Assembly: GCF_008362905.1 (NCBI RefSeq)
Contig: NZ_VFJB01000005.1
Span: 248,001 to 312,000 of the forward strand
Length of the DNA: 64,000 bases
Reading direction: 5' to 3'
DNA from: Deferribacter autotrophicus
GTDB lineage: Bacteria; Chrysiogenota; Deferribacteres; Deferribacterales; Deferribacteraceae
The notes below the pieces were generated by a model. That model was given only the letters and a program-made list of their open reading frames with translations. It was not told the origin of the DNA and ran no database searches. Shown here in pieces: positions 1 to 64,000 of the stretch. Each line of letters starts with the position of its first letter. Positions within the stretch are counted from its first letter, which is position 1. A program made the translations under genes and the position numbers.

Positions 1-57
1 AGTTAAAGAAGAATGATCCTCTTCTGAAAACATAAAATAAGGTAATATTATAATTTT

Positions 58-165
58 CATCCCCCAGTTTTTTGTAATAAAGTATTCAAAAACTGGGGGA
101 ATTTTTATGATAAAACAAATATAAATCATTTATTATAAATTAGTTGCCACTTTTTCAGTGGCAAA
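58..165 (+). repeat. Dispersed repeat, copy 1
   Basis: Full-length copy of a repeat found three times in this window. It opens with a perfect 12-bp inverted repeat (61-72 with 88-99, core ccccag/ctgggg) and ends with a second hairpin built on ttgccac (144-150) and gtggcaa (158-164). Between the hairpins lies the shared stretch gaatttttat and an AT-rich spacer. Bases 1-57, before the copy, show no recognisable gene or signal. The unit is non-coding and could be a REP- or MITE-like sequence. Confidence 0.75.
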
Positions 166-171
166 AAATTA

Positions 172-257
172 TCCAAAAACTGGTGGAATTTTTATAGTAA
201 TATTGGTATAAATAAAATATTATAAATTAGTTGCCACTTTTTCAGTGGCAACTAATT
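172..257 (+). repeat. Dispersed repeat, copy 2
   Basis: Second, partial copy directly after copy 1. It lacks the first arm of the 5' hairpin but keeps the aaaaactggtggaattttta stretch (175-194) and the closing hairpin with longer arms (ttagttgccac 228-238 with gtggcaactaa 246-256). Together with copy 1 it forms an imperfect tandem pair upstream of the nitrilase-family gene. Confidence 0.7.
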
Positions 258-297
258 TAGGGGCATGCTTATGCCCCTTAATATTTGGAGTGATGAT

Positions 298-1020
298 ATG
301 AAAGTGGGGGTAGTGCAATTAAGAATCGAAGAGAATATTGAAAAAAACATTCAGAAAGTAAATGATTTAACCTTGAATTATAAAGATACTGTTTTTTTAC
401 TTCCCGAACTTTTTACTACTGGTTTCAATTATGAGTTAATTCAGACGCTTGATGAGTCTCATATAAAACTTCTAAATTCTTTAAATGAAAACAATACTTT
501 TATGGGTTCTATAGTAAGAAAGAAAGAGGATGGATTTTATAATTCCTTTTTTATTAAGTACAAAAGTGGTATTTATTTTATATATGATAAAGTAAATCTT
601 TTTCCATTGATGGATGAGGATAAATATTTTAATCCCGGTGAGGGATATTATACTTTTGAAATGAGTAATGCAAAGGCAGGGTGTGCCATTTGTTTTGATT
701 TGAGGTTTTGTGAAATATTTGTTCAACTAAGAAAAAGTGGTGCTAAAATTGTTTTTTTACCTGCTGAATGGCCGAAAAAAAGAGTGGAGCATTTTAAGGT
801 TTTATGCAGGGCAAGGGCCATCGAGAATCAATATTATTTTGTGGCTTGTAATTCCGTTGGTAATACTTGGGGTGAAAAATTTGGTGGAAATTCCATGATA
901 ATTGACCCTTGGGGGAATATTTTAAAATCAGCAGATGATAAAGAAGATACGGTAATGGTTGATGAAATTGATTTTAGCTTGGTTGATGAAGTGAGAAATA
1001 CGATTCCAATGAGGTGTTAA
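298..1020 (+). CDS. Carbon-nitrogen hydrolase, nitrilase superfamily
   Basis: A 240-residue cytoplasmic hydrolase of the nitrilase/omega-amidase superfamily, which cleaves amide C-N bonds. The Glu-Lys-Cys triad is visible: Glu37 in LLPELF, Lys98 in YDKVNLFP and Cys132 in GCAICFDLRF. An upstream in-frame start exists at 265, but ATG 298 has GGAG seven bases before it and begins with the family-typical MKVGVVQL, so it was chosen. The length is slightly short for the family. The substrate is unknown; omega-amidase-like activity on deaminated glutamine is one option. The next gene follows three bases after the stop, so the two are probably cotranscribed. Confidence 0.88.
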   Translation: MKVGVVQLRIEENIEKNIQKVNDLTLNYKDTVFLLPELFTTGFNYELIQTLDESHIKLLNSLNENNTFMGSIVRKKEDGFYNSFFIKYKSGIYFIYDKVNLFPLMDEDKYFNPGEGYYTFEMSNAKAGCAICFDLRFCEIFVQLRKSGAKIVFLPAEWPKKRVEHFKVLCRARAIENQYYFVACNSVGNTWGEKFGGNSMIIDPWGNILKSADDKEDTVMVDEIDFSLVDEVRNTIPMRC

Positions 1021-1023
1021 TTT

Positions 1024-1407
1024 ATGAGAACTACTAAAATCCTTGTATGTGGAATGGGCGAGATTGAGTTTGGTGCTCTTTGCAAAATGTGCGAAAAAGA
1101 AAAATTTGATGAACCGGTTATAGTTTTTGAGGGGCATAAGGATTTACTTGTGAAAGACTTACTCAAGTTTCAGCCGGATGTTGAAAATAAAAAGGCGACT
1201 AAAGAGCGAATGATTCTTTTTAATGATATGCCTCAGCAGGAGATTATAAGATTTATTGAAACATATAAAAAGTATGGTTTTCCAAAACCTCTTTTTTGTG
1301 TGGTAACTGAACACAATGTTGAATGGAGTATTGAATATTTACTGAGCCATCTCGTGAAAGAGCGTGAAGAGGTGGAAAGGTATCATCGCATGAGACAAAA
1401 AAGATAG
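1024..1407 (+). CDS. DUF3783 family protein
   Basis: A 127-residue soluble protein resembling the DUF3783 family, which has no assigned function. The conserved part lies in the second half: a MILFNDMP segment, a helix and CVVTEHNVEWSIEYLL, followed by a charged tail rich in Glu and Arg. The start has a GAGGTG ribosome site six bases upstream, inside the end of the nitrilase gene. Tight spacing suggests an operon with that hydrolase. No catalytic motif is evident. Confidence 0.65.
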   Translation: MRTTKILVCGMGEIEFGALCKMCEKEKFDEPVIVFEGHKDLLVKDLLKFQPDVENKKATKERMILFNDMPQQEIIRFIETYKKYGFPKPLFCVVTEHNVEWSIEYLLSHLVKEREEVERYHRMRQKR

Positions 1408-1408
1408 T

Positions 1409-1459
1409 AGGTTGAGGCTTAGGTTAAGGTTAAGGGTTTTACGATTTACGTTTTACGAG
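1409..1459 (+). repeat. Short degenerate tandem motifs
   Basis: The gap between the DUF3783 gene and trpB2 begins with imperfect hexamers of the gttaag/cttagg type (about 1409-1436) followed by three copies of a ttacg-containing unit (about 1437-1459). The rest of the gap to 1621 is AT-rich with no clear terminator. A related ggttagg motif occurs at 3613-3627. Confidence 0.5.
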
Positions 1460-1631
1460 TTATGTTTCCAGTTTTCTTTTTCAATAATATCCCTACCGAT
1501 ATATCATCTCTCGATTTACTTAAGGATGAACTACTTATTATTTATCTTTACAAAATTTTGATTTTAATGTGGTTGCATATTTTTATTTTTTGGGTTAAAA
1601 ATTACTTAACCATTAGAAGCTGGAGGTAGTG

Positions 1632-2978
1632 ATGAAAAAAATTTATTTAGACACTAAAGAGTTGCCAAAACAGTGGTATAATATTTTGGCTGATTTACCA
1701 TCGCCGATGGATCCACCTTTGAGTCCTTTTACTAATAAACCTGTTACATTTGATGAAATGAAAGCTATTTTTCCTGAAAGCCTTATTGAGCAAGAAATGA
1801 GTGATAAACGCTGGATAGATATTCCTGAAGAAATTCTTGAAATTTTATCATTATGGAGACCGACTCCATTGATAAGAGCTGAAAGGTTGGAAAAACATCT
1901 TGGTACACCAGCGAAAATTTATTTTAAATATGAAGGTGTTTCACCTGCCGGAAGTCATAAGCCAAATACTGCTGTTGCTCAGGCTTATTATAACAAAAAA
2001 GAAGGTATTAAAAGATTAACCACTGAGACAGGGGCAGGGCAGTGGGGCAGTGCGTTGGCATTTGCAACAAAAATGTTTAATATGGAATGCCGAGTTTACA
2101 TGGTGAAGGTAAGTTTTTATCAGAAGCCTTATAGAAAGTCTTTTATGAGAATGTTTGGAGCTGAAGTGATTCCAAGCCCATCTGAGTTTACAAATAGCGG
2201 AAGAGCAATATTGGAAAAAAATCCTGATTCTAATGGTAGTCTTGGCATAGCTATAAGTGAGGCTGTGGAAGAGGCTGCCGGAAGAAATGATACTAATTAT
2301 GCGTTGGGCAGTGTTTTAAATCATGTGTTATTACACCAGACTGTTATTGGGTTAGAAGCTAAAAAGCAGCTTGAAATGGTGGGGGATTATCCTGATAAAA
2401 TATTTGCATCTTGTGGCGGTGGTTCCAATTTTGGCGGTATTGCCTTTCCTTTTTTAGCTGATAAATTTAACGGTAAAGATGTGGAAGCGGTTGCTGTAGA
2501 ACCTGCAAGTTGTCCTACATTGACAAAAGGTGTTTATGCATATGATTATGGTGATGTGGCTAAGCTTACTCCAATCATGCCGATGTTTACATTAGGGCAT
2601 GACTTTGAACCTCCAGCTATCCATGCAGGTGGATTGAGGTATCATGGTGATTCACCTATTGTAAGTAAGCTATATAAAGATGGATTAATTTCTGCTGAAG
2701 CTGTGAAACAGTTAGAAGTTTTTCAATACGGGATATTATTTGCTCAGACAGAAGGGATAGTGCCTGCTCCGGAATCTGCCCATGCCATAGCTGCTACGGT
2801 TAAAGAGGCACTAAGATGTAAAGAAACAGGTGAAGAAAAAACATTACTTTTCTGTTTAAGTGGTCACGGATTTTTTGATATGGCATCTTATGATGCATAT
2901 TTTGATGGCAAATTAGTGGATTATGAATATCCTGAAGAAATGATTAAAGAATCTTTGAAAAACTTACCAAAGGTATAA
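1632..2978 (+). CDS. trpB2: Tryptophan synthase beta chain, TrpB2 type
   Basis: A 448-residue PLP enzyme of the long TrpB2 branch, which condenses indole with serine to give tryptophan. The PLP lysine is Lys110 in AGSHKPNTA, and the phosphate-binding loop is [10 protein letters not shown]. TrpB2 proteins are longer than classical TrpB and carry N-terminal extensions, as here. ATG 1632 has GGAGG five bases upstream; a GTG three bases earlier is possible. No trpA or other trp gene is nearby, which fits a stand-alone role such as indole salvage. The gene ends at a strong hairpin shared with the convergent superoxide reductase gene. Confidence 0.93.
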
Positions 2979-2980
2979 AA

Positions 2981-3008
2981 AACCGGAGCTTTTGCTCCGG
3001 TTTTTTTT
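2981..3008. terminator. Bidirectional terminator between trpB2 and sor
   Basis: A hairpin with cggagc/gctccg arms around a tttt loop, preceded by an A run and followed by a T run. It lies between two converging genes, so it can serve both directions. Confidence 0.85.
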
Positions 3009-3009
3009 A

Positions 3010-3396
3010 TTAGAATTTTACTTCTACTTCACTTTCCCAAAGACCGTGGATATTGCAGTAACTTACGGCAATAAATTTACCTGGTTCATTCAGTTTAACT
3101 TTAAAAAGAGCTGATGGTTCAGTATATGCTGGACCTTGGTTTGCACCTTTTGTTGATTCTCCGTGAGCAGTGAATTCTGCTCTACCTATATTGTGAACAT
3201 TTCCACTTTCAGGTTTAAAGTAAAGTGCTATCCAACCAATGTAGTGCTCTGTGGTATTAGGATGAGCGATTTCTTTTCCAACAGATACATTAACAAGGAA
3301 CTCTTTTCCTGCTTCAATTTTTTCAGGTAATTCAATTACAGGTACATGTTTTTCGCTTTTAAAATCTGCACTTTTTACAAATTCTCCAATTGCCAT
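3010..3396 (-). CDS. sor: Superoxide reductase (neelaredoxin type)
   Basis: A 128-residue iron protein that reduces superoxide to peroxide without releasing oxygen, typical of anaerobes and microaerophiles. It is the one-iron class, since the N-terminal desulforedoxin domain is absent. The Fe(His)4Cys ligands are visible: His17 in EKHVP, His45 and His51 in HPNTTEHYIGW, and Cys114 and His117 in CNIHG. Glu15 is the usual sixth-position residue. The start has a clear GGAGG. The gene has its own promoter and a dyad operator (3459-3487), so it is likely regulated by a stress or iron repressor. Confidence 0.95.
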   Translation of the reverse strand: MAIGEFVKSADFKSEKHVPVIELPEKIEAGKEFLVNVSVGKEIAHPNTTEHYIGWIALYFKPESGNVHNIGRAEFTAHGESTKGANQGPAYTEPSALFKVKLNEPGKFIAVSYCNIHGLWESEVEVKF

Positions 3397-3458
3397 AAAT
3401 GACCTCCTTCAAAAGTTTCTTTTGCATTATAGCACAAAAACGATCTCTTTTCATACTT

Positions 3459-3487
3459 ATTATTTAGAATAAATCTAAATTTGTCAA
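3459..3487 (-). promoter_or_regulatory. sor promoter with dyad operator in the spacer
   Basis: On the minus strand, TTGACA (3482-3487) and AATAAT (3459-3464) are separated by exactly 17 bases. A perfect 7-bp inverted repeat, atttaga-N5-tctaaat (3462-3480), fills the spacer and touches both boxes. This is a classic repressor-site layout. A Fur/PerR-family repressor is plausible from gene function, but the regulator is not identified here. Confidence 0.65.
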
Positions 3488-3786
3488 GTTAAAATTATAC
3501 AAAATTTGTCTTAATTTGACTTCCTGAAAATTCTGTTTAATCGAAAAGGGTATATAAAGGGTATTAGGGGTTGTAGGGAAATAGAAAAAGTACAATGTTC
3601 AATGATTAAAATAGGTTAGGGGTTAGGATGAGATTAAATAGGGGTAGTATGGGTTGTAAAGGTAGTAAAGGTTGTAAGGGAAAAAGGGGGGATGAAATAT
3701 CCCCTTATAACCCCCTACTGCTCATACAATCCTTACAACTATGAAAATAATCCTCCAACTTATAAAAACGGAGGTGATGTTAGAAG
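3488..3786. other. Non-coding gap with tandem motifs and nested inverted repeats
   Basis: This stretch between sor and alaS has no plausible gene. It contains G-rich ggttagg-type motifs (3613-3627), then three 9-bp units ggttgtaaa, ggtagtaaa, ggttgtaag in tandem (3652-3678). A 9-bp inverted repeat (3671-3679 with 3731-3739) encloses a smaller ggggat/atcccc hairpin (3688-3704). No T-run terminator for alaS is seen. Confidence 0.55.
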
Positions 3787-6718
<2,932 letters not shown>

Positions 6719-6725
6719 TTTTCCG

Positions 6726-6753
6726 ATTATAGTTTAAAACAGTTATATTTCAA
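6726..6753 (-). promoter_or_regulatory. Promoter for HNH-alaS
   Basis: On the minus strand, TTGAAA (6748-6753) and TATAAT (6726-6731) are separated by 16 bases. Only seven bases separate the -10 box from the ATG at 6718, so transcription would start at or next to the start codon. Confidence 0.6.
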
Positions 6754-6777
6754 CAAAAAATCGTGCAGGAGGATGTC

Positions 6778-8376
6778 ATGTCAAAAACAGAGTTTTCAGG
6801 CCTGGAAGAACATGGTCTTGTGAATCTTGCGAGGATTCATTGGAATCTTACCACACCTCAATTATATGAAGAAGCTGTAAAAAGGAGAGAAGGGCTAATT
6901 GCTCATCTTGGTCCTTTAGTGGTAAGAACTGGTCACCACACAGGAAGATCGCCAAATGATAAGTTTATTGTGGATACTGATGATGTAAGTAAAGATGTTT
7001 ATTGGAAAGGTGACAATAAAGCAATTAGTGAGGAAAATTTTGAAAGACTCTATCATAGGTTGCAGGCATATTTGCAGAATAAAGAGGTGTATGTTCAAGA
7101 ATGTTATGCAGGTGCCGATGAGAAACACAGAATAAAAGTAAGAGTTATTACGGAATATGCTTGGCACAATCTTTTTGCTAGGAATATGTTTCTTAGAGAG
7201 TTTGATTTGAATATACTTGAGTCTTTTACTCCAGATTTTACTATTATTGATGTACCTAGGTTTCATGCTATTCCTGAGATTGATGGGACAAATTCTGAGA
7301 CTTTTATCATAATTAATTTTAAGAAACGCCTTGTTTTGATTGGTGGGACAAGTTATGCAGGTGAGATAAAAAAATCTATATTTACAGTTATGAATTATTT
7401 ACTTCCAAAAGAAAATGTTTTGTCAATGCATTGCTCAGCAAATGTTGGTAGCTCAGATGATGTGGCACTTTTTTTTGGTCTTTCAGGAACCGGAAAAACT
7501 ACTCTTTCCACTGATCCAAACCGTTATTTGATTGGTGATGATGAGCATGGTTGGAGTGATGAGGGGGTTTTCAATATTGAAGGTGGTTGCTATGCCAAAG
7601 TTATAAGGCTTTCAAAGGAAGCTGAGCCTGATATATATGAGTGTACGAGAAAATTTGGTACAATACTTGAAAATGTAACTCTTGATTCTAGAACGAGAAG
7701 AGTAAATCTTGATGATGATTCTCTCACGGAAAATACAAGAGCAAGTTATCCTCTTTCACATCTTCCTAGAGTTGTAAAAAATTCAAGAGGTGGACATCCA
7801 AAAAATATAATTTTTCTTACTTATGATGCTTTTGGTGTTTTGCCGCCTGTGGCAAAACTTACATTTAATCAAGCAATGTATCACTTTATTTCTGGATACA
7901 CAGCTAAAGTGGCTGGGACTGAAAGGGGGGTAAAAGAACCTAAAACAACTTTCAGTGCATGTTTTGGTGCACCGTTTATGGTATACCACCCTGCAGTATA
8001 TGCAAAACTTCTTGGTGAAAAGGTTAAAAAATATAATGTGGACTGCTGGCTTATTAACACAGGTCTTACTGGTGGTCCTTATGGTGTAGGAACAAGATTT
8101 AAGATTCAGCATACAAGAAACATTGTCAACTCTATTCTTGATGGAAAATTAAAAAATGTTGATTTTGTAGAGGATGATATTTTTGGATTTTTAGTTCCAA
8201 AAAATGCTCCTGATGTGCCTGAAGATGTTTTGAATCCAAGGTTAGCTTGGAGTGATAAAAATGCTTATGACGAGACTAAGAAAAGACTTGCACGGGAATT
8301 TGTGGAAAATATAAAGAAATTTGAAGATGATATTGATGAAGAGATTTTAAAAGGAGCACCAAAACTAGTTGATTAA
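6778..8376 (+). CDS. pckA: Phosphoenolpyruvate carboxykinase (ATP)
   Basis: A 532-residue ATP-dependent enzyme interconverting oxaloacetate and phosphoenolpyruvate, used in gluconeogenesis or, in some anaerobes, in carboxylation. It shows the substrate motif HHTGRSPNDKF, the kinase-1a loop GLSGTGKTT (about 235-242) and the kinase-2 motif IGDDEHGW (about 252-259). ATG 6778 was chosen because AGGAGG sits five bases before it; an in-frame GTG at 6763 lies upstream of that site. It is a single-gene unit ending at a strong terminator and divergent from the HNH-alaS operon. Confidence 0.97.
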   Translation: MSKTEFSGLEEHGLVNLARIHWNLTTPQLYEEAVKRREGLIAHLGPLVVRTGHHTGRSPNDKFIVDTDDVSKDVYWKGDNKAISEENFERLYHRLQAYLQNKEVYVQECYAGADEKHRIKVRVITEYAWHNLFARNMFLREFDLNILESFTPDFTIIDVPRFHAIPEIDGTNSETFIIINFKKRLVLIGGTSYAGEIKKSIFTVMNYLLPKENVLSMHCSANVGSSDDVALFFGLSGTGKTTLSTDPNRYLIGDDEHGWSDEGVFNIEGGCYAKVIRLSKEAEPDIYECTRKFGTILENVTLDSRTRRVNLDDDSLTENTRASYPLSHLPRVVKNSRGGHPKNIIFLTYDAFGVLPPVAKLTFNQAMYHFISGYTAKVAGTERGVKEPKTTFSACFGAPFMVYHPAVYAKLLGEKVKKYNVDCWLINTGLTGGPYGVGTRFKIQHTRNIVNSILDGKLKNVDFVEDDIFGFLVPKNAPDVPEDVLNPRLAWSDKNAYDETKKRLAREFVENIKKFEDDIDEEILKGAPKLVD

Positions 8377-8380
8377 TAAA

Positions 8381-8408
8381 AGGCGGCTCTACACAGCCGC
8401 CTTTTTTA
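8381..8408 (+). terminator. pckA terminator
   Basis: Perfect 8-bp stem aggcggct/agccgcct (8381-8388, 8395-8402) with a six-base loop, followed by a T run. Confidence 0.92.
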
Positions 8409-8417
8409 TTTTTGAAC

Positions 8418-8446
8418 TTAAATCTTTTTATTTTTTCGTATATACT
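8418..8446 (+). promoter_or_regulatory. Candidate promoter for the tonB operon
   Basis: A -10 box TATACT (8441-8446) lies eight bases before the tonB ATG. A weak -35 candidate TTAAAT (8418-8423) is 17 bases upstream of it. No ribosome site precedes the ATG, so a nearly leaderless mRNA is possible. Confidence 0.4.
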
Positions 8447-8454
8447 GATAGATT

Positions 8455-9333
8455 ATGAGAAAAACGTTTTTAATTTTTTTAATTGTTTCAATTGTTATCC
8501 ATATGTCCCTATTTTATTTCATAAAAATAAAAAAGCCTGAAATCAAAAAAGAAAAGCCTATTTTTGTGGATATTGTTAAGAAAAAAAAGGATATACCTCA
8601 AAAAAATGATAAGAAGAAAAAGAAAATTTTATCTGAAAAGGATAAAATTTTAAAAAAGAAAGGGATAGAGAAAAAAACAGAAAAAATTCCTAAAAAAGAT
8701 AACAATATTGTAGATAGGAAAAAATTACCTGAAAAGAAGAAAAAGATTGTAATACCTAAGAAGAAAAAGATACCTGAAAAAAGTAAAGAAGTGGTGAAGA
8801 AAAAGGAGAAGAAAGGGCTAAATTTAAATAAGCAGAAAACTGTAGAGAAGAAAAAAGAGAAAAAAAGAGAAGAAAAAACGCAGGTATTTGATAAGGGGAA
8901 AGATAAAAAATTAACAAAAGACCAGGTTGCCAGTATTTTAAATCCGAAATCCATTATTTCGAAATATGCCGAAAAGAGTGAAGCAGGTTCAAAGGAAGGT
9001 GAAGATGATGTAGATGTTAGAATGATGAAGTATAAATATGCTTCTTATTTTAAAAAGTTTGAGAGAAGATTATATCAAGTATGGCATTATCCAAGGAGTT
9101 CGGCGGAGAGAGGTGAGGAGGGGACTGTTAAAATTAAGTTTACTATTTTAAAGGATGGTACTATAACAAACATTAGAATATTGCAAAGCAGTGGTTATCC
9201 TGCTCTTGACAGGGAGGCAGTTAGAGCTTTGAAAAAGATGAAAGGTATTCCTTTACCAGATTCTTACGGTTTAAAAAGATTGAATGTTACGGGATATTTT
9301 GTTTATAGATTAAATTATCTCTTTGTGTATTGA
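8455..9333 (+). CDS. tonB: TonB-type energy-transducing protein
   Basis: A 292-residue inner-membrane protein that should pass proton-motive energy to outer-membrane receptors. It has one N-terminal membrane segment (about 3-23), a long highly charged linker (about 24-170) and a C-terminal TonB domain (about 200-292) with VWHYPRSSAERGEEGTVKI and SSGYPALDREAV. The linker is dominated by Lys and Glu rather than the usual Pro-Lys/Pro-Glu. No exbB, exbD or receptor gene is adjacent. It heads a run of genes that continues into archease with one base between stop and start. No ribosome site is evident. Confidence 0.88.
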   Translation: MRKTFLIFLIVSIVIHMSLFYFIKIKKPEIKKEKPIFVDIVKKKKDIPQKNDKKKKKILSEKDKILKKKGIEKKTEKIPKKDNNIVDRKKLPEKKKKIVIPKKKKIPEKSKEVVKKKEKKGLNLNKQKTVEKKKEKKREEKTQVFDKGKDKKLTKDQVASILNPKSIISKYAEKSEAGSKEGEDDVDVRMMKYKYASYFKKFERRLYQVWHYPRSSAERGEEGTVKIKFTILKDGTITNIRILQSSGYPALDREAVRALKKMKGIPLPDSYGLKRLNVTGYFVYRLNYLFVY

Positions 9334-9334
9334 T

Positions 9335-9736
9335 ATGAAAAAGTTTGAAATTGTCGAAACTACGGCCGATGTCGGATTAAAAGTATTTGGTGAAAATAGA
9401 AAAGATTTTATTGAGAATCTTATTGCAGGTTTTTATTATTTGGTTTTTGATGAAAATATTAATTTTGACGAAGGTTTAAAATCGAACCAAATAGTAGAAA
9501 AAGATTTTGATGATTTTGAGGATTTTGTGTATGATTTATTAAATGATTTGATATTTTACTTGTATGTCAAAAAGAGTTTGTTCAAAGTAAAGATTCTTGA
9601 AGAGAATCGAGCAGTTTTTGAAGTTTATAGAAATAGTTATTTTATTGAGATTGAAATTAAAGCGGCTACTAAACACAGATTTTGTGTAAAAGAATACAAG
9701 GGTTTATTAGAGGGTTTGATTGTCTTTGATATTTAA
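9335..9736 (+). CDS. Archease
   Basis: A 133-residue protein of the archease family, which activates the RNA ligase RtcB by promoting its guanylylation. The family signature near the N-terminus is seen as ETTADVGLKVFG, with acidic residues DFDDFEDFVYDLLND in the middle. ATG 9335 is used; an earlier TTG in the same frame would overlap tonB. No rtcB is in this window, so the partner must lie elsewhere or the protein serves another RNA enzyme. It overlaps the next gene by 17 bases. Confidence 0.85.
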   Translation: MKKFEIVETTADVGLKVFGENRKDFIENLIAGFYYLVFDENINFDEGLKSNQIVEKDFDDFEDFVYDLLNDLIFYLYVKKSLFKVKILEENRAVFEVYRNSYFIEIEIKAATKHRFCVKEYKGLLEGLIVFDI

Positions 9737-10409
9737 AAAGATTAAAGAAAGGCTTATAGGAAGCATTTTAAAAGTTAATAAGACTGTTTCGTTTATTGGA
9801 AACGATCTGGTTGTCGGCGTATCTGGTGGTGTTGATTCTTGGGTTCTATGGAAAGTTATGGAAGAATATTATAAAAAAAATGAAATATCAGCAAAAATTT
9901 ATCCTGTTCATGTTGGAATTTCGGGTGATATAAAAACAAAATTAGCATTGGAAAATGTTATAAATGTTGAAGTAGATAAAGAAATTCATTTTCCCATTGA
10001 CTGTTATCAATGTTCAAGAGTTAGGCGTGAATATATTTTCAAATTTTGTAAAGAAAAAGGGATAAAATACATACTATTTGCCCATCATGCAGATGATTTT
10101 GCTGAAAGGTTTTTATGGAACTTGTTTTATTATAAAAAGTTGGAATCCTTACCGATTTGCAGAAGTTACTTTGAAGGAATGTTTACCATTGTGAGACCTT
10201 TTCATTTTGTTAATAAAAAAGATATTGAAAAATATGCAAGAATTATGGGGTATGAAGATATCGAGCATAAATGTAGTGTTAAAAATAGTGTTTCAAATAT
10301 AGTTAGCAAGATTTCGAAAGAGATAGGCTTAAATATTATTGATGTTGTAGGGAATATTAATTATATTATCGAAAAATATAAAATTTATGGAGAGAATGAT
10401 GAAAAATAA
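9720..10409 (+). CDS. TtcA-like PP-loop tRNA thiolation protein
   Basis: A 229-residue ATP-pyrophosphatase of the TtcA/TilS group. It has the PP-loop SGGVDS (35-40), a CxxC followed by basic residues (Cys95/Cys98 in [10 protein letters not shown]) as in TtcA, and a third cysteine (Cys185) at the position where TtcA carries its last cluster ligand. These three cysteines fit a [4Fe-4S] cluster for tRNA C32 2-thiolation. It is shorter than typical TtcA, so another thiolation target is possible. The start is probably TTG 9720 with GAGGG upstream, inside the archease gene. Confidence 0.72.
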
Positions 10410-11466
10410 TTGGGAACTAAAATGGATGGCTTGGGAGATTACAGAAAAGTGTAATTTAAACTGTGTTCATTGCCGTTCATCCTCTGATATTCATTCGCCT
10501 GAAGGATTGTTTACTCTAGATAAATGTTATAAACTCCTTGATGAGATAAAAACCTTCGCAAATCCAGTTATTGTTCTTTCTGGCGGGGAACCTCTTTTAA
10601 GAAAAGATGTTTTTGATATTGCAAAATATGGCACTGAACTTGGTTTTCGTATGTGTATGGCTACAAATGGCGTACTGGTAAATGATGAGGTTTGTAAAAA
10701 AATTAAGGAGAGTGGTATTAAAATTGTTTCATTGAGTCTTGATGGTTCTACAAAGGAAATACATGATGATTTTAGAGGTCAGCCAGGTGCTTTTGATGGA
10801 GTTATGAGGGCTGCAGAATATTTCAGAAAACACGAAATTCCTTTTATTATAAATTCATCTTTTACAAAAAGGAATCAGCACGATATAGAGAATGTTTATA
10901 AACTTGCAAAGAAAATCGGTGCCACTGCCTGGTATATGTTTTTGATTGTTCCTACAGGTAGAGGTGAAGAGATAATGAAAGAGCTTGTAAGTAAAGAGGA
11001 TTATGAGGATATACTTAATTGGCATTATGAAATGGAGAGGGATGAAGAGGATATTTTAGTTAGGCCCACTTGTGCACCACAGTATTACAGAATTTGGCAC
11101 GAAAGAAGTAAAGAGGAAGGCAAAGATACAAAAAGAAGAAGTCTTAAATTTTCCACAGGTGGTGGTAAGGGGTGTATAGCTGCACAGTCCATTTGTTTTA
11201 TTAGTGCTAAGGGTGATGTATACCCTTGTTCATATTTTCCTATTAGTGCAGGAAATATTTTTGAAAAAAGTTTTAAAGAGATATGGGATACATCAAAACT
11301 GTTTAATGATATAAGGGATTTTAAATCTTATGAAGGTAAATGTGGAAAATGTAAATATCTCGGAGTATGTGGTGGGTGTAGGGCAAGAGCTTACGCTGTA
11401 ACAGGTGATTATATGGAAGAAGAGCCTTTCTGTGATTATATTCCGGAAAATTATATAAGAAAATAA
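10399..11466 (+). CDS. Radical SAM/SPASM enzyme, NirJ/AhbD-like
   Basis: A radical SAM protein of about 355 residues. The cluster motif is CNLNCVHC (Cys18, 22, 25 from this start), with LSGGEPLLR for SAM binding. The C-terminal SPASM part has [18 protein letters not shown] and a final Cys in EEPFCDYIP, for auxiliary clusters. The overall pattern resembles the heme-pathway enzymes AhbC, AhbD and NirJ, but peptide-modifying SPASM enzymes share it. No other heme gene is adjacent. Three in-frame ATGs compete (10387, 10396, 10399); the last best fits the GGAGAG site. The gene overlaps the preceding stop. Confidence 0.75.
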
Positions 11467-11467
11467 A

Positions 11468-12316
11468 ATGAGAAAAATTTTTCTTAATTTTGTAATATTT
11501 ATTTTTTTGTTTATTCCATTGATTTCTAATGCAGAGCTAAATTTCGGGATAGCCTCAATGATTTCTCCTGATGAAACATATTTTTTGTACAAAGATTTTG
11601 GCAATTATATTGCGAAAAAGCTCGGAATAAAAATAAATGCTATTTTTAGAAGAAATTATGCTGATATGAATAGACTTATTGAAACTGGCCAAGTTGATTT
11701 TGCATCTATTTGTACCGGAGCTTTGATTTATCTAAATAATAAAAAATACGAAATTGCTGCTGTTCCAGTAGTAAACGGTAAAAGTACATATAAATCATAC
11801 ATTATTGTAAATAAAAATTATGGGATAAATAATATTGATGAATTACGGGGCAAGGTTTTTGCGTTTACTGATAGATTGTCAAATAGTGGTTATATTTATC
11901 CCACATATTTGATTTTAAAAAAAGAGAAAGTAAAACCAGAACAGTTTTTTTCTCGTATTTATTTTACAAACAGTCATGATAAATCAATTTATCTTGTCAA
12001 CGAAGGTGTTGTGGATGGTGCTGCTGTGGATAGCCTTGTTTTTGAATATGTGTCACATTCACAACCAGAAAAAGTTAAAAATATCAAGATAGTACATGAA
12101 TCTGATGAGTTTTTATCTCCACCTTTTGTTGTTTCAACATATCTTGATAAAAATATCAAACAAAGACTAAAAAGAGTTTTACTTAATATGCATAAAAATG
12201 AAGAAGGTGCTAAAATACTAAAAAAATTAAAAATAGATAAATTTGTTGAACCTGATTATAAACTTTTGAAAAAAGTTTTAACTATGCGGAAGTTTTTAAA
12301 TACGTTTAATAATTAG
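11468..12316 (+). CDS. PhnD-like periplasmic substrate-binding protein
   Basis: A 282-residue secreted protein with a signal peptide (about 1-22, cleavage after SNA) and a PhnD/phosphonate-type binding fold (LNFGIASMISPDET, GQVDFASICTGALIYL, VVDGAAVDSLVFEY). No permease or ATPase gene is near. A histidine kinase and an NtrC-type regulator follow instead, so it is probably a ligand sensor rather than a transporter part. Such proteins serve AioXSR and ArrXSR arsenic systems, and TtrS carries a related domain. Its only mature-chain cysteine, Cys82, sits in the expected ligand-site segment. The ligand is unknown. Confidence 0.82.
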   Translation: MRKIFLNFVIFIFLFIPLISNAELNFGIASMISPDETYFLYKDFGNYIAKKLGIKINAIFRRNYADMNRLIETGQVDFASICTGALIYLNNKKYEIAAVPVVNGKSTYKSYIIVNKNYGINNIDELRGKVFAFTDRLSNSGYIYPTYLILKKEKVKPEQFFSRIYFTNSHDKSIYLVNEGVVDGAAVDSLVFEYVSHSQPEKVKNIKIVHESDEFLSPPFVVSTYLDKNIKQRLKRVLLNMHKNEEGAKILKKLKIDKFVEPDYKLLKKVLTMRKFLNTFNN

Positions 12317-12387
12317 TTTTACCTGTTTTTTGGGTATAAAAAATATTATTTTTTGCTGAAAAGAAGCATGGAACTGTTTTATTTATA

Positions 12388-12429
12388 AGGGGCCCGTCCT
12401 TATACGGACGAAATTTTGATGCAACCCCT
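12388..12429 (+). other. Possible structured leader before the kinase gene
   Basis: The 158-base gap between the binding-protein and kinase genes holds a locally GC-rich nested pair of arms: agggg (12388-12392) with cccct (12425-12429), enclosing cgtcc (12395-12399) with ggacg (12406-12410). It could fold in RNA as a two-stem element. It has no T run to act as a terminator, and it did not match a riboswitch class recalled by eye. Confidence 0.3.
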
Positions 12430-12446
12430 AGAATAATTGTTTGAAA

Positions 12447-12466
12447 GGAGCTAATTAGAGTTAGCT
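12447..12466 (+). promoter_or_regulatory. Ribosome site joined to a small hairpin
   Basis: GGAG (12447-12450) is 24 bases before the kinase ATG at 12475, too far for normal use. A perfect 6-bp stem agctaa/ttagct (12449-12454, 12461-12466) lies between. Folding would shorten the effective distance but also bury the last two bases of the site. Confidence 0.35.
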
Positions 12467-12474
12467 GATTAACA

Positions 12475-13854
12475 ATGATACGAAAATTATTCCGTTTTTT
12501 ACCACCAAGGTTAAAACATAGAGTTAGTTTACTAATTGGCTTTTTAGGTGCAGGTACTGTAATTGTAAATTTAATAGTCCTTTTTGTTTATTTAAACAGC
12601 TTTTTGAAAAATAATATTGAACACATTATCGATTCTAACTTTAAAATCAATGAGTATAACTTAACTGAAGCAATACTTTATGATGATGTTTATACTATTT
12701 TTGAGACTTTAAAAAAAATAACAGAGAATTCTCCATACATAAGTGATATTTACCTTTTTGATAAAAACAAAAGATATGTTTTGGATTCAAAGGTTAAAAG
12801 AGATGCAAAGACACTTCAGGATTTTGATAAGGTAAATTTTAAAAGGGTAAAAACAATAAAGATAAAAGACGAGCCTATTGGATATTTGGTATTTTTAATA
12901 GATCAAATGTTTATAATTAATGAAATTAAGAATAATCTTTTAAATTTAGCAATGATTAATTTTGCGATTATTTTCTTTGGGGTTATGTTAGGGCTTTATC
13001 TAACAAAAATTTTGATTAGACCTATGAACAGTTTTATAAATCAGATAAATGAACTAGATTATGATAAATTGCCTTTTAAAACCTCTGTGCCAGAATATGC
13101 TTCATACGAGATTAAAAAATTATCAGATACATTAAACAATATGTCAGAAAGATTGGCCGCAGCTTTGAATAAACTTTATGAAGAGGAAAGAAAGGTTAGA
13201 AAAAATGAAAAGCTTGCGTCAATAGGAATGATGGCTGCAGGTCTTGCTCATGAACTAAAAAACCCTATTATGACGATAAATCTTATTGTTTATCAGCTGA
13301 AAAAATGTTCTGCCGCAAACAATAGTTGTTCTGAAGATTTAAAAGTTATTCAAAATGAAGCAAATAGGCTTGTGAAAAGAATAAATGAATTTTTGGAGTA
13401 TTCAAAACCTGTAGATGTTAGAAAAGCAGATGTAGAAGTAGAAAGTATAAATTATGAATTGAGACAATATGTAATGAAAAGATTTGATAATGTTTCTTTA
13501 AAGATTATTTATGATTTAAAGAAAATTTATACTGACAAAGAGAAGTTGCTTCAGGTGTTACTAAATCTTATAAATAACTCAATTGAAGCTAAGGCAAACG
13601 AAATAATAATGAAAGTTACAAGAGATAATAGTGATATAATTATTGAATTTGAGGATAATGGTGAAGGTATTTCTCTAGAAAGTGAAGATAAAATATTTAT
13701 GCCATTTTATACAACTAAGTCATCAGGGACTGGTCTTGGATTAGCTATTTGTGATATGATTATTACTGCAATGGATGGGGAGTTAGTTTTTGAAAGGGGG
13801 AGGGAAAATGGTGCAAAATTTATAATAAGATTGAGGGATGCGTATGTCTGCTAG
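12475..13854 (+). CDS. Sensor histidine kinase
   Basis: A 459-residue inner-membrane kinase. Membrane segments at about 17-40 and 157-180 flank a periplasmic domain of about 115 residues. A HAMP-like segment (about 181-235), a dimerisation domain with His259 in GLAHELKNPI, and an ATPase domain with NLINNSIEA, DNGEG and GTGLGLAI follow. It overlaps the response-regulator gene, so the two form a pair. The binding-protein gene upstream suggests that the periplasmic domain reads a ligand-loaded partner. A stop codon just upstream in frame fixes the N-terminus near this ATG. Confidence 0.93.
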   Translation: MIRKLFRFLPPRLKHRVSLLIGFLGAGTVIVNLIVLFVYLNSFLKNNIEHIIDSNFKINEYNLTEAILYDDVYTIFETLKKITENSPYISDIYLFDKNKRYVLDSKVKRDAKTLQDFDKVNFKRVKTIKIKDEPIGYLVFLIDQMFIINEIKNNLLNLAMINFAIIFFGVMLGLYLTKILIRPMNSFINQINELDYDKLPFKTSVPEYASYEIKKLSDTLNNMSERLAAALNKLYEEERKVRKNEKLASIGMMAAGLAHELKNPIMTINLIVYQLKKCSAANNSCSEDLKVIQNEANRLVKRINEFLEYSKPVDVRKADVEVESINYELRQYVMKRFDNVSLKIIYDLKKIYTDKEKLLQVLLNLINNSIEAKANEIIMKVTRDNSDIIIEFEDNGEGISLESEDKIFMPFYTTKSSGTGLGLAICDMIITAMDGELVFERGRENGAKFIIRLRDAYVC

Positions 13855-15229
13855 AGTTCTTATTGTGGATGATGATAATGCGCTGTGTTATAGTTTGAAA
13901 AGAGTCTTAGGTGATCATTTTGATGTATATACTGCATTGAATATGGATGAAGCATTAAATCATCTAAAAAGTATCAAGTTTGATATTATGTTTCTTGATT
14001 ACAAGCTTGGAGAAATAAATGGCTTGGATGTGTTGGAGGAGGCTAAAAAGATAGATGCTAATCTCCCTGTGGTGGTTATGACAGCTTATGGAACTAGTAA
14101 TTTAATTCTTGATAGTATTAAAATGGGAGCTATTGAATATCTTGTTAAACCTGTTGCCCCAGATGAGTTGATTAAAATTATAAATAAATTGAAAAGAACT
14201 GACTTGGGAGAATCTTGTCCTGAAAATAGTTATAAAATAGATGATTATGAATATCATGAAAATATTTTTATAGGTTCTTCTCCAGTTATGAAAGATGTTA
14301 TGGTCTTGGTAGCAAATGTGGCAAGGACTGATTATCCGGTATTAATTACAGGTGAGAGTGGAACAGGTAAGGAGCTTATTGCAAAAATAATTCATCAGTA
14401 TAGTAAACGAAGTGAATCTGTTTTTATTCCAATTAACTGTGCAGCCATCCCTGAAGAGCTACTGGAGAGTGAGCTTTTTGGTTATGAAAAAGGTGCATTT
14501 ACAGGTGCAGAAAAAGGAAAACTTGGGAAGTTTGAGTTAGCACATAATGGCACAATATTTCTTGATGAAATTGGAGATATGTCTATAGATTTGCAGGCAA
14601 AACTTTTAAGAGTTTTACAGGACGGTACAATTGAAAAACTTGGTTGCAGTAAGTTCCATTATGTAAATGTCCGAATTATTGCTGCTACAAATAAGAACTT
14701 AAAATCAATGATTAGAGAAGGGAAATTTAGAGAGGATTTGTTTTACAGGTTAAATGTGGTGAATATCCATTTGCCTCCATTGAGAGAGCGCAAAGACGAT
14801 ATAAAGGAGCTTGCAATTTATTTTGCAAAAAAATATTCAAAGGAATTAAATAAAAGAATATGCTGCATAGAAAATGAAGTTTTTGAAATATTAAAGGAAT
14901 ATAATTGGCCAGGAAATGTAAGAGAACTAGAAAATGTGATTAGAAAAGCAGTTTTGATTACAAGGGATAATCTAATAAAAGTGGAAGATATTAAGATTGA
15001 TGGTGAAATTGAAAAAAAAGATGTTCAAGATATTACAGAGTATTTTACAAGTAAATATAAATACAATCTTCTGGAAAAGAGTGTTGAAGAAGTGGAAGAA
15101 AAATTGATTAGAAAGGCACTAAAAATGACAAATTATCATTTGAGTAATACAGCAGAATTACTTGGTATAAGCAGAGTTACTCTTAATGCAAAACTCAAAA
15201 AATATGGAATAAAATCTGCTAATAGTTGA
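13844..15229 (+). CDS. NtrC-family sigma-54 response regulator
   Basis: A 461-residue activator of sigma-54 promoters. Domains in order are a receiver with phospho-acceptor Asp52 in MFLDYKLG, an AAA+ domain with GESGTGKE (170-177) and the sigma-54 contact loop GAFTGA (217-222), and a Fis-type helix-turn-helix at the end (AELLGISRVTLNAKLKKYG). ATG 13844 is preferred over ATG 13838 because GAGGG lies six bases before it. It overlaps the kinase gene by 11 bases. A sigma-54 promoter lies 2.4 kb downstream before the molybdopterin reductase pair and is a likely target; rpoN is also in this window. Confidence 0.95.
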   Translation: MSARVLIVDDDNALCYSLKRVLGDHFDVYTALNMDEALNHLKSIKFDIMFLDYKLGEINGLDVLEEAKKIDANLPVVVMTAYGTSNLILDSIKMGAIEYLVKPVAPDELIKIINKLKRTDLGESCPENSYKIDDYEYHENIFIGSSPVMKDVMVLVANVARTDYPVLITGESGTGKELIAKIIHQYSKRSESVFIPINCAAIPEELLESELFGYEKGAFTGAEKGKLGKFELAHNGTIFLDEIGDMSIDLQAKLLRVLQDGTIEKLGCSKFHYVNVRIIAATNKNLKSMIREGKFREDLFYRLNVVNIHLPPLRERKDDIKELAIYFAKKYSKELNKRICCIENEVFEILKEYNWPGNVRELENVIRKAVLITRDNLIKVEDIKIDGEIEKKDVQDITEYFTSKYKYNLLEKSVEEVEEKLIRKALKMTNYHLSNTAELLGISRVTLNAKLKKYGIKSANS

Positions 15230-15244
15230 TGTTTTTTTAAACTA

Positions 15245-15287
15245 ATATTATGCGAGCACACTATAATGCATGCTCGCATCATAATAT
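15245..15287. terminator. Bidirectional terminator between regulator and acr3
   Basis: A stem of at least nine base pairs (tgcgagca 15251-15258 with tgctcgca 15271-15278, extended by A-T pairs with a one-base bulge) lies between two convergent genes. Confidence 0.75.
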
Positions 15288-15295
15288 CATATACG

Positions 15296-16342
15296 TTATA
15301 AATTTTGGAAGTAACGTTTTTGAAAATATAAAGCCACATTTACAAGTCCAATCATAACAGGCACTTCTACAAGAGGTCCTATTACGGCAGCAAAGGCAGC
15401 TCCTGAGTTTATTCCAAAGACAGCCACAGAAACAGCTATGGCAAGCTCAAAATTGTTACTTGCAGATGTAAAGGCAAGGGTTGTGGTTTTGCTATAATCA
15501 GCACCTATCTTTTTCCCTATATAGAATGAGACAAAGAACATTATTACAAAATATAAAAGTAATGGAATTGCTATTCTTATCACATCCATTGGTAGCTGCA
15601 CAATTAATTTCCCTTTGAGGCTAAACATTACCACAATTGTAAAAAGCAGAGAAATAAGAGTTAGAGGGCTGATTTTTGGTATTACAACCTGATGATACTT
15701 TTCTCTACCCATAATTTTTACACCTATAAATCTTGTGATCATTCCAGCGATGAATGGTATACCAAGATAGATAAAAACACTTTTGGCAATCTGCGATATA
15801 GTTATATTTACTACTGCTCCATGCAACCCGAAATATTTGGGAAGAATGGTTATAAAAATCCATGCATAAACAGAGTAAAAAAGCACCTGAAAGATTGAGT
15901 TGAAAGCAACAAGTCCAGCTGCGTACTCTGTATCTCCTTTCGCAAGCTCATTCCATACAATTACCATAGCTATACATCTTGCAAGGCCAATCATTATCAG
16001 TCCAACCATATATTCAGGGTAATTCCTAAGGAAAGTAATAGCTATAAAAAACATTAAAATCGGACCAATAACCCAGTTTTGTAATAGAGAGATAAAGAGG
16101 ATTTTTAAATTTCTAAAAACATCTGGCAATTCTTCATATCTAACTTTTGCAAAGGGTGGGTACATCATAAGAATCAATCCAATAGCAATCGGGATATTGG
16201 TTGTACCAATCTGAAATTTGTTTATTATATTTACAACAGATGGGACATAATAACCAACCCCTACACCAAAAATCATTGCAATGAAAATCCATAATGTTAA
16301 ATAGCGGTCAATAAAAGATAGTTTCTTTGATACCAGTTCCAT
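15296..16342 (-). CDS. acr3: Arsenite efflux permease, ACR3 family
   Basis: A 348-residue inner-membrane protein with about ten hydrophobic segments that exports arsenite by exchange with protons. The ACR3 signature is seen in [14 protein letters not shown], with Cys123 and Glu132 as the residues important in known family members. The length is normal. It has a GGAG ribosome site and is the last gene of the arsR-arsC-acr3 operon, 12 bases after arsC. It supplies the export step after cytoplasmic arsenate reduction. Confidence 0.95.
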
Positions 16343-16354
16343 AAAGCTTTTCTC

Positions 16355-16771
16355 CTATATCAATTTACTCAGTTCGTTTTTAATATAATTTTTTATTTCA
16401 TCTCTAACTTTTCTAAAAACTTGAAGAATTTCATCTTCACTTCCTGTTGCCTTTGCAGGATCTTCAAATCCTCTGTGAATGATCTTTGCTTTTGCAAGAT
16501 AAGCTGGGCATGTTTCATTGGCATGGCCACAAACTGTAACCACCACATCAAAATCAATGTCACTAAGGTCATTTAGAGTCTTTGAGTAGTGATTGCTTAC
16601 ATCCACACCATCTTCTTCCATAACTTTTATCATGTAATGATTGAGTCCATGTTTTTCGATGCCTGCCGAATAAACATCGAATCTATCACCAAGGTATAAC
16701 CTCCCGTATCCTTCTGCCATCTGACTCCTACATGAATTTCCTGTGCACAAAAAAAGAAGCTTTTTTTTCAT
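16355..16771 (-). CDS. arsC: Arsenate reductase, thioredoxin-coupled
   Basis: A 138-residue enzyme with a low-molecular-weight phosphatase fold that reduces arsenate to arsenite for export. All catalytic residues of the Staphylococcus-type family are present: the P-loop CTGNSCRS with Cys9, and the redox pair Cys81 and Cys88 in VCGHANETCP. It has a GAGGTG ribosome site and overlaps the end of the upstream arsR fusion gene by four bases. This is a detoxification enzyme, distinct from a respiratory arsenate reductase. Confidence 0.96.
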   Translation of the reverse strand: MKKKLLFLCTGNSCRSQMAEGYGRLYLGDRFDVYSAGIEKHGLNHYMIKVMEEDGVDVSNHYSKTLNDLSDIDFDVVVTVCGHANETCPAYLAKAKIIHRGFEDPAKATGSEDEILQVFRKVRDEIKNYIKNELSKLI

Positions 16772-17466
16772 AAATACACCTCACATTTTTCAATCAGTTT
16801 TTTTCTCATATCTTTTGGTTTGAGATTTTTTATATCATTCAAATTGATAGTTTCGATTTTACCAAATTTAATATTTAAATTTTCAATATTATCAAAGTCG
16901 TTTAAAATTAAGACAAGATCAAAGTAATATTTTTTAAAGTTGCTAATATTTTTTGTGAAAAATCTTAATTCTGCATACTCTTTCGGATATAATTTCTTTA
17001 TTAAAGGATTTACCTCTGGAGCAGGTGCAATTCCTGCACTTACACAGGTTATGTTATCTTTTTTTGATAATTCGATTTCAATAATTTGACTATATAAAGA
17101 ATTGTCATAATCTACCACTAAAATCTTTTTTGCAGGTATGCAGCTATTTTTATTTGATGAAAGTTTTTTTAAATCTGTAAGTGCAGTTTCACTTTTTAAA
17201 AAGTTATTTAGCACTTCATTGAGGATAATTTTTTTTGATTTTTCTAGATGTTCATTTATTCTGTAATATGTCCATTTACCATCTTTCATATCAACTAAAA
17301 TATTTGCTTGTTTCAATTTAGAGAGGTGTGTGGACAAAGTTGATTGTTTTAATTCTAAAACATTTTCAAGATCACACACACATAATTGACCTTGATAATT
17401 AATCAGATTTAAAATCCTTAATTTATTTTTGTCAGAAATTGCTTTCAAAAATTTTTCCATAGACAT
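16768..17466 (-). CDS. arsR: ArsR repressor fused to a degenerate ArsC-like domain
   Basis: A 232-residue protein, about twice the length of ArsR. Residues 1-95 are an ArsR winged helix with LCVCDL (Cys29, Cys31) for arsenite binding and the recognition segment QSTLSTHLSKLK. Residues 112-232 align by eye with the neighbouring ArsC: KKILVVDYDNSLYSQ against the P-loop, VSAGIAPAPEVNPLIKKL, and YFDLVLILNDFDN. The catalytic Cys and Arg of the P-loop and the redox cysteines are gone, so the domain should be inactive. It heads the ars operon, and its start lies seven bases after a -10 box with no ribosome site. Confidence 0.88.
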   Translation of the reverse strand: MSMEKFLKAISDKNKLRILNLINYQGQLCVCDLENVLELKQSTLSTHLSKLKQANILVDMKDGKWTYYRINEHLEKSKKIILNEVLNNFLKSETALTDLKKLSSNKNSCIPAKKILVVDYDNSLYSQIIEIELSKKDNITCVSAGIAPAPEVNPLIKKLYPKEYAELRFFTKNISNFKKYYFDLVLILNDFDNIENLNIKFGKIETINLNDIKNLKPKDMRKKLIEKCEVYL

Positions 17467-17473
17467 GGCGGCA

Positions 17474-17501
17474 AATATATCTATGTATCACGATATGTCA
17501 A
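17474..17501 (-). promoter_or_regulatory. arsR operon promoter with dyad in the spacer
   Basis: On the minus strand, TTGACA (17496-17501) and TATATT (17474-17479) are 16 bases apart. The dyad tatc-N2-gata (17486-17495) sits in the spacer next to the -35 box and is a candidate ArsR operator. The -10 box ends seven bases before the ATG, so the mRNA would be almost leaderless. Confidence 0.6.
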
Positions 17502-17522
17502 TACGTAATCGATAGAGTTCAA

Positions 17523-17562
17523 ATGTAAAGAAATTGAACGTATTTGTTAAGAAACTTTACAT
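17523..17562 (+). promoter_or_regulatory. Candidate upstream activator site
   Basis: Perfect 8-bp inverted repeat atgtaaag (17523-17530) and ctttacat (17555-17562), separated by 24 bases. It lies about 50-90 bases upstream of the sigma-54 promoter, where NtrC-type activators often bind. The dyad is seen directly; its role is inferred. Confidence 0.4.
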
Positions 17563-17611
17563 AATGATTTTAATTACCTTTCATAATAAAGGATTTTTAT
17601 TCGCAATATTT

Positions 17612-17626
17612 TGGCATGAAATATGC
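17612..17626 (+). promoter_or_regulatory. Sigma-54 promoter of the molybdopterin reductase operon
   Basis: TGGCATGAAATATGC matches the -24/-12 consensus TGGCAC-N5-TTGC with the invariant GG and GC at the correct spacing and two mismatches elsewhere. The -12 element ends 36 bases before the ATG of the iron-sulfur subunit, and AGGAGG precedes that start. Confidence 0.8.
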
Positions 17627-17662
17627 TTATTCTTAAAGTGATTAATTTCAGGAGGTCAAATT

Positions 17663-18403
17663 ATGAGCGAATCTATAATTTTGCGTATGCAAAAGGACTT
17701 GGAAAGAGCGCTTTTAAAACCAGCTAACAAAAGAAAGTGGGTTATGCTGGTGGATATTAGAAAGTGTACTGGATGCCATTCGTGCTCTGTGGCGTGCAAA
17801 GCTGAAAACAAAACACCAGAAGGTGTAAACTATCGTTGGGTGAAAGAAGCTGAAGATGGAGAATTCCCAAATGTTATGAGAATATTTATGCCTGGACTTT
17901 GTATGCAGTGTGATAATGCCCCATGTATTAAAGCTTGTCCATCTGGTGCGATTTACAAACGAGAAGATGGCATCGTTGCCATTGATTATTCAAAATGTCA
18001 AAGCTGTGGTGGTGCAGCAGTTGATGCTTGTCCATATTCAGCTATATCAGTTGATAAGGGTAATTATTATACTGAAGGCACTCCAGAAATTATGGATTAT
18101 GAAAAAGGACCAATCTTTGAATATGGTCATAAATATGAGAGGGTTGGTGAGAATTTACCAATAGGTAGCTGTAGAAAATGTCATTATTGTCTTCATAGAC
18201 TTGAGATGGGTATGCTTCCTACATGTGTGACAACATGTCTTGGTGGTGCAAATTATTTCGGTGATATTAATGATCCTGAAAGTCTTGTATATCAAAAAGC
18301 AAAAGAGTTGAATGTTTATACGTTCCTTGCGGGTGAAGGTACGAAACCTACTACAAAATATGTAGCTGATGATATAGAGCTTTGTAAAAAATGTCATGAA
18401 TAA
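17663..18403 (+). CDS. Four-cluster iron-sulfur subunit of a molybdopterin reductase
   Basis: A 246-residue ferredoxin-like electron-transfer subunit of the PsrB/TtrB/ArrB type, passing electrons to the catalytic subunit. Cysteine groups are at 35/38/41/45, 80/83/88/92, 112/115/(118 is Ala)/123 and 170/173/176/188/192. In the third group the usual third cysteine is replaced by alanine, and the last is shifted by one residue. The C-terminal CLHRLEMGMLPTCVTTCLGGA is typical of TtrB- and PsrB-like subunits. It has no signal peptide of its own and probably rides with the TAT-exported partner. No membrane-anchor gene follows. Confidence 0.87.
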   Translation: MSESIILRMQKDLERALLKPANKRKWVMLVDIRKCTGCHSCSVACKAENKTPEGVNYRWVKEAEDGEFPNVMRIFMPGLCMQCDNAPCIKACPSGAIYKREDGIVAIDYSKCQSCGGAAVDACPYSAISVDKGNYYTEGTPEIMDYEKGPIFEYGHKYERVGENLPIGSCRKCHYCLHRLEMGMLPTCVTTCLGGANYFGDINDPESLVYQKAKELNVYTFLAGEGTKPTTKYVADDIELCKKCHE

Positions 18404-18436
18404 AATAATTTTAAATATTTAATGTGGAGGTAATTT

Positions 18437-21400
18437 ATGAGTAAAAAATCTATTGTGGATAAAATAGAGGTTAATAGAAGAGGCTTTTTAAAATCGTCTG
18501 CCTTTTTAGGTGGTTCTGTTATGCTTATGTCACAGCTTGGCTGTGTTCAGAAAAAGTTGGATGAGATGTCAAAGAAAGGTGAACTTTCAAAATATGTGTT
18601 AGCAAAACCAGAGCATGTAATTTATTCTGTTTGTTTGCAGTGTCACACAGCATGTAATATTAAATGTAAGGTTTATGATGGTGTATTACATAAAATAGAT
18701 GGTAATCCATATTCTGCTCAAAATATGTATGAAAATTTACCTTACAATACTCCAGTGGATGTAGCTGCAAGAATTGATGGTAAAATATGTCCTAAGGGAC
18801 AAGCAGGTGTGCAAACATTGTATGATCCATATAGAATTGTGAAGGTTTTAAAAAGAGCTGGTAAGAGAGGTGAAAATAAGTGGAAAGCTATTCCTTTTGA
18901 GCAAGCTGTAAAAGAAATTGTTGAAGGTGGATACCTTTTTAAAGATGTGCCAGGTGAAGAGAACAGAAAGGTTGAAGGTTTAAAAGATATCTTCAAAGTG
19001 CGTGATCCAAAACTTATGAAGCAGATGGCAAAAGATGCTAAAGCTCTTGCAGAAAAGAAAATGAGCTGGTCAGAGTTTAAGTCAAAGTACGCAGGTAAAA
19101 TGGATTTATTTGCAAATCCTGACCATCCTGATGCAGGGCCTTACAACAACAAATTTGTTTTTATGGCAGGTCGTATTGAGCATGGCCGTAAAGAATTTAT
19201 GAAGAGATTTATGAAAGATTGTTTTGGTTCAGTAAACTTCTATGAGCATACCACAATTTGTGAACAATCTCACCATATTGGTTTTGCTGAAATGTTTAAT
19301 GGTAAACATCATTTAAAACCAGATTTGATGGAATGTAAATTTGTTATTTATTTTGGTACAGGTGGTTTTGAAGCTAATTTTGGTCCACCACCTATATCTG
19401 AAAAGCTTACTGCAGGTTATACTGAAAAAAATATGAAAATTGCAGTGGTTGATCCACGTATGTCCAAGACTGCTGCAAAAGCTGATTATTGGGTGCCAAT
19501 AAGACCAGGGACTGATGCAGCATTTGCTCTTGCAATGGGTAGATACATTATTGAGACCGGGAGATATGATAAGAAATATCTATCAGCGGCAAATTACAAA
19601 GCAGCTTATTCGATAAATGAGACAACCTTTACAAATTCAACATGGCTTGTGAAAATCGAAAAAGATGGGCCAGGTGCGTTCCTTAAACCATCAGAAATTG
19701 GTTTATCTGGTGATTTTGTTGTTATGAAGGATGGCAAGCCTGTTGCTGGTAAGAAGAAAGGGGATGCTGTCTTTGGAGATCTTTTTGTAGATACAGTGAT
19801 AAACGGTATAAAGGTAAAATCAGCGTTCCAGATTTATTATGATTCTACAAAGTCAAGAACTCTTAAAGAGTGGGCTGATTTATGTGATGTTCCAGTTGAG
19901 CAAATAATTACATTAGCAAGAGAATTTACATCTTATGGTAAAAAAGCAGCTATAGATTTTTATCGTGGTCCAGTTCAACATACAAATGGGTATTACAATG
20001 CAACAGCAATAATAGCTCTTAACTTACTTATAGGAAATGTTGATTGGGCTGGTGGTCTTTCTGTAGGTGGTGGACATTGGCATGAATATGGTGGCAAAAA
20101 AGGTAATCCTTTTAATATGAAAAAACTTGTTAAAAATAAACTTGGGACATTTGGATATCCTGTAACTCGTGAAAAAACAAAATATGAAAAGACAACATTT
20201 TTCAATGGATATCCAGCGAAGAGACCATTTTACCCATTTACCGGGAATGTTTATCAAGAGATTATACCTTCAGCATATGAAGGTTATCCTTATGATGTAA
20301 AATGTCTTATGATACATAAAGGTACACCTGCGTTTGCTTCTCCAGCTGGTCATGTGTTTATAGAAATGCTTAAAGATGTTAATAGGATACCTCTATTAAT
20401 TGGTAGTGATATTGTTATTGGTGAAACAACTATGTATTGTGATTACATTTTTCCAGATAAAGCTATATGGGAAAGATGGGGATTTTCACATCCAACACCT
20501 GACAACACAGTGAAAGTTTCCAAAATCAGACAACCTGTTGTAAATCCTATGACTGATAAAACTAAGGTATATGGTCAGGAAGTCCATCTTGGTATGGAAA
20601 CATTGATGTATGCAATTGCTGAGCAGTTGAATTTACCTGGTTTTGGTAAAGATGGATTCGGTCCTGGTTTAGATAATTACAGAGAGGAAGATTTTTATCT
20701 GAAACTTGCTGAAAATATCGCAATGGAAGGAGCACCTGTTCCAGATGCTGATGCAAAAGAGATTGATGTTTTCTTCAACGCTAGAAAACATTTAACAAAA
20801 GCTGCTTTTGATGTGGCTAAAGTGAAAGAGAGTCCAAACTGGAAGAAAATTGTTTATGTATTGAACAGAGGTGGAAGATTTGAGCATACAAGTAGAGCGC
20901 ATAAGGGTGATAAACTGGCTTATCAGTACAAAAAAGATATAAGTCTTTATGTGGAGAGTGTTGCACAAACAAGAGATTCTATGACAGGTAAAAGATTTTA
21001 TGGTTATCCAGTTTATGTACCTGCTGCTGATATGTTTGATAGACCTTTGAAACAGGATGGCTATGATTTACATTTGATAAGTTATAAAGAGATAACAGGG
21101 GGACAGTCCAGGACTTCTAGTAACTACTGGATGCTAGACTTGTATCTTGATGAAAACTTTATATGGATGAATAGTAAAGATGCCGATAGACTTGGTTTGA
21201 GTGATGGAGATACAGCAAAAATTGTTTCACCAACTAACCCTGATGGTGTATGGGATTTGAAAAATGGTATGAAAATTAAGATGATTGGTAAAGTAAAAGT
21301 GAGTGAAGCGATCAAGCCAGGAACTGTTGCAGTTAGCTGGCACTATGGACATTGGGCATATGGCTCACACGATGTTGTAGTAGATGGAAAGGTAATTAAA

Positions 21401-21541
21401 GGGGATAAAAGAAGAGCGACTGGACTTTGTCCAAATGCTGCAATGCTTGTTGATCCTGTACTGAAAAACATGTGTCTCACAGACAAAATTGGTGGTAGTG
21501 CCTCCTTTTATGATACACATGTAAAAGTAGTTAAGGCATAA
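18437..21541 (+). CDS. TAT-exported molybdopterin reductase, catalytic subunit (TtrA/SreA/ArrA-like)
   Basis: A 1034-residue member of the DMSO reductase family. A twin-arginine signal (RRGFLK, 14-19) leads to the periplasm, with Cys36 after LG as a weak lipobox. The N-terminal cluster motif is CLQCHTACNIKC (Cys66, 69, 73), completed by Cys118 in GKICPKGQ. Cys275 in FYEHTTICEQSHH is the likely molybdenum ligand. Length and the VEGLKDI region recall tetrathionate and sulfur reductase subunits (TtrA, SreA, SrdA). The arsenic genes and possible metalloid sensor alongside argue for arsenate or another metalloid. The substrate is therefore open. A GGAGG site precedes the start. Confidence 0.85.
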   Translation: MSKKSIVDKIEVNRRGFLKSSAFLGGSVMLMSQLGCVQKKLDEMSKKGELSKYVLAKPEHVIYSVCLQCHTACNIKCKVYDGVLHKIDGNPYSAQNMYENLPYNTPVDVAARIDGKICPKGQAGVQTLYDPYRIVKVLKRAGKRGENKWKAIPFEQAVKEIVEGGYLFKDVPGEENRKVEGLKDIFKVRDPKLMKQMAKDAKALAEKKMSWSEFKSKYAGKMDLFANPDHPDAGPYNNKFVFMAGRIEHGRKEFMKRFMKDCFGSVNFYEHTTICEQSHHIGFAEMFNGKHHLKPDLMECKFVIYFGTGGFEANFGPPPISEKLTAGYTEKNMKIAVVDPRMSKTAAKADYWVPIRPGTDAAFALAMGRYIIETGRYDKKYLSAANYKAAYSINETTFTNSTWLVKIEKDGPGAFLKPSEIGLSGDFVVMKDGKPVAGKKKGDAVFGDLFVDTVINGIKVKSAFQIYYDSTKSRTLKEWADLCDVPVEQIITLAREFTSYGKKAAIDFYRGPVQHTNGYYNATAIIALNLLIGNVDWAGGLSVGGGHWHEYGGKKGNPFNMKKLVKNKLGTFGYPVTREKTKYEKTTFFNGYPAKRPFYPFTGNVYQEIIPSAYEGYPYDVKCLMIHKGTPAFASPAGHVFIEMLKDVNRIPLLIGSDIVIGETTMYCDYIFPDKAIWERWGFSHPTPDNTVKVSKIRQPVVNPMTDKTKVYGQEVHLGMETLMYAIAEQLNLPGFGKDGFGPGLDNYREEDFYLKLAENIAMEGAPVPDADAKEIDVFFNARKHLTKAAFDVAKVKESPNWKKIVYVLNRGGRFEHTSRAHKGDKLAYQYKKDISLYVESVAQTRDSMTGKRFYGYPVYVPAADMFDRPLKQDGYDLHLISYKEITGGQSRTSSNYWMLDLYLDENFIWMNSKDADRLGLSDGDTAKIVSPTNPDGVWDLKNGMKIKMIGKVKVSEAIKPGTVAVSWHYGHWAYGSHDVVVDGKVIKGDKRRATGLCPNAAMLVDPVLKNMCLTDKIGGSASFYDTHVKVVKA

Positions 21542-21544
21542 TTT

Positions 21545-21571
21545 GAGGGGAGTGATCTCCCCTCTTTTTTT
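21545..21571 (+). terminator. Terminator after the reductase operon
   Basis: Perfect 8-bp stem gaggggag/ctcccctc (21545-21552, 21557-21564) with a four-base loop, followed by seven T. The next gene starts 11 bases further on, so readthrough or a separate promoter is needed to express it. Confidence 0.9.
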
Positions 21572-21581
21572 GAGGTGAAAT

Positions 21582-21953
21582 ATGCGAATTATTATATGTA
21601 TAAAAATTATATTAATTATTTTACTAATTCCTCTGTTGGGTTTAAGTGAAAATGAAAATTTTGAATTTCCTCAAGAAATTCATGAGTTAGAAAATGTAAT
21701 AATTGTTGTTCATAAAAAAACTGATTTTAAAATTAGTATCAGCAATAAGTGTTTACAAGTATTCCAGATGAATGGGATTACGGTTAACAAAGGTATATAT
21801 AGTGCTTCTGGCAACAACAGTTATTTAGAGCTTGAAAATAAATGTTTTGAAGGGGATGATGTAATCATTAAAATTGATATAGGTGACAAATATATTGAAA
21901 AAAAATACAAAATTCTGCCTCAAATTAAAGAAGAAAGAGAGTGGGGTTGTTAA
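21582..21953 (+). CDS. Small secreted protein of unknown function
   Basis: A 123-residue protein with a strong signal peptide (about 1-22, hydrophobic core IIICIKIILIILLIPLLG). I do not recognise the family. The mature part is predicted mostly beta and has three cysteines: two inside (in SNKCLQ and ENKCFE) and one as the final residue in WGC. A terminal Gly-Cys is reminiscent of sulfur-carrier tails such as the SoxY swinging arm, but the sequence is otherwise different. It lies between the reductase and an exported rhodanese, so a role in periplasmic sulfur or metalloid handling is possible. A GAGGTGAA site precedes the start. Confidence 0.7.
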   Translation: MRIIICIKIILIILLIPLLGLSENENFEFPQEIHELENVIIVVHKKTDFKISISNKCLQVFQMNGITVNKGIYSASGNNSYLELENKCFEGDDVIIKIDIGDKYIEKKYKILPQIKEEREWGC

Positions 21954-21971
21954 AAAATTTAGGGGTGAGAA

Positions 21972-22892
21972 ATGAAAAAATTATTTTTTACATTATTTCT
22001 TTGTTTTTTAGTAATTAATAGCTATGCAATTAAAATATCAACTCCTTATGTAAGTGTCTGGTGGTTAGAAAAAAATTTGGATAAAGTTATTTTGTTAGAT
22101 GTGAGAAGATCAAAGCAAGATTTCTATAAAGGTCATATTCCAAATGCTGTATTTGTTGATAAATCCAAAGTTAGAGTAGATAAAATTATTATGGGAAAAT
22201 CTGTCAAAGGTTTTTTACCTGAGAAAGAGTATTTTCAAAACTTTTTGAGATCACTTGGGATAAACAATGATTCAGCAGTGGTGATCTATACAAAACAGAG
22301 AAAACATATAAATGCGAAATATGCAGCTAGACTTTACTGGCAGTTTAAAGTTTATGGATTTGAAAATGTGGCTTTACTTGATGGTGGATATTACAAGTGG
22401 GTAAATGATATAAAAAAGATAGAAAAAGGAGCTGGGAAGGCGGTAACAAAGGGTAATGTAGTTTTGAAAGATGTTAATCACGAAATTTTGGCAGATATTA
22501 GTGAGGTTAAAAAGGCAATAAATGATAAAAATTCTATAATAATAGATTTTAGAGAGATGGCTTACTATCTGGGGATTAAAACAAAAAGTTATATTGCGTA
22601 TTCTGGGCATATCCCTACAGCATTTTCAGTGTCCGAAGATCTATTTTTTAATGATGATGGTACTTTTATTTCAAAAAACGATATGGAGAAAACGTTATTT
22701 GCTTTAAATATTGATATTCATAAACCGATAATTGTTTATTGCAATACTGGCAATCATTCTGCTTTGGGTTGGTTTATCTTACATGAAATTCTCAAAGCGG
22801 ATAGTGTGAAAAACTTTGATGGTAGTTTAATAGAATGGACTACCTATGAATTACCAACAAAAAAATATGTGATTGAAAATTTTTCAAATTAA
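21972..22892 (+). CDS. Exported tandem-rhodanese sulfurtransferase
   Basis: A 306-residue protein with a signal peptide (about 1-19) and two rhodanese domains. The first (about 30-155) has the fold motifs ILLDVRRSKQDFYKGHIPNA but no cysteine at the active position, where YTKQRKH appears. The second (about 170-300) has the active loop CNTGNHSALGW with Cys257. An inactive first domain is normal for this architecture. The periplasmic location next to a reductase pair suggests sulfane-sulfur delivery, as reported for sulfurtransferases that work with sulfur reductases. It starts 18 bases after the small secreted protein. Confidence 0.9.
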   Translation: MKKLFFTLFLCFLVINSYAIKISTPYVSVWWLEKNLDKVILLDVRRSKQDFYKGHIPNAVFVDKSKVRVDKIIMGKSVKGFLPEKEYFQNFLRSLGINNDSAVVIYTKQRKHINAKYAARLYWQFKVYGFENVALLDGGYYKWVNDIKKIEKGAGKAVTKGNVVLKDVNHEILADISEVKKAINDKNSIIIDFREMAYYLGIKTKSYIAYSGHIPTAFSVSEDLFFNDDGTFISKNDMEKTLFALNIDIHKPIIVYCNTGNHSALGWFILHEILKADSVKNFDGSLIEWTTYELPTKKYVIENFSN

Positions 22893-22893
22893 T

Positions 22894-24207
22894 TTAAGAG
22901 GAGTTTTTTTGAAATTTCTTTTTAATCAGAAGAAAAACTAAGTAGAAATAAGTGTTGGCAAGGAGACGGCCTGATACAAAGGCAATGGCAGCACAAATTG
23001 CACCTACAAAAAGTTTTAAGTTTATTAATGTGGAGATTACAAAGATGATTCCTGAAACTTCTATGACTGTGCCTATCGTAATAGGCAAGGTATTTTTCTT
23101 AAGCATTAAGGTGCTTCGCTGAAATGTTAGAAGTACAGTCAAAGCAGGCATTATAGACATTATCATGGCGGGGGACTTTGCAAAATTTGCAAGCTCCTCT
23201 GTCAATCCACTTAAAACTTTAAAATAGAAATTTGAAATAGGTGTCCAGGTTATAATAAACAGTAATGAAGTTATAGTTATAGCAAGGTAAATGGCAAAAT
23301 TTTTAACTTTTTTAAATTCTTTTGGATATTTTGATACTAGTACAATAATTGCTTCTTGGTATGATAAGCCAAGACTTCTAAAGATAAAAGTCAAAGAATA
23401 AACTACAGGCATTACAGCCAATGATTCAAGGGCTTTTATACTTTTTCCAAGAAAAAATGTAACTATAGGTTGAGAGGAAAGGGCAATAAATGGTGTAAGT
23501 GCCAGTGGATAATAATATTTTGCAATGAATGAGTACGTTAGTTTTTCTTCCTTGGAAGTTTGTTTGAGCTGTTTTACAGATTTATGTGCCATTAATCTTA
23601 CAGCAATTGCTTCAAAAATAACACCTGTGGAGAGTGCAATAGTTCCAATATATGCACCTTTGATAGGTGTTAAGAAAAAAAGTAATAATGCTGTTGAAAC
23701 ATTAGAGATGAGTCTGATTACAGTGCTGTAAGCAATATATCTTGTTTTTTCTGAAACGATTAATACTCCCTGATAAAGTCTTCTGTATCCGATGGCTCCC
23801 GGCCATGGGAGTAAAAACATAATTGCGTTGTAAGTGAGAGAATACACAGGGTCTGTTAATCCGATAAGTGTGCCTGCAATATAGTTAAAAACTTGAGGAA
23901 GTAGTAAGATTAGGAAAAGAAGTGTTACTGATAGATTTAGAATCATTGTAAAGTTGCGCAGCATTTTATATGAGGTTTTATCTTTTATTAATGCAGTTGC
24001 TGCAGCCATTATCATAATTATAGGTGACTCAAGGATTAAACCAAAAGCAAGTGCAATACCATAGGCTGCTAGATTTACCTTTTCATTGGGAGCTCTTGCA
24101 ATAATTGCTGCAAGAATAGGGCCCTCTAATGACATCATTATCCAGGTTGAAGCAAGGGGGAACCAAAATCGGAATATTTTTGAATAAGTCAGATTTTCAT
24201 TTTGCAT
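22894..24207 (-). CDS. MOP-superfamily membrane protein (MATE- or ANK-like)
   Basis: A 437-residue integral membrane protein with about twelve hydrophobic segments, typical of the MOP flippase/exporter superfamily. The N-terminal FRFWFPLASTWIMMSLEGPILAAIIAR and two-fold layout recall the bacterial relatives of the ANK transport proteins more than classical drug-exporting MATE proteins. The substrate is unknown. ATG 24207 is used; a TTG at 24222 extends the frame, but neither has a ribosome site. It converges on the rhodanese gene with one base between them and diverges from a flavin reductase-like gene. Confidence 0.72.
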   Translation of the reverse strand: MQNENLTYSKIFRFWFPLASTWIMMSLEGPILAAIIARAPNEKVNLAAYGIALAFGLILESPIIMIMAAATALIKDKTSYKMLRNFTMILNLSVTLLFLILLLPQVFNYIAGTLIGLTDPVYSLTYNAIMFLLPWPGAIGYRRLYQGVLIVSEKTRYIAYSTVIRLISNVSTALLLFFLTPIKGAYIGTIALSTGVIFEAIAVRLMAHKSVKQLKQTSKEEKLTYSFIAKYYYPLALTPFIALSSQPIVTFFLGKSIKALESLAVMPVVYSLTFIFRSLGLSYQEAIIVLVSKYPKEFKKVKNFAIYLAITITSLLFIITWTPISNFYFKVLSGLTEELANFAKSPAMIMSIMPALTVLLTFQRSTLMLKKNTLPITIGTVIEVSGIIFVISTLINLKLFVGAICAAIAFVSGRLLANTYFYLVFLLIKKKFQKNSS

Positions 24208-24250
24208 GACTTTGAATAGCAAAAAAGATATTTAAAAACAATAAAAATTT

Positions 24251-24267
24251 GTTTATCTTATATAAAC
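24251..24267. promoter_or_regulatory. Small dyad between divergent genes
   Basis: Perfect 6-bp inverted repeat gtttat-N5-ataaac in the 82-base gap between the MOP-type transporter and the flavin reductase-like gene. It could be an operator, but the sequence is AT-rich and chance cannot be excluded. Confidence 0.3.
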
Positions 24268-24289
24268 GATTAACTTAGATGGAGGTTGT

Positions 24290-24787
24290 ATGTTTAAAGA
24301 AATATTATTGAAAGAGCTAAAACTTAATCCTTTTTATGAAATTGGTGAAAAATGGATGCTTGTTACTCCTTCAGCAGAAAGAATAAATCCTATGACAGCG
24401 AGCTGGGGAGGTATGGGTGTTTTATGGCATAAGAATGTAGTATTTGTTTTTATGAGGCCAACAAGGTTTACTTATAAATTGATGGAAGAAAATGATTATT
24501 TTACACTTACCTTTTTTGATGAGGAATATAAGGATATTTTGACATATTGTGGTACGAAGTCAGGATTTGATGTAGATAAAATAAAGGAAACAGGTCTTAC
24601 TAAGGTAGAAAGCGATGGATTTATATATTTCGAAGAGGCTGATCTGGTGTATTGTTGTAAAAAGATCTATTTTGACGATATAAAATCAGCAAATTTTTTA
24701 GATAAGGAGATAGATACATATTATCCAAAAAAAGACTATCATAGGATGTATGTGGGAGAAATAGTTAAAGTTTTAAAGAAAGTATAG
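24290..24787 (+). CDS. Flavin reductase-like FMN-binding protein
   Basis: A 165-residue soluble protein of the flavin reductase-like split-barrel family. The conserved pattern is seen in WMLVTPSAERINPMTASWGGMGVLW, then FVFMRPTRFTYKLMEEN and FTLTFFDEEY. Relatives bind FMN and act as NAD(P)H-flavin reductases or oxidoreductases, often in anaerobes. It is a single gene with a GGAGG ribosome site and ends one base before the convergent sirtuin gene. The exact reaction is not predictable. Confidence 0.85.
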   Translation: MFKEILLKELKLNPFYEIGEKWMLVTPSAERINPMTASWGGMGVLWHKNVVFVFMRPTRFTYKLMEENDYFTLTFFDEEYKDILTYCGTKSGFDVDKIKETGLTKVESDGFIYFEEADLVYCCKKIYFDDIKSANFLDKEIDTYYPKKDYHRMYVGEIVKVLKKV

Positions 24788-24788
24788 T

Positions 24789-25613
24789 TTACAAGTATTT
24801 ATTGATTTCAGTGAGGGCTTTAAGCCCTCCTTCGGCAATGGATATATGTGGTTTATTTATTTGCGGTTCTCTTGGATTAATTCTGATTACTGTTGCGTTA
24901 TAGTGTCTGCCAATACGTTCACTTGTATATCTTATTGAAGGTATAGCAGTACCTGCACCTATTTCTATGACAACGAAATTTTTATCTTTATTATTCTCCA
25001 TAAAAGTTTCGTATTTTATAGATTGGGTATGGCTTCTATCGGCTATCCATGAGTAGTCTCCGAACATAAGGATATTTGGTCTTGCCACATCACCACAAAA
25101 TTTACATTTTGGGATATTTTTTGCTCTCATTGTATCATAATCTATTTCAACATGTTCTTTATTTTTCCATATTGCCATGGTGCAAGGTTTTACGCACTGG
25201 AGATGATGAATAGAACCATGTATTTCATATATTTTATCTTCAGAAAATCCTGCTTTTTGAAACTGTCCATCAACATTTGAAGTGACTACAAAGTAATCCA
25301 TTTCAAATTTTTCTATCCATTCAAGCATTAGATGGAATCCCTTGTGTGGCGTAGTATTTCTATACATTTCAAGACGATGTCCGTAAAATCCCCATCCAAA
25401 AGCAGGGTCTTTTTCAAAGTGAACTGGATTTGCACACTGAACAAAGCTGAGTCCAAGCCTTTCATACATAGGATAAGCTTTCCAAAACCCTTTTTCACCT
25501 CTAAAATCTGGTAAACCAGAATCCACACCGATACCAGCACCGGCTGTGATTATCATGCATTGTGCTTGTTTTATTGCATTTGCCGCAGTTTTATATTTTT
25601 CTTCCATCAACAT
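24789..25613 (-). CDS. Sir2-family NAD-dependent deacylase
   Basis: A 274-residue sirtuin-fold protein. NAD-binding motifs are TAGAGIGVDSGLPDFRG and TSNVDGQFQKAGF, with the catalytic His in IYEIHGSIHHLQC. The zinc cysteines are spaced C-x3-C (CVKPC) and C-x2-C (CKFC), slightly unlike the usual two CxxC pairs. The long segment after FRGEKGFWKAYP and the VDGQFQ loop place it in a divergent bacterial branch. It could be a protein deacylase or an NAD-consuming ADP-ribosyltransferase relative. Two ATGs compete (25613, 25607); the first lies seven bases from a -10-like box. Confidence 0.88.
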   Translation of the reverse strand: MLMEEKYKTAANAIKQAQCMIITAGAGIGVDSGLPDFRGEKGFWKAYPMYERLGLSFVQCANPVHFEKDPAFGWGFYGHRLEMYRNTTPHKGFHLMLEWIEKFEMDYFVVTSNVDGQFQKAGFSEDKIYEIHGSIHHLQCVKPCTMAIWKNKEHVEIDYDTMRAKNIPKCKFCGDVARPNILMFGDYSWIADRSHTQSIKYETFMENNKDKNFVVIEIGAGTAIPSIRYTSERIGRHYNATVIRINPREPQINKPHISIAEGGLKALTEINKYL

Positions 25614-25620
25614 ATTCTAT

Positions 25621-25648
25621 ATTTAATATAAAAAATGATTCCTTTCAA
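25621..25648 (-). promoter_or_regulatory. Candidate sirtuin promoter
   Basis: On the minus strand, TTGAAA (25643-25648) and TTAAAT (25621-25626) are 16 bases apart. The -10 box ends seven bases before ATG 25613, which has no ribosome site. Confidence 0.4.
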
Positions 25649-25673
25649 CATTTGTGTGAAAACAAAATAATAT

Positions 25674-25785
25674 TTTAGTTGCCACTGAAAAAGTGGTAAC
25701 TAATTAATAATAGTTAATTTTACCAGATATTCTTATAAAAATTCCACCAGTCTTTAGACAGTTATTAATAAAAAAGTGGGGGATG
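25674..25785 (-). repeat. Dispersed repeat, copy 3 (inverted)
   Basis: Reverse-complement copy of the repeat at 58-257. The hairpin tagttgccac/gtggtaacta is at 25676-25701, the gaatttttat stretch at 25735-25745 (read on the minus strand), and the catccccca end at 25777-25785. It sits in the 364-base gap between the sirtuin and elbB genes. Confidence 0.72.
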
Positions 25786-25977
25786 GAAGTCATACTATAT
25801 TTCGGGGGATTTAAAGGGGGGTTACCCCCCTTTATGCTTTGTTGTTGTTTCAAAAAATTACTATACAGCACTTAAGCTTCATTTTTTCAGCTAACACTAT
25901 TTTATAATTGCAAGATTGTTTTGTTTGAGTTAAATTTATATAGAGTGGTTCATAAATTATGATGTTGGAGGTGTAAA
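25786..25977. other. Rest of the gap before elbB, with a G/C hairpin
   Basis: Beyond repeat copy 3, this stretch holds a perfect 9-bp hairpin aaagggggg (25813-25821) and ccccccttt (25825-25833) with a three-base loop and no clear T run. The part just before elbB is AT-rich, with GGAGG at 25967-25971. No gene is seen. Confidence 0.55.
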
Positions 25978-26643
25978 ATGGCAAAGGTTTGTGTGGTTTT
26001 GAGTGGTTGTGGGGTTTTTGATGGTAGTGAGATTCATGAAGCGGTTTTAACTATGTATTTTCTTGACAAATATGGTGCTGAATTGCTAATTGCTGCTCCT
26101 AACATAGAACAAATGCATGTGGTAAACCATCTCACAGGGGAAGTGACTGAAGGCGAAAGTAGAAATGTTCTTGTGGAATCAGCAAGAATTGCAAGAGGAA
26201 ATATTAGAGATCTTAAAGATGTAAAAGTTGATGATTTTGATGCACTTATTTTTCCAGGAGGTTTTGGTGCTGCAAAGAATTTAACAACCTTTGCCGTGGA
26301 TGGCGTGGATTGTAATATTGATCTTGAAGTTAAAAGGATAGTAAAAGAGACTGTTGAAGCTAAAAAACCCCTTGCGGCTATATGTATAGCTCCAGTGTTG
26401 ATTGCAAAGGCTCTTGAAGGAACAGGTATTAAATCTAAAATTACTATTGGAACAGATGAAAATGTAGCATCTGCTATTAAAAATCTTGGAGCAACTCATA
26501 TTAGTTGTCCTGTAAAAGAAGCTGTGGTTGATGAGGAGAATAAAATAATCACCACACCTGCCTATATGCTTGGACAGAGAATCTCAGAAGTAGCAGAGGG
26601 GATAGAGAAAACTGTGAAACAATTGTTAGATTTTATCAAATAA
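25978..26643 (+). CDS. elbB: ElbB-type DJ-1/PfpI family glyoxalase
   Basis: A 221-residue class I glutamine-amidotransferase-fold protein of the ElbB branch. It opens with MAKVCVVLSGCGVFDGSEIHEAV, which is diagnostic of the branch, and has the nucleophile cysteine in PLAAICIAPVLIAKAL. Family members have been linked to isoprenoid synthesis and show weak glyoxalase activity on glyoxal. A GGAGG site precedes the start. It ends at a strong hairpin shared with the convergent yeiH gene. Confidence 0.93.
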   Translation: MAKVCVVLSGCGVFDGSEIHEAVLTMYFLDKYGAELLIAAPNIEQMHVVNHLTGEVTEGESRNVLVESARIARGNIRDLKDVKVDDFDALIFPGGFGAAKNLTTFAVDGVDCNIDLEVKRIVKETVEAKKPLAAICIAPVLIAKALEGTGIKSKITIGTDENVASAIKNLGATHISCPVKEAVVDEENKIITTPAYMLGQRISEVAEGIEKTVKQLLDFIK

Positions 26644-26644
26644 T

Positions 26645-26668
26645 AAAAGGGAGCATTAGCTCCCTTTT
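26645..26668. terminator. Bidirectional terminator between elbB and yeiH
   Basis: Perfect 10-bp stem aaaagggagc/gctccctttt with a four-base loop, between convergent genes. Its end overlaps the yeiH stop by two bases. Confidence 0.85.
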
Positions 26669-27599
26669 AATTTAATAATCCCGTGTAAATTAATCCTAAA
26701 GTGGAAATCGAAACTATTATCCAGAGAGTTATTCCCTGAATAAGCGGCTTTATTCCCACTTCCCTTAATACTTCTTTGCTGAGTCCTGTACCAATTAAGA
26801 AAAGTGTCATTACAAGTAGCTGTTTTGATGAAATGGCAATTGAGTGCCAAATAGTATTTAGGTTAGTAAAAAGAGTGTTTATAAATGCTGCAGCAATAAA
26901 TCCTAATATAAAGAGAGGGAAAGAGGCTTTTTTCTTTTTCCCTGTTATAAAACCTGCAGCCATTGAAAAGGGTGCAATCCATAAAGCTCTTGTAAGTTTT
27001 ACTGTGGTCGCAATGGCAAGGGCGACACTGCCGTAAGTGGCTGCAGCTCCCACAACACTACTTGTGTCATGTATTGCAAGAGCTGAAAAGAGTCCAAATT
27101 GTTGTTCATTTAAGTTTAGAAAATGACCTATGGGTGGGAAAATCAATAGCGCAATGGCATTTAAAGTAAATACTGTTGCTAGAGAAACTGCTATGGAGTT
27201 GTTATCAGCATCAATCGTTGGTGCCATGGCAGCTATGGCACTTCCGCCACAAATTGCTGTGCCAAAAGAGATTAATATCGAAGTTTTTTTCTCTACATTT
27301 AAAAACTTTCCTAAATAATAGCCGATAAGAATTGTTGCACTTATGGTCAAGAAAGTGAGAATTATTGAGTCTTTACCAACTTTAATTACTTCATAAAAAT
27401 TAACGCCAAACCCTAAACCGATTACGGAAAGTTTTAAAAGCTGTTTGCTGTATTGTGCAGTTTGTTTTGGAAACGGATTACCGAAAATAAGGCTTAAGGT
27501 TAGCCCTAGAATGAGTGCGTATGCTGAGCTGAAAATAGGGATGGCTGTTAAAAAGAAGCATATTATAAATATTAATTTTACACTAGACTTTTTCATCAT
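26667..27599 (-). CDS. yeiH: YeiH family putative sulfate exporter
   Basis: A 310-residue integral membrane protein of the YeiH/PSE family (UPF0324) with about ten hydrophobic segments. Family motifs are GLGFGVNFYEV, SFGTAICGGSAIAAMAPTI and ALAIHDTSSVVGAAATYG. Some relatives export sulfite- or sulfonate-derived anions, but the activity is not established here. The start has a GGAGG site. It is divergent from a LysR gene 85 bases away, the common YeiH-YeiE pairing, so that regulator probably controls it. Confidence 0.92.
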   Translation of the reverse strand: MMKKSSVKLIFIICFFLTAIPIFSSAYALILGLTLSLIFGNPFPKQTAQYSKQLLKLSVIGLGFGVNFYEVIKVGKDSIILTFLTISATILIGYYLGKFLNVEKKTSILISFGTAICGGSAIAAMAPTIDADNNSIAVSLATVFTLNAIALLIFPPIGHFLNLNEQQFGLFSALAIHDTSSVVGAAATYGSVALAIATTVKLTRALWIAPFSMAAGFITGKKKKASFPLFILGFIAAAFINTLFTNLNTIWHSIAISSKQLLVMTLFLIGTGLSKEVLREVGIKPLIQGITLWIIVSISTLGLIYTGLLN

Positions 27600-27684
27600 A
27601 TTTACCTCCTTGTTGTAGAAAATATATAATTTTTGTGTTAATAAGTAAAATAAATAAAATAATTAAAATATATAAGGAAAATTT

Positions 27685-28563
27685 ATGAATATTACTTTGA
27701 GACAGCTTGAGGTGTTTATTACAATTATTAAAACAGGTAATATTACGAAGGCAGCTGAAGAATTAAATATGACTCAGGCCGCTGCAAGCATGGCTTTGAA
27801 AGAGCTTGAAAATCAACTTGGCGAGCAATTGTTTGAAAGAGTGGGCAAAAAGTTGTATTTAAATGAGAACGGGAGGCATCTTAAAGGATATGCCTTGGAA
27901 ATAATTGAAAAGTCATATGAGTTATCAAGAATATTTAAAAGTGGTAAAGTTGTAGGAGAATTAAGAGTTGGCGCAAGCTCTACAATAGGTAATTATATAT
28001 TGCCAGCATATATTTCAGAGTTTATTGTTAAAAATAAAAATGTAAAGATAATGTTAGAAGTTGGAAATACTGAAGAAATATTAAATAAAATTTTGAGTTT
28101 TGATGTTGATTTTGGTTTTGTGGAAGGTTTTTCTACTCATACCGATCTTAAAATGATTGAATGGATAGAGGATGAATTGGCCGTATTTGTAAATATCAAT
28201 AATCAATTAGCAAAGAGAGATGTTATTTCGGTAAATGAATTAAAAGAATGCGAATGGATTTTAAGAGAAAGAGGGTCTGGAACGAGAGAAGTGTTTGAGT
28301 ATGCAATGAGTAGATCTAATATTCCTGTAAATGTGTTACTTGAGCTTGGTCATACAGAAGCTATAAAAAATGCTGTTTCACAAGGAGTAGGTGTAGGATG
28401 TTTATCAAAAGCTGTGTTGGAAGATTTGGTAAGATTAAAAAAGATTAAAATTTTAAATGTTCCTTTTCTTGATTTGAAAAGGAAATTTTATTTTGTAATG
28501 CACAAAAAGAAATATATTACTACTGTAATTAAAAAATTTATGGATTATCTTAACTTGCATTAA
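27685..28563 (+). CDS. LysR-family transcription regulator (YeiE-like)
   Basis: A 292-residue LysR regulator. The N-terminal winged helix reads MNITLRQLEVFITIIKTGNITKAAEELNMTQAAASMALKELENQLGEQLFER, and the rest is the periplasmic-binding-like effector domain (about 90-292). Its divergent position beside yeiH suggests it senses a sulfur compound or other anion and activates that exporter. Its stop codon overlaps the convergent mltG stop by four bases, leaving no room for a terminator. Confidence 0.93.
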   Translation: MNITLRQLEVFITIIKTGNITKAAEELNMTQAAASMALKELENQLGEQLFERVGKKLYLNENGRHLKGYALEIIEKSYELSRIFKSGKVVGELRVGASSTIGNYILPAYISEFIVKNKNVKIMLEVGNTEEILNKILSFDVDFGFVEGFSTHTDLKMIEWIEDELAVFVNINNQLAKRDVISVNELKECEWILRERGSGTREVFEYAMSRSNIPVNVLLELGHTEAIKNAVSQGVGVGCLSKAVLEDLVRLKKIKILNVPFLDLKRKFYFVMHKKKYITTVIKKFMDYLNLH

Positions 28564-29567
28564 TGTTTTTTTATCTGATAAAGATAAACTTTTTTCTTAT
28601 GTTCAAAATATGTTTTGCTGAAATGATGCTTACCATTTTTGTCTGCTACAAAATATAAATAGTTTGTTGTTGCTGGATATATGACAGCTTTTATTGCTTT
28701 ACGGGAAGGATTGCAAATGGGAGTGGGAGGTAAACCTTTAATTATATATGTGTTGTATGGATTGTTATCATTATGTAAATCTTTTTTTTGCAAATTTCCG
28801 TTAAAATTTTCAAAGATACCGTATATTACTGTTGGGTCTGACTGTAATTTCATTTTTCTTTTTAATCGATTGTAAAAGACTGATGCTACAATAGGGTATT
28901 CGTCTTCTAAATAAGTTTCTTTTTGAACGATGGATGCTAAAATTATCCCTTCATAAAAGGTTAGTCCGTGTTTAGATACCTCATTTTCAAAGTTGTCAGG
29001 TAATCTTTCTTTGAAAAGTTTATACATGGTAGTAATAATATTTTCTGGTGTTTGTTTTTTACTAAAATAGTATGTTTCAGGGTATAACAACCCTTCTATT
29101 GTTTTTAACTTAAGTCCTGTTAATTGGTTAATAAATTTTGTATTATGAGCAGTGGCAATAAATTTTTCATACGTTGTGATATCTTTAGCTTCCAAAAGTT
29201 TTGCTATTTCATAAATGTTGTAGCCTTCAGGTATTGTTATTTTGATTTTTATTACATTACCATTCTTTATATCATATATTACTTTTCTCAAACTTTTATT
29301 TTTAAATTCATAGTCACCAAATTTTCTGTTTTTTGCAAATTTGTATGTATAAATTAGATATTCTTTAAAGAAAGGAGGAGGGTTAAGGTGCTTGAAAATT
29401 TTGTTATATGTTTCATTTACTGATTCACCTTTGTAAATTTCTAAGCTTAAAGAGATGTAATTGTTATCTAAGAAGTTTTCACATTTTAAAATCCATAATC
29501 CTACAATAAAAGAGAGTGTAAATGAAACTATTATAACAATAATAAATATTTTTAGTAACTTACTCAT
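28560..29567 (-). CDS. mltG: Endolytic murein transglycosylase MltG
   Basis: A 335-residue inner-membrane enzyme that cleaves nascent glycan strands and limits peptidoglycan chain length. It has an N-terminal membrane anchor (about 6-28) and a YceG catalytic domain. The catalytic Glu217 is in ASIVQKETY, matching Glu218 of E. coli. The ATG at 29567 lies inside the 8-bp direct repeat flanking a MITE-like element. The frame extends into the element through a GTG at 29579, but ATG 29567 matches the family start. The element itself supplies a GGGGTGA that can act as the ribosome site. Confidence 0.93.
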   Translation of the reverse strand: MSKLLKIFIIVIIVSFTLSFIVGLWILKCENFLDNNYISLSLEIYKGESVNETYNKIFKHLNPPPFFKEYLIYTYKFAKNRKFGDYEFKNKSLRKVIYDIKNGNVIKIKITIPEGYNIYEIAKLLEAKDITTYEKFIATAHNTKFINQLTGLKLKTIEGLLYPETYYFSKKQTPENIITTMYKLFKERLPDNFENEVSKHGLTFYEGIILASIVQKETYLEDEYPIVASVFYNRLKRKMKLQSDPTVIYGIFENFNGNLQKKDLHNDNNPYNTYIIKGLPPTPICNPSRKAIKAVIYPATTNYLYFVADKNGKHHFSKTYFEHKKKVYLYQIKKH

Positions 29568-29570
29568 TAT

Positions 29571-29804
29571 TGGCGTCACCCCATTTTTTGTGGAATAATA
29601 ATAATTTTATGTATTTTATTGTTAAATTACATAGTAAACACAAAGGAAAAACATTTTTCTCATTCTCGTGGCACGTCCAGTGCCACTGCGAGGCAGGTTT
29701 CTCAAAAATCGTCATCCATGGCGATTTTTTGGAAACCTGAACCCGAAAAATGTTTTTCCTTTGTATTCTTAAAGCGTTAATTTGCAAATTATGGGGTGAC
29801 GCCA
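29571..29804. mobile_element. 234-bp MITE-like palindromic element
   Basis: Perfect 14-bp terminal inverted repeats (29571-29584 and 29791-29804, beginning tggcgtcacc) are flanked by an 8-bp direct repeat actcatta (29562-29569 and 29806-29813). Inside is a perfect 20-bp inverted repeat (29640-29659 with 29745-29764) enclosing two further hairpins: gtggcac/gtgccac (29668-29686) and aggtttc/gaaacct with aaaaatcg/cgattttt (29695-29738). There is no coding frame of note. It is best explained as a non-autonomous element inserted between carA and mltG; the matching transposase is not in this window. Confidence 0.82.
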
Positions 29805-29823
29805 GACTCATTAAACAGTTGTA

Positions 29824-30942
29824 CTATTTAGATTTTTCTATTATGTCTACAAATCGCTTAAATAAATATACAGCATCGTGAGGACCAGGGCCGTTTTCAG
29901 GGTGATATTGTACGGCAAAAACAGGTTTTGTTTTATGTTTTATCCCTTCAACAGTTTTGTCGTTAAGATTGATATGAGTTACTTCCACAACATCAGATAA
30001 AGAATCTATATCCACTGCAAAACAGTGATTTTGAGCAGTTATTTCTACTTTTTTGGTTGTCAAATCCATTACTGGCTGATTTCCACCGTGATGGCCAAAT
30101 TTGAGTTTGTAGGTTTTACCACCAAGTGCTAAAGAGAGTATCTGGTTTCCTAGACATATTCCAAAAACAGGATATTTTTCAACAGCCTTTTTTGCTATTT
30201 CAATTCCATAAGTGATTGGCTCTGGATCACCAGGACCGTTTGACAAAAATATTCCATCAGGGTTAAGTTCTTCTATTTCTTCAAATTTTGTAGTAGCAGG
30301 AACTACCGTCACTTTGCATTCATTATCAACAAAATACCTCAAAATATTACGTTTTATCCCAAAATCAACAGCCACAATGTGATATTTAAATTTTTCAGGC
30401 TTATAAAAACCACTACCAAGTTGCCAGCTTCCTTCAGTCCATTCGTATTTACTTTTAGTGGTCACATATTGAACAAGATCTTGACCTACAATGGATGGAA
30501 TGTTTTTTGCTTTTTCTTTCAGGTAATCAAGGTCATCTGTCTCTGTTGAAATTATAGCGTTCATAGATCCCTGTTCTCTGATGTGTCTAACAAGTTTACG
30601 GGTATCGATACCTTCGATTCCTAGAATTCCGTATTTTTTTAAAAAATCACCCAGAGATGTTGTGGCTCTATAATTTGAATAGATTTTGCTGTATTCTTTT
30701 ACAATGAAGGCTGAAACAAATGGTTTTGTTGACTCAAAATCTTCTTCATTTATGCCATAATTGCCAATTAAAGGATATGTCATGCAGACCATTTGTCCAA
30801 AATATGATGGATCTGTCAAAATTTCCTGATAACCAGTCATAGATGTATTAAATACAACTTCACCGGTGCACTCACCATCTGCACCGAAGCTTTTACCTTC
30901 AAAAACTGTTCCATCTTCCAATACAAGGTAGGCTTTCTTCAT
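29824..30942 (-). CDS. carA: Carbamoyl-phosphate synthase small subunit
   Basis: A 372-residue glutaminase subunit that supplies ammonia to CarB for arginine and pyrimidine synthesis. The N-terminal CarA domain (about 1-150) contains LEDGTVFEGKSFGA and NTSMTGYQEILTDPSY. The amidotransferase domain has the nucleophile in FGICLGNQILSLALGG and the His-Glu pair in FAVQYHPENGPGPHD. Asn replaces the more usual His after CLG. No carB is adjacent. It has a GGGAG ribosome site. Before the MITE-like insertion it probably ran directly into mltG. Confidence 0.96.
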   Translation of the reverse strand: MKKAYLVLEDGTVFEGKSFGADGECTGEVVFNTSMTGYQEILTDPSYFGQMVCMTYPLIGNYGINEEDFESTKPFVSAFIVKEYSKIYSNYRATTSLGDFLKKYGILGIEGIDTRKLVRHIREQGSMNAIISTETDDLDYLKEKAKNIPSIVGQDLVQYVTTKSKYEWTEGSWQLGSGFYKPEKFKYHIVAVDFGIKRNILRYFVDNECKVTVVPATTKFEEIEELNPDGIFLSNGPGDPEPITYGIEIAKKAVEKYPVFGICLGNQILSLALGGKTYKLKFGHHGGNQPVMDLTTKKVEITAQNHCFAVDIDSLSDVVEVTHINLNDKTVEGIKHKTKPVFAVQYHPENGPGPHDAVYLFKRFVDIIEKSK

Positions 30943-31010
30943 TATCCCACTCCCAAAATTTAAATTCTCGAATCTATAGTGTAATTATATTAAATTTTCA
31001 ATATTTTTAG

Positions 31011-32252
31011 TTATAGATTTAATAAAATTGTAAATATTTGTCCTTTTCTATAAACAGAGAACTCCATTTCATTTAAATAGTTGTTTATGACACTTTCATT
31101 CAAGACGTTTATTGCTGTTATATCTTTGTCATTAACTTTTATTAAAATATCTCCCTTTCTAATATAAGCAGGAATTCCTGAATTAGTAACGACGATATAT
31201 TCCCCTTTCTGACGAAATTCCAATCCAAAAATTTCTTTTAAAAGTTTTATACCATAATTTTTTGGAAATGTAGCAAGCTTAATTTTGGTTTTTAAAAGTT
31301 CATCTTTTCTTTTTATAACTATTTTTAATGAAGAACCTGGGGGGTAACTTCTAAGCATATAATTGATGGCTTTTTTGTTGGAAACAGGGATATCTTCAAG
31401 GGAGTATAGAATATCACCTCTTTTTATACCGACTTTGAAAGCTATGGAGTTTTTATCAACATGAGAAATCATTAGGTTGCCATTTTCTGTTTCTTCAACA
31501 AGGAATCCAATATATCCTCTTCTAATTTTTTTGTATTTTAAAATTTCTGGCATTATACGTTTTAACATATTAATGGGTGCAGAAAAACCAATACCCTGAG
31601 CATCTCTATAAATAGCAGAGTTAATACCAATTACTTCTGCATCTAAATTTACGAGGGGTCCACCACTATTTCCAGGATTGATTAATGCATCTGTTTGAAT
31701 GAAAATGGAAAATCCGTCTTTTGATTTAAGAATACGTTTTGTGTTGCTTACAACGCCTGTGGTTACTGAATTGCTTAGCCCATAAGGGTTACCCATGGCA
31801 ATAACGGTTTCACCTAGATAAATGTTATCGCTGTTACCAAGGGTTACAGGAGGGAAACTTTTTTTTGTTTTAATTTTTAAAAGAGCAATATCAAGAAGTT
31901 TATCTCCACCAATTAGTTCAGCTTCATACTGGTTGTTGTCATAAGGGATAATAAAAATTTTACTTGCAGCTTCAATAACATGATAATTTGTAACCACAAT
32001 ATTATTTTTTACAAAAAAACCAGAACCTAAACTCTGAGTCTTATATGTTCTTTCAAAACCAAAAAAGTCGTTAAAAAATGGGTCATTAAAGAAAGGGTTG
32101 AAGGTTTTTTTTATAATCTTCTCTGTTCTGATATTTACAACAGATTTTTCAATCTTTTGAATTGCAATAACTACGTCATTGATTCTGTGTGAGGCAAAGC
32201 TATTAAAAGTAAATGTAAAAATCAGAGATAAAATAATAAAAATGTGTCGCAT
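31011..32252 (-). CDS. HtrA/DegP-family periplasmic serine protease
   Basis: A 413-residue exported trypsin-fold protease for envelope quality control. It has a signal peptide (about 1-20). The catalytic triad is His91 in VVTNYHVIEAAS, Asp121 in LLDIALLKI and Ser196 in NPGNSGGPL. One PDZ domain (about 225-310) is clear (RRGYIGFLVEE, AFKVGIKRGDIL), and a second weaker PDZ-like segment lies at about 330-413. Its start overlaps the end of moeA by 31 bases, so it is in the mobB-moeA operon. Relatives are named DegP, DegQ or DegS. Confidence 0.92.
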   Translation of the reverse strand: MRHIFIILSLIFTFTFNSFASHRINDVVIAIQKIEKSVVNIRTEKIIKKTFNPFFNDPFFNDFFGFERTYKTQSLGSGFFVKNNIVVTNYHVIEAASKIFIIPYDNNQYEAELIGGDKLLDIALLKIKTKKSFPPVTLGNSDNIYLGETVIAMGNPYGLSNSVTTGVVSNTKRILKSKDGFSIFIQTDALINPGNSGGPLVNLDAEVIGINSAIYRDAQGIGFSAPINMLKRIMPEILKYKKIRRGYIGFLVEETENGNLMISHVDKNSIAFKVGIKRGDILYSLEDIPVSNKKAINYMLRSYPPGSSLKIVIKRKDELLKTKIKLATFPKNYGIKLLKEIFGLEFRQKGEYIVVTNSGIPAYIRKGDILIKVNDKDITAINVLNESVINNYLNEMEFSVYRKGQIFTILLNL

Positions 32253-33388
32253 AAATCACCTTCATTTAATTCAGTTTTATTTTTATCCACAATAGTTAAG
32301 CTCCTGAAACCTTTGTTATTATACTGATATAAATCGTAAGAGACAAGGTTGTCATCTTCAATTACAGTTATAGATTTTATAATTTTGTAAAAGTTTTGTT
32401 TTTTATTCAATTTAAATTTTACTGGGGTTTTAATTAAAAGGTTTTTATCTGATAATCCACGCAGAAAAAAACCTATAAAAAGTTCTGTGCAGACAATAGC
32501 TGAGTGTGGGTTTCCTGGAATTATGAAAAAAGGCTTTTCATCAATAAGGGCAAATTTAAATGTTTTACCTGGACTTGCATTGATCCCATTAATTAAAATT
32601 TTTCCTCCAAGTGATTTTACCACATCTTCTATAATATCTGCTTTGCTATAACCTGTGCCACCAATTGTGATTAAAACATCGAAATCTTCTATATTGATTT
32701 TTAATTTGCTTTTTATGGATTCAAAATCATCTTTTTCAATACCAAGATACGTTACTTCCGTATCAAAGTTATTTAAAAAACTTGATATCATATAATAGTT
32801 GCTGTTTAATATGTGAGTGTACTTTGCAAAATATTCTGTCAGTTCAGAACCTGTAGATATCAGTGCAATTTTTACAGGTCTGTAAACTTCTACACAGTTT
32901 ATTCTTAATGTAGCTAAAATTTCAATTTTTCTATGGTCAATTATTTCATTTTTTTCAATGATAGTGTCCCCTTTTTTGATAGTACTACCTTTTTTCTGGA
33001 TGTAAGAATTTTTTTGAGGAGTTAAAAAAAGTTTTTCATCAACATAAGTAATATATTCAAACGGTACTACCATATCGATGTCATCGTTTAGCTTTGCTCC
33101 TGTTGCAACTTTTATTGCTTCATTTTTTTTAACCGTTTTGGAGCTTATTTCACCTGCATAGATTTCATCAACTACATTAAAGGGCTTGGTGAAATCAGAA
33201 ATAGACGAGTTTATTGCAAAACCATCCATTCTTGAAGTGTTGCAATCAGGAAGATCAAAAGGGGAGGTGATAGTTTTGCACGATGTTTTACCAAAAGCTT
33301 GTTCAATATTAATAACTTTTGAGTTTCTTTTTACAGTTATGTCATTTAAAATTTTTAAAGCGTCGTAAAGGTCAACAAAATTATTCAT
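32222..33388 (-). CDS. moeA: Molybdopterin molybdenumtransferase
   Basis: A 388-residue MoeA protein that inserts molybdate into adenylylated molybdopterin, giving active Mo cofactor. Domains run from PDCNTSRMDGFAI and EIYAGE through the MoCF-binding fold (ALISTGSEL, DVLITIGGTGYSKADI, GINASPGKTFKFA, IPGNPHSAIVCTELF) to the small C-terminal domain. Its start overlaps the end of mobB by eight bases. It would supply cofactor for the molybdopterin reductase encoded at 18.4 kb. Confidence 0.94.
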   Translation of the reverse strand: MNNFVDLYDALKILNDITVKRNSKVINIEQAFGKTSCKTITSPFDLPDCNTSRMDGFAINSSISDFTKPFNVVDEIYAGEISSKTVKKNEAIKVATGAKLNDDIDMVVPFEYITYVDEKLFLTPQKNSYIQKKGSTIKKGDTIIEKNEIIDHRKIEILATLRINCVEVYRPVKIALISTGSELTEYFAKYTHILNSNYYMISSFLNNFDTEVTYLGIEKDDFESIKSKLKINIEDFDVLITIGGTGYSKADIIEDVVKSLGGKILINGINASPGKTFKFALIDEKPFFIIPGNPHSAIVCTELFIGFFLRGLSDKNLLIKTPVKFKLNKKQNFYKIIKSITVIEDDNLVSYDLYQYNNKGFRSLTIVDKNKTELNEGDLCDTFLLFYL

Positions 33389-34040
33389 CTTTCATCTTTA
33401 TAAGTATTTCTTTAGCATTTTCACAACCCTTTAATGCTTTTATCATAGAGCTTATTGTGGAAGAAACAATATCTGCTACAAAATCTTTCATGTGAACAGG
33501 TTTGCCATCAACTGTTATCGCGATTTTTCTCTTTTTTTTCTCCACATAGTGCTCAATTAAAAAGTCAGCTATTTCCTCAGGTTTGTTTAAATCAAAGATA
33601 TTTTTGACCCCTTTCAGTTCAGGATTATCAAAATCATCAGTAGCAACACCAATAAGTGTTGGATCATTTTTGCACAACAATTTGTCAGTATGACCTTTTC
33701 TAAAAATTTCTATTTTAGGTTTATTAGCACTTTTGAAACCTTCTGTTAAAATTAAATCTACATCTGTAGCTAACTTAAATACTAATTGATCGAGAGTGAG
33801 CTCTTTTTCCACATCACTAATGAGTGCATATTTCCATGGTGATGAGATAATAACAGCATAAGCTCCAGCCTGCTTGTGTCTATGGGTATCCTTACCTTCT
33901 TTATCCACATCAAAGCCATGGACATCATGTTTAATTGTTGCAACTCTTAAGTTTTTTTCATTGAAAATTTTTAATAACTTTTCGATAAGTGTTGTTTTTC
34001 CGCAATCAGAAGTTCCCACTATGGATATAATTGGTATCAT
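33381..34040 (-). CDS. mobB: Molybdopterin-guanine dinucleotide protein MobB, extended
   Basis: A 219-residue GTP-binding protein that assists MGD cofactor synthesis. The Walker A motif is GTSDCGKTT (about 9-17), followed by VATIKHDVHGFDVDKEGKDTHRHKQAGA and DLILTEGFKSANKPKIEI, the MobB signature. About 50 extra residues at the C-terminus (VDGKPVHMKDFVADIVSST and beyond) exceed the E. coli protein and recall extended MobB forms. AGGAGGTG precedes the start. It heads the mobB-moeA-htrA operon and diverges from the next gene. Confidence 0.93.
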   Translation of the reverse strand: MIPIISIVGTSDCGKTTLIEKLLKIFNEKNLRVATIKHDVHGFDVDKEGKDTHRHKQAGAYAVIISSPWKYALISDVEKELTLDQLVFKLATDVDLILTEGFKSANKPKIEIFRKGHTDKLLCKNDPTLIGVATDDFDNPELKGVKNIFDLNKPEEIADFLIEHYVEKKKRKIAITVDGKPVHMKDFVADIVSSTISSMIKALKGCENAKEILIKMKDE

Positions 34041-34154
34041 TTTACACCTCCTTAATAGAAATATTACATGACAATATTAAAATCATCAATAGGTTTGTCA
34101 AATTTTACATATTATGATATAATTTTGTTAATTAATAAATTAATGGAGAATAAA

Positions 34155-35708
34155 ATGGCAGTTAAAAGAATTGGTGAGCTCCTCGTAGAAAAAGGGATTA
34201 TTACAGAGCAACAGCTAGAAATAGCATTGAGAAGACAAAAAATTACCGGGGAGAAATTAGGAAATGTTTTAATGAAAATGGGGTTTATTGATGAAGATAA
34301 ATTTTATAGCTTTTTGGCTGAACAATACAATTTGAAAAAGTACGAAAAATCCGAAATAGTAATTACAAAAGAGGTTCAAAATTATTTGAGCTTAAGAACT
34401 GTGTTGGAAAAAGAAGTTATTCCATTAGAAATTATCGATGATAAACTAGCTATTGGAATTACTAATTATAATTCATTAAATTATTTAGATGAGCTTGAGT
34501 TTGAATCTGGCAAAAAAATTATCCTTTTTTTATTACAAGATAATGTTTTTAGAAAGATTATAGAGGATTTAAGAAACTTTCCGTATGGTTTAAAAGATTA
34601 TAAATATATTAGTTTGAAGAGTCTTATTGTTGAAAAATTTGGTAATGTTGATGTTGAAATTGATAAAGTAGCGGCAGTTATTGATAAAATTGAAATGTAT
34701 TATGAGCAAATTGTTTTTATAGATGGTATGCCACCTTTGCTTAAAAAGGATAATGTGGTAATAAAATTAAATTATAATATTATTACCCATGGTAAAATTT
34801 TAGAATTTATCAAAAAATATCTGAATGATAGATTGAAAAAAGATTTAATAACAAATGGTTTTGTAAGAGTTTTAGTTAAAATAAACAATAAAAATTTTTT
34901 TGTTTCTGTTCTTAAACAAAAAAATAAATATAGCCTTACCTTTATTCATTTAAAAAAATCTATTCCAGACATTATGAGTTTTGAAATAGAAGACTCAATT
35001 TTAAGTGATTTATTAAGTGGCCGTAGTGGATTGTATATTATAAGTGCACCCTATGGACATGGAAAATCAACTGTTTTGGCTTCAATTGCTTATAATTTTA
35101 GTATAAATGAATCATATACACTTCTGTTTATTGATGATTTCATGATTTATGATATAAATTCGAATAATTCGTTAGTTTATCAATTTGAAGTGGGTAACGA
35201 CTTCCCAACATTTTATGATGCAATAAAGACAGATTATTTTCTAAATTCAAATGTCATTTTTGTATCGAAAGTAACAACCTACAAGGAGTTAGAACTTCTT
35301 ATAAATTTAGCAGAAGCGGGTAAAAAGGTATTTCTTTCTGTGGAAGCACCAAATGTTACTAATGCTATTTACAGTTTAATTAATTTGATGGATGAAAAAA
35401 GAAAGAGGGTATTATTAAATAGATTTTCTAATAATTTAAGATTATGTATAGCCCAACGTTTAGTAAAATTGAGAAATTCTGATAAAAAGTTGTATGTTTA
35501 TGAATATATAAAGATGAGCCTGAAATTAAAAAAATTTATTATGGAAGAATCATTTACTAGTATTGATACACAATTGAAAGGGTCAAATGAGTATATCCCT
35601 TTAGAAAAGAAATTTGCTGATTTAGTTTCAAAAGGTGTAATTGAAAAAGAAGATATATTCAGATATAGTGTAGATTATGATTTTCTTAAAACATATTTGA
35701 AGGAGTAA
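34155..35708 (+). CDS. GspE/PilB-like protein with degenerate ATPase
   Basis: A 517-residue protein. Residues 1-140 resemble the N-terminal domain of GspE and PilB assembly ATPases (RIGELLVEKGIITEQQLEIALRRQK). The second half keeps an ATPase-like P-loop GHGKST (301-306). The Walker B region reads SNVIFVSKVTTYKELE where the family has a Gly-Glu-Ile-Arg-Asp pattern, so the catalytic Glu and Arg appear lost. The zinc tetracysteine of PilB is also absent. It may be a regulatory or structural relative. ATG 34155 has GGAG upstream; an earlier start at 34068 adds 29 unlikely residues. No pilus genes are adjacent. Confidence 0.7.
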   Translation: MAVKRIGELLVEKGIITEQQLEIALRRQKITGEKLGNVLMKMGFIDEDKFYSFLAEQYNLKKYEKSEIVITKEVQNYLSLRTVLEKEVIPLEIIDDKLAIGITNYNSLNYLDELEFESGKKIILFLLQDNVFRKIIEDLRNFPYGLKDYKYISLKSLIVEKFGNVDVEIDKVAAVIDKIEMYYEQIVFIDGMPPLLKKDNVVIKLNYNIITHGKILEFIKKYLNDRLKKDLITNGFVRVLVKINNKNFFVSVLKQKNKYSLTFIHLKKSIPDIMSFEIEDSILSDLLSGRSGLYIISAPYGHGKSTVLASIAYNFSINESYTLLFIDDFMIYDINSNNSLVYQFEVGNDFPTFYDAIKTDYFLNSNVIFVSKVTTYKELELLINLAEAGKKVFLSVEAPNVTNAIYSLINLMDEKRKRVLLNRFSNNLRLCIAQRLVKLRNSDKKLYVYEYIKMSLKLKKFIMEESFTSIDTQLKGSNEYIPLEKKFADLVSKGVIEKEDIFRYSVDYDFLKTYLKE

Positions 35709-35731
35709 TATTGTTTTTAGGGGGGTAATAA

Positions 35732-37093
35732 ATGCATAATATTAAAGTAGATATTAATTTTGCTGTAAAATCAAGTTTGAAATCTGGATTAGATAGCATT
35801 GAGATAGATGAATATAAAGATAAGGCAAACATTGGGTACCAGAAGTTATTAAAGCTTGTTGATAAAGGGGATATAGGTTTCCCTAAACTTGTGGATCAGG
35901 CATTAGATAATATTACAGCTTATGCTAAGAAAAAACTTGGAAAATTCAATGATTTGGTTGTGGTTGGTATTGGAGGTTCATCTTTAGGGTTAGAGGCAAT
36001 TGTAAATGCATTGCTACCTCATGGTTATAACAGTTTGACTTTTTCAGAACGTGGTGGTTTTCCTCGTATCTGGATTGCAGATAATGTGGACCCGTATAAG
36101 ATTCAATGGATAATGAAAAACTGTCAGCCATCTGACACTTTAGTTTGTGTTATTTCAAAATCTGGCGGCACAGTTGAGACTGTATCAAATTTCAATATAC
36201 TTTACAAATGGTTATCAGAAGAGGTTGAAAAGCCAAAGGATCATATCATTGTGATTACTGATCCTGAAAAAGGTTTACTTAGAAAATGGAGTGAGGAAAA
36301 TGAAATAGATACCTTTTTTGTACCTAAAAATGTTGGAGGGCGTTTTTCTGTATTTTCACCTGTGGGGCTTGTTCCTGCTTCACTTTTGGGATTAGAAATA
36401 GATAAAATGATAGAAGGTGCTAAGGATTTTATTGCTACTAACCTGCAGCAGGCATTGGTACTGTCTGCTATTTATATTTTTTATATAGAGAAAGGGTATA
36501 AAATTAATGTGTTGATGCCTTATACTTCGAGGCTTTCAAAATTTGCTGACTGGTATTGTCAGCTATGGGCTGAAAGCCTTGGGAAGCGCTATGATAAAGA
36601 CGGTAAAGAGATTTTTTTCGGGACAACACCTTTAAAGTCAGTAGGAGCTATTGACCAGCATTCTCTTTTGCAGCTTTTTAAAGAAGGTCCTGATGATAAG
36701 GTGTTTACGTTCATTGAAGTTTTAAATCATGATGCGGATAAAAAGATTGTATCTGTTATGGATGAAGAGGTAGATTATTTGAAGGGGAAATCTTTAGGTG
36801 AGCTTTTGAATTATGAGCTTTATGCCACTGAGCTTGCACTAAAAAATGCTAATAGACCATCAGTTAAGATTGTTACTGATATCATAGATGAATACAGGCT
36901 TGGTTATTTGATGATGCTTTTTATGTATGTTGTTCCAATTGTTGGGTTGTATTTCAATATAAATCCGTTTGACCAGCCTGGGGTTGAAGAAGGGAAGAAT
37001 TATGCTTATGGATTATTGGGGCTAAGAGGGTTTGAGGATTATATAAAAAAGTTTGAGCAAGGTTATTTAAAGCTTGATGAATACATTATATGA
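35732..37093 (+). CDS. pgi: Glucose-6-phosphate isomerase
   Basis: A 453-residue cytoplasmic enzyme interconverting glucose-6-phosphate and fructose-6-phosphate. SIS-fold motifs are VVGIGGSSLGLEAI and VISKSGGTVETVSNF, with active-site segments near GGRFSVFSPVGLVPA and SVGAIDQHSLLQLF. The length matches the shorter bacterial/archaeal-type PGIs. It follows the GspE-like gene by 23 bases with a GGGGG-rich ribosome site and overlaps tilS by 17 bases. Confidence 0.95.
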   Translation: MHNIKVDINFAVKSSLKSGLDSIEIDEYKDKANIGYQKLLKLVDKGDIGFPKLVDQALDNITAYAKKKLGKFNDLVVVGIGGSSLGLEAIVNALLPHGYNSLTFSERGGFPRIWIADNVDPYKIQWIMKNCQPSDTLVCVISKSGGTVETVSNFNILYKWLSEEVEKPKDHIIVITDPEKGLLRKWSEENEIDTFFVPKNVGGRFSVFSPVGLVPASLLGLEIDKMIEGAKDFIATNLQQALVLSAIYIFYIEKGYKINVLMPYTSRLSKFADWYCQLWAESLGKRYDKDGKEIFFGTTPLKSVGAIDQHSLLQLFKEGPDDKVFTFIEVLNHDADKKIVSVMDEEVDYLKGKSLGELLNYELYATELALKNANRPSVKIVTDIIDEYRLGYLMMLFMYVVPIVGLYFNINPFDQPGVEEGKNYAYGLLGLRGFEDYIKKFEQGYLKLDEYII

Positions 37094-38324
37094 AAAAAAA
37101 CTATTTGAAAGTTGTCAAATTCTTAAAGATAGAAATGTTATAATTGCCCTTTCTGGAGGAAAGGACTCCGTATCACTACTTCATTTTTTTAAGGAAAATC
37201 AATCAGTTATTGGTGTAAATAGTTTTGTTGCCTGTCATATCAACCATCACATTCGTGAAAATAGCGATGCTGATGCTATGTTTTGTAAAAAATTGTGTGA
37301 AGAATGGGGAGTTAAGTTTTATCTTTTTGATATTTATGTATATGATTATGTAAAAAATTACAATATGAGTATTGAAGAAGCTGGGAGAATTTTACGTTAT
37401 GAAAAACTTTATTTTCTTTTAAAAGAATTGAATTATGATTTTATCTTAACAGCTCACCATAAAGATGATTTGATAGAAAATTTTTTTATTAGAGTTTTCA
37501 GGGGGACACCAATTTATAACTTGTCTGGGTTTAACATTGATGAAAAAATATTCAGACCTTTGATAGATATTGAAAGAGAAGAAATTGAATATTATGTAAA
37601 TTTTTTCAAGATTCCTTTTGTGGAGGATATAACAAACAGAGATGAGAGATATCTTAGAAATTGGATAAGAAATAGAATTTTAAAAGAGATTAAAAGCTAC
37701 AACAAAGGTTTTTATAACAATATTGAACGATTGATAAATGAATCTAAAGAATTGAAAAATTATTTGGATAAAAAAGTTAGTTTAGACTATGAAATAACTA
37801 ATTTTAATTTTGTATCCTTTGAATTGGAAAAATTTAACAAGCTTGAAAATTATGAAAAAAGATATTTTTTGATGAATTTACTGCTAAGATATATTAAAGC
37901 AGAAAAAAAATATGTGGACGAGCTAATTAAAATTATTCAGAAAAAAACATCTAAACGTATAAATCTTCCAAATAATTTTCTGTTTGAAAAATCAATCTCC
38001 CGTTGCTATTTGTTTAAAAATGAGTATCTTAAAAGTTTTGAAATTGTTAAAGACTATGGTGAGACTGAGATAGTTGTGAAGCATCTTGGGAAAATTGTTA
38101 CATTTGATAATGACATGATAAATAAGAAATTGATTGTGAGGAACAGAAGAAAAGGGGATAAATTTAAAGGAAAAAAATTAAAGGATATTTTTATTGATAA
38201 AAAAATTGATTTGATTATAAGGGATACGGCAATTTTGGTAGAAGAGAACGGTAATATTATATGGGCTGAGCATATATCAAAAGAAGGCCCAATAAAAATA
38301 AAAAAAATTGGAAGGGGTTTATGA
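37077..38324 (+). CDS. tilS: tRNA(Ile)-lysidine synthase
   Basis: A 415-residue enzyme that converts C34 of the tRNA-Ile CAU anticodon to lysidine, allowing AUA decoding. The PP-loop is SGGKDS (26-31), followed by CHINHHIRENSDAD and TAHHKDDLIENFFIR, and a C-terminal TilS domain with VRNRRKGDKF. AUA codons are frequent in this AT-rich sequence, so it should be essential. The start ATG 37077 lies within pgi, and a TTG three bases earlier is possible. No strong ribosome site is seen, suggesting translational coupling. Confidence 0.95.
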   Translation: MNTLYEKKLFESCQILKDRNVIIALSGGKDSVSLLHFFKENQSVIGVNSFVACHINHHIRENSDADAMFCKKLCEEWGVKFYLFDIYVYDYVKNYNMSIEEAGRILRYEKLYFLLKELNYDFILTAHHKDDLIENFFIRVFRGTPIYNLSGFNIDEKIFRPLIDIEREEIEYYVNFFKIPFVEDITNRDERYLRNWIRNRILKEIKSYNKGFYNNIERLINESKELKNYLDKKVSLDYEITNFNFVSFELEKFNKLENYEKRYFLMNLLLRYIKAEKKYVDELIKIIQKKTSKRINLPNNFLFEKSISRCYLFKNEYLKSFEIVKDYGETEIVVKHLGKIVTFDNDMINKKLIVRNRRKGDKFKGKKLKDIFIDKKIDLIIRDTAILVEENGNIIWAEHISKEGPIKIKKIGRGL

Positions 38325-38854
38325 AAGAGAATTATTATCTTGAACCATTTATAAAAAAAGAAGATATCCAAAAAAAAGTTAAAGAACTTGGAAAAATGAT
38401 TTCTGAAGATTATCGTGGAGAAGAATTATTTCTGGTTGGAGTACTAAAAGGTTCATGGATTTTTATGGCAGATCTTGTGAGGGAAATAGAAGTTCCTCTT
38501 GAAGTAAGTTTCATATCAGTATCAAGCTATGTGGGTGAAACAACTAAAACTAGTGGTGTGGTAAGATTACTTTGTGATATAGACAAACCACTTAGTAATA
38601 AAAATGTTATATTGGTGGAAGATATTGTGGATACAGGACTTACACTAAGTTATTTGAAGAAATTGTTAGAAGTAAGAAAGCCAAAGAGCTTTAAAATATG
38701 TGCATTACTTGATAAGCCTGAGCGTAGAATGGCTGATATTAAAGCAGAATATGTGGGATTTACTATACCAGATGAGTTCGTGGTTGGCTACGGACTTGAT
38801 TACAATGGTTATTTTAGAAATTTACCTGAAATATCAATATTAAGATTTAAGTAG
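38321..38854 (+). CDS. hpt: Hypoxanthine phosphoribosyltransferase
   Basis: A 177-residue purine-salvage enzyme that makes IMP or GMP from hypoxanthine or guanine and PRPP. The PRPP-binding loop is VILVEDIVDTGLTLSYL, and the family motifs LVGVLKGSWIFMADL and SSYVGETTKTSG are present. The order tilS-hpt-ftsH is a widespread bacterial arrangement and supports all three calls. Its ATG overlaps the tilS stop by four bases. Confidence 0.96.
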   Translation: MKENYYLEPFIKKEDIQKKVKELGKMISEDYRGEELFLVGVLKGSWIFMADLVREIEVPLEVSFISVSSYVGETTKTSGVVRLLCDIDKPLSNKNVILVEDIVDTGLTLSYLKKLLEVRKPKSFKICALLDKPERRMADIKAEYVGFTIPDEFVVGYGLDYNGYFRNLPEISILRFK

Positions 38855-38863
38855 GAGAGGTAG

Positions 38864-40687
38864 ATGAAAAACAATTTTTATAAAAACATGATGCTATGGA
38901 TGGTTATTGCTTTAATGATGGTCATAATGTTTAATTTTTTTAATTCTACTCAGGGGATTAGAAAGAAAATTTCTTATTCTGAATTTGTAGATAATGTGCA
39001 GGCTGATAAGGTCAAGGTGGTAATTATCAAGCAGAATCATATTTCTGGAGAATATTTAGATGGAACACAATTTGAAACTTATTATCCACCTGATGATGAA
39101 CTGATAAAAATTTTAAGAGAGCACAAGGTACAGATTTATGCCAAACCACCGGATCAAAATCCATGGTATGTTCAGGTGTTAATTTCTTGGCTTCCAATGA
39201 TAATTTTAATAGCAATATGGATATTCTTTATGCGCCAGATGCAAGGAGCTGGAGGGAAAGCTTTTACCTTTGGAAAAAGCCGTGCAAAGCTGCTAACACA
39301 GGATCAGCAAAGGGTTACCTTTAATGATGTGGCGGGAGTAGAGGAGGCAAAGGAAGAGTTACAGGAGATAATTGAGTTCTTGAAGGATCCTCACAAATTT
39401 CAGCGTCTTGGTGGGAAAATTCCTAAAGGGGTTCTTCTGGTGGGGCCTCCTGGAACAGGTAAGACTTTATTGGCAAAAGCAGTAGCTGGTGAAGCTGGGG
39501 TTCCATTTTTTAGTATTTCTGGTTCTGACTTTGTCGAGATGTTTGTAGGAGTTGGGGCTGCAAGAGTAAGAGATCTTTTTGAGCAAGGGAAAAAGAATGC
39601 TCCATGTATAATTTTTATTGATGAAATAGATGCAGTTGGTAGACATAGAGGAGCTGGTTTAGGTGGTGGTCATGATGAGAGAGAACAAACGTTAAACCAG
39701 TTGTTAGTAGAGATGGATGGCTTTGAGTCAAATGAAGGGGTTATACTTATAGCAGCTACCAATAGACCAGATGTTTTAGATCCAGCTCTGTTAAGGCCAG
39801 GCCGTTTTGATAGACAGGTAGTTGTACCAAGACCGGATGTGAAGGGAAGATTGGAAATTTTGAGAGTGCACACAAAAAAGGTTCCTCTTGGTGATGATGT
39901 AAAGTTAGAAATTATAGCAAAGGGGACACCTGGATTTGCCGGTGCTGATCTTGCAAACCTTGTAAATGAGGCTGCATTAATTGCTGCAAGGAAAAACAAA
40001 GAAAAGGTTGAAATGGATGATTTTGAAGAGGCAAAAGACAAGATTACAATGGGTAAAGAGCGTAAGAGTATGACTATAAGTGAAGAGGAGAAAAAAGTTA
40101 CTGCATATCACGAAGCTGGACATGCAATTGTAGCAAAATTCACTCCTGGTAGTGACCCTGTTCATAAAGTGAGTATTATACCAAGAGGGATGGCTCTTGG
40201 TGTGACTCAACAGTTACCTCAGGATGATAAACACATGTATTCCAAGGAATACTTAGAAGGGACAATAAGTGTGCTTATGGGTGGTAGAGCTGCCGAAGAG
40301 ATTGTTTATAATAGATATACTACAGGTGCTGGAAATGATATAGAAAGAGCTACGGAGATTGCAAGAAAAATGGTTTGTATTTGGGGAATGAGTGAGAAAT
40401 TAGGTCCTTTAGCTTTGGGAAAAAAGGATGAGGCTATCTTCCTTGGAAAAGAGATTGCCACTCATAGGGATTTTAGTGAAAAAACGGCTATTATGATTGA
40501 TGAAGAGATAAAATCTATTGTTATGAATAATTATAAAAGAGCATTGCAGATTTTAAAGGATAATATTGAGGTTCTTCATGAAACTGCAAACTTGTTATTA
40601 GAGAAGGAGACCATAGAAGGTAAAGAAATTGATGAGATAATAAAAAGAGTAAAGGGTGAAAGTGAAGAAGAAGTTCAAACTGTATAG
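38864..40687 (+). CDS. ftsH: ATP-dependent zinc metalloprotease FtsH
   Basis: A 607-residue inner-membrane AAA+ protease that degrades damaged membrane proteins and regulatory proteins. Two membrane segments (about 8-26 and 105-125) flank a periplasmic domain. The AAA+ module has GPPGTGKT (194-201), [11 protein letters not shown] and the arginine-finger region RPGRFDRQ. The protease domain has HEAGH (416-420). GGAG precedes the start. Its last 32 bases overlap the folP frame. Confidence 0.97.
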
Positions 40688-41864
40688 AATTGAAAACGAT
40701 AAAAATAGGTTGTTGTTTGAATTATCAAAAATTGGTGTAGATAATTATGCACTGTACATGTATGAGAAGGGGATAGATTTTTGTATTAAAATAAAAGATC
40801 TATCTCCTGGTCAGGCAAATATTATAAAGCAGGATGCTTTATCAGTAGGGGCTGATGCTGCAGTTTGCAAAGGCACTGTAAGTTGTAAAGTGGATAAAAC
40901 CGATGTTTTAATATTATCCAACAAGAACAGTTTGAAAAAGTTAATAAGTAAGTTAAAAAAACAGCCTCTTGCGCTAAAAGACCTTGCCGGATGTCTTCGA
41001 GAAGAAATTGTAAGAAAAGACAAAGATTTTTTGAAACTTAGAGACAGAGATTTAAAACTCGATAAACCGGTTGTTATGGGGATATTAAATGTAACGCCTG
41101 ATTCTTTCAGTGATGGCGGCAAGTATGTGAGAGAAAAAGAAATTATAGAACGCCTAAATTATTTTAATAAGCATAATGTACCTATTGTTGATATTGGCGG
41201 TGAATCTACAAGACCTGGTTCTGATCCGGTGGATGCTGAAGAAGAATTTAAAAGAATTGAGTTTGCAGTTAAAGAAGCATTAAATATGGGGTTTATTGTA
41301 TCTATTGATACATATAAATCCCTTGTGGCGCAAAAATGCCTTGAGATGGGTGCACATCTCATTAATGATATAAGTGGATTTAGGTTTGATCCAGATATGC
41401 CAAGGGTTTGTGCTGATTATAAATCTGCGGTTTGCCTTATGCACATAAAAGGTACGCCTAAAGATATGCAGAAAAATCCTACTTATGAAAATATTCTTGA
41501 AGAAATAAAGTGTTATCTGGAAGAGTCCATTGAGTTGGCATTGAACGCTGGGATTGAAGATGAAAGTATAATTATAGATCCTGGGTTTGGCTTTGGTAAG
41601 ACTCTGGTGGATAACTATATAATTTTAAAATATTTAAAAGAGTTTAAAGATTTAGGTTATCCCTTATTGGTTGGTGTTTCAAGAAAATCAATGATTGGAA
41701 ATGTTTTGGATAAAGGTGTTGATGAGAGATTGGTTGGTACTAAGGTAATTGAGACCATTGCAGCTATTAATGGTGCTGATATTATCAGGACTCACGATGT
41801 GGCTGAGCTAAATGATGTTATAAAGCTTTGTGATTTTTACAATAAGGTAGAATTAAATGCTTGA
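40656..41864 (+). CDS. folP: Dihydropteroate synthase with N-terminal extension
   Basis: A protein of about 402 residues whose C-terminal 270 form a dihydropteroate synthase barrel, joining p-aminobenzoate to the pterin pyrophosphate in folate synthesis. Motifs are [26 protein letters not shown], and GVSRKSMIG near the end. About 135 residues precede the barrel, an extension seen in some bacterial FolP proteins and of unclear role. The start is uncertain: GTG 40656 or GTG 40662, both inside ftsH. Confidence 0.92.
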
Positions 41865-42624
41865 AATAATTAAAGATTTCTCTTTTATTGATTTGATTGA
41901 TATTACGATTATCAGTTTTGTAATTTATCGCCTTCTTTTATTAATCAAAGGGACTAGAGCCTTTTATATGTTTTTTGGGATTGTATTTCTTGTAGTATTC
42001 TCATTTGTTGCAAGGTATTTTGGATTAAAGACTACAAGTTGGATGCTCAGCAATTTTTCTGGTTATTTATTTTTGACTATCATTATACTTTTTCAGCCTG
42101 AAATAAGGAGAGCACTTGCAGCTATAGGTGAGACGGGTGTTTTTGGAAATTTTGTTGAGAGAAGAGCAGCAGTAATCGATGAAATTGTAAAAGCATGTAC
42201 GATACTAGCTAACAGGCAGATCGGTGCATTAATTGTTATTGAACGAAAAACAGATTTGACACATTATGTACAAACGTTACAAAAAATAGACTCCATTGTA
42301 TCAAAAGAGCTTTTGTTAAGTATTTTTATTCCTTATTCACCTTTGCATGATGGTGCAGTGATTATCAAAGAAGATAGAATGATGTATGCAGGGGCAATTT
42401 TACCATTATCAAAAAGAGAAGATTTAGATAAATCTTTTGGAACAAGACATAGAGCAGCAATTGGAATAACTGAAGAAACAGATGCTGTAAGTGTTGTGGT
42501 AAGTGAAGAAAGAGGGACAATTGCTGTAGCTGCAAACGGACGCATTTCCACAGAGCTTGATGCAGAGATGCTGAAAAATACTTTAAAGACATTGCTTGGA
42601 ATGGAAAGTAAAAATGTTTCTTAA
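41857..42624 (+). CDS. cdaA: Diadenylate cyclase CdaA
   Basis: A 255-residue membrane enzyme that makes c-di-AMP from two ATP. Three N-terminal membrane segments (about 10-80) precede a DAC domain with the catalytic DGA motif in PLHDGAVII and the RHR motif in FGTRHRAAIG. It overlaps folP by eight bases and the YbbR gene by 11 bases. The cdaA-ybbR-glmM order is the well-known arrangement linking c-di-AMP with cell-wall precursor synthesis. Confidence 0.96.
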   Translation: MLEIIKDFSFIDLIDITIISFVIYRLLLLIKGTRAFYMFFGIVFLVVFSFVARYFGLKTTSWMLSNFSGYLFLTIIILFQPEIRRALAAIGETGVFGNFVERRAAVIDEIVKACTILANRQIGALIVIERKTDLTHYVQTLQKIDSIVSKELLLSIFIPYSPLHDGAVIIKEDRMMYAGAILPLSKREDLDKSFGTRHRAAIGITEETDAVSVVVSEERGTIAVAANGRISTELDAEMLKNTLKTLLGMESKNVS

Positions 42625-43513
42625 AAATATAGAACTAAAAATCATTAGTGTTTTGCTTGCATTATTTTTGTGGTTTATTGTAGTTACCTCCGATTATCAG
42701 GAATCCACTTTTGATGTGCCTATTGTATTGGATAATCTGAATAAGGGTTTGATAGCTGTTTATGACACCAACATCATCAGAGTTACTTTAAAAGGACCAA
42801 ATTATCTTTTAAAAACCATTTCTTTTAATGATGTTAAAATTAAAATAGATGCTACTGTTTTAAGTTATGGAAAGAACAGATATGCTATTTCTTTTAATGA
42901 TGTTTACACCCCTAAAGGTGTTGAGGTTGTAAAAATTGAACCGAAATTTATTACAATCACTATAGATAAGATGATTGAAAAAAAGGTAAAAGTTGTTCCT
43001 GTTTTCATTGGTTCGCCAAAGGTAGGTTTTAAGATAAAAAAGGTAAAAATGACCCCTGAAATAGTTGTGGTAAAAGGGGCTAAGAAAAGTATTAATGATA
43101 TTCAAACAATTGAGACATTACCGATTGATATTACAAACAAGTATAGAGATTTAACTTACAATATATCGGTGAAGAAAGAAGCTGGAATGATGAAGATAAC
43201 ACCTTCTTATGTTGAGGTGTATATAGAGTTTACCGAGGATATTGTTACTAGAACTGTAGAGTTGCCAATTATGGTAATAAATAAAAGAAATTACAAAGTA
43301 AAACTTTTGAATGAAAAGGTTAAGGTTAAGTTGAAGGGACGTAAAGATATTATTACTGATGAAAAAATTCAAGATGCAGTTAAAATTTTTGTTGATGTGT
43401 CTGAAATATTAGAACCTGGTAGATACTTAAAAGAAGTTCAATACAATGATGGAAAGAAAATTGAGGTATTAAAGATTACTCCTGATAAAGTAAGAATAGA
43501 GGTGATGAAGTGA
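42614..43513 (+). CDS. YbbR-domain protein (CdaR-like)
   Basis: A 299-residue protein with an N-terminal membrane anchor (about 8-25, the conserved LKIISVLLALFLWFIV) and several YbbR repeats outside the membrane (about 28-299). In firmicutes the CdaR protein modulates the cyclase CdaA, and the position here suggests the same. ATG 42614 lies inside cdaA; a TTG at 42596 would add six residues, but the anchor begins as expected with the ATG. Confidence 0.9.
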   Translation: MFLKNIELKIISVLLALFLWFIVVTSDYQESTFDVPIVLDNLNKGLIAVYDTNIIRVTLKGPNYLLKTISFNDVKIKIDATVLSYGKNRYAISFNDVYTPKGVEVVKIEPKFITITIDKMIEKKVKVVPVFIGSPKVGFKIKKVKMTPEIVVVKGAKKSINDIQTIETLPIDITNKYRDLTYNISVKKEAGMMKITPSYVEVYIEFTEDIVTRTVELPIMVINKRNYKVKLLNEKVKVKLKGRKDIITDEKIQDAVKIFVDVSEILEPGRYLKEVQYNDGKKIEVLKITPDKVRIEVMK

Positions 43514-44868
43514 GGAAATATTTTGGCACCGATGGAATAAGAGGTAGAGCAAATGTATTTCCTATGGTCTCAGATTTTGCATTAAAATTAGGTAAAGCTA
43601 TAGCCACTATTTATAAAAATGGTAGAAAAAGGCATAAAATAGTAATAGGTAAGGATACAAGAATATCTGGTTATATGTTTGAAAATGCCATTGTATCAGG
43701 CATTTGTTCAGTAGGTGTTGATGCGATACTTCTTGGTGTTTTACCAACTCCTGCAATTGCTTTTATTACAAAGAGCTTAAGAGCAGATGCCGGAGTTGTA
43801 ATATCTGCTTCTCACAACCCTTATTATGATAATGGAATAAAATTTTTTGATCCAAATGGTTTTAAATTGAGTGATGAAGTGGAAGAGGAGATTGAAAGGT
43901 TAATAGAGGAAGATGAATTTGATATCTCACCAACAAATATTGGTAAAGCATACAGGATTGAGACTGCCATTGGAAGATATGTGGAGTATGCAAAAGCTAC
44001 TTTCGATAAGGATATTGATTTGAAAGGATTAAAAATAGTGCTTGATTGTGCAAACGGAGCTACTTACAAAGTGGCGCCTATGGCAATATCAGAGCTTGGG
44101 GCAGAGGTGATTGTAATTAATGATAATCCTAATGGTTTTAATATAAATGATGGATGTGGTGCCGTTAATCCTGAAACACTTTCTGGTGAGGTTATAAAAA
44201 ATAACGCTGATGTTGGGATAAGTTTTGATGGGGATGGTGACAGGGTTATTTTTGTGGATGAAAAAGGTGAAATTGTGGATGGTGATTTTATAATGGGTAT
44301 TTGTGCTGATTATATGAATGAATTGGGATTATTAAATTACTCCACTGTAGTTGCTACGGTAATGAGTAATTTAGGTTTTGAAAATTCATTGAAAAGTAGA
44401 GGGATATCATTAGTGCGAAGTCAGGTGGGTGATAGATATGTTCTTGAAGAAATGTTAAAAGGTAAATATAACCTTGGTGGTGAGCAGTCCGGACATATTA
44501 TATTTAGCGATTTCAACACAACAGGTGATGGTTTAATCAGTGCTCTTCAATTACTCAAGGTTATGGTAAGAAGGAATAAGCCGTTAAGTGAAATTAAGAA
44601 ATTTATTGAAGTATACCCTCAAAAACTTAAAAATGTACCTGTAGATGAAAAAATTCCTCTGGAGAAACTTGACGGTCTAACTGCATTAATTAATGAACTT
44701 GAAGAAGAGCTAAAAGAGGATGGGCGTATCCTTGTGAGATATTCTGGAACAGAAAATAAACTTAGAATAATGGTAGAAGCTACAGATGAAGCAGTTATAG
44801 ATAAATATATTGAAATGATTTCAGAAAAAGCAATTGAAGAAATAAGAAACAAGAGAGGTAATTTATGA
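43510..44868 (+). CDS. glmM: Phosphoglucosamine mutase
   Basis: A 452-residue phosphohexomutase that makes glucosamine-1-phosphate for peptidoglycan and LPS precursors. It has the N-terminal FGTDGIRG, the phosphoserine loop [10 protein letters not shown], the metal loop DGDGDR and the substrate loop GGEQSGH, plus [12 protein letters not shown] near the end. The start is GTG 43510, with GAGGTG upstream, overlapping the ybbR stop. It follows cdaA and ybbR, as is typical. Confidence 0.97.
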
Positions 44869-45593
44869 TTAAGCTTGGTGTAAATGTTGACCATGTTGCT
44901 ACCGTTAGACAAGCAAGATTGTCAAATGAACCAGACCCTGTTAGAGCAGCTGTTCTGGCAGAACTTGGTGGTGCTGACGGTATTACTGTTCATTTAAGAG
45001 AAGATAGACGTCATATACAGGAAAGAGATTTGAGACTGTTAAGAGAGATTGTAAAGACAAGACTAAATCTTGAAATGGCTTGCAATGAAGAAATTCTCAA
45101 GATTGCCCTTGATGTAAAACCGGATATGTGTACTCTTGTTCCAGAAAAAAGAGAGGAGTTAACCACCGAGGGTGGGCTGGATGTAATTTCTCATTTTGAT
45201 GTGGTAAAAGAATGTGTGGAAAAATTAAATGAGGCAGGAATTGAGGTATCTATTTTTATAGATCCTGATGAATCTCAGTTGGAAAAGGCTATATACACTG
45301 GTGCCAAATATGTGGAGCTGCATACAGGTAGATATGCTGATGCTAAAGGAGATGATAGGATAAAGGAATTAAAAAGATTGAAATTGGCTGCAAAAGTTGC
45401 TAATAATCTCGGTTTTGTGGTTAATGCTGGCCATGGTTTGGATTATATGAATATAATAGACGTAATTAAAATACCTCATATATATGAGGTAAATATAGGA
45501 CATTCCATTGTAGCAAGATCAATTTATGTGGGTATGGAAGAGGCTGTTAGAGAAATGAAAGAGATTATTTGCAAGCATTCTGTGGAATGTTAG
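44865..45593 (+). CDS. pdxJ: Pyridoxine 5'-phosphate synthase
   Basis: A 242-residue TIM-barrel enzyme of the DXP-dependent vitamin B6 pathway, forming pyridoxine phosphate from aminoacetone phosphate and deoxyxylulose phosphate. Signatures are [40 protein letters not shown] and NAGHGLDY. The ATG overlaps the glmM stop by four bases. The adjacent acpS follows the common pdxJ-acpS pairing. Confidence 0.97.
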
Positions 45594-45596
45594 TTT

Positions 45597-45938
45597 ATGC
45601 TTGGGTGTGATTTAGTAGAGATTGATAGGGTAAGGAAGCTTTACGAAAAGTTTGGTGAGAAGGTTGTAAAAAAAATTTTAACTGATAATGAGATAAAACT
45701 TTTTAATCAATTTAATAAAAATAGAAAAATTGAGTTTCTTGCAGGTAGATTTGCTGCAAAAGAATCAGTTATTAAATCACTCAATAAGCAGATAGTGTCG
45801 TTTAGAGATATAGAGATATTAAGAAGTGATACAGGAAAACCTGTTGTTAAAGTAAGGGATAAAGTTTTAGACAATCTGGAGTTGTCAATTTCACATACAA
45901 AAAATTATGCTATGGCTATAAGTTTATTAAAAGAATAA
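45597..45938 (+). CDS. acpS: Holo-ACP synthase
   Basis: A 113-residue enzyme that transfers phosphopantetheine from CoA to acyl carrier protein. The family motifs GCDLVEIDRV at the start and FLAGRFAAKESVIKSL in the middle carry the magnesium ligands. It starts three bases after pdxJ. The ribosome site is weak, which suggests translational coupling. Confidence 0.95.
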   Translation: MLGCDLVEIDRVRKLYEKFGEKVVKKILTDNEIKLFNQFNKNRKIEFLAGRFAAKESVIKSLNKQIVSFRDIEILRSDTGKPVVKVRDKVLDNLELSISHTKNYAMAISLLKE

Positions 45939-45949
45939 AAGGAGCATGT

Positions 45950-48290
<2,341 letters not shown>

Positions 48291-48292
48291 AA

Positions 48293-49063
48293 ATGATTAT
48301 AATTGCAGGCCCATGCGTTTATGAAAATGAGGATGTTGCTTTTAAGACTTGTGATTTTTTGATGAATTTATGTGATAAGTATGGTTTTGATTATTTCTAT
48401 AAAACATCTTATGACAAAGCAAACAGGAGTTCTGTGCATTCATACAGGGGACCAGGTATTGAAGAAGGTATAAGGTTTTTTGAAAGGCTAAAAAAAGAGT
48501 ACGGTGTTAAGATTTTAACCGATTTTCATTCTGAAAGAGAAGCTGAAATTATAAAAGATTATGTGGATATACTACAGGTACCAGCCTTTCTTTGTAGACA
48601 AACTGATATTCTAAAAGCAGCAGCAAAAACCGGGAAAGTAGTTAATGTGAAAAAAGGGCAGTTTATGGCACCATGGGATATGAAAAATGTTGTAGAGAAA
48701 TTGAAGTTTTTTGGTGCTAAAGATATTATGTTGACAGAGCGGGGTTACAGTTTTGGATATAATAATTTAGTGGTGGATTTTAGAAGTTTTCCAATTATGA
48801 AAGAATTTTGTGATACTGTAATATTTGATGTTACCCATTCTGTACAGTTGCCCGGTGGTAGAGGGGATGCTTCGGGTGGAGAAAGGAGATTTGCACCATA
48901 TTTGGCAAGAAGTGCAGTGGCCTGTGGTGTGGATGGTTTGTTTATGGAAATTCATCCTAATCCTGACATCGCTCTTTGCGATGGAGCTAATATGTTAAAT
49001 TTTGATATGGCAGAAAAACTTTTTGATGAGATTAAAAGAATTAGGGATGCTTTATGGATGTAA
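48293..49063 (+). CDS. kdsA: Kdo-8-phosphate synthase
   Basis: A 256-residue aldolase-type barrel enzyme that condenses PEP with arabinose-5-phosphate. Motifs are IAGPCVYE, YKTSYDKANRSS, and DVTHSVQLPGG. ATG 48293 is preferred to TTG 48287, since GAGAG lies about eight bases upstream. The residue after YKTSYDKA is Asn, as in metal-independent forms. It overlaps kdsD by ten bases. Confidence 0.95.
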   Translation: MIIIAGPCVYENEDVAFKTCDFLMNLCDKYGFDYFYKTSYDKANRSSVHSYRGPGIEEGIRFFERLKKEYGVKILTDFHSEREAEIIKDYVDILQVPAFLCRQTDILKAAAKTGKVVNVKKGQFMAPWDMKNVVEKLKFFGAKDIMLTERGYSFGYNNLVVDFRSFPIMKEFCDTVIFDVTHSVQLPGGRGDASGGERRFAPYLARSAVACGVDGLFMEIHPNPDIALCDGANMLNFDMAEKLFDEIKRIRDALWM

Positions 49064-50016
49064 AGGAGATAGCTAAAAGAGCATTAAAGATAGAGGCTGA
49101 TGCAATTTATAAGTTGATTGATAAAATTGACGATAATTTTGTAAAGGCTGTGGATATTATATTTAATTGTAAGGGTAGATTAGTTGTTACAGGTATGGGC
49201 AAGTCTGGTTTGATAGGTAAGAAGATAGCTTCTACCTTTGCTTCAACGGGTACACCTTCACTTTTCATGCATCCTGCTGAAGGTGTGCATGGTGACCTTG
49301 GAATGCTTGTCAAAGGTGATGTTGTATTAGCGATATCAAATAGTGGAGAAACGGATGAAATTGTATCTATATTGCCTATTATTAAAAGACTTGATATCCT
49401 CTTAATTTCTATAGTTGGTAAATTAGATTCAACCCTTGCAAAAAAGAGTGATTGTGTTTTGGATGCTTCTGTGGAAAAGGAGGCTTGTCCATTAAACTTA
49501 GCTCCTACTGCAAGTACTACTGCTGCTCTTGCTATTGGTGATGCTTTGGCAGTAGCTCTTTTAGAAAAGAGAGGATTTAAAGAAGAAGATTTTGCAATGT
49601 TTCACCCTTCAGGAAGTCTTGGCAAAAAGCTGTTATTAAAAGTTAGTGATATATACCATACAGGTGATAGAGTTCCTATTGTTAATAAAAACGTTACTGT
49701 AACTGACGCTATTCTCGAGATGAGCTCTAAAGGGTTTGGTTGCACAGCTATTGTGGATGATAATGGTAAATTGATAGGTATTGTGACAGATGGTGATTTA
49801 AGGAGAGGACTTGAAAAATATAATGACCTTTTTACAAGAAATATAATGGACATAGCTTCTAAAAATCCGAAAACTATAGAAGAGGATGCTTTAGCTGCAA
49901 AGGCACTGCAGGTGATGGAAAAATATTCTATTACTAGTTTGCTGGTTGTGGATGAAAAAGAAAGGCCTTATGGTATTATCCATTTACATGATATATTAAA
50001 GGCTGGGGTTGTATGA
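49054..50016 (+). CDS. kdsD: Arabinose-5-phosphate isomerase
   Basis: A 320-residue KpsF/GutQ-type enzyme that converts ribulose-5-phosphate to arabinose-5-phosphate, the first step of Kdo synthesis. It has an SIS domain (about 30-180; GMGKSGLIGKKIASTFASTG, SNSGETDEI) and two CBS domains (about 205-320). The call as KdsD is supported by kdsA upstream and kdsC downstream. It overlaps kdsC by four bases. Confidence 0.96.
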   Translation: MDVKEIAKRALKIEADAIYKLIDKIDDNFVKAVDIIFNCKGRLVVTGMGKSGLIGKKIASTFASTGTPSLFMHPAEGVHGDLGMLVKGDVVLAISNSGETDEIVSILPIIKRLDILLISIVGKLDSTLAKKSDCVLDASVEKEACPLNLAPTASTTAALAIGDALAVALLEKRGFKEEDFAMFHPSGSLGKKLLLKVSDIYHTGDRVPIVNKNVTVTDAILEMSSKGFGCTAIVDDNGKLIGIVTDGDLRRGLEKYNDLFTRNIMDIASKNPKTIEEDALAAKALQVMEKYSITSLLVVDEKERPYGIIHLHDILKAGVV

Positions 50017-50504
50017 TAAAATATATTTTTTTGGATGTTGATGGTGTTTTAACTGATGGAGCTATAATATATGGTGAACATTGTGGTGAAATAAAGAATT
50101 TTAATGTGAGAGATGGATTAGGTATTAAACTTGCAATAAGACTTGGATATGAAATATTTGTGTTAACTGGTAGAAATTCTAATGTTACTAAACAAAGATG
50201 TAAGGAACTTGGGATTACAAATGTGTTTCAAGGACTTGATAATAAAGTAAAAATATACGAAGAGATTAAAAGAAAATATAATTTCAGCGATAATGAAGCT
50301 GCTTATATTGGTGATGATATAAATGATATTTCTTTGCTAAAAAAAGTTGGATTTTCAGCTACCGTCAACGATGCTCCTGATTATGTTAAGGATGTAGTCG
50401 ATTTTATCGTGCCTGTGGATGGTGGTAAAGGAGCTGTGAGAGTTTTTATTGAGGAAATTATAAAGAGAAATGGGCAGTGGGAAAAGGTTTTAAGTTTTTA
50501 TTGA
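50013..50504 (+). CDS. kdsC: Kdo-8-phosphate phosphatase
   Basis: A 163-residue HAD phosphatase without a cap domain that releases Kdo from Kdo-8-phosphate. The catalytic motif is IFLDVDGVLTDG, with LTGRNSNVT as motif II and YIGDDINDISLL as motif IV. It belongs to the small KdsC type that forms tetramers. Its end overlaps lptC by 28 bases. Confidence 0.96.
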   Translation: MIKYIFLDVDGVLTDGAIIYGEHCGEIKNFNVRDGLGIKLAIRLGYEIFVLTGRNSNVTKQRCKELGITNVFQGLDNKVKIYEEIKRKYNFSDNEAAYIGDDINDISLLKKVGFSATVNDAPDYVKDVVDFIVPVDGGKGAVRVFIEEIIKRNGQWEKVLSFY

Positions 50505-51013
50505 TTTCTTTTTTATTTATATTACTTATTCTTTCTTTTTATTTTAAGAGTAAAGTAAAGTTTAAAAGCGTTGAGATTAAAAAAAACAGCGTTACTGTAA
50601 GTGATTTTGATATGTCCAAGAGGGTCTCTGAAGATGAATACTATAAAATTAAATCTTCTAAAGCTGAATACAGTAAGGATCTTAATAAAGTAAAAATGGA
50701 TGGTTGTAATATTGTGTATAAAAAAGGAAAAAACGAGTTGGAGTTGAATGCTGATATTTGTGAGTATTTAGTTGATAAAAAAGTGATACTTTCAGGGAAT
50801 ATTTTTGGTTATTACAATGATATTGAGTTTAAAACAGTAAATGAGGCTAGCTGTGAATATAGTTTTGATAATGGAAGCGGTAATATTGATGGTAGGGTTG
50901 TTTTTCATCAAAAATCAAACTATATTAGAGCAGATAAAGCGATGTTTTTTAGCAAAGCTAATAGAATTGTATTTATAGGAAATGTTGAGGTAAATTATGA
51001 AATGGCTGATTAG
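50477..51013 (+). CDS. lptC: LPS export protein LptC
   Basis: A 178-residue inner-membrane protein of the Lpt bridge. It has one N-terminal membrane segment (about 5-22) and a periplasmic beta-jellyroll domain with short repeated strands, matching LptC/YrbK in size and pattern. The likely start is GTG 50477, inside kdsC. Sequence conservation in this family is low, and the call rests partly on its place between kdsC and lptA-lptB. Confidence 0.85.
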   Translation: MGKGFKFLLISFLFILLILSFYFKSKVKFKSVEIKKNSVTVSDFDMSKRVSEDEYYKIKSSKAEYSKDLNKVKMDGCNIVYKKGKNELELNADICEYLVDKKVILSGNIFGYYNDIEFKTVNEASCEYSFDNGSGNIDGRVVFHQKSNYIRADKAMFFSKANRIVFIGNVEVNYEMAD

Positions 51014-51452
51014 TTTGTTAATACTGTTAATATTTACTTTTTCTGTATATGCTGCAAATGCTATAAAAATAACATCTGATAAGTTAGTTTACAACGGTCA
51101 GAAAAAGGAATCGGTCTTTGAAGGTAGTGTGGAAGCAATTTATGATAACACTACAATTAATAGTGATAAGATGGTTGTTTATACAGATGAAAATAATAAG
51201 CCTATAAAAATTATTTGCACAGGAAATGTTAAAATTGTAAGGGATAATATAGTATCTTTGTCTGAAAGTGCTGAGATGGATATTAAAAAAGACATAGCGA
51301 TTTTAAAAGGGAATGTAAAAATTTGGCAGGATAAGAATTACTTGGAAGGGGATGAAGTATATATTTATAATAAAGAAAAGAGAGTAGAAGTGAGAAATAT
51401 TAAAGATAAAAAAGTAAAAATTATTTTTTATCCAGATGAAAAGGTAAAATAA
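50997..51452 (+). CDS. lptA: LPS transport periplasmic protein LptA
   Basis: A 151-residue secreted protein with a signal peptide (about 1-20) and an OstA-like beta-jellyroll (AIKITSDKLVYNGQKKESVFEGSV, then repeated short strands). LptA carries LPS across the periplasm between LptC and the outer-membrane LptDE. It overlaps lptC by 17 bases and abuts lptB. Confidence 0.9.
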   Translation: MKWLISLLILLIFTFSVYAANAIKITSDKLVYNGQKKESVFEGSVEAIYDNTTINSDKMVVYTDENNKPIKIICTGNVKIVRDNIVSLSESAEMDIKKDIAILKGNVKIWQDKNYLEGDEVYIYNKEKRVEVRNIKDKKVKIIFYPDEKVK

Positions 51453-52172
51453 ATGGTTTTGGAAGCTAAAGGGTTAAAAAAAAGATATAAAAACAGAAAT
51501 GTTGTTGATGGGGTAGAAGTAGTCTTAAATAAAGGGGAGGTAGTTGGACTTCTTGGTCCGAATGGTGCTGGTAAAACTACAACCTTTTACATGCTAGTGG
51601 GAATAATAAAACCTGATGATGGAAAGATTTTTTATAAAGGTGAAGATATTACGGGATTGCCTATCTATAAAAGAGCGGCAAAAGGGATAGGGTATCTTCC
51701 TCAAGAAATATCTATTTTTAGAAAACTTACTGTATATGAAAATTTATATGCTGCAATGGAGCTTAAATATAAAGATAGAGGATTTATAGAAGAAAGAATA
51801 GAGCAGTTGTTGAAAGATTTTGGGTTAGAGAAAGTAAAAAATACAATAGGATATTCGCTTAGTGGTGGAGAAAAAAGAAGAGCTGAAATTGCTAGATGTC
51901 TTTCCATTGAACCTGAGGTGATTCTACTTGATGAACCATTTGCTGGGATTGATCCAATATCTGTTCAAGAAATACAGCGTATGATTGAAAGGCTGAAGAA
52001 GATGAATATAGGGATTTTAATAACAGATCACAATGTAAGGGAAACGTTACAGATTACTGATAGGGCATATATTATGCACAATGGGAAAATATTGACTCAT
52101 GGTACACCTGAAGAGATAATTAAAGATGAAAAGGTGAGAGAGACATATCTCGGAGAAGGGTACAGATTATAA
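51453..52172 (+). CDS. lptB: LPS export ATPase LptB
   Basis: A 239-residue ABC ATPase that powers extraction of LPS from the inner membrane. It has Walker A GPNGAGKTT, the Q-loop region GYLPQEISIFRKL typical of LptB, signature LSGGEKRR, Walker B VILLDEPFAGID and switch His in TDHNVRE. It starts directly after lptA and lies one base before rpoN, a common order. The permeases LptF and LptG are not in this window. Confidence 0.97.
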   Translation: MVLEAKGLKKRYKNRNVVDGVEVVLNKGEVVGLLGPNGAGKTTTFYMLVGIIKPDDGKIFYKGEDITGLPIYKRAAKGIGYLPQEISIFRKLTVYENLYAAMELKYKDRGFIEERIEQLLKDFGLEKVKNTIGYSLSGGEKRRAEIARCLSIEPEVILLDEPFAGIDPISVQEIQRMIERLKKMNIGILITDHNVRETLQITDRAYIMHNGKILTHGTPEEIIKDEKVRETYLGEGYRL

Positions 52173-52173
52173 A

Positions 52174-53562
52174 ATGAGTAAATTAAGTGTTACATTAAAG
52201 AACAAACTGTCTCAAAAACTCCTTATTACTCCACAAATGAAGCAGTCTTTAAATATTCTTCAGCTTCCGATGTTTGAGTTATCACAAGAGATTAATAGTA
52301 TTTTGGAAGAAAATCCAGTTTTAGATGAAATTGAAAAAAAGGAAGATTTGGCAGAGGATGATGTTAACGTTGACTCTTATATTGAAGAATTAAAGAAAGT
52401 GGATTGGGAATCATATTTTGATGAAGATGATGAGTTTAAATATTATATTAAAGAAGATGAAGATGTTAATTTTGAAAAATTTGTGAGTAAAAAACCTAAT
52501 CTATATGAGCATCTACTTTTCCAATTAAACATTTCTGGTTTAAAAGGTGATGATTACAGAATAGGGGAATATATAATAGGGAATTTAACAGAGAATGGTT
52601 ATTTTAGATTGGATATTGATACATCAGCCAAAGAATTGGGGGTTTCAAAAGAACACTTCTTACAAGTTTTGAAAAAGATTCAGGGGTTTGATCCTTCTGG
52701 TATTGCTAGTAGAAACTTAAAGGAATGTTTAAATATTCAGTTGAAAGATTTTGAAGTAAGCGATGAAGATTTGAGTTATATTAATGTTATTCTCGATAAG
52801 TATGAAGCTGAGCTGATAAATGGGGATTATGAACGTATATATAAAGGTTTGGGTATTGATAAAGATTATTTTGATTATTTGATGGGGTTAATTAAAAAAG
52901 TTGATCCAAAGCCTGGATTAAAGTTCAATTATGAGACGGTTTATGTAATTCCTGATGTATATGTTTTTAAAAAAGATGATGTTCTGGAAGTTAAATTGAA
53001 CGAAGAATATATCCCTTCAATTAAGTTAAATAGTTACTATATTAAATTAATTAAAAGTGAAGGACTTGATGAGAAGACGAAAGAATATGTTGAAGAAAAA
53101 GTAAAAAATGCTTTATGGATATTGAAGAGTCTAAATCAGAGAAAAAAGGCAATTTTAAGAGTGGTGGAAACCATTGTAAAACATCAAAGACATTTTTTCC
53201 TATATGGTGATAGGAAATTAAAGCCTCTTAAATTAAAAGATGTATCAGCCGAGACTAATCTTCATGAGTCTACAATTAGCAGAGTTACATCAAATAAATA
53301 TTTAGCATGTGAATACGGTGTGTATGAGATTAAAAGTTTTTTTGTAAAAGGGATTGAAACTACTGATGGTACAATGAGTGTTGAAGCTATTAAAGATCTA
53401 ATTAAAGAAATAATAGATAATGAAGATAAAAAGAAGCCTTATAGTGATGAAAAAATTGTGGAAATTTTATCAAAAAAAGGTATAAAAATTGCAAGGAGGA
53501 CTGTTGCAAAATATAGAGATGAATTAGGAATACCATCTACAAGTAAAAGAAAACAAAGATAG
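52174..53562 (+). CDS. rpoN: RNA polymerase sigma-54 factor
   Basis: A 462-residue alternative sigma factor that needs AAA+ activators. Region I is Gln/Leu-rich (KLSQKLLITPQMKQSLNILQLPMFEL), followed by an acidic stretch (about 45-90), the core-binding and helix-turn-helix segments, and the RpoN box ARRTVAKYR (440-448). It serves the NtrC-type activator at 13.8 kb and the sigma-54 promoter at 17.6 kb. The order lptB-rpoN-hpf-ptsN is classical. Confidence 0.97.
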   Translation: MSKLSVTLKNKLSQKLLITPQMKQSLNILQLPMFELSQEINSILEENPVLDEIEKKEDLAEDDVNVDSYIEELKKVDWESYFDEDDEFKYYIKEDEDVNFEKFVSKKPNLYEHLLFQLNISGLKGDDYRIGEYIIGNLTENGYFRLDIDTSAKELGVSKEHFLQVLKKIQGFDPSGIASRNLKECLNIQLKDFEVSDEDLSYINVILDKYEAELINGDYERIYKGLGIDKDYFDYLMGLIKKVDPKPGLKFNYETVYVIPDVYVFKKDDVLEVKLNEEYIPSIKLNSYYIKLIKSEGLDEKTKEYVEEKVKNALWILKSLNQRKKAILRVVETIVKHQRHFFLYGDRKLKPLKLKDVSAETNLHESTISRVTSNKYLACEYGVYEIKSFFVKGIETTDGTMSVEAIKDLIKEIIDNEDKKKPYSDEKIVEILSKKGIKIARRTVAKYRDELGIPSTSKRKQR

Positions 53563-53570
53563 GAGGTTTT

Positions 53571-54107
53571 ATGAATATTCAAATCACTGCCAGAAATATT
53601 GACTTAACGGACCCAATAAGAAGTTATGTAGAAAAAAAAGTATCCAAAATAAAGAAATATTTTGACCAGATTATAGATGTGCACGTTCTTTTAGAAGTGC
53701 AAAAGAATGTGCATATTGCTGAGATTTTAGTGGATGCTAAAGGTGTATTTTTAAAGGGATTAGAAAAATCTGAAGACCTATATGCATCAATTGATTTAGC
53801 TGTTGATAAAATTGAAAAACAGCTTGTTAAGTATAAGGAAAAGCTTAAGAGTAAGAAAATTATGGAAAATGTTCCTGGTGCTTCTTTAAGGCTCAATGTT
53901 ATTGATATTGAATCTATTTTTGAAACTGAAAAACCTAAAACTATTATTTCTAAACAAATACCTGCAAAGCCTATGACAATTGAAGAAGCAGTAATGCAAA
54001 TGGAGTTGTTAAATAAGAACTTTTTTGTATTTAGAAATGCTGACACAGGCGAGATAAATGTTGTTTATCAGAGAGATGATGGAAATCTTGGATTGATAGA
54101 GCCTTAA
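53571..54107 (+). CDS. hpf: Ribosome hibernation promoting factor, long form
   Basis: A 178-residue ribosome-binding protein. The N-terminal HPF/RaiA domain (about 1-100; MNIQITARNIDLTDPIRSYVEKK) is joined to a C-terminal dimerisation domain (about 115-178; KPMTIEEAVMQMELLNKNFFVFRNADTGEINVVY). The long form drives 100S ribosome dimers on its own. AGGAGG precedes the start, nine bases after rpoN. Confidence 0.96.
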   Translation: MNIQITARNIDLTDPIRSYVEKKVSKIKKYFDQIIDVHVLLEVQKNVHIAEILVDAKGVFLKGLEKSEDLYASIDLAVDKIEKQLVKYKEKLKSKKIMENVPGASLRLNVIDIESIFETEKPKTIISKQIPAKPMTIEEAVMQMELLNKNFFVFRNADTGEINVVYQRDDGNLGLIEP

Positions 54108-54114
54108 GGGAAAC

Positions 54115-54579
54115 ATGATGAGAATTGCTGATTATATTGATGAAAATCATATCCTTTTCTTAGATGGTAAATATAGTAAAGATGAATTGTTAAAAATTTT
54201 TGCAAAAAAGTTTAAAGAAGTTGGCTTAATTGAGAATGAGGATGTTGTTTACCTGGCTCTTTTGGAAAGAGAAAAGTTAAGTTCAACTGCAGTGGGGGAA
54301 GAAGTGGCTATTCCCCACGCTAAAATTACTGAGATAGATCGAATTAAGATACTGATAGCTATTTCAAAGGAAGGGCAAGATTTTGATGCAATAGACAAAT
54401 TACCTGTAAAACTGTTTTTCATTGTTATTGCGCCAGCTAATCAAATGCAATTGCATCTCAAGACGCTTGCAAGAATTTCGAGATTGATGAAAATGACTAA
54501 TTTTAAAAGTAGAGTTTTAGCAGCAAATAATTTTAAAGAAGTAATAGATATTTTGAAAGAAGAGGAAAGCAAATTGTAA
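54115..54579 (+). CDS. ptsN: PTS IIA-Ntr regulatory protein
   Basis: A 154-residue fructose-type IIA protein used for regulation rather than transport. The phosphorylated residue is His68 in EEVAIPHAKI. It is linked to rpoN and hpf as in many Gram-negatives, and the downstream HPr and enzyme I can phosphorylate it. Two ATGs (54115, 54118) follow an AGGGA ribosome site. Its stop overlaps the hprK start by one base. Confidence 0.95.
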   Translation: MMRIADYIDENHILFLDGKYSKDELLKIFAKKFKEVGLIENEDVVYLALLEREKLSSTAVGEEVAIPHAKITEIDRIKILIAISKEGQDFDAIDKLPVKLFFIVIAPANQMQLHLKTLARISRLMKMTNFKSRVLAANNFKEVIDILKEEESKL

Positions 54580-55556
54580 TGAAAGAAATACCAGTTTCGG
54601 AGCTTTTAGCTCCAGAAGCTGCAAGTCTTAAATTAAAGTTAATTTATGGAAGAAAGTTACTCGATAAAAAGTTTATTAATAATCATAGAATTCAAAAACC
54701 AGGATTAGGGCTTGCTGGTTATACTGAACATATCCACGAAGGAAGAGTTCAGATTTTAGGTAATACTGAAATCTCTTATTTAAATACATTGCCATTTACT
54801 GAAAAATACAAATCTATATCAAAGTTATGTCAAAAAAATATTTCCTGTTTTGTTGTTACCAAAAATTTGCATATTCCTAAAGTTGTAATTCAAGCTTGCA
54901 AAGAAAATCAGGTTCCAATTTTTAGGACAGAATTGGTTAGTTCTGTAGCTATTAGTGAGATATCCGCATATTTAGAAGAAAAACTTGCACCGATAGCGAA
55001 TTTGCATGGTGTTTTGGTTGATGTACATGGAGTTGGTGTATTAATTATGGGACGAAGCGGAATTGGTAAAAGTGAGTGTGCGTTGGAGCTTGTTAAAAGA
55101 GGACATAGACTTGTAGCAGATGATGTTGTTATTATAAAAAGGAAACAGGGTTATTTGGTGGGTAACAGTGATGATATTTTAAGAAATCATATAGAAGTGC
55201 GTGGATTGGGGATTTTAAATATTAAGGAAATGTATGGTATTGGTTCTATAAGGCTTAGAAAAAAAGTAGAAATGGTAGTAAATTTGTTGGATTGGGATAA
55301 AGAAGATAATTATGATAGAACAGGTTTGAATAAAAATTCTGTGGATATTTTGGGGGTAGAATTACCCCTCCTTAATATACCTGTTTCACCTGGTAGAAAT
55401 ATAGCAATTATAATTGAAGCTGCAGCTAGAAATCATCTTTTAAAACTTATGGGGTTTGATGCAGCACATGAGTTTAGCGAGAGATTAAATAAGATTATTA
55501 AGAGGAATGAAGAAAAAGTTATAAAGAATGTTATGTTTAAAAAAGGGATCGAATGA
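54579..55556 (+). CDS. hprK: HPr kinase/phosphorylase
   Basis: A 325-residue bifunctional enzyme that phosphorylates and dephosphorylates the regulatory serine of HPr. The N-terminal domain (about 1-130) precedes the catalytic domain with P-loop GRSGIGKS (158-165), the signature VEVRGLGILNIKEMYG-like stretch (seen as EVRGLGILNIKEMYG) and SPGRNIAIIIEAAARNH. The downstream HPr keeps its target serine. Overlaps rapZ by four bases. Confidence 0.96.
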   Translation: MKEIPVSELLAPEAASLKLKLIYGRKLLDKKFINNHRIQKPGLGLAGYTEHIHEGRVQILGNTEISYLNTLPFTEKYKSISKLCQKNISCFVVTKNLHIPKVVIQACKENQVPIFRTELVSSVAISEISAYLEEKLAPIANLHGVLVDVHGVGVLIMGRSGIGKSECALELVKRGHRLVADDVVIIKRKQGYLVGNSDDILRNHIEVRGLGILNIKEMYGIGSIRLRKKVEMVVNLLDWDKEDNYDRTGLNKNSVDILGVELPLLNIPVSPGRNIAIIIEAAARNHLLKLMGFDAAHEFSERLNKIIKRNEEKVIKNVMFKKGIE

Positions 55557-56407
55557 AAAAGGATTTATCTATTGTTATTGTCACTGGACTTTCAGGTGCT
55601 GGAAAATCTACAGCTGCTAAGTCATTGGAAGATCAGGGATATTATACAGTAGATAATATCCCTCTTTTTTTAGCAGAAAAGTTTTTTCAATTTGCTTATG
55701 ATTTTAACGTGGAAATTCCAAAAATTGCGTTTGTAATTGATGTTAGGAACAAAGAGTTTGATAAAGCATATAACTTTATAAAAGAAATAAAAAATAATTA
55801 TGATGCTGATATTTTGTTTCTTGAGGCTACTCAAAATGTTTTACTAAATAGATATAAAGAAACTAGAAGAAAACATCCTTTAGGGGATGATCTTTTAAGA
55901 GCTATAGAGAAAGAGATCTCACTTTTAAGTAAAATAAGAGATTTGTCAGATTTTATTATAGATACTTCTAATTTGAATGTAAATGAATTGTCAGCAAAAA
56001 TAAGTGAGTTATTTTCTAAAAGACTTCAAACAAATTTAGTAGTAACTGTTCAATCATTTGGTTTTAAATATGGTATTCCTCCTGAGTCGGATATGGTTTT
56101 AGATGTGAGATTTTTAAAAAATCCTCATTATGTTGAAAAGTATAGACCATTGACTGGATTGGATGATGAAGTGAAAGATTATATCTTTTCTGATAAGAGG
56201 AGTAAGGTATTTTTACGTAAATTAAAAAGTTTGTTAGATTTTTTAATACCAAATTATATGAAAGAAGGAAAAAAGTATCTTACGATTTCAATAGGTTGTA
56301 CAGGTGGAAAACATAGATCTGTGGCGATTGCAGATTTCATTTATAAATATATGCTAGAAAAAACAAATTTAAATGTTAATATTAAGCATAGAGATATGGA
56401 AAGGTGA
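55553..56407 (+). CDS. rapZ: RNase adapter RapZ
   Basis: A 284-residue nucleotide-binding protein of the RapZ/YvcJ family. The Walker A motif is GLSGAGKST (12-20), followed by the family signature LEDQGYYTVDNIPL. The C-terminal domain (about 160-284) has SFGFKYGIP, DVRFLKNPHY and GCTGGKHRSVAIA. In enterobacteria it controls GlmS through a small RNA; the role in this lineage is not known. glmM is in the same gene run. It ends four bases before the next start. Confidence 0.96.
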   Translation: MKKDLSIVIVTGLSGAGKSTAAKSLEDQGYYTVDNIPLFLAEKFFQFAYDFNVEIPKIAFVIDVRNKEFDKAYNFIKEIKNNYDADILFLEATQNVLLNRYKETRRKHPLGDDLLRAIEKEISLLSKIRDLSDFIIDTSNLNVNELSAKISELFSKRLQTNLVVTVQSFGFKYGIPPESDMVLDVRFLKNPHYVEKYRPLTGLDDEVKDYIFSDKRSKVFLRKLKSLLDFLIPNYMKEGKKYLTISIGCTGGKHRSVAIADFIYKYMLEKTNLNVNIKHRDMER

Positions 56408-56411
56408 GGTT

Positions 56412-56810
56412 ATGATTGGTATAGTTATTTTGACTCATGGTTCTTTAGGGCTTGCATTGTTGAAAACTGCAGAAATGATTTTAGGGAAAAAGGATAAAGT
56501 AGAAATTTTACCTGTGCAAAGTGGTTCTTCGTTAAATGACATTGCAGGAGTTTTGGAGGAATGTATTATTAAATATAGAAAGGATGGGTTATTAATACTT
56601 ACAGATATGTTTGGTGGGAGCCCATCCAATATTGCTATGGCGTATATAGGTGAAGAAAAAGTGGACGTTGTGACAGGCGTTAATTTGCCTATGTTGATCA
56701 AAGCATTAACTTTACGTGAAGAAACTAATGATGTGCAGGAGATAGCAAGAAAGGTTGTAGAGAGAGGTAAGGATAGTATAAAAAGGCCTGGTGATTTATT
56801 AAATGGGTAA
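56412..56810 (+). CDS. PTS mannose-family IIA component
   Basis: A 132-residue cytoplasmic phosphocarrier of the mannose/fructose/sorbose PTS family. The phosphorylated residue is His9 in GIVILTHGSLG, and DMFGGSPSNIA is the family motif. It is a single-domain IIA, unlike the fused IIAB of E. coli ManX. ATG 56412 has GAGGT upstream; an extended frame from 56373 overlaps rapZ and is unlikely. It overlaps the IIB gene by eight bases. Confidence 0.93.
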   Translation: MIGIVILTHGSLGLALLKTAEMILGKKDKVEILPVQSGSSLNDIAGVLEECIIKYRKDGLLILTDMFGGSPSNIAMAYIGEEKVDVVTGVNLPMLIKALTLREETNDVQEIARKVVERGKDSIKRPGDLLNG

Positions 56811-57285
56811 ACGCATAATTTTTCGTGTCGATGATAGATTGATACATGGACAAGTTATTGAAGGGTGGATTAAATATTATAAAATTAAGGATGTAATTAT
56901 CGTGAGTGATAATATCGTTAAAGATGAGCTTAAAAAAACTATTTATAAAAGCATAATACCTGATAACGTAAGCTTAAGTTTTTTTTCATTAGCAGATTTT
57001 AAGAAAAATTTTAATATTAAAAAAGTGAAAAATGATTTGTTGGTTCTTTTTGAAGATGTGGATACATTTATGAAGGTTTCAGATATTTTATCAGATGAAA
57101 TATATATAAATATTGGTTGTGTTGCTAACAGAAAGCATAAAATTGAAGTCTCGGATACAGTTTATTTAACAAAAGAAGAAATTTTAGCATTGTGCAATCT
57201 TAGAGAGAAATATATGGTTTATACAAAAAAATTGCCATGGGAAACAAGTGTAGATATTAAAAACTTTCACTATTTGGTAAAATGA
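56803..57285 (+). CDS. PTS mannose-family IIB component
   Basis: A 160-residue cytoplasmic phosphocarrier. The active His15 lies in RVDDRLIHGQVIEGW, the hallmark of mannose-family IIB proteins. It receives phosphate from IIA and passes it to the sugar during transport through IIC and IID. It overlaps both neighbours by four to eight bases. The sugar is not predictable, and such systems in rpoN-linked clusters may be mainly regulatory. Confidence 0.93.
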   Translation: MGKRIIFRVDDRLIHGQVIEGWIKYYKIKDVIIVSDNIVKDELKKTIYKSIIPDNVSLSFFSLADFKKNFNIKKVKNDLLVLFEDVDTFMKVSDILSDEIYINIGCVANRKHKIEVSDTVYLTKEEILALCNLREKYMVYTKKLPWETSVDIKNFHYLVK

Positions 57286-57944
57286 AGTATCTATTTTTGT
57301 TTTTTTTATCAGGATTGATTTCAGTTGATAGAAACAGTGCTCTTAATATTATGGTTTCACGCCCAATATTAATTGCTCTTATAGTGGGCTTAATTTTGGG
57401 TAATTTAACTATGTGCTTATTACTTGGTACAATATTTGAGCTTATAGGTTTAATTGATTTGCCTGTAGGCACACATGTTCCGCGTGATGATTCTTTCATG
57501 TGTTATGTTGGATGTTTTATGGTAAATTTTGGTAATATTGACAATATTTTCAAGTTATTTATATTGTTATTACTATTAATTGCGGCATCTTATCCTGTTA
57601 CCTTTACTGATACCCTCACTCGTCGTTTAAACCAAAGCATTTTTCTAAAAAATAAAATCAAATGGTACAATTTTCCTATTACAAGGGTTTTACTCTGGGG
57701 AGTATTAATTTCGTTTTTAAGAGGCGTGATAATATATAATTTGTTGTTCTTTGTTATATATTTTGTGTATAATCAGATTGTTACTATCAACTTAAACTAT
57801 ATGTTTGATAGAAATGTTTTAAATTATTTAATATTGTTAATATGTTTTCTGTCTGGATATTTGATTAGATTTTTGAGTTTTAAGAGTTTAGTGAAATATA
57901 TAATTTTTGTTACAGGTATCATTTTTGGGTGGTTGATTATATGA
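57282..57944 (+). CDS. PTS mannose-family IIC component
   Basis: A 220-residue membrane protein with about seven hydrophobic segments. The family pattern is visible near the N-terminus: SVDRNSALNIMVSRPILIALIVGLILGN and GTIFELIGLIDLPVGTHVPRDDS. It forms the sugar channel with IID. It is somewhat shorter than the usual 250-270 residues. It sits between IIB and IID with overlapping ends. Confidence 0.85.
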   Translation: MKYLFLFFLSGLISVDRNSALNIMVSRPILIALIVGLILGNLTMCLLLGTIFELIGLIDLPVGTHVPRDDSFMCYVGCFMVNFGNIDNIFKLFILLLLLIAASYPVTFTDTLTRRLNQSIFLKNKIKWYNFPITRVLLWGVLISFLRGVIIYNLLFFVIYFVYNQIVTINLNYMFDRNVLNYLILLICFLSGYLIRFLSFKSLVKYIIFVTGIIFGWLII

Positions 57945-58642
57945 GTAAATTGAAAAGGTTTATTAAAAGTTTATTTTACCAGGCGAATTGGAATTACGAA
58001 AATATGCAGGGGACAGGGTTTGTTTATTTACTGGATGAGATAAATAAAGAAAAAGAATTCAATGTGCCCGATAGAATAATAAAAAAGGAACTTAGCTATT
58101 TTAATACGCATCCTTTTTTGTTTATGTTTGTGGTTGGAGTATGGTTTAGAGAGTTTTTAAATAATGGTGATCCTGAACAGTATAAAAGAATTTATTCTTC
58201 AGCATTTGGTGCTTTGGGCGACAGTTTTTTTTGGCATGCTTTAAGACCAGCGTCCTTTGTATTTGCAGCAATAATTGCATTTTATAATCCTGTAATTGCA
58301 TTGATATTTTATCTATTATTTTTTAATTTTTTTCATTTTTTCTTTTTGTATAGAGGGTTTGATATTGGCTTTACTTATGGTAAGGAGACTATAAGCTGGT
58401 TCAATAAGATTCTTTTCAATAAATGGTCAAACTATTTTGATATTATGACATCTTTTTTTATGGGATTGTTTTTGATTGTTATGTTGCATAAGAGTGGATT
58501 TGAAAATAATGTTAATTTTTATATAATATGTTTAGGTTATTTTTTGACAGGGACTGCTCTAGCTAAAAAAGTTGATGTGGTATTTAGTTTAATGGTAGTT
58601 ATGATTGTGACTTTTGTATTAAAAATTTCGGTGGGCATTTAG
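57941..58642 (+). CDS. PTS mannose-family IID component
   Basis: A 233-residue protein with a soluble N-terminal half (QANWNYENMQGTGFVYLLDEI, typical of IID) and a C-terminal region with about four membrane segments. ATG 57941 begins MSKLKRF and overlaps the IIC stop by four bases; a TTG at 57929 is less likely. It completes the IIA-IIB-IIC-IID set. It is somewhat shorter than the usual 270-300 residues. Confidence 0.87.
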   Translation: MSKLKRFIKSLFYQANWNYENMQGTGFVYLLDEINKEKEFNVPDRIIKKELSYFNTHPFLFMFVVGVWFREFLNNGDPEQYKRIYSSAFGALGDSFFWHALRPASFVFAAIIAFYNPVIALIFYLLFFNFFHFFFLYRGFDIGFTYGKETISWFNKILFNKWSNYFDIMTSFFMGLFLIVMLHKSGFENNVNFYIICLGYFLTGTALAKKVDVVFSLMVVMIVTFVLKISVGI

Positions 58643-58644
58643 TT

Positions 58645-58923
58645 ATGAAAGAGAAAAAGCAGATTGAAGTTGAAATTATTAATGAATTAGGTATGCATGC
58701 AAGAGCTGCAGCATCATTTGTTCAGGAAGCATCAAAGTTTAATTCTGAAATTTTCGTTGAAAAGGATGGTTTAGAGGTTAACGGTAAGAGTATTATGGGT
58801 GTTTTAATGCTTGTAGCCCCTAAAGGTTCAAAGATATTGATTAAAGCTAATGGTGATGATGCTGATGAAGCATTGGAAGCACTCAGCAATTTGATTAAAA
58901 ATAGATTTGGAGAGGATAAGTGA
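58645..58923 (+). CDS. ptsH: Phosphocarrier protein HPr
   Basis: A 92-residue phosphocarrier. His18 in ELGMHARAAASFV takes phosphate from enzyme I, and Ser49 in NGKSIMGVLML is the site expected for the HPr kinase encoded upstream. Having both sites suggests regulatory control as well as transport. It starts two bases after the IID gene and overlaps ptsI by four bases. Confidence 0.96.
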   Translation: MKEKKQIEVEIINELGMHARAAASFVQEASKFNSEIFVEKDGLEVNGKSIMGVLMLVAPKGSKILIKANGDDADEALEALSNLIKNRFGEDK

Positions 58924-60665
58924 TTATTTTAAAGGGGATTGGAGTAAGTGATGGTATTGCAATTGGAAAGGCTTTTTTCATAGATAGAAGAATAGTTAAA
59001 ATTAAAAAATATAAAATATCTGATGATAGAATAGCTATTGAATTAAAAAAATTTAAAGATGCCGTAAAAAAATGTGAAGAGTATATCAAACATATAAAAG
59101 AGATTAGTGTAAGCGATATTGGTGAAGAGCATACGTTTATATTTGATGTTTATTTGCTTTTGTTGAAGGATGATATGTTAATTGGAGAGACTGAGAGAGT
59201 TATTAGAAATGAGAAAATAAATGCAGAGTATGCGTTAAAAAAGGTATCAAAAAACTTGATGGATATTTTTGAAAGAACAGAAGATCCATATATTAGAGAG
59301 AGAAAAAATGATATTAAGCATATTGTAGACAAATTAATGAGATTTATGACCAATGATGGTTTTGTCTTTAATGAGACAACTGGAGAGAAGAGAATTGCTA
59401 TTGCACATGATTTATCTCCTTCTGAAACAGCGTCTTTATTAAGGCAAAATATAATTGCTTTTGCTACTGATTTAGGTAGCAAAACTTCTCATACATCCAT
59501 AATTGCAAGAGCTATGGGAATTCCTGCTGTTGTAGGATTGGAAAAGATCACTGATAATGTTGTCTCAAGTGATGAGACAATTATCGTGGATGGTTTTAAT
59601 GGTGTTGTCATAATAGATCCCAATGAAGATGTTTTAAGAGAGTATGAGGAAAAAGAGAAAAAATATATAAAATATGTAGAAGAATTACAGAAACTTATAG
59701 ATGTTGAAGTTAAAACAAGCGACGGGGTTGAGATTAATATATTTTCTAATGTTGAGATAAATGATGAGATTGAAGTATCCAACAATTATAACTCTAAAGG
59801 GATAGGTCTTTACAGAACAGAGTTTATATATCTTGAAAATGGGAATGTGTCTGAGGATGACCAGTTTGAAATTTTAAAAGATGCTGTGATGAAGAATGGG
59901 GATAAGCCCATAGTAATAAGGACATTTGATCTTGGAGGTGAAAAACTTTCAAGCTTGTTACCACACCCTGAGGAACAAAATCCAGTAATGGGATTAAGGG
60001 CAATAAGATATTCTTTAAGATTTCAAGATTTTTTCATTTCACAAATTAAGGCTATACTCAGAGCTGCAGTTTATGGGGATGTAAGGATTATGTTTCCAAT
60101 GATATCAGGGGTGGAAGAGATAAGGCTTGCAAAATCAGTTGTTAAGGATGCAATTAAAGAGCTTGAAGCTGAGGGGAAAGAATTTAGAAAAGATGTTCCA
60201 ATCGGTGTTATGGTGGAATTACCAGCTCTTGCCCTCATCACTCATCTTGTTAATAAGGAAGTGGACTTTTTTAGCGTAGGAACAAATGACCTTATTCAAT
60301 ATACAGTTGGTATTGATAGGAATAATGAATACGTCGCTTATCTTTACAGACCTACACATCCAGCTGTGCTACATTTACTTAAAAAGATATTAAAAGATGC
60401 AAATAAAGGAGGGATTGAGGCTACAGTTTGTGGTGAAATGGCTGGGGATCCGAAATATATACCTGTGCTTTTAGGTCTTGGATATAGAAACTTAAGTATG
60501 TCTCCAGCTTCTATACTGAAGGCAAAGATGATAATTAGGCGAGTTAATATTTCTGATTGTGAAAAATTAGTGAGAAGTTTAAAAAGGTGTAAACTTGCAA
60601 GGATTGCTGAAGAGAAGTTACAAAAGTTTATTGAAAAACATGCCTCAGATTTGTTCTTCCATTAA
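58920..60665 (+). CDS. ptsI: PTS enzyme I
   Basis: A 581-residue PEP-protein phosphotransferase that starts the phosphorelay to HPr. The N-terminal domain holds the phospho-histidine His191 in GSKTSHTSIIARAMGIPAVVG, and the C-terminal PEP barrel has LYRTEFIYL, VMVELPAL and the cysteine motif in ATVCGEMAGDP. The likely start is GTG 58920, with GGAGAG upstream inside ptsH. It is the last gene of the long forward run, and no terminator is seen after it. Confidence 0.96.
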   Translation: MIILKGIGVSDGIAIGKAFFIDRRIVKIKKYKISDDRIAIELKKFKDAVKKCEEYIKHIKEISVSDIGEEHTFIFDVYLLLLKDDMLIGETERVIRNEKINAEYALKKVSKNLMDIFERTEDPYIRERKNDIKHIVDKLMRFMTNDGFVFNETTGEKRIAIAHDLSPSETASLLRQNIIAFATDLGSKTSHTSIIARAMGIPAVVGLEKITDNVVSSDETIIVDGFNGVVIIDPNEDVLREYEEKEKKYIKYVEELQKLIDVEVKTSDGVEINIFSNVEINDEIEVSNNYNSKGIGLYRTEFIYLENGNVSEDDQFEILKDAVMKNGDKPIVIRTFDLGGEKLSSLLPHPEEQNPVMGLRAIRYSLRFQDFFISQIKAILRAAVYGDVRIMFPMISGVEEIRLAKSVVKDAIKELEAEGKEFRKDVPIGVMVELPALALITHLVNKEVDFFSVGTNDLIQYTVGIDRNNEYVAYLYRPTHPAVLHLLKKILKDANKGGIEATVCGEMAGDPKYIPVLLGLGYRNLSMSPASILKAKMIIRRVNISDCEKLVRSLKRCKLARIAEEKLQKFIEKHASDLFFH

Positions 60666-60697
60666 AAATAGAAATTGTAGATTTTGTAAAATAATGT

Positions 60698-60726
60698 TTG
60701 ACTTACTAGCCTTAAACTGCTAATCT
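60698..60726 (+). promoter_or_regulatory. Promoter of the cold-shock gene
   Basis: TTGACT (60698-60703) and TAATCT (60721-60726) are exactly 17 bases apart. The resulting leader of about 40 bases holds a small aggg/ccct hairpin (about 60733-60751) and the GAGGTGAG ribosome site. Confidence 0.6.
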
Positions 60727-60772
60727 TCATTTAGGGGTTTGATGCCCTGTAACAAATTTTTGAGGTGAGTTT

Positions 60773-60976
60773 ATGAGTAAGACAGGAACAGTTAAGTGGT
60801 TCAACGATTCTAAGGGGTATGGTTTTATTACCAGCTCCGAAGGTAACGATGTGTTTGTCCATTTCACAGCTATTAAAATGGACGGTTTTAAGAGCCTTAA
60901 AGAAGGTGATCAAGTTCAGTTTGACATCGTTGAAGGGCCTAAAGGTCCACAGGCCTCCAATGTTGTAAAAATATAA
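60773..60976 (+). CDS. Cold-shock domain protein
   Basis: A 67-residue single-stranded nucleic-acid-binding protein of the CspA family. The RNA-binding motifs are KGYGFITSS (RNP1) and VFVHFTAI (RNP2), in the order and length typical of Csp proteins. It has its own promoter, a short structured leader, a strong GAGGTGAG ribosome site and a terminator, so it is a single-gene unit suited to high expression. Confidence 0.97.
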
Positions 60977-61002
60977 GCAACATAGGGTAGGTTGAAAATT
61001 AC

Positions 61003-61037
61003 ACCCGGCTCACTTTTGTGATGCCGGGTTTTTTTGT
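61003..61037. terminator. Terminator after the cold-shock gene
   Basis: A stem acccggc/gccgggt (61003-61009, 61023-61029) with an inner tcac/gtga pair and a T run after it. It lies between convergent genes and may also serve the DUF2905 side. Confidence 0.9.
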
Positions 61038-61039
61038 GC

Positions 61040-61273
61040 CTATTTTCTGAAAAATATGTTTAAGATCAATGTTAAAATTATGCTGATGATTATTGAAGAG
61101 ACTATTGGGAAATAAAATGTAAAATTCCCTTTCTTGTAATAAATATCGCCGGGTAATCTTCCAAGATTGAAAATATTTGGTATTTTGTTAGAAAAAATAA
61201 GAATAATGCCAATGACTATAAAAATTATACCAAAAATTAGCAAGCTTTTACCAAGCTCACTTAGTGGGTTCAT
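61040..61273 (-). CDS. DUF2905 small membrane protein
   Basis: A 77-residue protein with two membrane segments (about 8-27 and 52-74) separated by the conserved NLGRLPGDIYYKKGNFTFYFP loop, the signature of DUF2905. The function of this family is unknown. It overlaps the end of queH by 17 bases and is the last gene of the stomatin-queH-DUF2905 unit. Confidence 0.9.
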   Translation of the reverse strand: MNPLSELGKSLLIFGIIFIVIGIILIFSNKIPNIFNLGRLPGDIYYKKGNFTFYFPIVSSIIISIILTLILNIFFRK

Positions 61274-61862
61274 TGTTCACCTCACACAGTTGTATTTCTT
61301 TTAATTTATTAAACTTTCTTGAAAGTTGTTTTCTGTATCTATCCTCTTCACTGTATATACATCCACAATACTGTTGCCTATAAAGATTTAATTCTTTTGA
61401 TTTTTCAATCCCTTCTTTCCACCCTTCTCTAAAATCATAATAATAAAATTCAATTTTGTATTTATGTGATAAATCTTCACAAATATCTTTAATCATTTGG
61501 TGATTTTGATATTTACTGTATAAAAGTGTGGTGGTAAAAGCATCAAACTTACCATTTTTTGCGATTTTTACAGTTTTTTCAATTCTCATATAATAACAGT
61601 AGTTACATCTTTTTGACTCTCTATATACTACATTTTGTACAAACTCTTTTAAACCATAGGTTTCATCTATGATAGTTTTAATACCTTCTAAGTTGTTTAA
61701 AAACCAAACATTCTCCAGTCTTTTGTAAAATTCTTCCACAGGGTGAATATTCGGATTGTAAAAGAATCCGTATATTTCAAAGGGTTCATTTTTTAAAATT
61801 TTCAATGGATACAGTGAACAAGGAGCACAGCATTGATGTAGCAAGAGCTTCATATTATTCAT
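61257..61862 (-). CDS. queH: Epoxyqueuosine reductase QueH
   Basis: A 201-residue iron-sulfur enzyme that reduces epoxyqueuosine to queuosine in tRNA, the cobalamin-independent alternative to QueG. Signatures are [15 protein letters not shown] near the N-terminus, [28 protein letters not shown] and [16 protein letters not shown] 61862 has GAGGAT five bases upstream; ATG 61853 is possible. It overlaps the stomatin-like gene by eight bases. Confidence 0.94.
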
Positions 61863-62610
61863 CTTTATCCTCTTTTTTTAGGAAAGGTTTTATTATTTCC
61901 ATTGGAATAGGGAAAAGTATAGTGGAATTTTTTTCTGATGCTATTTCATTCAGTGTTTGTAGATATCTGAGCTGTAATGTAATAGGGCTTCTGGACATTA
62001 TTTCACTTGCCTGAGTCAGTCTTTCAGCAGATTGAAGTTCACCGTCAGCATGAATGATTTTTGCCCTTCTTTCCCTTTCAGCTTCTGCCTGTCTTGCCAT
62101 TGCTCTTTGCATTTCCTGAGGTAAATCTATATGTTTTATTTCCACAGCACTGACCTTTACTCCCCAGGGGTCAGTATGTTTATCGATTACTGATTGAAGC
62201 TCCATATTAATTTTTTCTCTATTAGATAACAAATCATCGAGTTCAAACTGTCCTAAAATACTTCTGAGGGTAGTTTGTGAAATTTGGCTTGTAGCATAGT
62301 AAAAATCTTCCACTTCTAAAACAGCTTTTTCAGGATGTAAAACCCTGAAATAAACCACAGCGTTTACCTTTACTGATACGTTATCTTTTGTAATAACATC
62401 TTGAGGAGGCACATCCATTACAAAAGTTCTAAGATTCACTTTTACCATTTTTTCAATAACAGGGATAAGTATGATTAAACCAGGACCCCTTACACCTACA
62501 AATCGACCCAATCTAAAAATAACGCCTCTTTCATACTCTTTTAAAATTTTGATTGTGTTTGCAATTAATAATATAATCAATATAAATATAATCGTAATTA
62601 AGTTAAACAT
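61855..62610 (-). CDS. Stomatin/SPFH-domain membrane protein
   Basis: A 251-residue membrane-anchored scaffold protein. It has an N-terminal membrane segment (about 2-22), an SPFH domain (about 25-190; [55 protein letters not shown]) and a coiled-coil tail ([16 protein letters not shown]). ATG 62610 has a GGAGG site; the frame extends eight residues further up without support. Many relatives pair with an NfeD protease partner, but none is adjacent. Confidence 0.93.
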
Positions 62611-62704
62611 ATTGACCTCCGGACATTTATCCATTATATACTCAACTTTAATATATAAAAAATGATTATAAATAAAAAGGGTTTTTTCAGTTTAGGAGTA
62701 AACA

Positions 62705-63574
62705 ATGGTAAAAAGTATGACTGGATATGGTAAAGTTTTAGTTTCTGATGATTTGTGTGATGTGAAAGTAGAGATTAAAACTTTAAATAGTAAGTTTTGT
62801 GATATAAACATGCGACTTCCACGTCAATACATGTTTCTTGAAATAACTTTAAGAAATTTAATCAAAGATTCTTTAAAAAGGGGAAAAGTGGATATTTTTA
62901 TTGAAATAAGTCCAAAAAAAGTGGTCAATGTTCCTGTTTTGAATAGAAACTTGCTTTCTTCTTATATGGCAATTTTAAGACAGCTGCAAATGGAGAGTGA
63001 AATTATAGATGATATTAGAATAGATCATATTTTAAAATTTCAGGATGTTATAAGTTATGAAGATAATGAGGAATTATATAGTGAAATAGGAAATTTAATA
63101 GTCAAAGGGGTAGAAGAGTGCCTTGCTAAAGTCAATGAGATGAGAGCTGTTGAAGGGGAATCTCTTAAAAAGGATATACTTGATAAGGCAGATGAAATTA
63201 AAAGTATTGTGAGTAATATTGAAAAGAAGGCGAATGAAAATTTTGATATTCAGTATAAAAGACTTGTTGAAAGGTTAAAAGAATTAGAGATGAATGTGGA
63301 TGAAGACAGATTAATGCAAGAAGTTGCAGTAATGGCCGAGCGATCCGATATTAATGAAGAAATTGTGAGGATTTATTCTCATTTAAATCAGATTAAAAGT
63401 GTATTAGATAGCGAAGAAGAGGTTGGTAAAAAGCTTGATTTTTTAGCTCAGGAACTGCACAGGGAATTTAATACTATTGGTTCAAAAGCATTGTTGTCAG
63501 AGATAAAGAATAATGTTATAAAAGGCAAAGTGGAAATTGATAAAATAAGAGAGCAGGTGCAGAACCTTGTCTAG
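62705..63574 (+). CDS. yicC: YicC-family endoribonuclease-like protein
   Basis: A 289-residue protein of the YicC family, members of which act as or influence endoribonucleases. The N-terminal signature is VKSMTGYGKV with VEIKTLNSKFCDINMRLPR, and the C-terminal DUF1732 part has EKKLDFLAQELHREFNTIGSKA-like sequence (seen as GKKLDFLAQELHREFNTIGSKA across two segments). It starts a gene pair with gmk, with overlapping ends, as in many bacteria. A weak AGGAG site precedes the start. Confidence 0.93.
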   Translation: MVKSMTGYGKVLVSDDLCDVKVEIKTLNSKFCDINMRLPRQYMFLEITLRNLIKDSLKRGKVDIFIEISPKKVVNVPVLNRNLLSSYMAILRQLQMESEIIDDIRIDHILKFQDVISYEDNEELYSEIGNLIVKGVEECLAKVNEMRAVEGESLKKDILDKADEIKSIVSNIEKKANENFDIQYKRLVERLKELEMNVDEDRLMQEVAVMAERSDINEEIVRIYSHLNQIKSVLDSEEEVGKKLDFLAQELHREFNTIGSKALLSEIKNNVIKGKVEIDKIREQVQNLV

Positions 63575-64000
63575 AGGAAAGCTTTTTGTTATAAGTGCTC
63601 CAAGTGGAGCCGGCAAAACATCTTTATGTAATAAGTTGCTTGCAAAGTATCCAGAAAGATTGCGATATTCCATATCGTTTACTACAAGGGAGCCAAGGGT
63701 CGGGGAGGTAGATGGAGAAGATTATTTCTTTATTAGTGAAAGAAAATTTAAGGAAATGATTGATAATGAAGAGTTTTTAGAGTGGGCTGTGGTGCATGGA
63801 AATTACTATGGCACGTCAAAACAAGTTATAGAAAAACATTTAAATGATGGTTATGATGTAATTTTAGATATTGACCCTCAGGGAGCCAGACAGATAAAAA
63901 ATAAGTTTCTTGATGCCGTATTTATTTTTATTGTGGCTCCAAGTATAAAAGAGTTGAAAAACAGGTTGATAAATAGAAGAACTGAAAGTATGGAGAAGAT
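63567..64000 (+). CDS. gmk: Guanylate kinase, 5' part (runs off the window)
   Basis: The first 144 residues of guanylate kinase, which converts GMP to GDP. The P-loop is ISAPSGAGKTS (about 8-18), followed by SISFTTREPRVGEVDGEDYFF and the lid region near VILDIDPQGARQIK. The probable start is TTG 63567, overlapping the yicC stop by eight bases; no ATG is available nearby in frame. The reading frame is open to the window edge, so the gene is cut by the window, not broken. Confidence 0.92.
   Translation, partial: MSRGKLFVISAPSGAGKTSLCNKLLAKYPERLRYSISFTTREPRVGEVDGEDYFFISERKFKEMIDNEEFLEWAVVHGNYYGTSKQVIEKHLNDGYDVILDIDPQGARQIKNKFLDAVFIFIVAPSIKELKNRLINRRTESMEK

Follow-up and report, generated by a model that had tools for sequence, protein, structure and literature searches.

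An ArsR repressor fused to a catalytically dead ArsC-like domain is conserved in the ars operon of Deferribacter

The window analyzed here, a stretch of 64,000 nucleotides from Deferribacter autotrophicus taken from an assembly of 10 contigs and 2,535,300 bases, carries an ars operon on its reverse strand. The first gene encodes an ArsR repressor joined to an ArsC-like domain, the second a separate arsenate reductase and the third an arsenite efflux permease (Table 1). The 3' end of the fusion reading frame overlaps arsC by 4 bp, and this arsC is the sole LMWPc match in the D. autotrophicus genome.

Table 1. Features of the ars operon and of the fusion protein, in coordinates of the window
Feature	Coordinates	Strand	Remarks
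arsR::pseudo-arsC fusion gene	16768..17466	-	232 aa, ATG start, single ORF
arsC, thioredoxin-type arsenate reductase	16355..16771	-	TIGR02691, 170 bits; all catalytic residues present
acr3, arsenite efflux permease	15296..16342	-	TIGR00832, 461.6 bits
Promoter/operator TTGACATATCGTGATACATAGATATATT	17474..17501	-	-35 TTGACA, imperfect palindrome ATATCG-N8-AGATAT, -10 TATATT
ArsR half, residues 1-109	17140..17466	-	NF033788; comparison with the order's stand-alone ArsRs
C29-V30-C31, canonical As(III)-binding motif of ArsR	17374..17382	-	Unchanged in each of the order's five fusions; recognition-helix region
Pseudo-ArsC domain, about residues 112-232	16771..17133	-	LMW-phosphatase fold without catalytic residues
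Ex-P-loop, residues 119-127, DYDNSLYSQ	17086..17112	-	Canonical CTGNSCRSQ; D. desulfuricans DDKNDLYSQ
Ex-redox loop, residues 185-210	16837..16914	-	C82/C89 lost, shortened, constraint gone

Facing the operon on the forward strand (11468-15229) are genes for a phosphonate-type periplasmic binding protein, a histidine kinase and a sigma54-type response regulator in a row, a set of sensing genes with likeness to XSR or TtrSR modules. Divergent from it, also on the forward strand (17663-21541), is a TtrB/TtrA-like molybdoenzyme pair with no adjacent membrane anchor; the molybdoenzyme scores 507 bits against the TtrA model, which is below the model cut-off, and 138 bits against ArrA. The pair fits the description of the D. 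autotrophicus genome as having a tetrathionate reductase without TtrC (PMC6896113), and D. desulfuricans has no such pair at the corresponding place.

A TTGACA-N16-TATnnT box, its -35 element perfect, was found just upstream of the fusion start in all five fusion loci identified in the order. An inverted repeat extends across the spacer between the -35 and -10 elements and reads ATATCG...CGATAT in D. desulfuricans; judging from its position, an ArsR repressor bound there would block transcription. The box occurs once per genome in all five genomes, upstream of the fusion, which suggests a one-operon regulon. The pattern was derived from the five fusion sites, so that its presence there is by construction and its uniqueness is not.

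The ArsR half of the fusion is complete. Against the ArsR/SmtB metalloregulator model NF033788, residues 4-73 score 78.7 bits (cut-off 55), and the PF01022 match scores 47.8 bits (cut-off 22). Stand-alone ArsRs of Deferribacterales share the CVC motif and a terminal cysteine with the fusion and differ from it in having no extra domain. Their terminal cysteine corresponds to Cys109, just ahead of the junction, indicating that the ArsR part is whole and that the second domain begins past its natural end.

A Pfam search of the C-terminal part returned no match, PF01451 included. A profile of 43 canonical ArsCs scored this domain at 26.3 bits, while the best of 2610 shuffled sequences reached 6.5; the D. 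desulfuricans copy scored 23.0 bits, which none of about 2600 shuffles attained. BLAST against the fused domain of a related family, where it is intact, gave an E value of 4e-17, and the alignment to ArsC preserves both order and spacing. An AlphaFold2 model of the full protein, built with four family members, had a pLDDT of 87 and retrieved Deinococcus ArsC first in a Foldseek search against the PDB, with ArsR/SmtB structures also among the matches. A stricter model, for which just the two dead sequences were used, had modest confidence (pLDDT 61) and again placed ArsC at the top, the best match of both models being 8p6m; the fold is therefore not an unrelated one. The C-terminal domain shares ancestry and fold with thioredoxin-coupled ArsC and LMW phosphatases, and the profile, BLAST and fold evidence rules out a misaligned or unrelated domain. 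A receiver domain was also considered, given the sequence KILIVDD in D. desulfuricans, and rejected: there was no Response_reg match, and in the fold search receivers came well behind ArsC.

A reading made from the sequence alone had described this gene as ArsR joined to a dead ArsC-like domain, and the comparison with ArsC bears this out. In Staphylococcus aureus ArsC numbering, the substitutions are C10 to D119, C15 to L124, R16 to Y125, C82 to Ile, D105 to Thr and P106 to Ile, and C89 is deleted. The nucleophile, the P-loop arginine, both redox cysteines and the general acid have each been replaced or lost: the CX5R P-loop reads D-x-x-N-x-L-Y-S in both Deferribacter genomes, the general-acid DP motif is Thr-Ile, and the fusion has no catalytically competent ArsC half. 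The reference set of 43 ArsCs was chosen by P-loop pattern, which makes invariance at C10, N13 and R16 a matter of construction but not that at C82, C89 and D105. Retained ArsC residues are N13 and S17 (N122 and S126 of the fusion), Q18, SAG, the SK lysine and the FD aspartate. Compared with thioredoxin-coupled ArsC of the pI258 type (TIGR02691), the domain has the fold and the N13, S17 and SAG scaffold in common, yet it lacks any catalytic residue and falls below Pfam detection. Near the C-terminus, Cys228 (codon 16783-16785; EKCE/KKCE) is kept in both Deferribacter copies and missing from intact relatives.

The fusion was identified in five of the 46 genomes of the order (G000, G001, G008, G015, G021), each time as a single reading frame without a stop. 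In all five the next gene of the operon is a separate intact arsC. Both Deferribacter copies are dead; D. desulfuricans (G001) shares the replacements D119, L124, Y125 and threonine at D105, a comparison of two genomes only. The other three belong to family f8, which we infer to be Deferrivibrionaceae, with one locus on a contig of Deferribacteraceae bacterium M2_7_5_bin.3. These fusions (L003, L004, L005) resemble the Deferribacter ones in their place before arsC, their operator, the CxC motif and the terminal cysteine, but they retain a CTxNSCRSQ P-loop, C82 and D105, having lost C89 and the proline of DP. A tree places the fused domains from both families together in one clade (bootstrap 96, SH-aLRT 89); its stems are long, and long-branch attraction is possible; the operon, the operator and the ArsR half agree with a single clade. 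The Acr3-like permease encoded by the third gene of the operon differs clearly between Deferrivibrionaceae (L192:3061-4110, L003:2639-3685) and Deferribacter; with fusion and arsC common to both families, this amounts to a transporter swap inside a conserved operon.

Several other candidates were set aside. A scan of genome contigs with ArsR patterns returned mostly stand-alone ArsRs, its sole fusion being the metagenome-assembled genome already known, and locus L200, which has a doubtful N-terminus, was left out of the counts. In G237, G332 and G280, arsR and arsC are adjacent genes with stops between them, plasmid matches of the window protein proved to be neighboring arsR and arsC genes, and Sphingobium CAP-1 has two reading frames.

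Fusions of ArsR with an active ArsC domain are known, as the sequence-only reading had noted. ArsR-ArsC fusion proteins have been described from Leptospirillum ferriphilum, Microbacterium, Sinorhizobium and the actinobacterial clusters C4 and C7 (PMC6205960, PMC6514093). Like the Deferribacter protein, they combine an ArsR N-terminus and an ArsC-type C-terminus in one chain and are found in ars operons. The intact fusions outside the order that we read keep the active-site Cys, Arg and Asp, none of which is present in Deferribacter, and lack the CxC As(III) site that Deferribacter retains. A wider sample added 21 plasmid-borne fusions of Actinobacteria and Alphaproteobacteria (including L224-L239, L190, L111, L158, L161 and L162), from lineages too few for statistics. 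C10, R16, C82 and D105 are retained in all 21, and C89 is absent from each of the 11 actinobacterial sequences. CxC occurs in no ArsR half of this sample, and 12 of the 21 are entirely without cysteine in that half. Among these proteins the ArsC half is the likelier input, rather than the ArsR half, and those with an intact P-loop and no CxC are candidate arsenate sensors. Neighboring genes include arsC, pstS, aquaporin and gapdh-arsJ. Intact queries were used to gather the plasmid sample, so dead domains are at least as frequent as it suggests. A fusion in the reverse order, ArsC-ArsR, was seen ahead of gapdh-arsJ on a plasmid of Pseudoalteromonas sp. CF6-2 (L159:4010-4774).

A second dead fusion was detected in G331 and G385 (L134:1345-2139, L155), the only two genomes examined of their class, which is not that of Deferribacter. 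Here too ArsR is joined to an ArsC domain without its nucleophile: the loop reads GTGNACRSQ, with Cys to Gly at the nucleophile and C82 to Ser. Unlike the Deferribacter domain, it keeps Arg, C89 and D105, and it lies outside any ars operon, upstream of a murA-like gene. In the tree it falls among ordinary ArsCs, so it arose separately. Purifying selection is indicated by dN/dS values of 0.084 for its dead ArsC part and 0.102 for its ArsR part.

Comparison of the two Deferribacter copies shows where the dead domain is still constrained. Between them, the ArsR halves are 62.6% identical, the ArsC-like halves 48.8% and the separate ArsC proteins 80.4%; for the live Deferrivibrionaceae pair the values are 60.8%, 53.8% and 83.6%. 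Synonymous divergence in the Deferribacter pair looks saturated (5 of 12 four-fold sites the same), and the ArsC-like half has no stops, while a stop arose in at least one copy in each of 2000 runs of a neutral simulation (four divergence levels, 500 runs per level). The segment beta1-P-loop-alpha1-beta2 (residues 113-149) is 68% identical in the dead pair and 62% in the live pair; in the ex-redox loop the values are 31% and 72% (Fisher p 0.003). Constraint has therefore gone where catalysis alone would require it, and it persists at the former pocket, where D119, L124 and Y125 are newly invariant in both copies. As far as the two sequences tell, the dead domain is not private decay, its dead state being conserved and common to both genomes, and a dead copy still preserved by evolution is probably a non-enzymatic part of the switch and not an enzyme.

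The explanation we favor, with a probability of roughly 0.55, is that the protein is an ordinary As(III)-derepressed ArsR whose appended pseudo-ArsC domain has been retained for a non-catalytic role, as a structural or contact module. The fusion would repress its own operon by binding the palindrome between the -35 and -10 elements, and As(III) produced by the active stand-alone ArsC would bind C29 and C31, possibly with C109, and release the repressor. The pseudoenzyme domain would descend from a fusion with the P-loop still present in its ArsC part; the Deferribacter copy presumably no longer binds or reduces arsenate, and the ex-P-loop face may have been remade as a contact or stability surface. 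This reading draws its support from the complete ArsR half with CxC, the unique operator, whose conserved palindrome is indirect evidence of DNA binding, the shared losses, the constraint on the P-loop core, the intact arsC and the second dead fusion. Conservation of beta1-alpha1-beta2 could reflect fold maintenance alone, and a ligand not recognizable from sequence might occupy a remade pocket.

The sequence-only reading had also raised sensing of arsenate or phosphate by the dead domain. An altered P-loop that recognizes an oxyanion and tunes the repressor would be in keeping with the P-loop region being the best conserved part, with N122 and S126 retained, and with fusions elsewhere whose intact ArsC half beside an ArsR half without CxC suggests that the domain can be the input. 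In both Deferribacter genomes, however, the anion-binding arginine is now tyrosine and the cysteine is aspartate, which puts a negative charge in the pocket, and an As(III) site is already present in the ArsR half. We consider oxyanion sensing by the Deferribacter copy unlikely because of these P-loop replacements.

Another possibility is that the operon's active ArsC, or thioredoxin, docks onto the domain, which would couple the state of the enzyme to repression or deliver As(III) to the CxC site. The invariable position of arsC as the next gene in all five genomes, with the 4 bp overlap, is what such coupling might leave behind, all the more as the acr3 type differs between families. ArsC is, as far as is known, a monomeric enzyme, though, and the ex-redox loop, the expected thioredoxin-contacting part, is just the portion without constraint, which makes docking improbable.

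Simple decay was the objection that a survey of relatives could have upheld, and it did so in part. Homologs with an intact P-loop exist in Deferrivibrionaceae and the redox loop is relaxed, as expected if the fused arsC copy had lost selection in Deferribacter with its deletion still to come. Such a relic would hardly show the same replacements in both genomes, a stop-free frame with 49% protein identity at near-saturated synonymous divergence, or a P-loop core conserved as in the live pair, and we regard it as quite improbable. Least probable of all is conversion of the pocket into a new site, for example an acidic cation-binding or receiver-like one, which would suit the invariance of D119 at the end of beta1, the newly invariant L124, Y125 and Cys228 and the KILIVDD of D. 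desulfuricans, but just one of two acidic positions is common to both genomes and the receiver comparison described above was negative.

Returning to the conserved pseudo-ArsC module, we tentatively place it in a wider series in which ArsR-ArsC fusions may have turned a reductase stepwise into a non-enzymatic regulatory domain, the input moving between an arsenate-type site of the ArsC half and an arsenite site of the ArsR half. In such a series, fusions of Rhodobacterales arsJ operons would keep all residues and have lost CxC from ArsR; those of Actinobacteria would have lost the resolving C89, with a cysteine-free ArsR half and often arsC or pstS alongside; that of Deferrivibrio would keep the P-loop and CxC and have lost C89; and in that of Deferribacter, with everything lost except CxC, the fused half would be a genuine pseudoenzyme module whose pocket has been remade.

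Although ArsR-ArsC fusions are known, a literature search with most subscription journals outside its scope found no description of a conserved catalytically dead one. Deferribacter, a genus of deep-sea vents, has an ars repressor with a welded-on copy of the reductase whose whole active site has been replaced. Together with their relatives, these proteins form a natural live-to-dead series of an enzyme domain on one repressor, in which the operator and the neighboring arsC stay constant, making the role of the fused ArsC half directly testable. They also raise the question of whether intact cysteine-poor fusions elsewhere may act as arsenate sensors, unlike the usual arsenite-sensing ArsR.

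Follow-up and report, generated by a model that had tools for sequence, protein, structure and literature searches.

Circuits in which a periplasmic sensor, a histidine kinase and an NtrC-type regulator control a sigma-54-dependent promoter are already known from the aio and arx systems. One example is AioXSR of Rhizobium NT-26 and Agrobacterium GW4, in which a periplasmic arsenic sensor, a kinase and an NtrC-type regulator act together with an RpoN-dependent aioBA promoter. This promoter, TGGCAC-N5-TTGC, precedes a molybdoenzyme operon (PMC6011840), and the DNA site used in the aio system is GTT-N10-AAC (PMC5335332). A related system is ArrXSR/arrAB of Chrysiogenes arsenatis, where the sensor set serves an arsenate reductase; its ArrR is reported to be CitB-like and to lack an AAA+ domain, no RpoN promoter was found there, and arrXSR was reported to be absent from Deferribacteres (PMC5908839). 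On the side of the enzymes, the group formed by TtrA, SrdA and the alternative (archaeal) arsenate reductases takes in tetrathionate as well as selenate reductases (PMC7331816, PMC10100899).

Here we analyze a stretch of 64,000 nucleotides from the deep-sea bacterium Deferribacter autotrophicus (the window), in which a locus combines elements of these systems. Similar to AioXSR, it encodes a putative periplasmic arsenic sensor, a kinase and an NtrC-type regulator near a molybdoenzyme operon, but the aio enzyme is an arsenite oxidase whose sensor binds arsenite, whereas the enzyme of the window is a reductase of another family, and the DNA site of the window is a tandem TGTAAAG-N3-CTTTACA. With ArrXSR of Chrysiogenes arsenatis it shares a sensor that is closest to ArrX and that apparently serves an arsenate-type reductase; in contrast to the reported absence of arrXSR from Deferribacteres, an ArrX-type sensor set is present in Deferribacter, and it comes with an NtrC-type regulator.

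A Predicted Sigma-54 Promoter Precedes the Reductase Operon

The operon starts with the gene for an iron-sulfur subunit (TtrB/ArrB-like; 17663-18403, + strand), and upstream of it the + strand carries a -24/-12 element, TGGCATG-N4-ATGCT, at 17612-17627. An earlier note on this DNA had described a site with GG and GC at exact -24/-12 spacing, 36 bases before the start codon, and the letters confirm this: 17612-17626 reads TGGCATGaaatATGC (TGGCATGAAATATGCT when extended to 17627), with GG at 17613-17614 and GC at 17625-17626 separated by exactly 10 bases, the dinucleotide arrangement of sigma-54 promoters, and with the ATG at 17663 starting 36 bases past the match. A ribosome-binding site, AGGAGG, lies upstream of this ATG (17650-17655, + strand), and the transcription start is predicted at about 17637-17639. 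The gene for sigma-54 itself, rpoN, is indeed encoded in the same window (52174-53562, + strand); its product has the three sigma-54 domains complete, and no second copy was found in the genome.

That such a match might arise by chance in AT-rich DNA is suggested by the many hits of loose searches (368 with three mismatches to the consensus, an uninformative number), but several lines of evidence make this explanation highly improbable. The site scores 16.3 bits with a sigma-54 matrix that was set up from the published consensus and whose absolute scores are approximate. Two sites in the 64 kb outscore it, the first inside the reductase gene and the second at 29669, in a palindromic intergenic hairpin, and 17612-17626 is the only strong match in the window that adjoins a start codon. 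Ten 64-kb trials of a first-order Markov simulation gave a single match as good in total, and the chance expectation of such a match in the 196-base intergenic strand is about 0.00014. Genome-wide, in scans based on patterns rather than a matrix, TGGCAY-N5-WTGCW occurs in 27 copies vs 4 for the reversed pattern; in most of the copies the Y is a T (TGGCAT), which appears to be the local style.

Conservation further argues against chance. The reductase operon was sought in related genomes and the flanking DNA of each locus was then compared; in most of these relatives, a -24/-12 site precedes the orthologous operon by 26-62 bases. In the Deferribacter desulfuricans locus (L045), score and distance are the same as in the window; the site is also present in L047 and L048, it has the variant form TGGCAT-N5-TTGAT in L046 and L049-L051, and it is located further upstream, ahead of an additional first gene, in L052 and L053. 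Likewise, all eight canonical arrA loci of the phylum (L057-L064) have an upstream -24/-12 site, at 15.7-18.7 bits. When 226 other gene starts in the related loci were scored alike, all stayed below 15.7 bits and a single one attained 12; these loci share ancestry, and their counts are not independent events. Outside the phylum, -24/-12 matches precede the operon in some Campylobacterota and in a few other cases, and none was found before the operon at the Chloroflexota loci; this patchiness indicates that not all members of the reductase clade are under sigma-54 control. Collectively, the conserved position across Deferribacterales and at sensor-bearing arrA operons gives strong comparative support to 17612-17627 as the predicted sigma-54 promoter of the reductase operon, as the earlier note had proposed.

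Two further observations concern sigma-54-like sequences. The -12 variant TGGCAY-N5-TTGAT, in which GA replaces GC, appears to be regularly employed by Deferribacterales: besides the reductase operons of L046 and L049-L053, it is found at sites across six genomes (G000, G006, G009, G012, G025 and G027). At sigma-54 spacing, it has 53 matches in eight genomes vs 17 and 24 at spacings one base shorter and one base longer, and 12 of 20 sampled sites sit 11-67 bases ahead of a ribosome-binding site and start codon. Additionally, the top -24/-12 match of the window, at 29669-29685 (TGGCACGTCCAGTGCCA) within the intergenic gap 29580-29823, is a nearly perfect palindrome that may be a hairpin or an operator rather than a promoter; an Rfam scan of the whole window, this gap included, gave no match.

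Tandem Palindromes Support a Link Between the NtrC-Type Regulator and the Promoter

Sigma-54 promoters are served by activators bound about 80-150 bases upstream, and two tandem palindromes of the form TGTAAAG-N3-CTTTACA, 21 bases apart, are located at this distance from the predicted start. Predicted activator site 2 (TTGTTAAGAAACTTTACAT, 17544-17562, centred on 17553 at about -85) has one mismatch to the consensus in the genome scan, and predicted site 1 (ATGTAAAGAAATTGAACGT, 17523-17541, centred on 17532 at about -106) is weaker, ranking fourth in the 64 kb; neither is assigned to a strand. The tandem spacing is as in relatives, whose paired upstream palindromes are about 21-23 bases apart. 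The core and spacing of these sites are unlike those of the AioR-type site, GTT-N10-AAC (PMC5335332), which was considered and rejected as a description of them.

The palindromes were first spotted by eye, and cross-trained matrices then served as a cleaner test. A matrix trained on arrA operons alone ranked predicted site 2 first in the 64 kb and, among the eight other reductase loci having a site, ranked the upstream site first in seven and second in the eighth; conversely, training on reductase loci returned the site at rank 1 in 8 of 8 arrA loci. Palindromes (up to two mismatches) within 300 bases of a sigma-54 pattern occur, at the stringency used, only at the reductase operon in the whole genome. 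In relatives they are kept whatever the gene order, the regulator lying upstream, downstream or divergent by genome. They are absent from L048 and L056, where a regulator is present, and it is only in the regulators of these two loci that the recognition helix reads SRAT, the others having SRVT, SRMT or TRVT.

The candidate activator was named in the earlier note as an NtrC-type gene 2.4 kb upstream, which agrees with a gene on the + strand at 13838-15229. Its product has the receiver Asp (Asp54), an AAA+ domain with a GAFTGA loop and a Fis-type helix-turn-helix expected of such activators. The link between this regulator and the promoter, previously an inference, gains support from the palindromes found within 17467-17612, kept in relatives and missing where the recognition helix differs. 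Both the promoter and its connection to the activator are thus well supported by comparison of the loci, and the regulator probably acts on the reductase promoter through the tandem palindromes.

L048 merits a separate comment. This locus is from a genome with both reductases, and in its region 13500-13640 the sigma-54 site is kept and the shared activator motif is absent. The regulator of the locus has a changed recognition helix, a combination that makes this a possible case of insulation between paralogous circuits.

The Adjacent ars Genes and an Alternative Mode of Control

Between the regulator gene and the reductase operon, three genes are encoded on the - strand: acr3 for arsenite efflux (15296-16342; TIGR00832 above cut-off), arsC for a thioredoxin-type cytoplasmic arsenate reductase (16355-16771), and an arsR-type repressor gene (16768-17466). 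The last diverges from the reductase operon across the 196-base gap, an arrangement that raises the question of whether the main control is exerted by the ArsR-type repressor or by a sigma-70 promoter, with the sigma-54 site playing a minor part. A weak sigma-70-like match that overlaps the site (TTGGCA-17-TAAAGT, 9/12) would be consistent with such control. However, the good sigma-70 match in the gap (TTGACA-16-TATATT, 17474-17501, - strand, 11/12) faces arsR, and relatives without a nearby arsR still have the -24/-12 site and the palindromes, so that we regard this alternative as quite improbable.

The ArsR-type repressor is itself unusual, since at 232 amino acids it is about double the usual length, with HTH_5 in its first part only and no Pfam match in its C-terminal half. 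The -10 element of its predicted promoter is very near the start codon, and the arsR mRNA may therefore be leaderless. In the D. desulfuricans genome (G010), an RND-type efflux set consisting of an AcrB family protein and an outer-membrane protein separates the reductase operon from the ars/sensor genes (L045 6143-11639).

The Predicted Sensor Resembles ArrX

Going beyond the earlier note, the comparisons identify the predicted sensor as ArrX-like and the reductase as not ArrA. The sensor gene (11468-12316, + strand) is followed by that of a sensor histidine kinase (12475-13854, + strand) in an ArrS/AioS-like position. Against solved structures, the putative periplasmic sensor matches ArrX best (E 6.8e-44) and AioX next (2.5e-28), and it retains each of the seven AioX/ArrX-group pocket residues (Y88, C106, Y131, S161, S163, H192 and D210 in AioX numbering). 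This set of residues has been described for the AioX group, and its Cys is missing from PhnD (PMC5908839). Near the binding loop, the sequence SMISP aligns with ArrX and not with AioX, which favors arsenate as the ligand. The sensor would thus read an arsenic oxyanion, most likely arsenate.

The distribution of the sensor gene follows that of the reductases. It is present in 21 of 21 genomes of the phylum with arrA or a reductase of the window type (one of them, G006, counted on the basis of a 33% relative) vs 2 of 29 genomes with neither, and in G017, which has both reductase types, each adjoins its own sensor. A shortened ArrX-like gene with a 196-aa frame (L038, G014:C1:143954-144496) was observed in a genome that lacks both types of reductase, where it is perhaps a relic.

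A Reductase Distinct from ArrA and from TtrA Proper

The molybdopterin catalytic subunit is encoded at 18437-21541 (+ strand), starts with a Tat-type RRGFLK sequence and has an invariant Cys275 as the candidate Mo ligand. Directly after it, a strong hairpin with a T tract resembles an intrinsic terminator (21545-21571, + strand, with the terminator itself assigned to 21545-21564), and the promoter therefore probably serves two genes, with the transcript ending there. Two family assignments were rejected for the catalytic subunit. With the ArrA model it scores 138 bits vs 1044-1182 bits for the true ArrA proteins of the phylum (over 1000 bits being the full-length criterion). TtrA is the nearest curated model, at 508 bits, below its cut-off of 1750 and vs 1052 for the TtrA-like protein of L055; moreover, no gene lies between the subunits, unlike the ttrB-ttrC-ttrA order, and the protein is placed outside the TtrA-like clade. 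Its curated model score and invariant Cys are nevertheless those of the TtrA/SrdA/alternative arsenate reductase group at large, from which it differs by its clade, set apart from TtrC-neighbored TtrA-like proteins, and by an operon without a TtrC-like anchor gene. Canonical ArrAB functions as two subunits in some bacteria, and the missing anchor gene is therefore no objection to an arsenate reductase.

In a tree of 76 reductases, the window enzyme is placed in a 60-row clade that has a support of 100 and is separate from ArrA, from TtrA-like proteins accompanied by a TtrC-like gene and from a Citrobacter plasmid relative; the tree was made with FastTree, and its deep joins of long branches are unsure. 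An ArrX-like gene is nearby in 27 of 80 named loci of the clade, in Chloroflexota, Campylobacterota, Nitrospirota, Thermodesulfobacteriota and others, and nearly all of these sensors retain the pocket residues. Many relatives outside the phylum have no detected sensor, partly through short contigs. When solved structures were searched with a profile for this clade, no match was obtained at E 1e-40.

The Citrobacter relative is found on a plasmid of Citrobacter arsenatis (NZ_CP037863.1; L187 10055-15450), where a TtrA-like catalytic subunit about 37% identical to that of the window is encoded beside arsRDABC. It differs from the window enzyme in having a third gene between the subunits, no ArrX-type sensor annotated in the region and a position outside the clade; possibly, this operon encodes another alternative arsenate reductase. 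The plasmid is conjugative, and equally similar genes occur on plasmids of other Enterobacteriaceae.

These affiliations bear on the substrate, since the same circuit could instead serve another oxyanion (tetrathionate, selenate or antimonate), with the sensor reading that ion or responding to arsenic incidentally. Mixed substrates are known for the TtrA/SrdA/alternative-Arr group, TtrA is the best curated match, and the D. autotrophicus genome paper reported an annotated tetrathionate reductase of doubtful function whose TtrC is missing, presumably the gene at 18437-21541. However, the TtrA-like operons of the phylum (L054 and L055) have a third gene at the ttrC place, no ArrX-like sensor and no palindromic sites of this type, and fall outside the clade, whereas canonical arrA in sister genomes is governed by the same type of sensor and the same DNA sites. 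Together with the arsenic-pocket Cys retained in the sensor and the ars genes adjoining the operon, this makes another substrate unlikely, though it keeps an appreciable probability. An arsenate reductase is the reading we prefer. In this regard, the sister species D. desulfuricans carries the module too but lacks a canonical arrA, and it was nevertheless described as arsenate-reducing; for D. autotrophicus, no report of arsenate respiration was found in the literature searched.

Proposed Circuit

We consider it probable that the operon is induced by an ArrX-S-R/sigma-54 circuit and that its product is an arsenate reductase which is not ArrA and belongs to the TtrA/SrdA/alternative-Arr group. 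The promoter, tandem sites, gene content, conserved pocket and clade can be read from the sequence; for ligand, phosphorelay, DNA binding and substrate we infer the following course, in which ligand and substrate are assigned by association and the first three steps (sensor, kinase, regulator) are modelled on the AioXSR scheme. A periplasmic arsenic oxyanion, most likely arsenate, would bind the ArrX-like protein, which would signal to the kinase, leading to transfer of phosphate to the NtrC-type regulator. The phosphorylated regulator would then occupy both palindromes (17523-17562) and contact sigma-54 polymerase by its GAFTGA loop, with ATP hydrolysis opening the promoter for a start at about 17638. 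The two-subunit enzyme, exported by the Tat path, would reduce arsenate in the periplasm and replace the role of ArrAB in Deferribacter, and the arsenite produced would be removed by the adjacent Acr3.

Implications for Arsenate Respiration

In the literature searched, which leaves subscription journals mostly outside, no paper was found that names both tetrathionate reductase and ArrX, and none that describes arsenate-type reductases of Deferribacterota under an ArrX-type sensor combined with sigma-54 and an NtrC-type regulator. The circuit amounts to a concrete regulon, with one promoter, two activator sites and one sensor, and it suggests that an enzyme labelled tetrathionate reductase is an unrecognized arsenate-respiration enzyme. 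On balance, we are inclined to extend this view to the widespread clade annotated as tetrathionate reductase or plain oxidoreductase, which may represent a second line of bacterial enzymes for arsenate respiration, controlled by ArrX-type sensors; Deferribacterota would then use one sensor-regulator module and one DNA site for both this lineage and canonical arrA. Growth on arsenate in the absence of arrAB has been reported for several microbes (PMC9751042), which surveys based on arrA alone would overlook. If the clade does reduce arsenate, it could explain arsenate reduction by D. desulfuricans and extend arsenate respiration to members of several other phyla.
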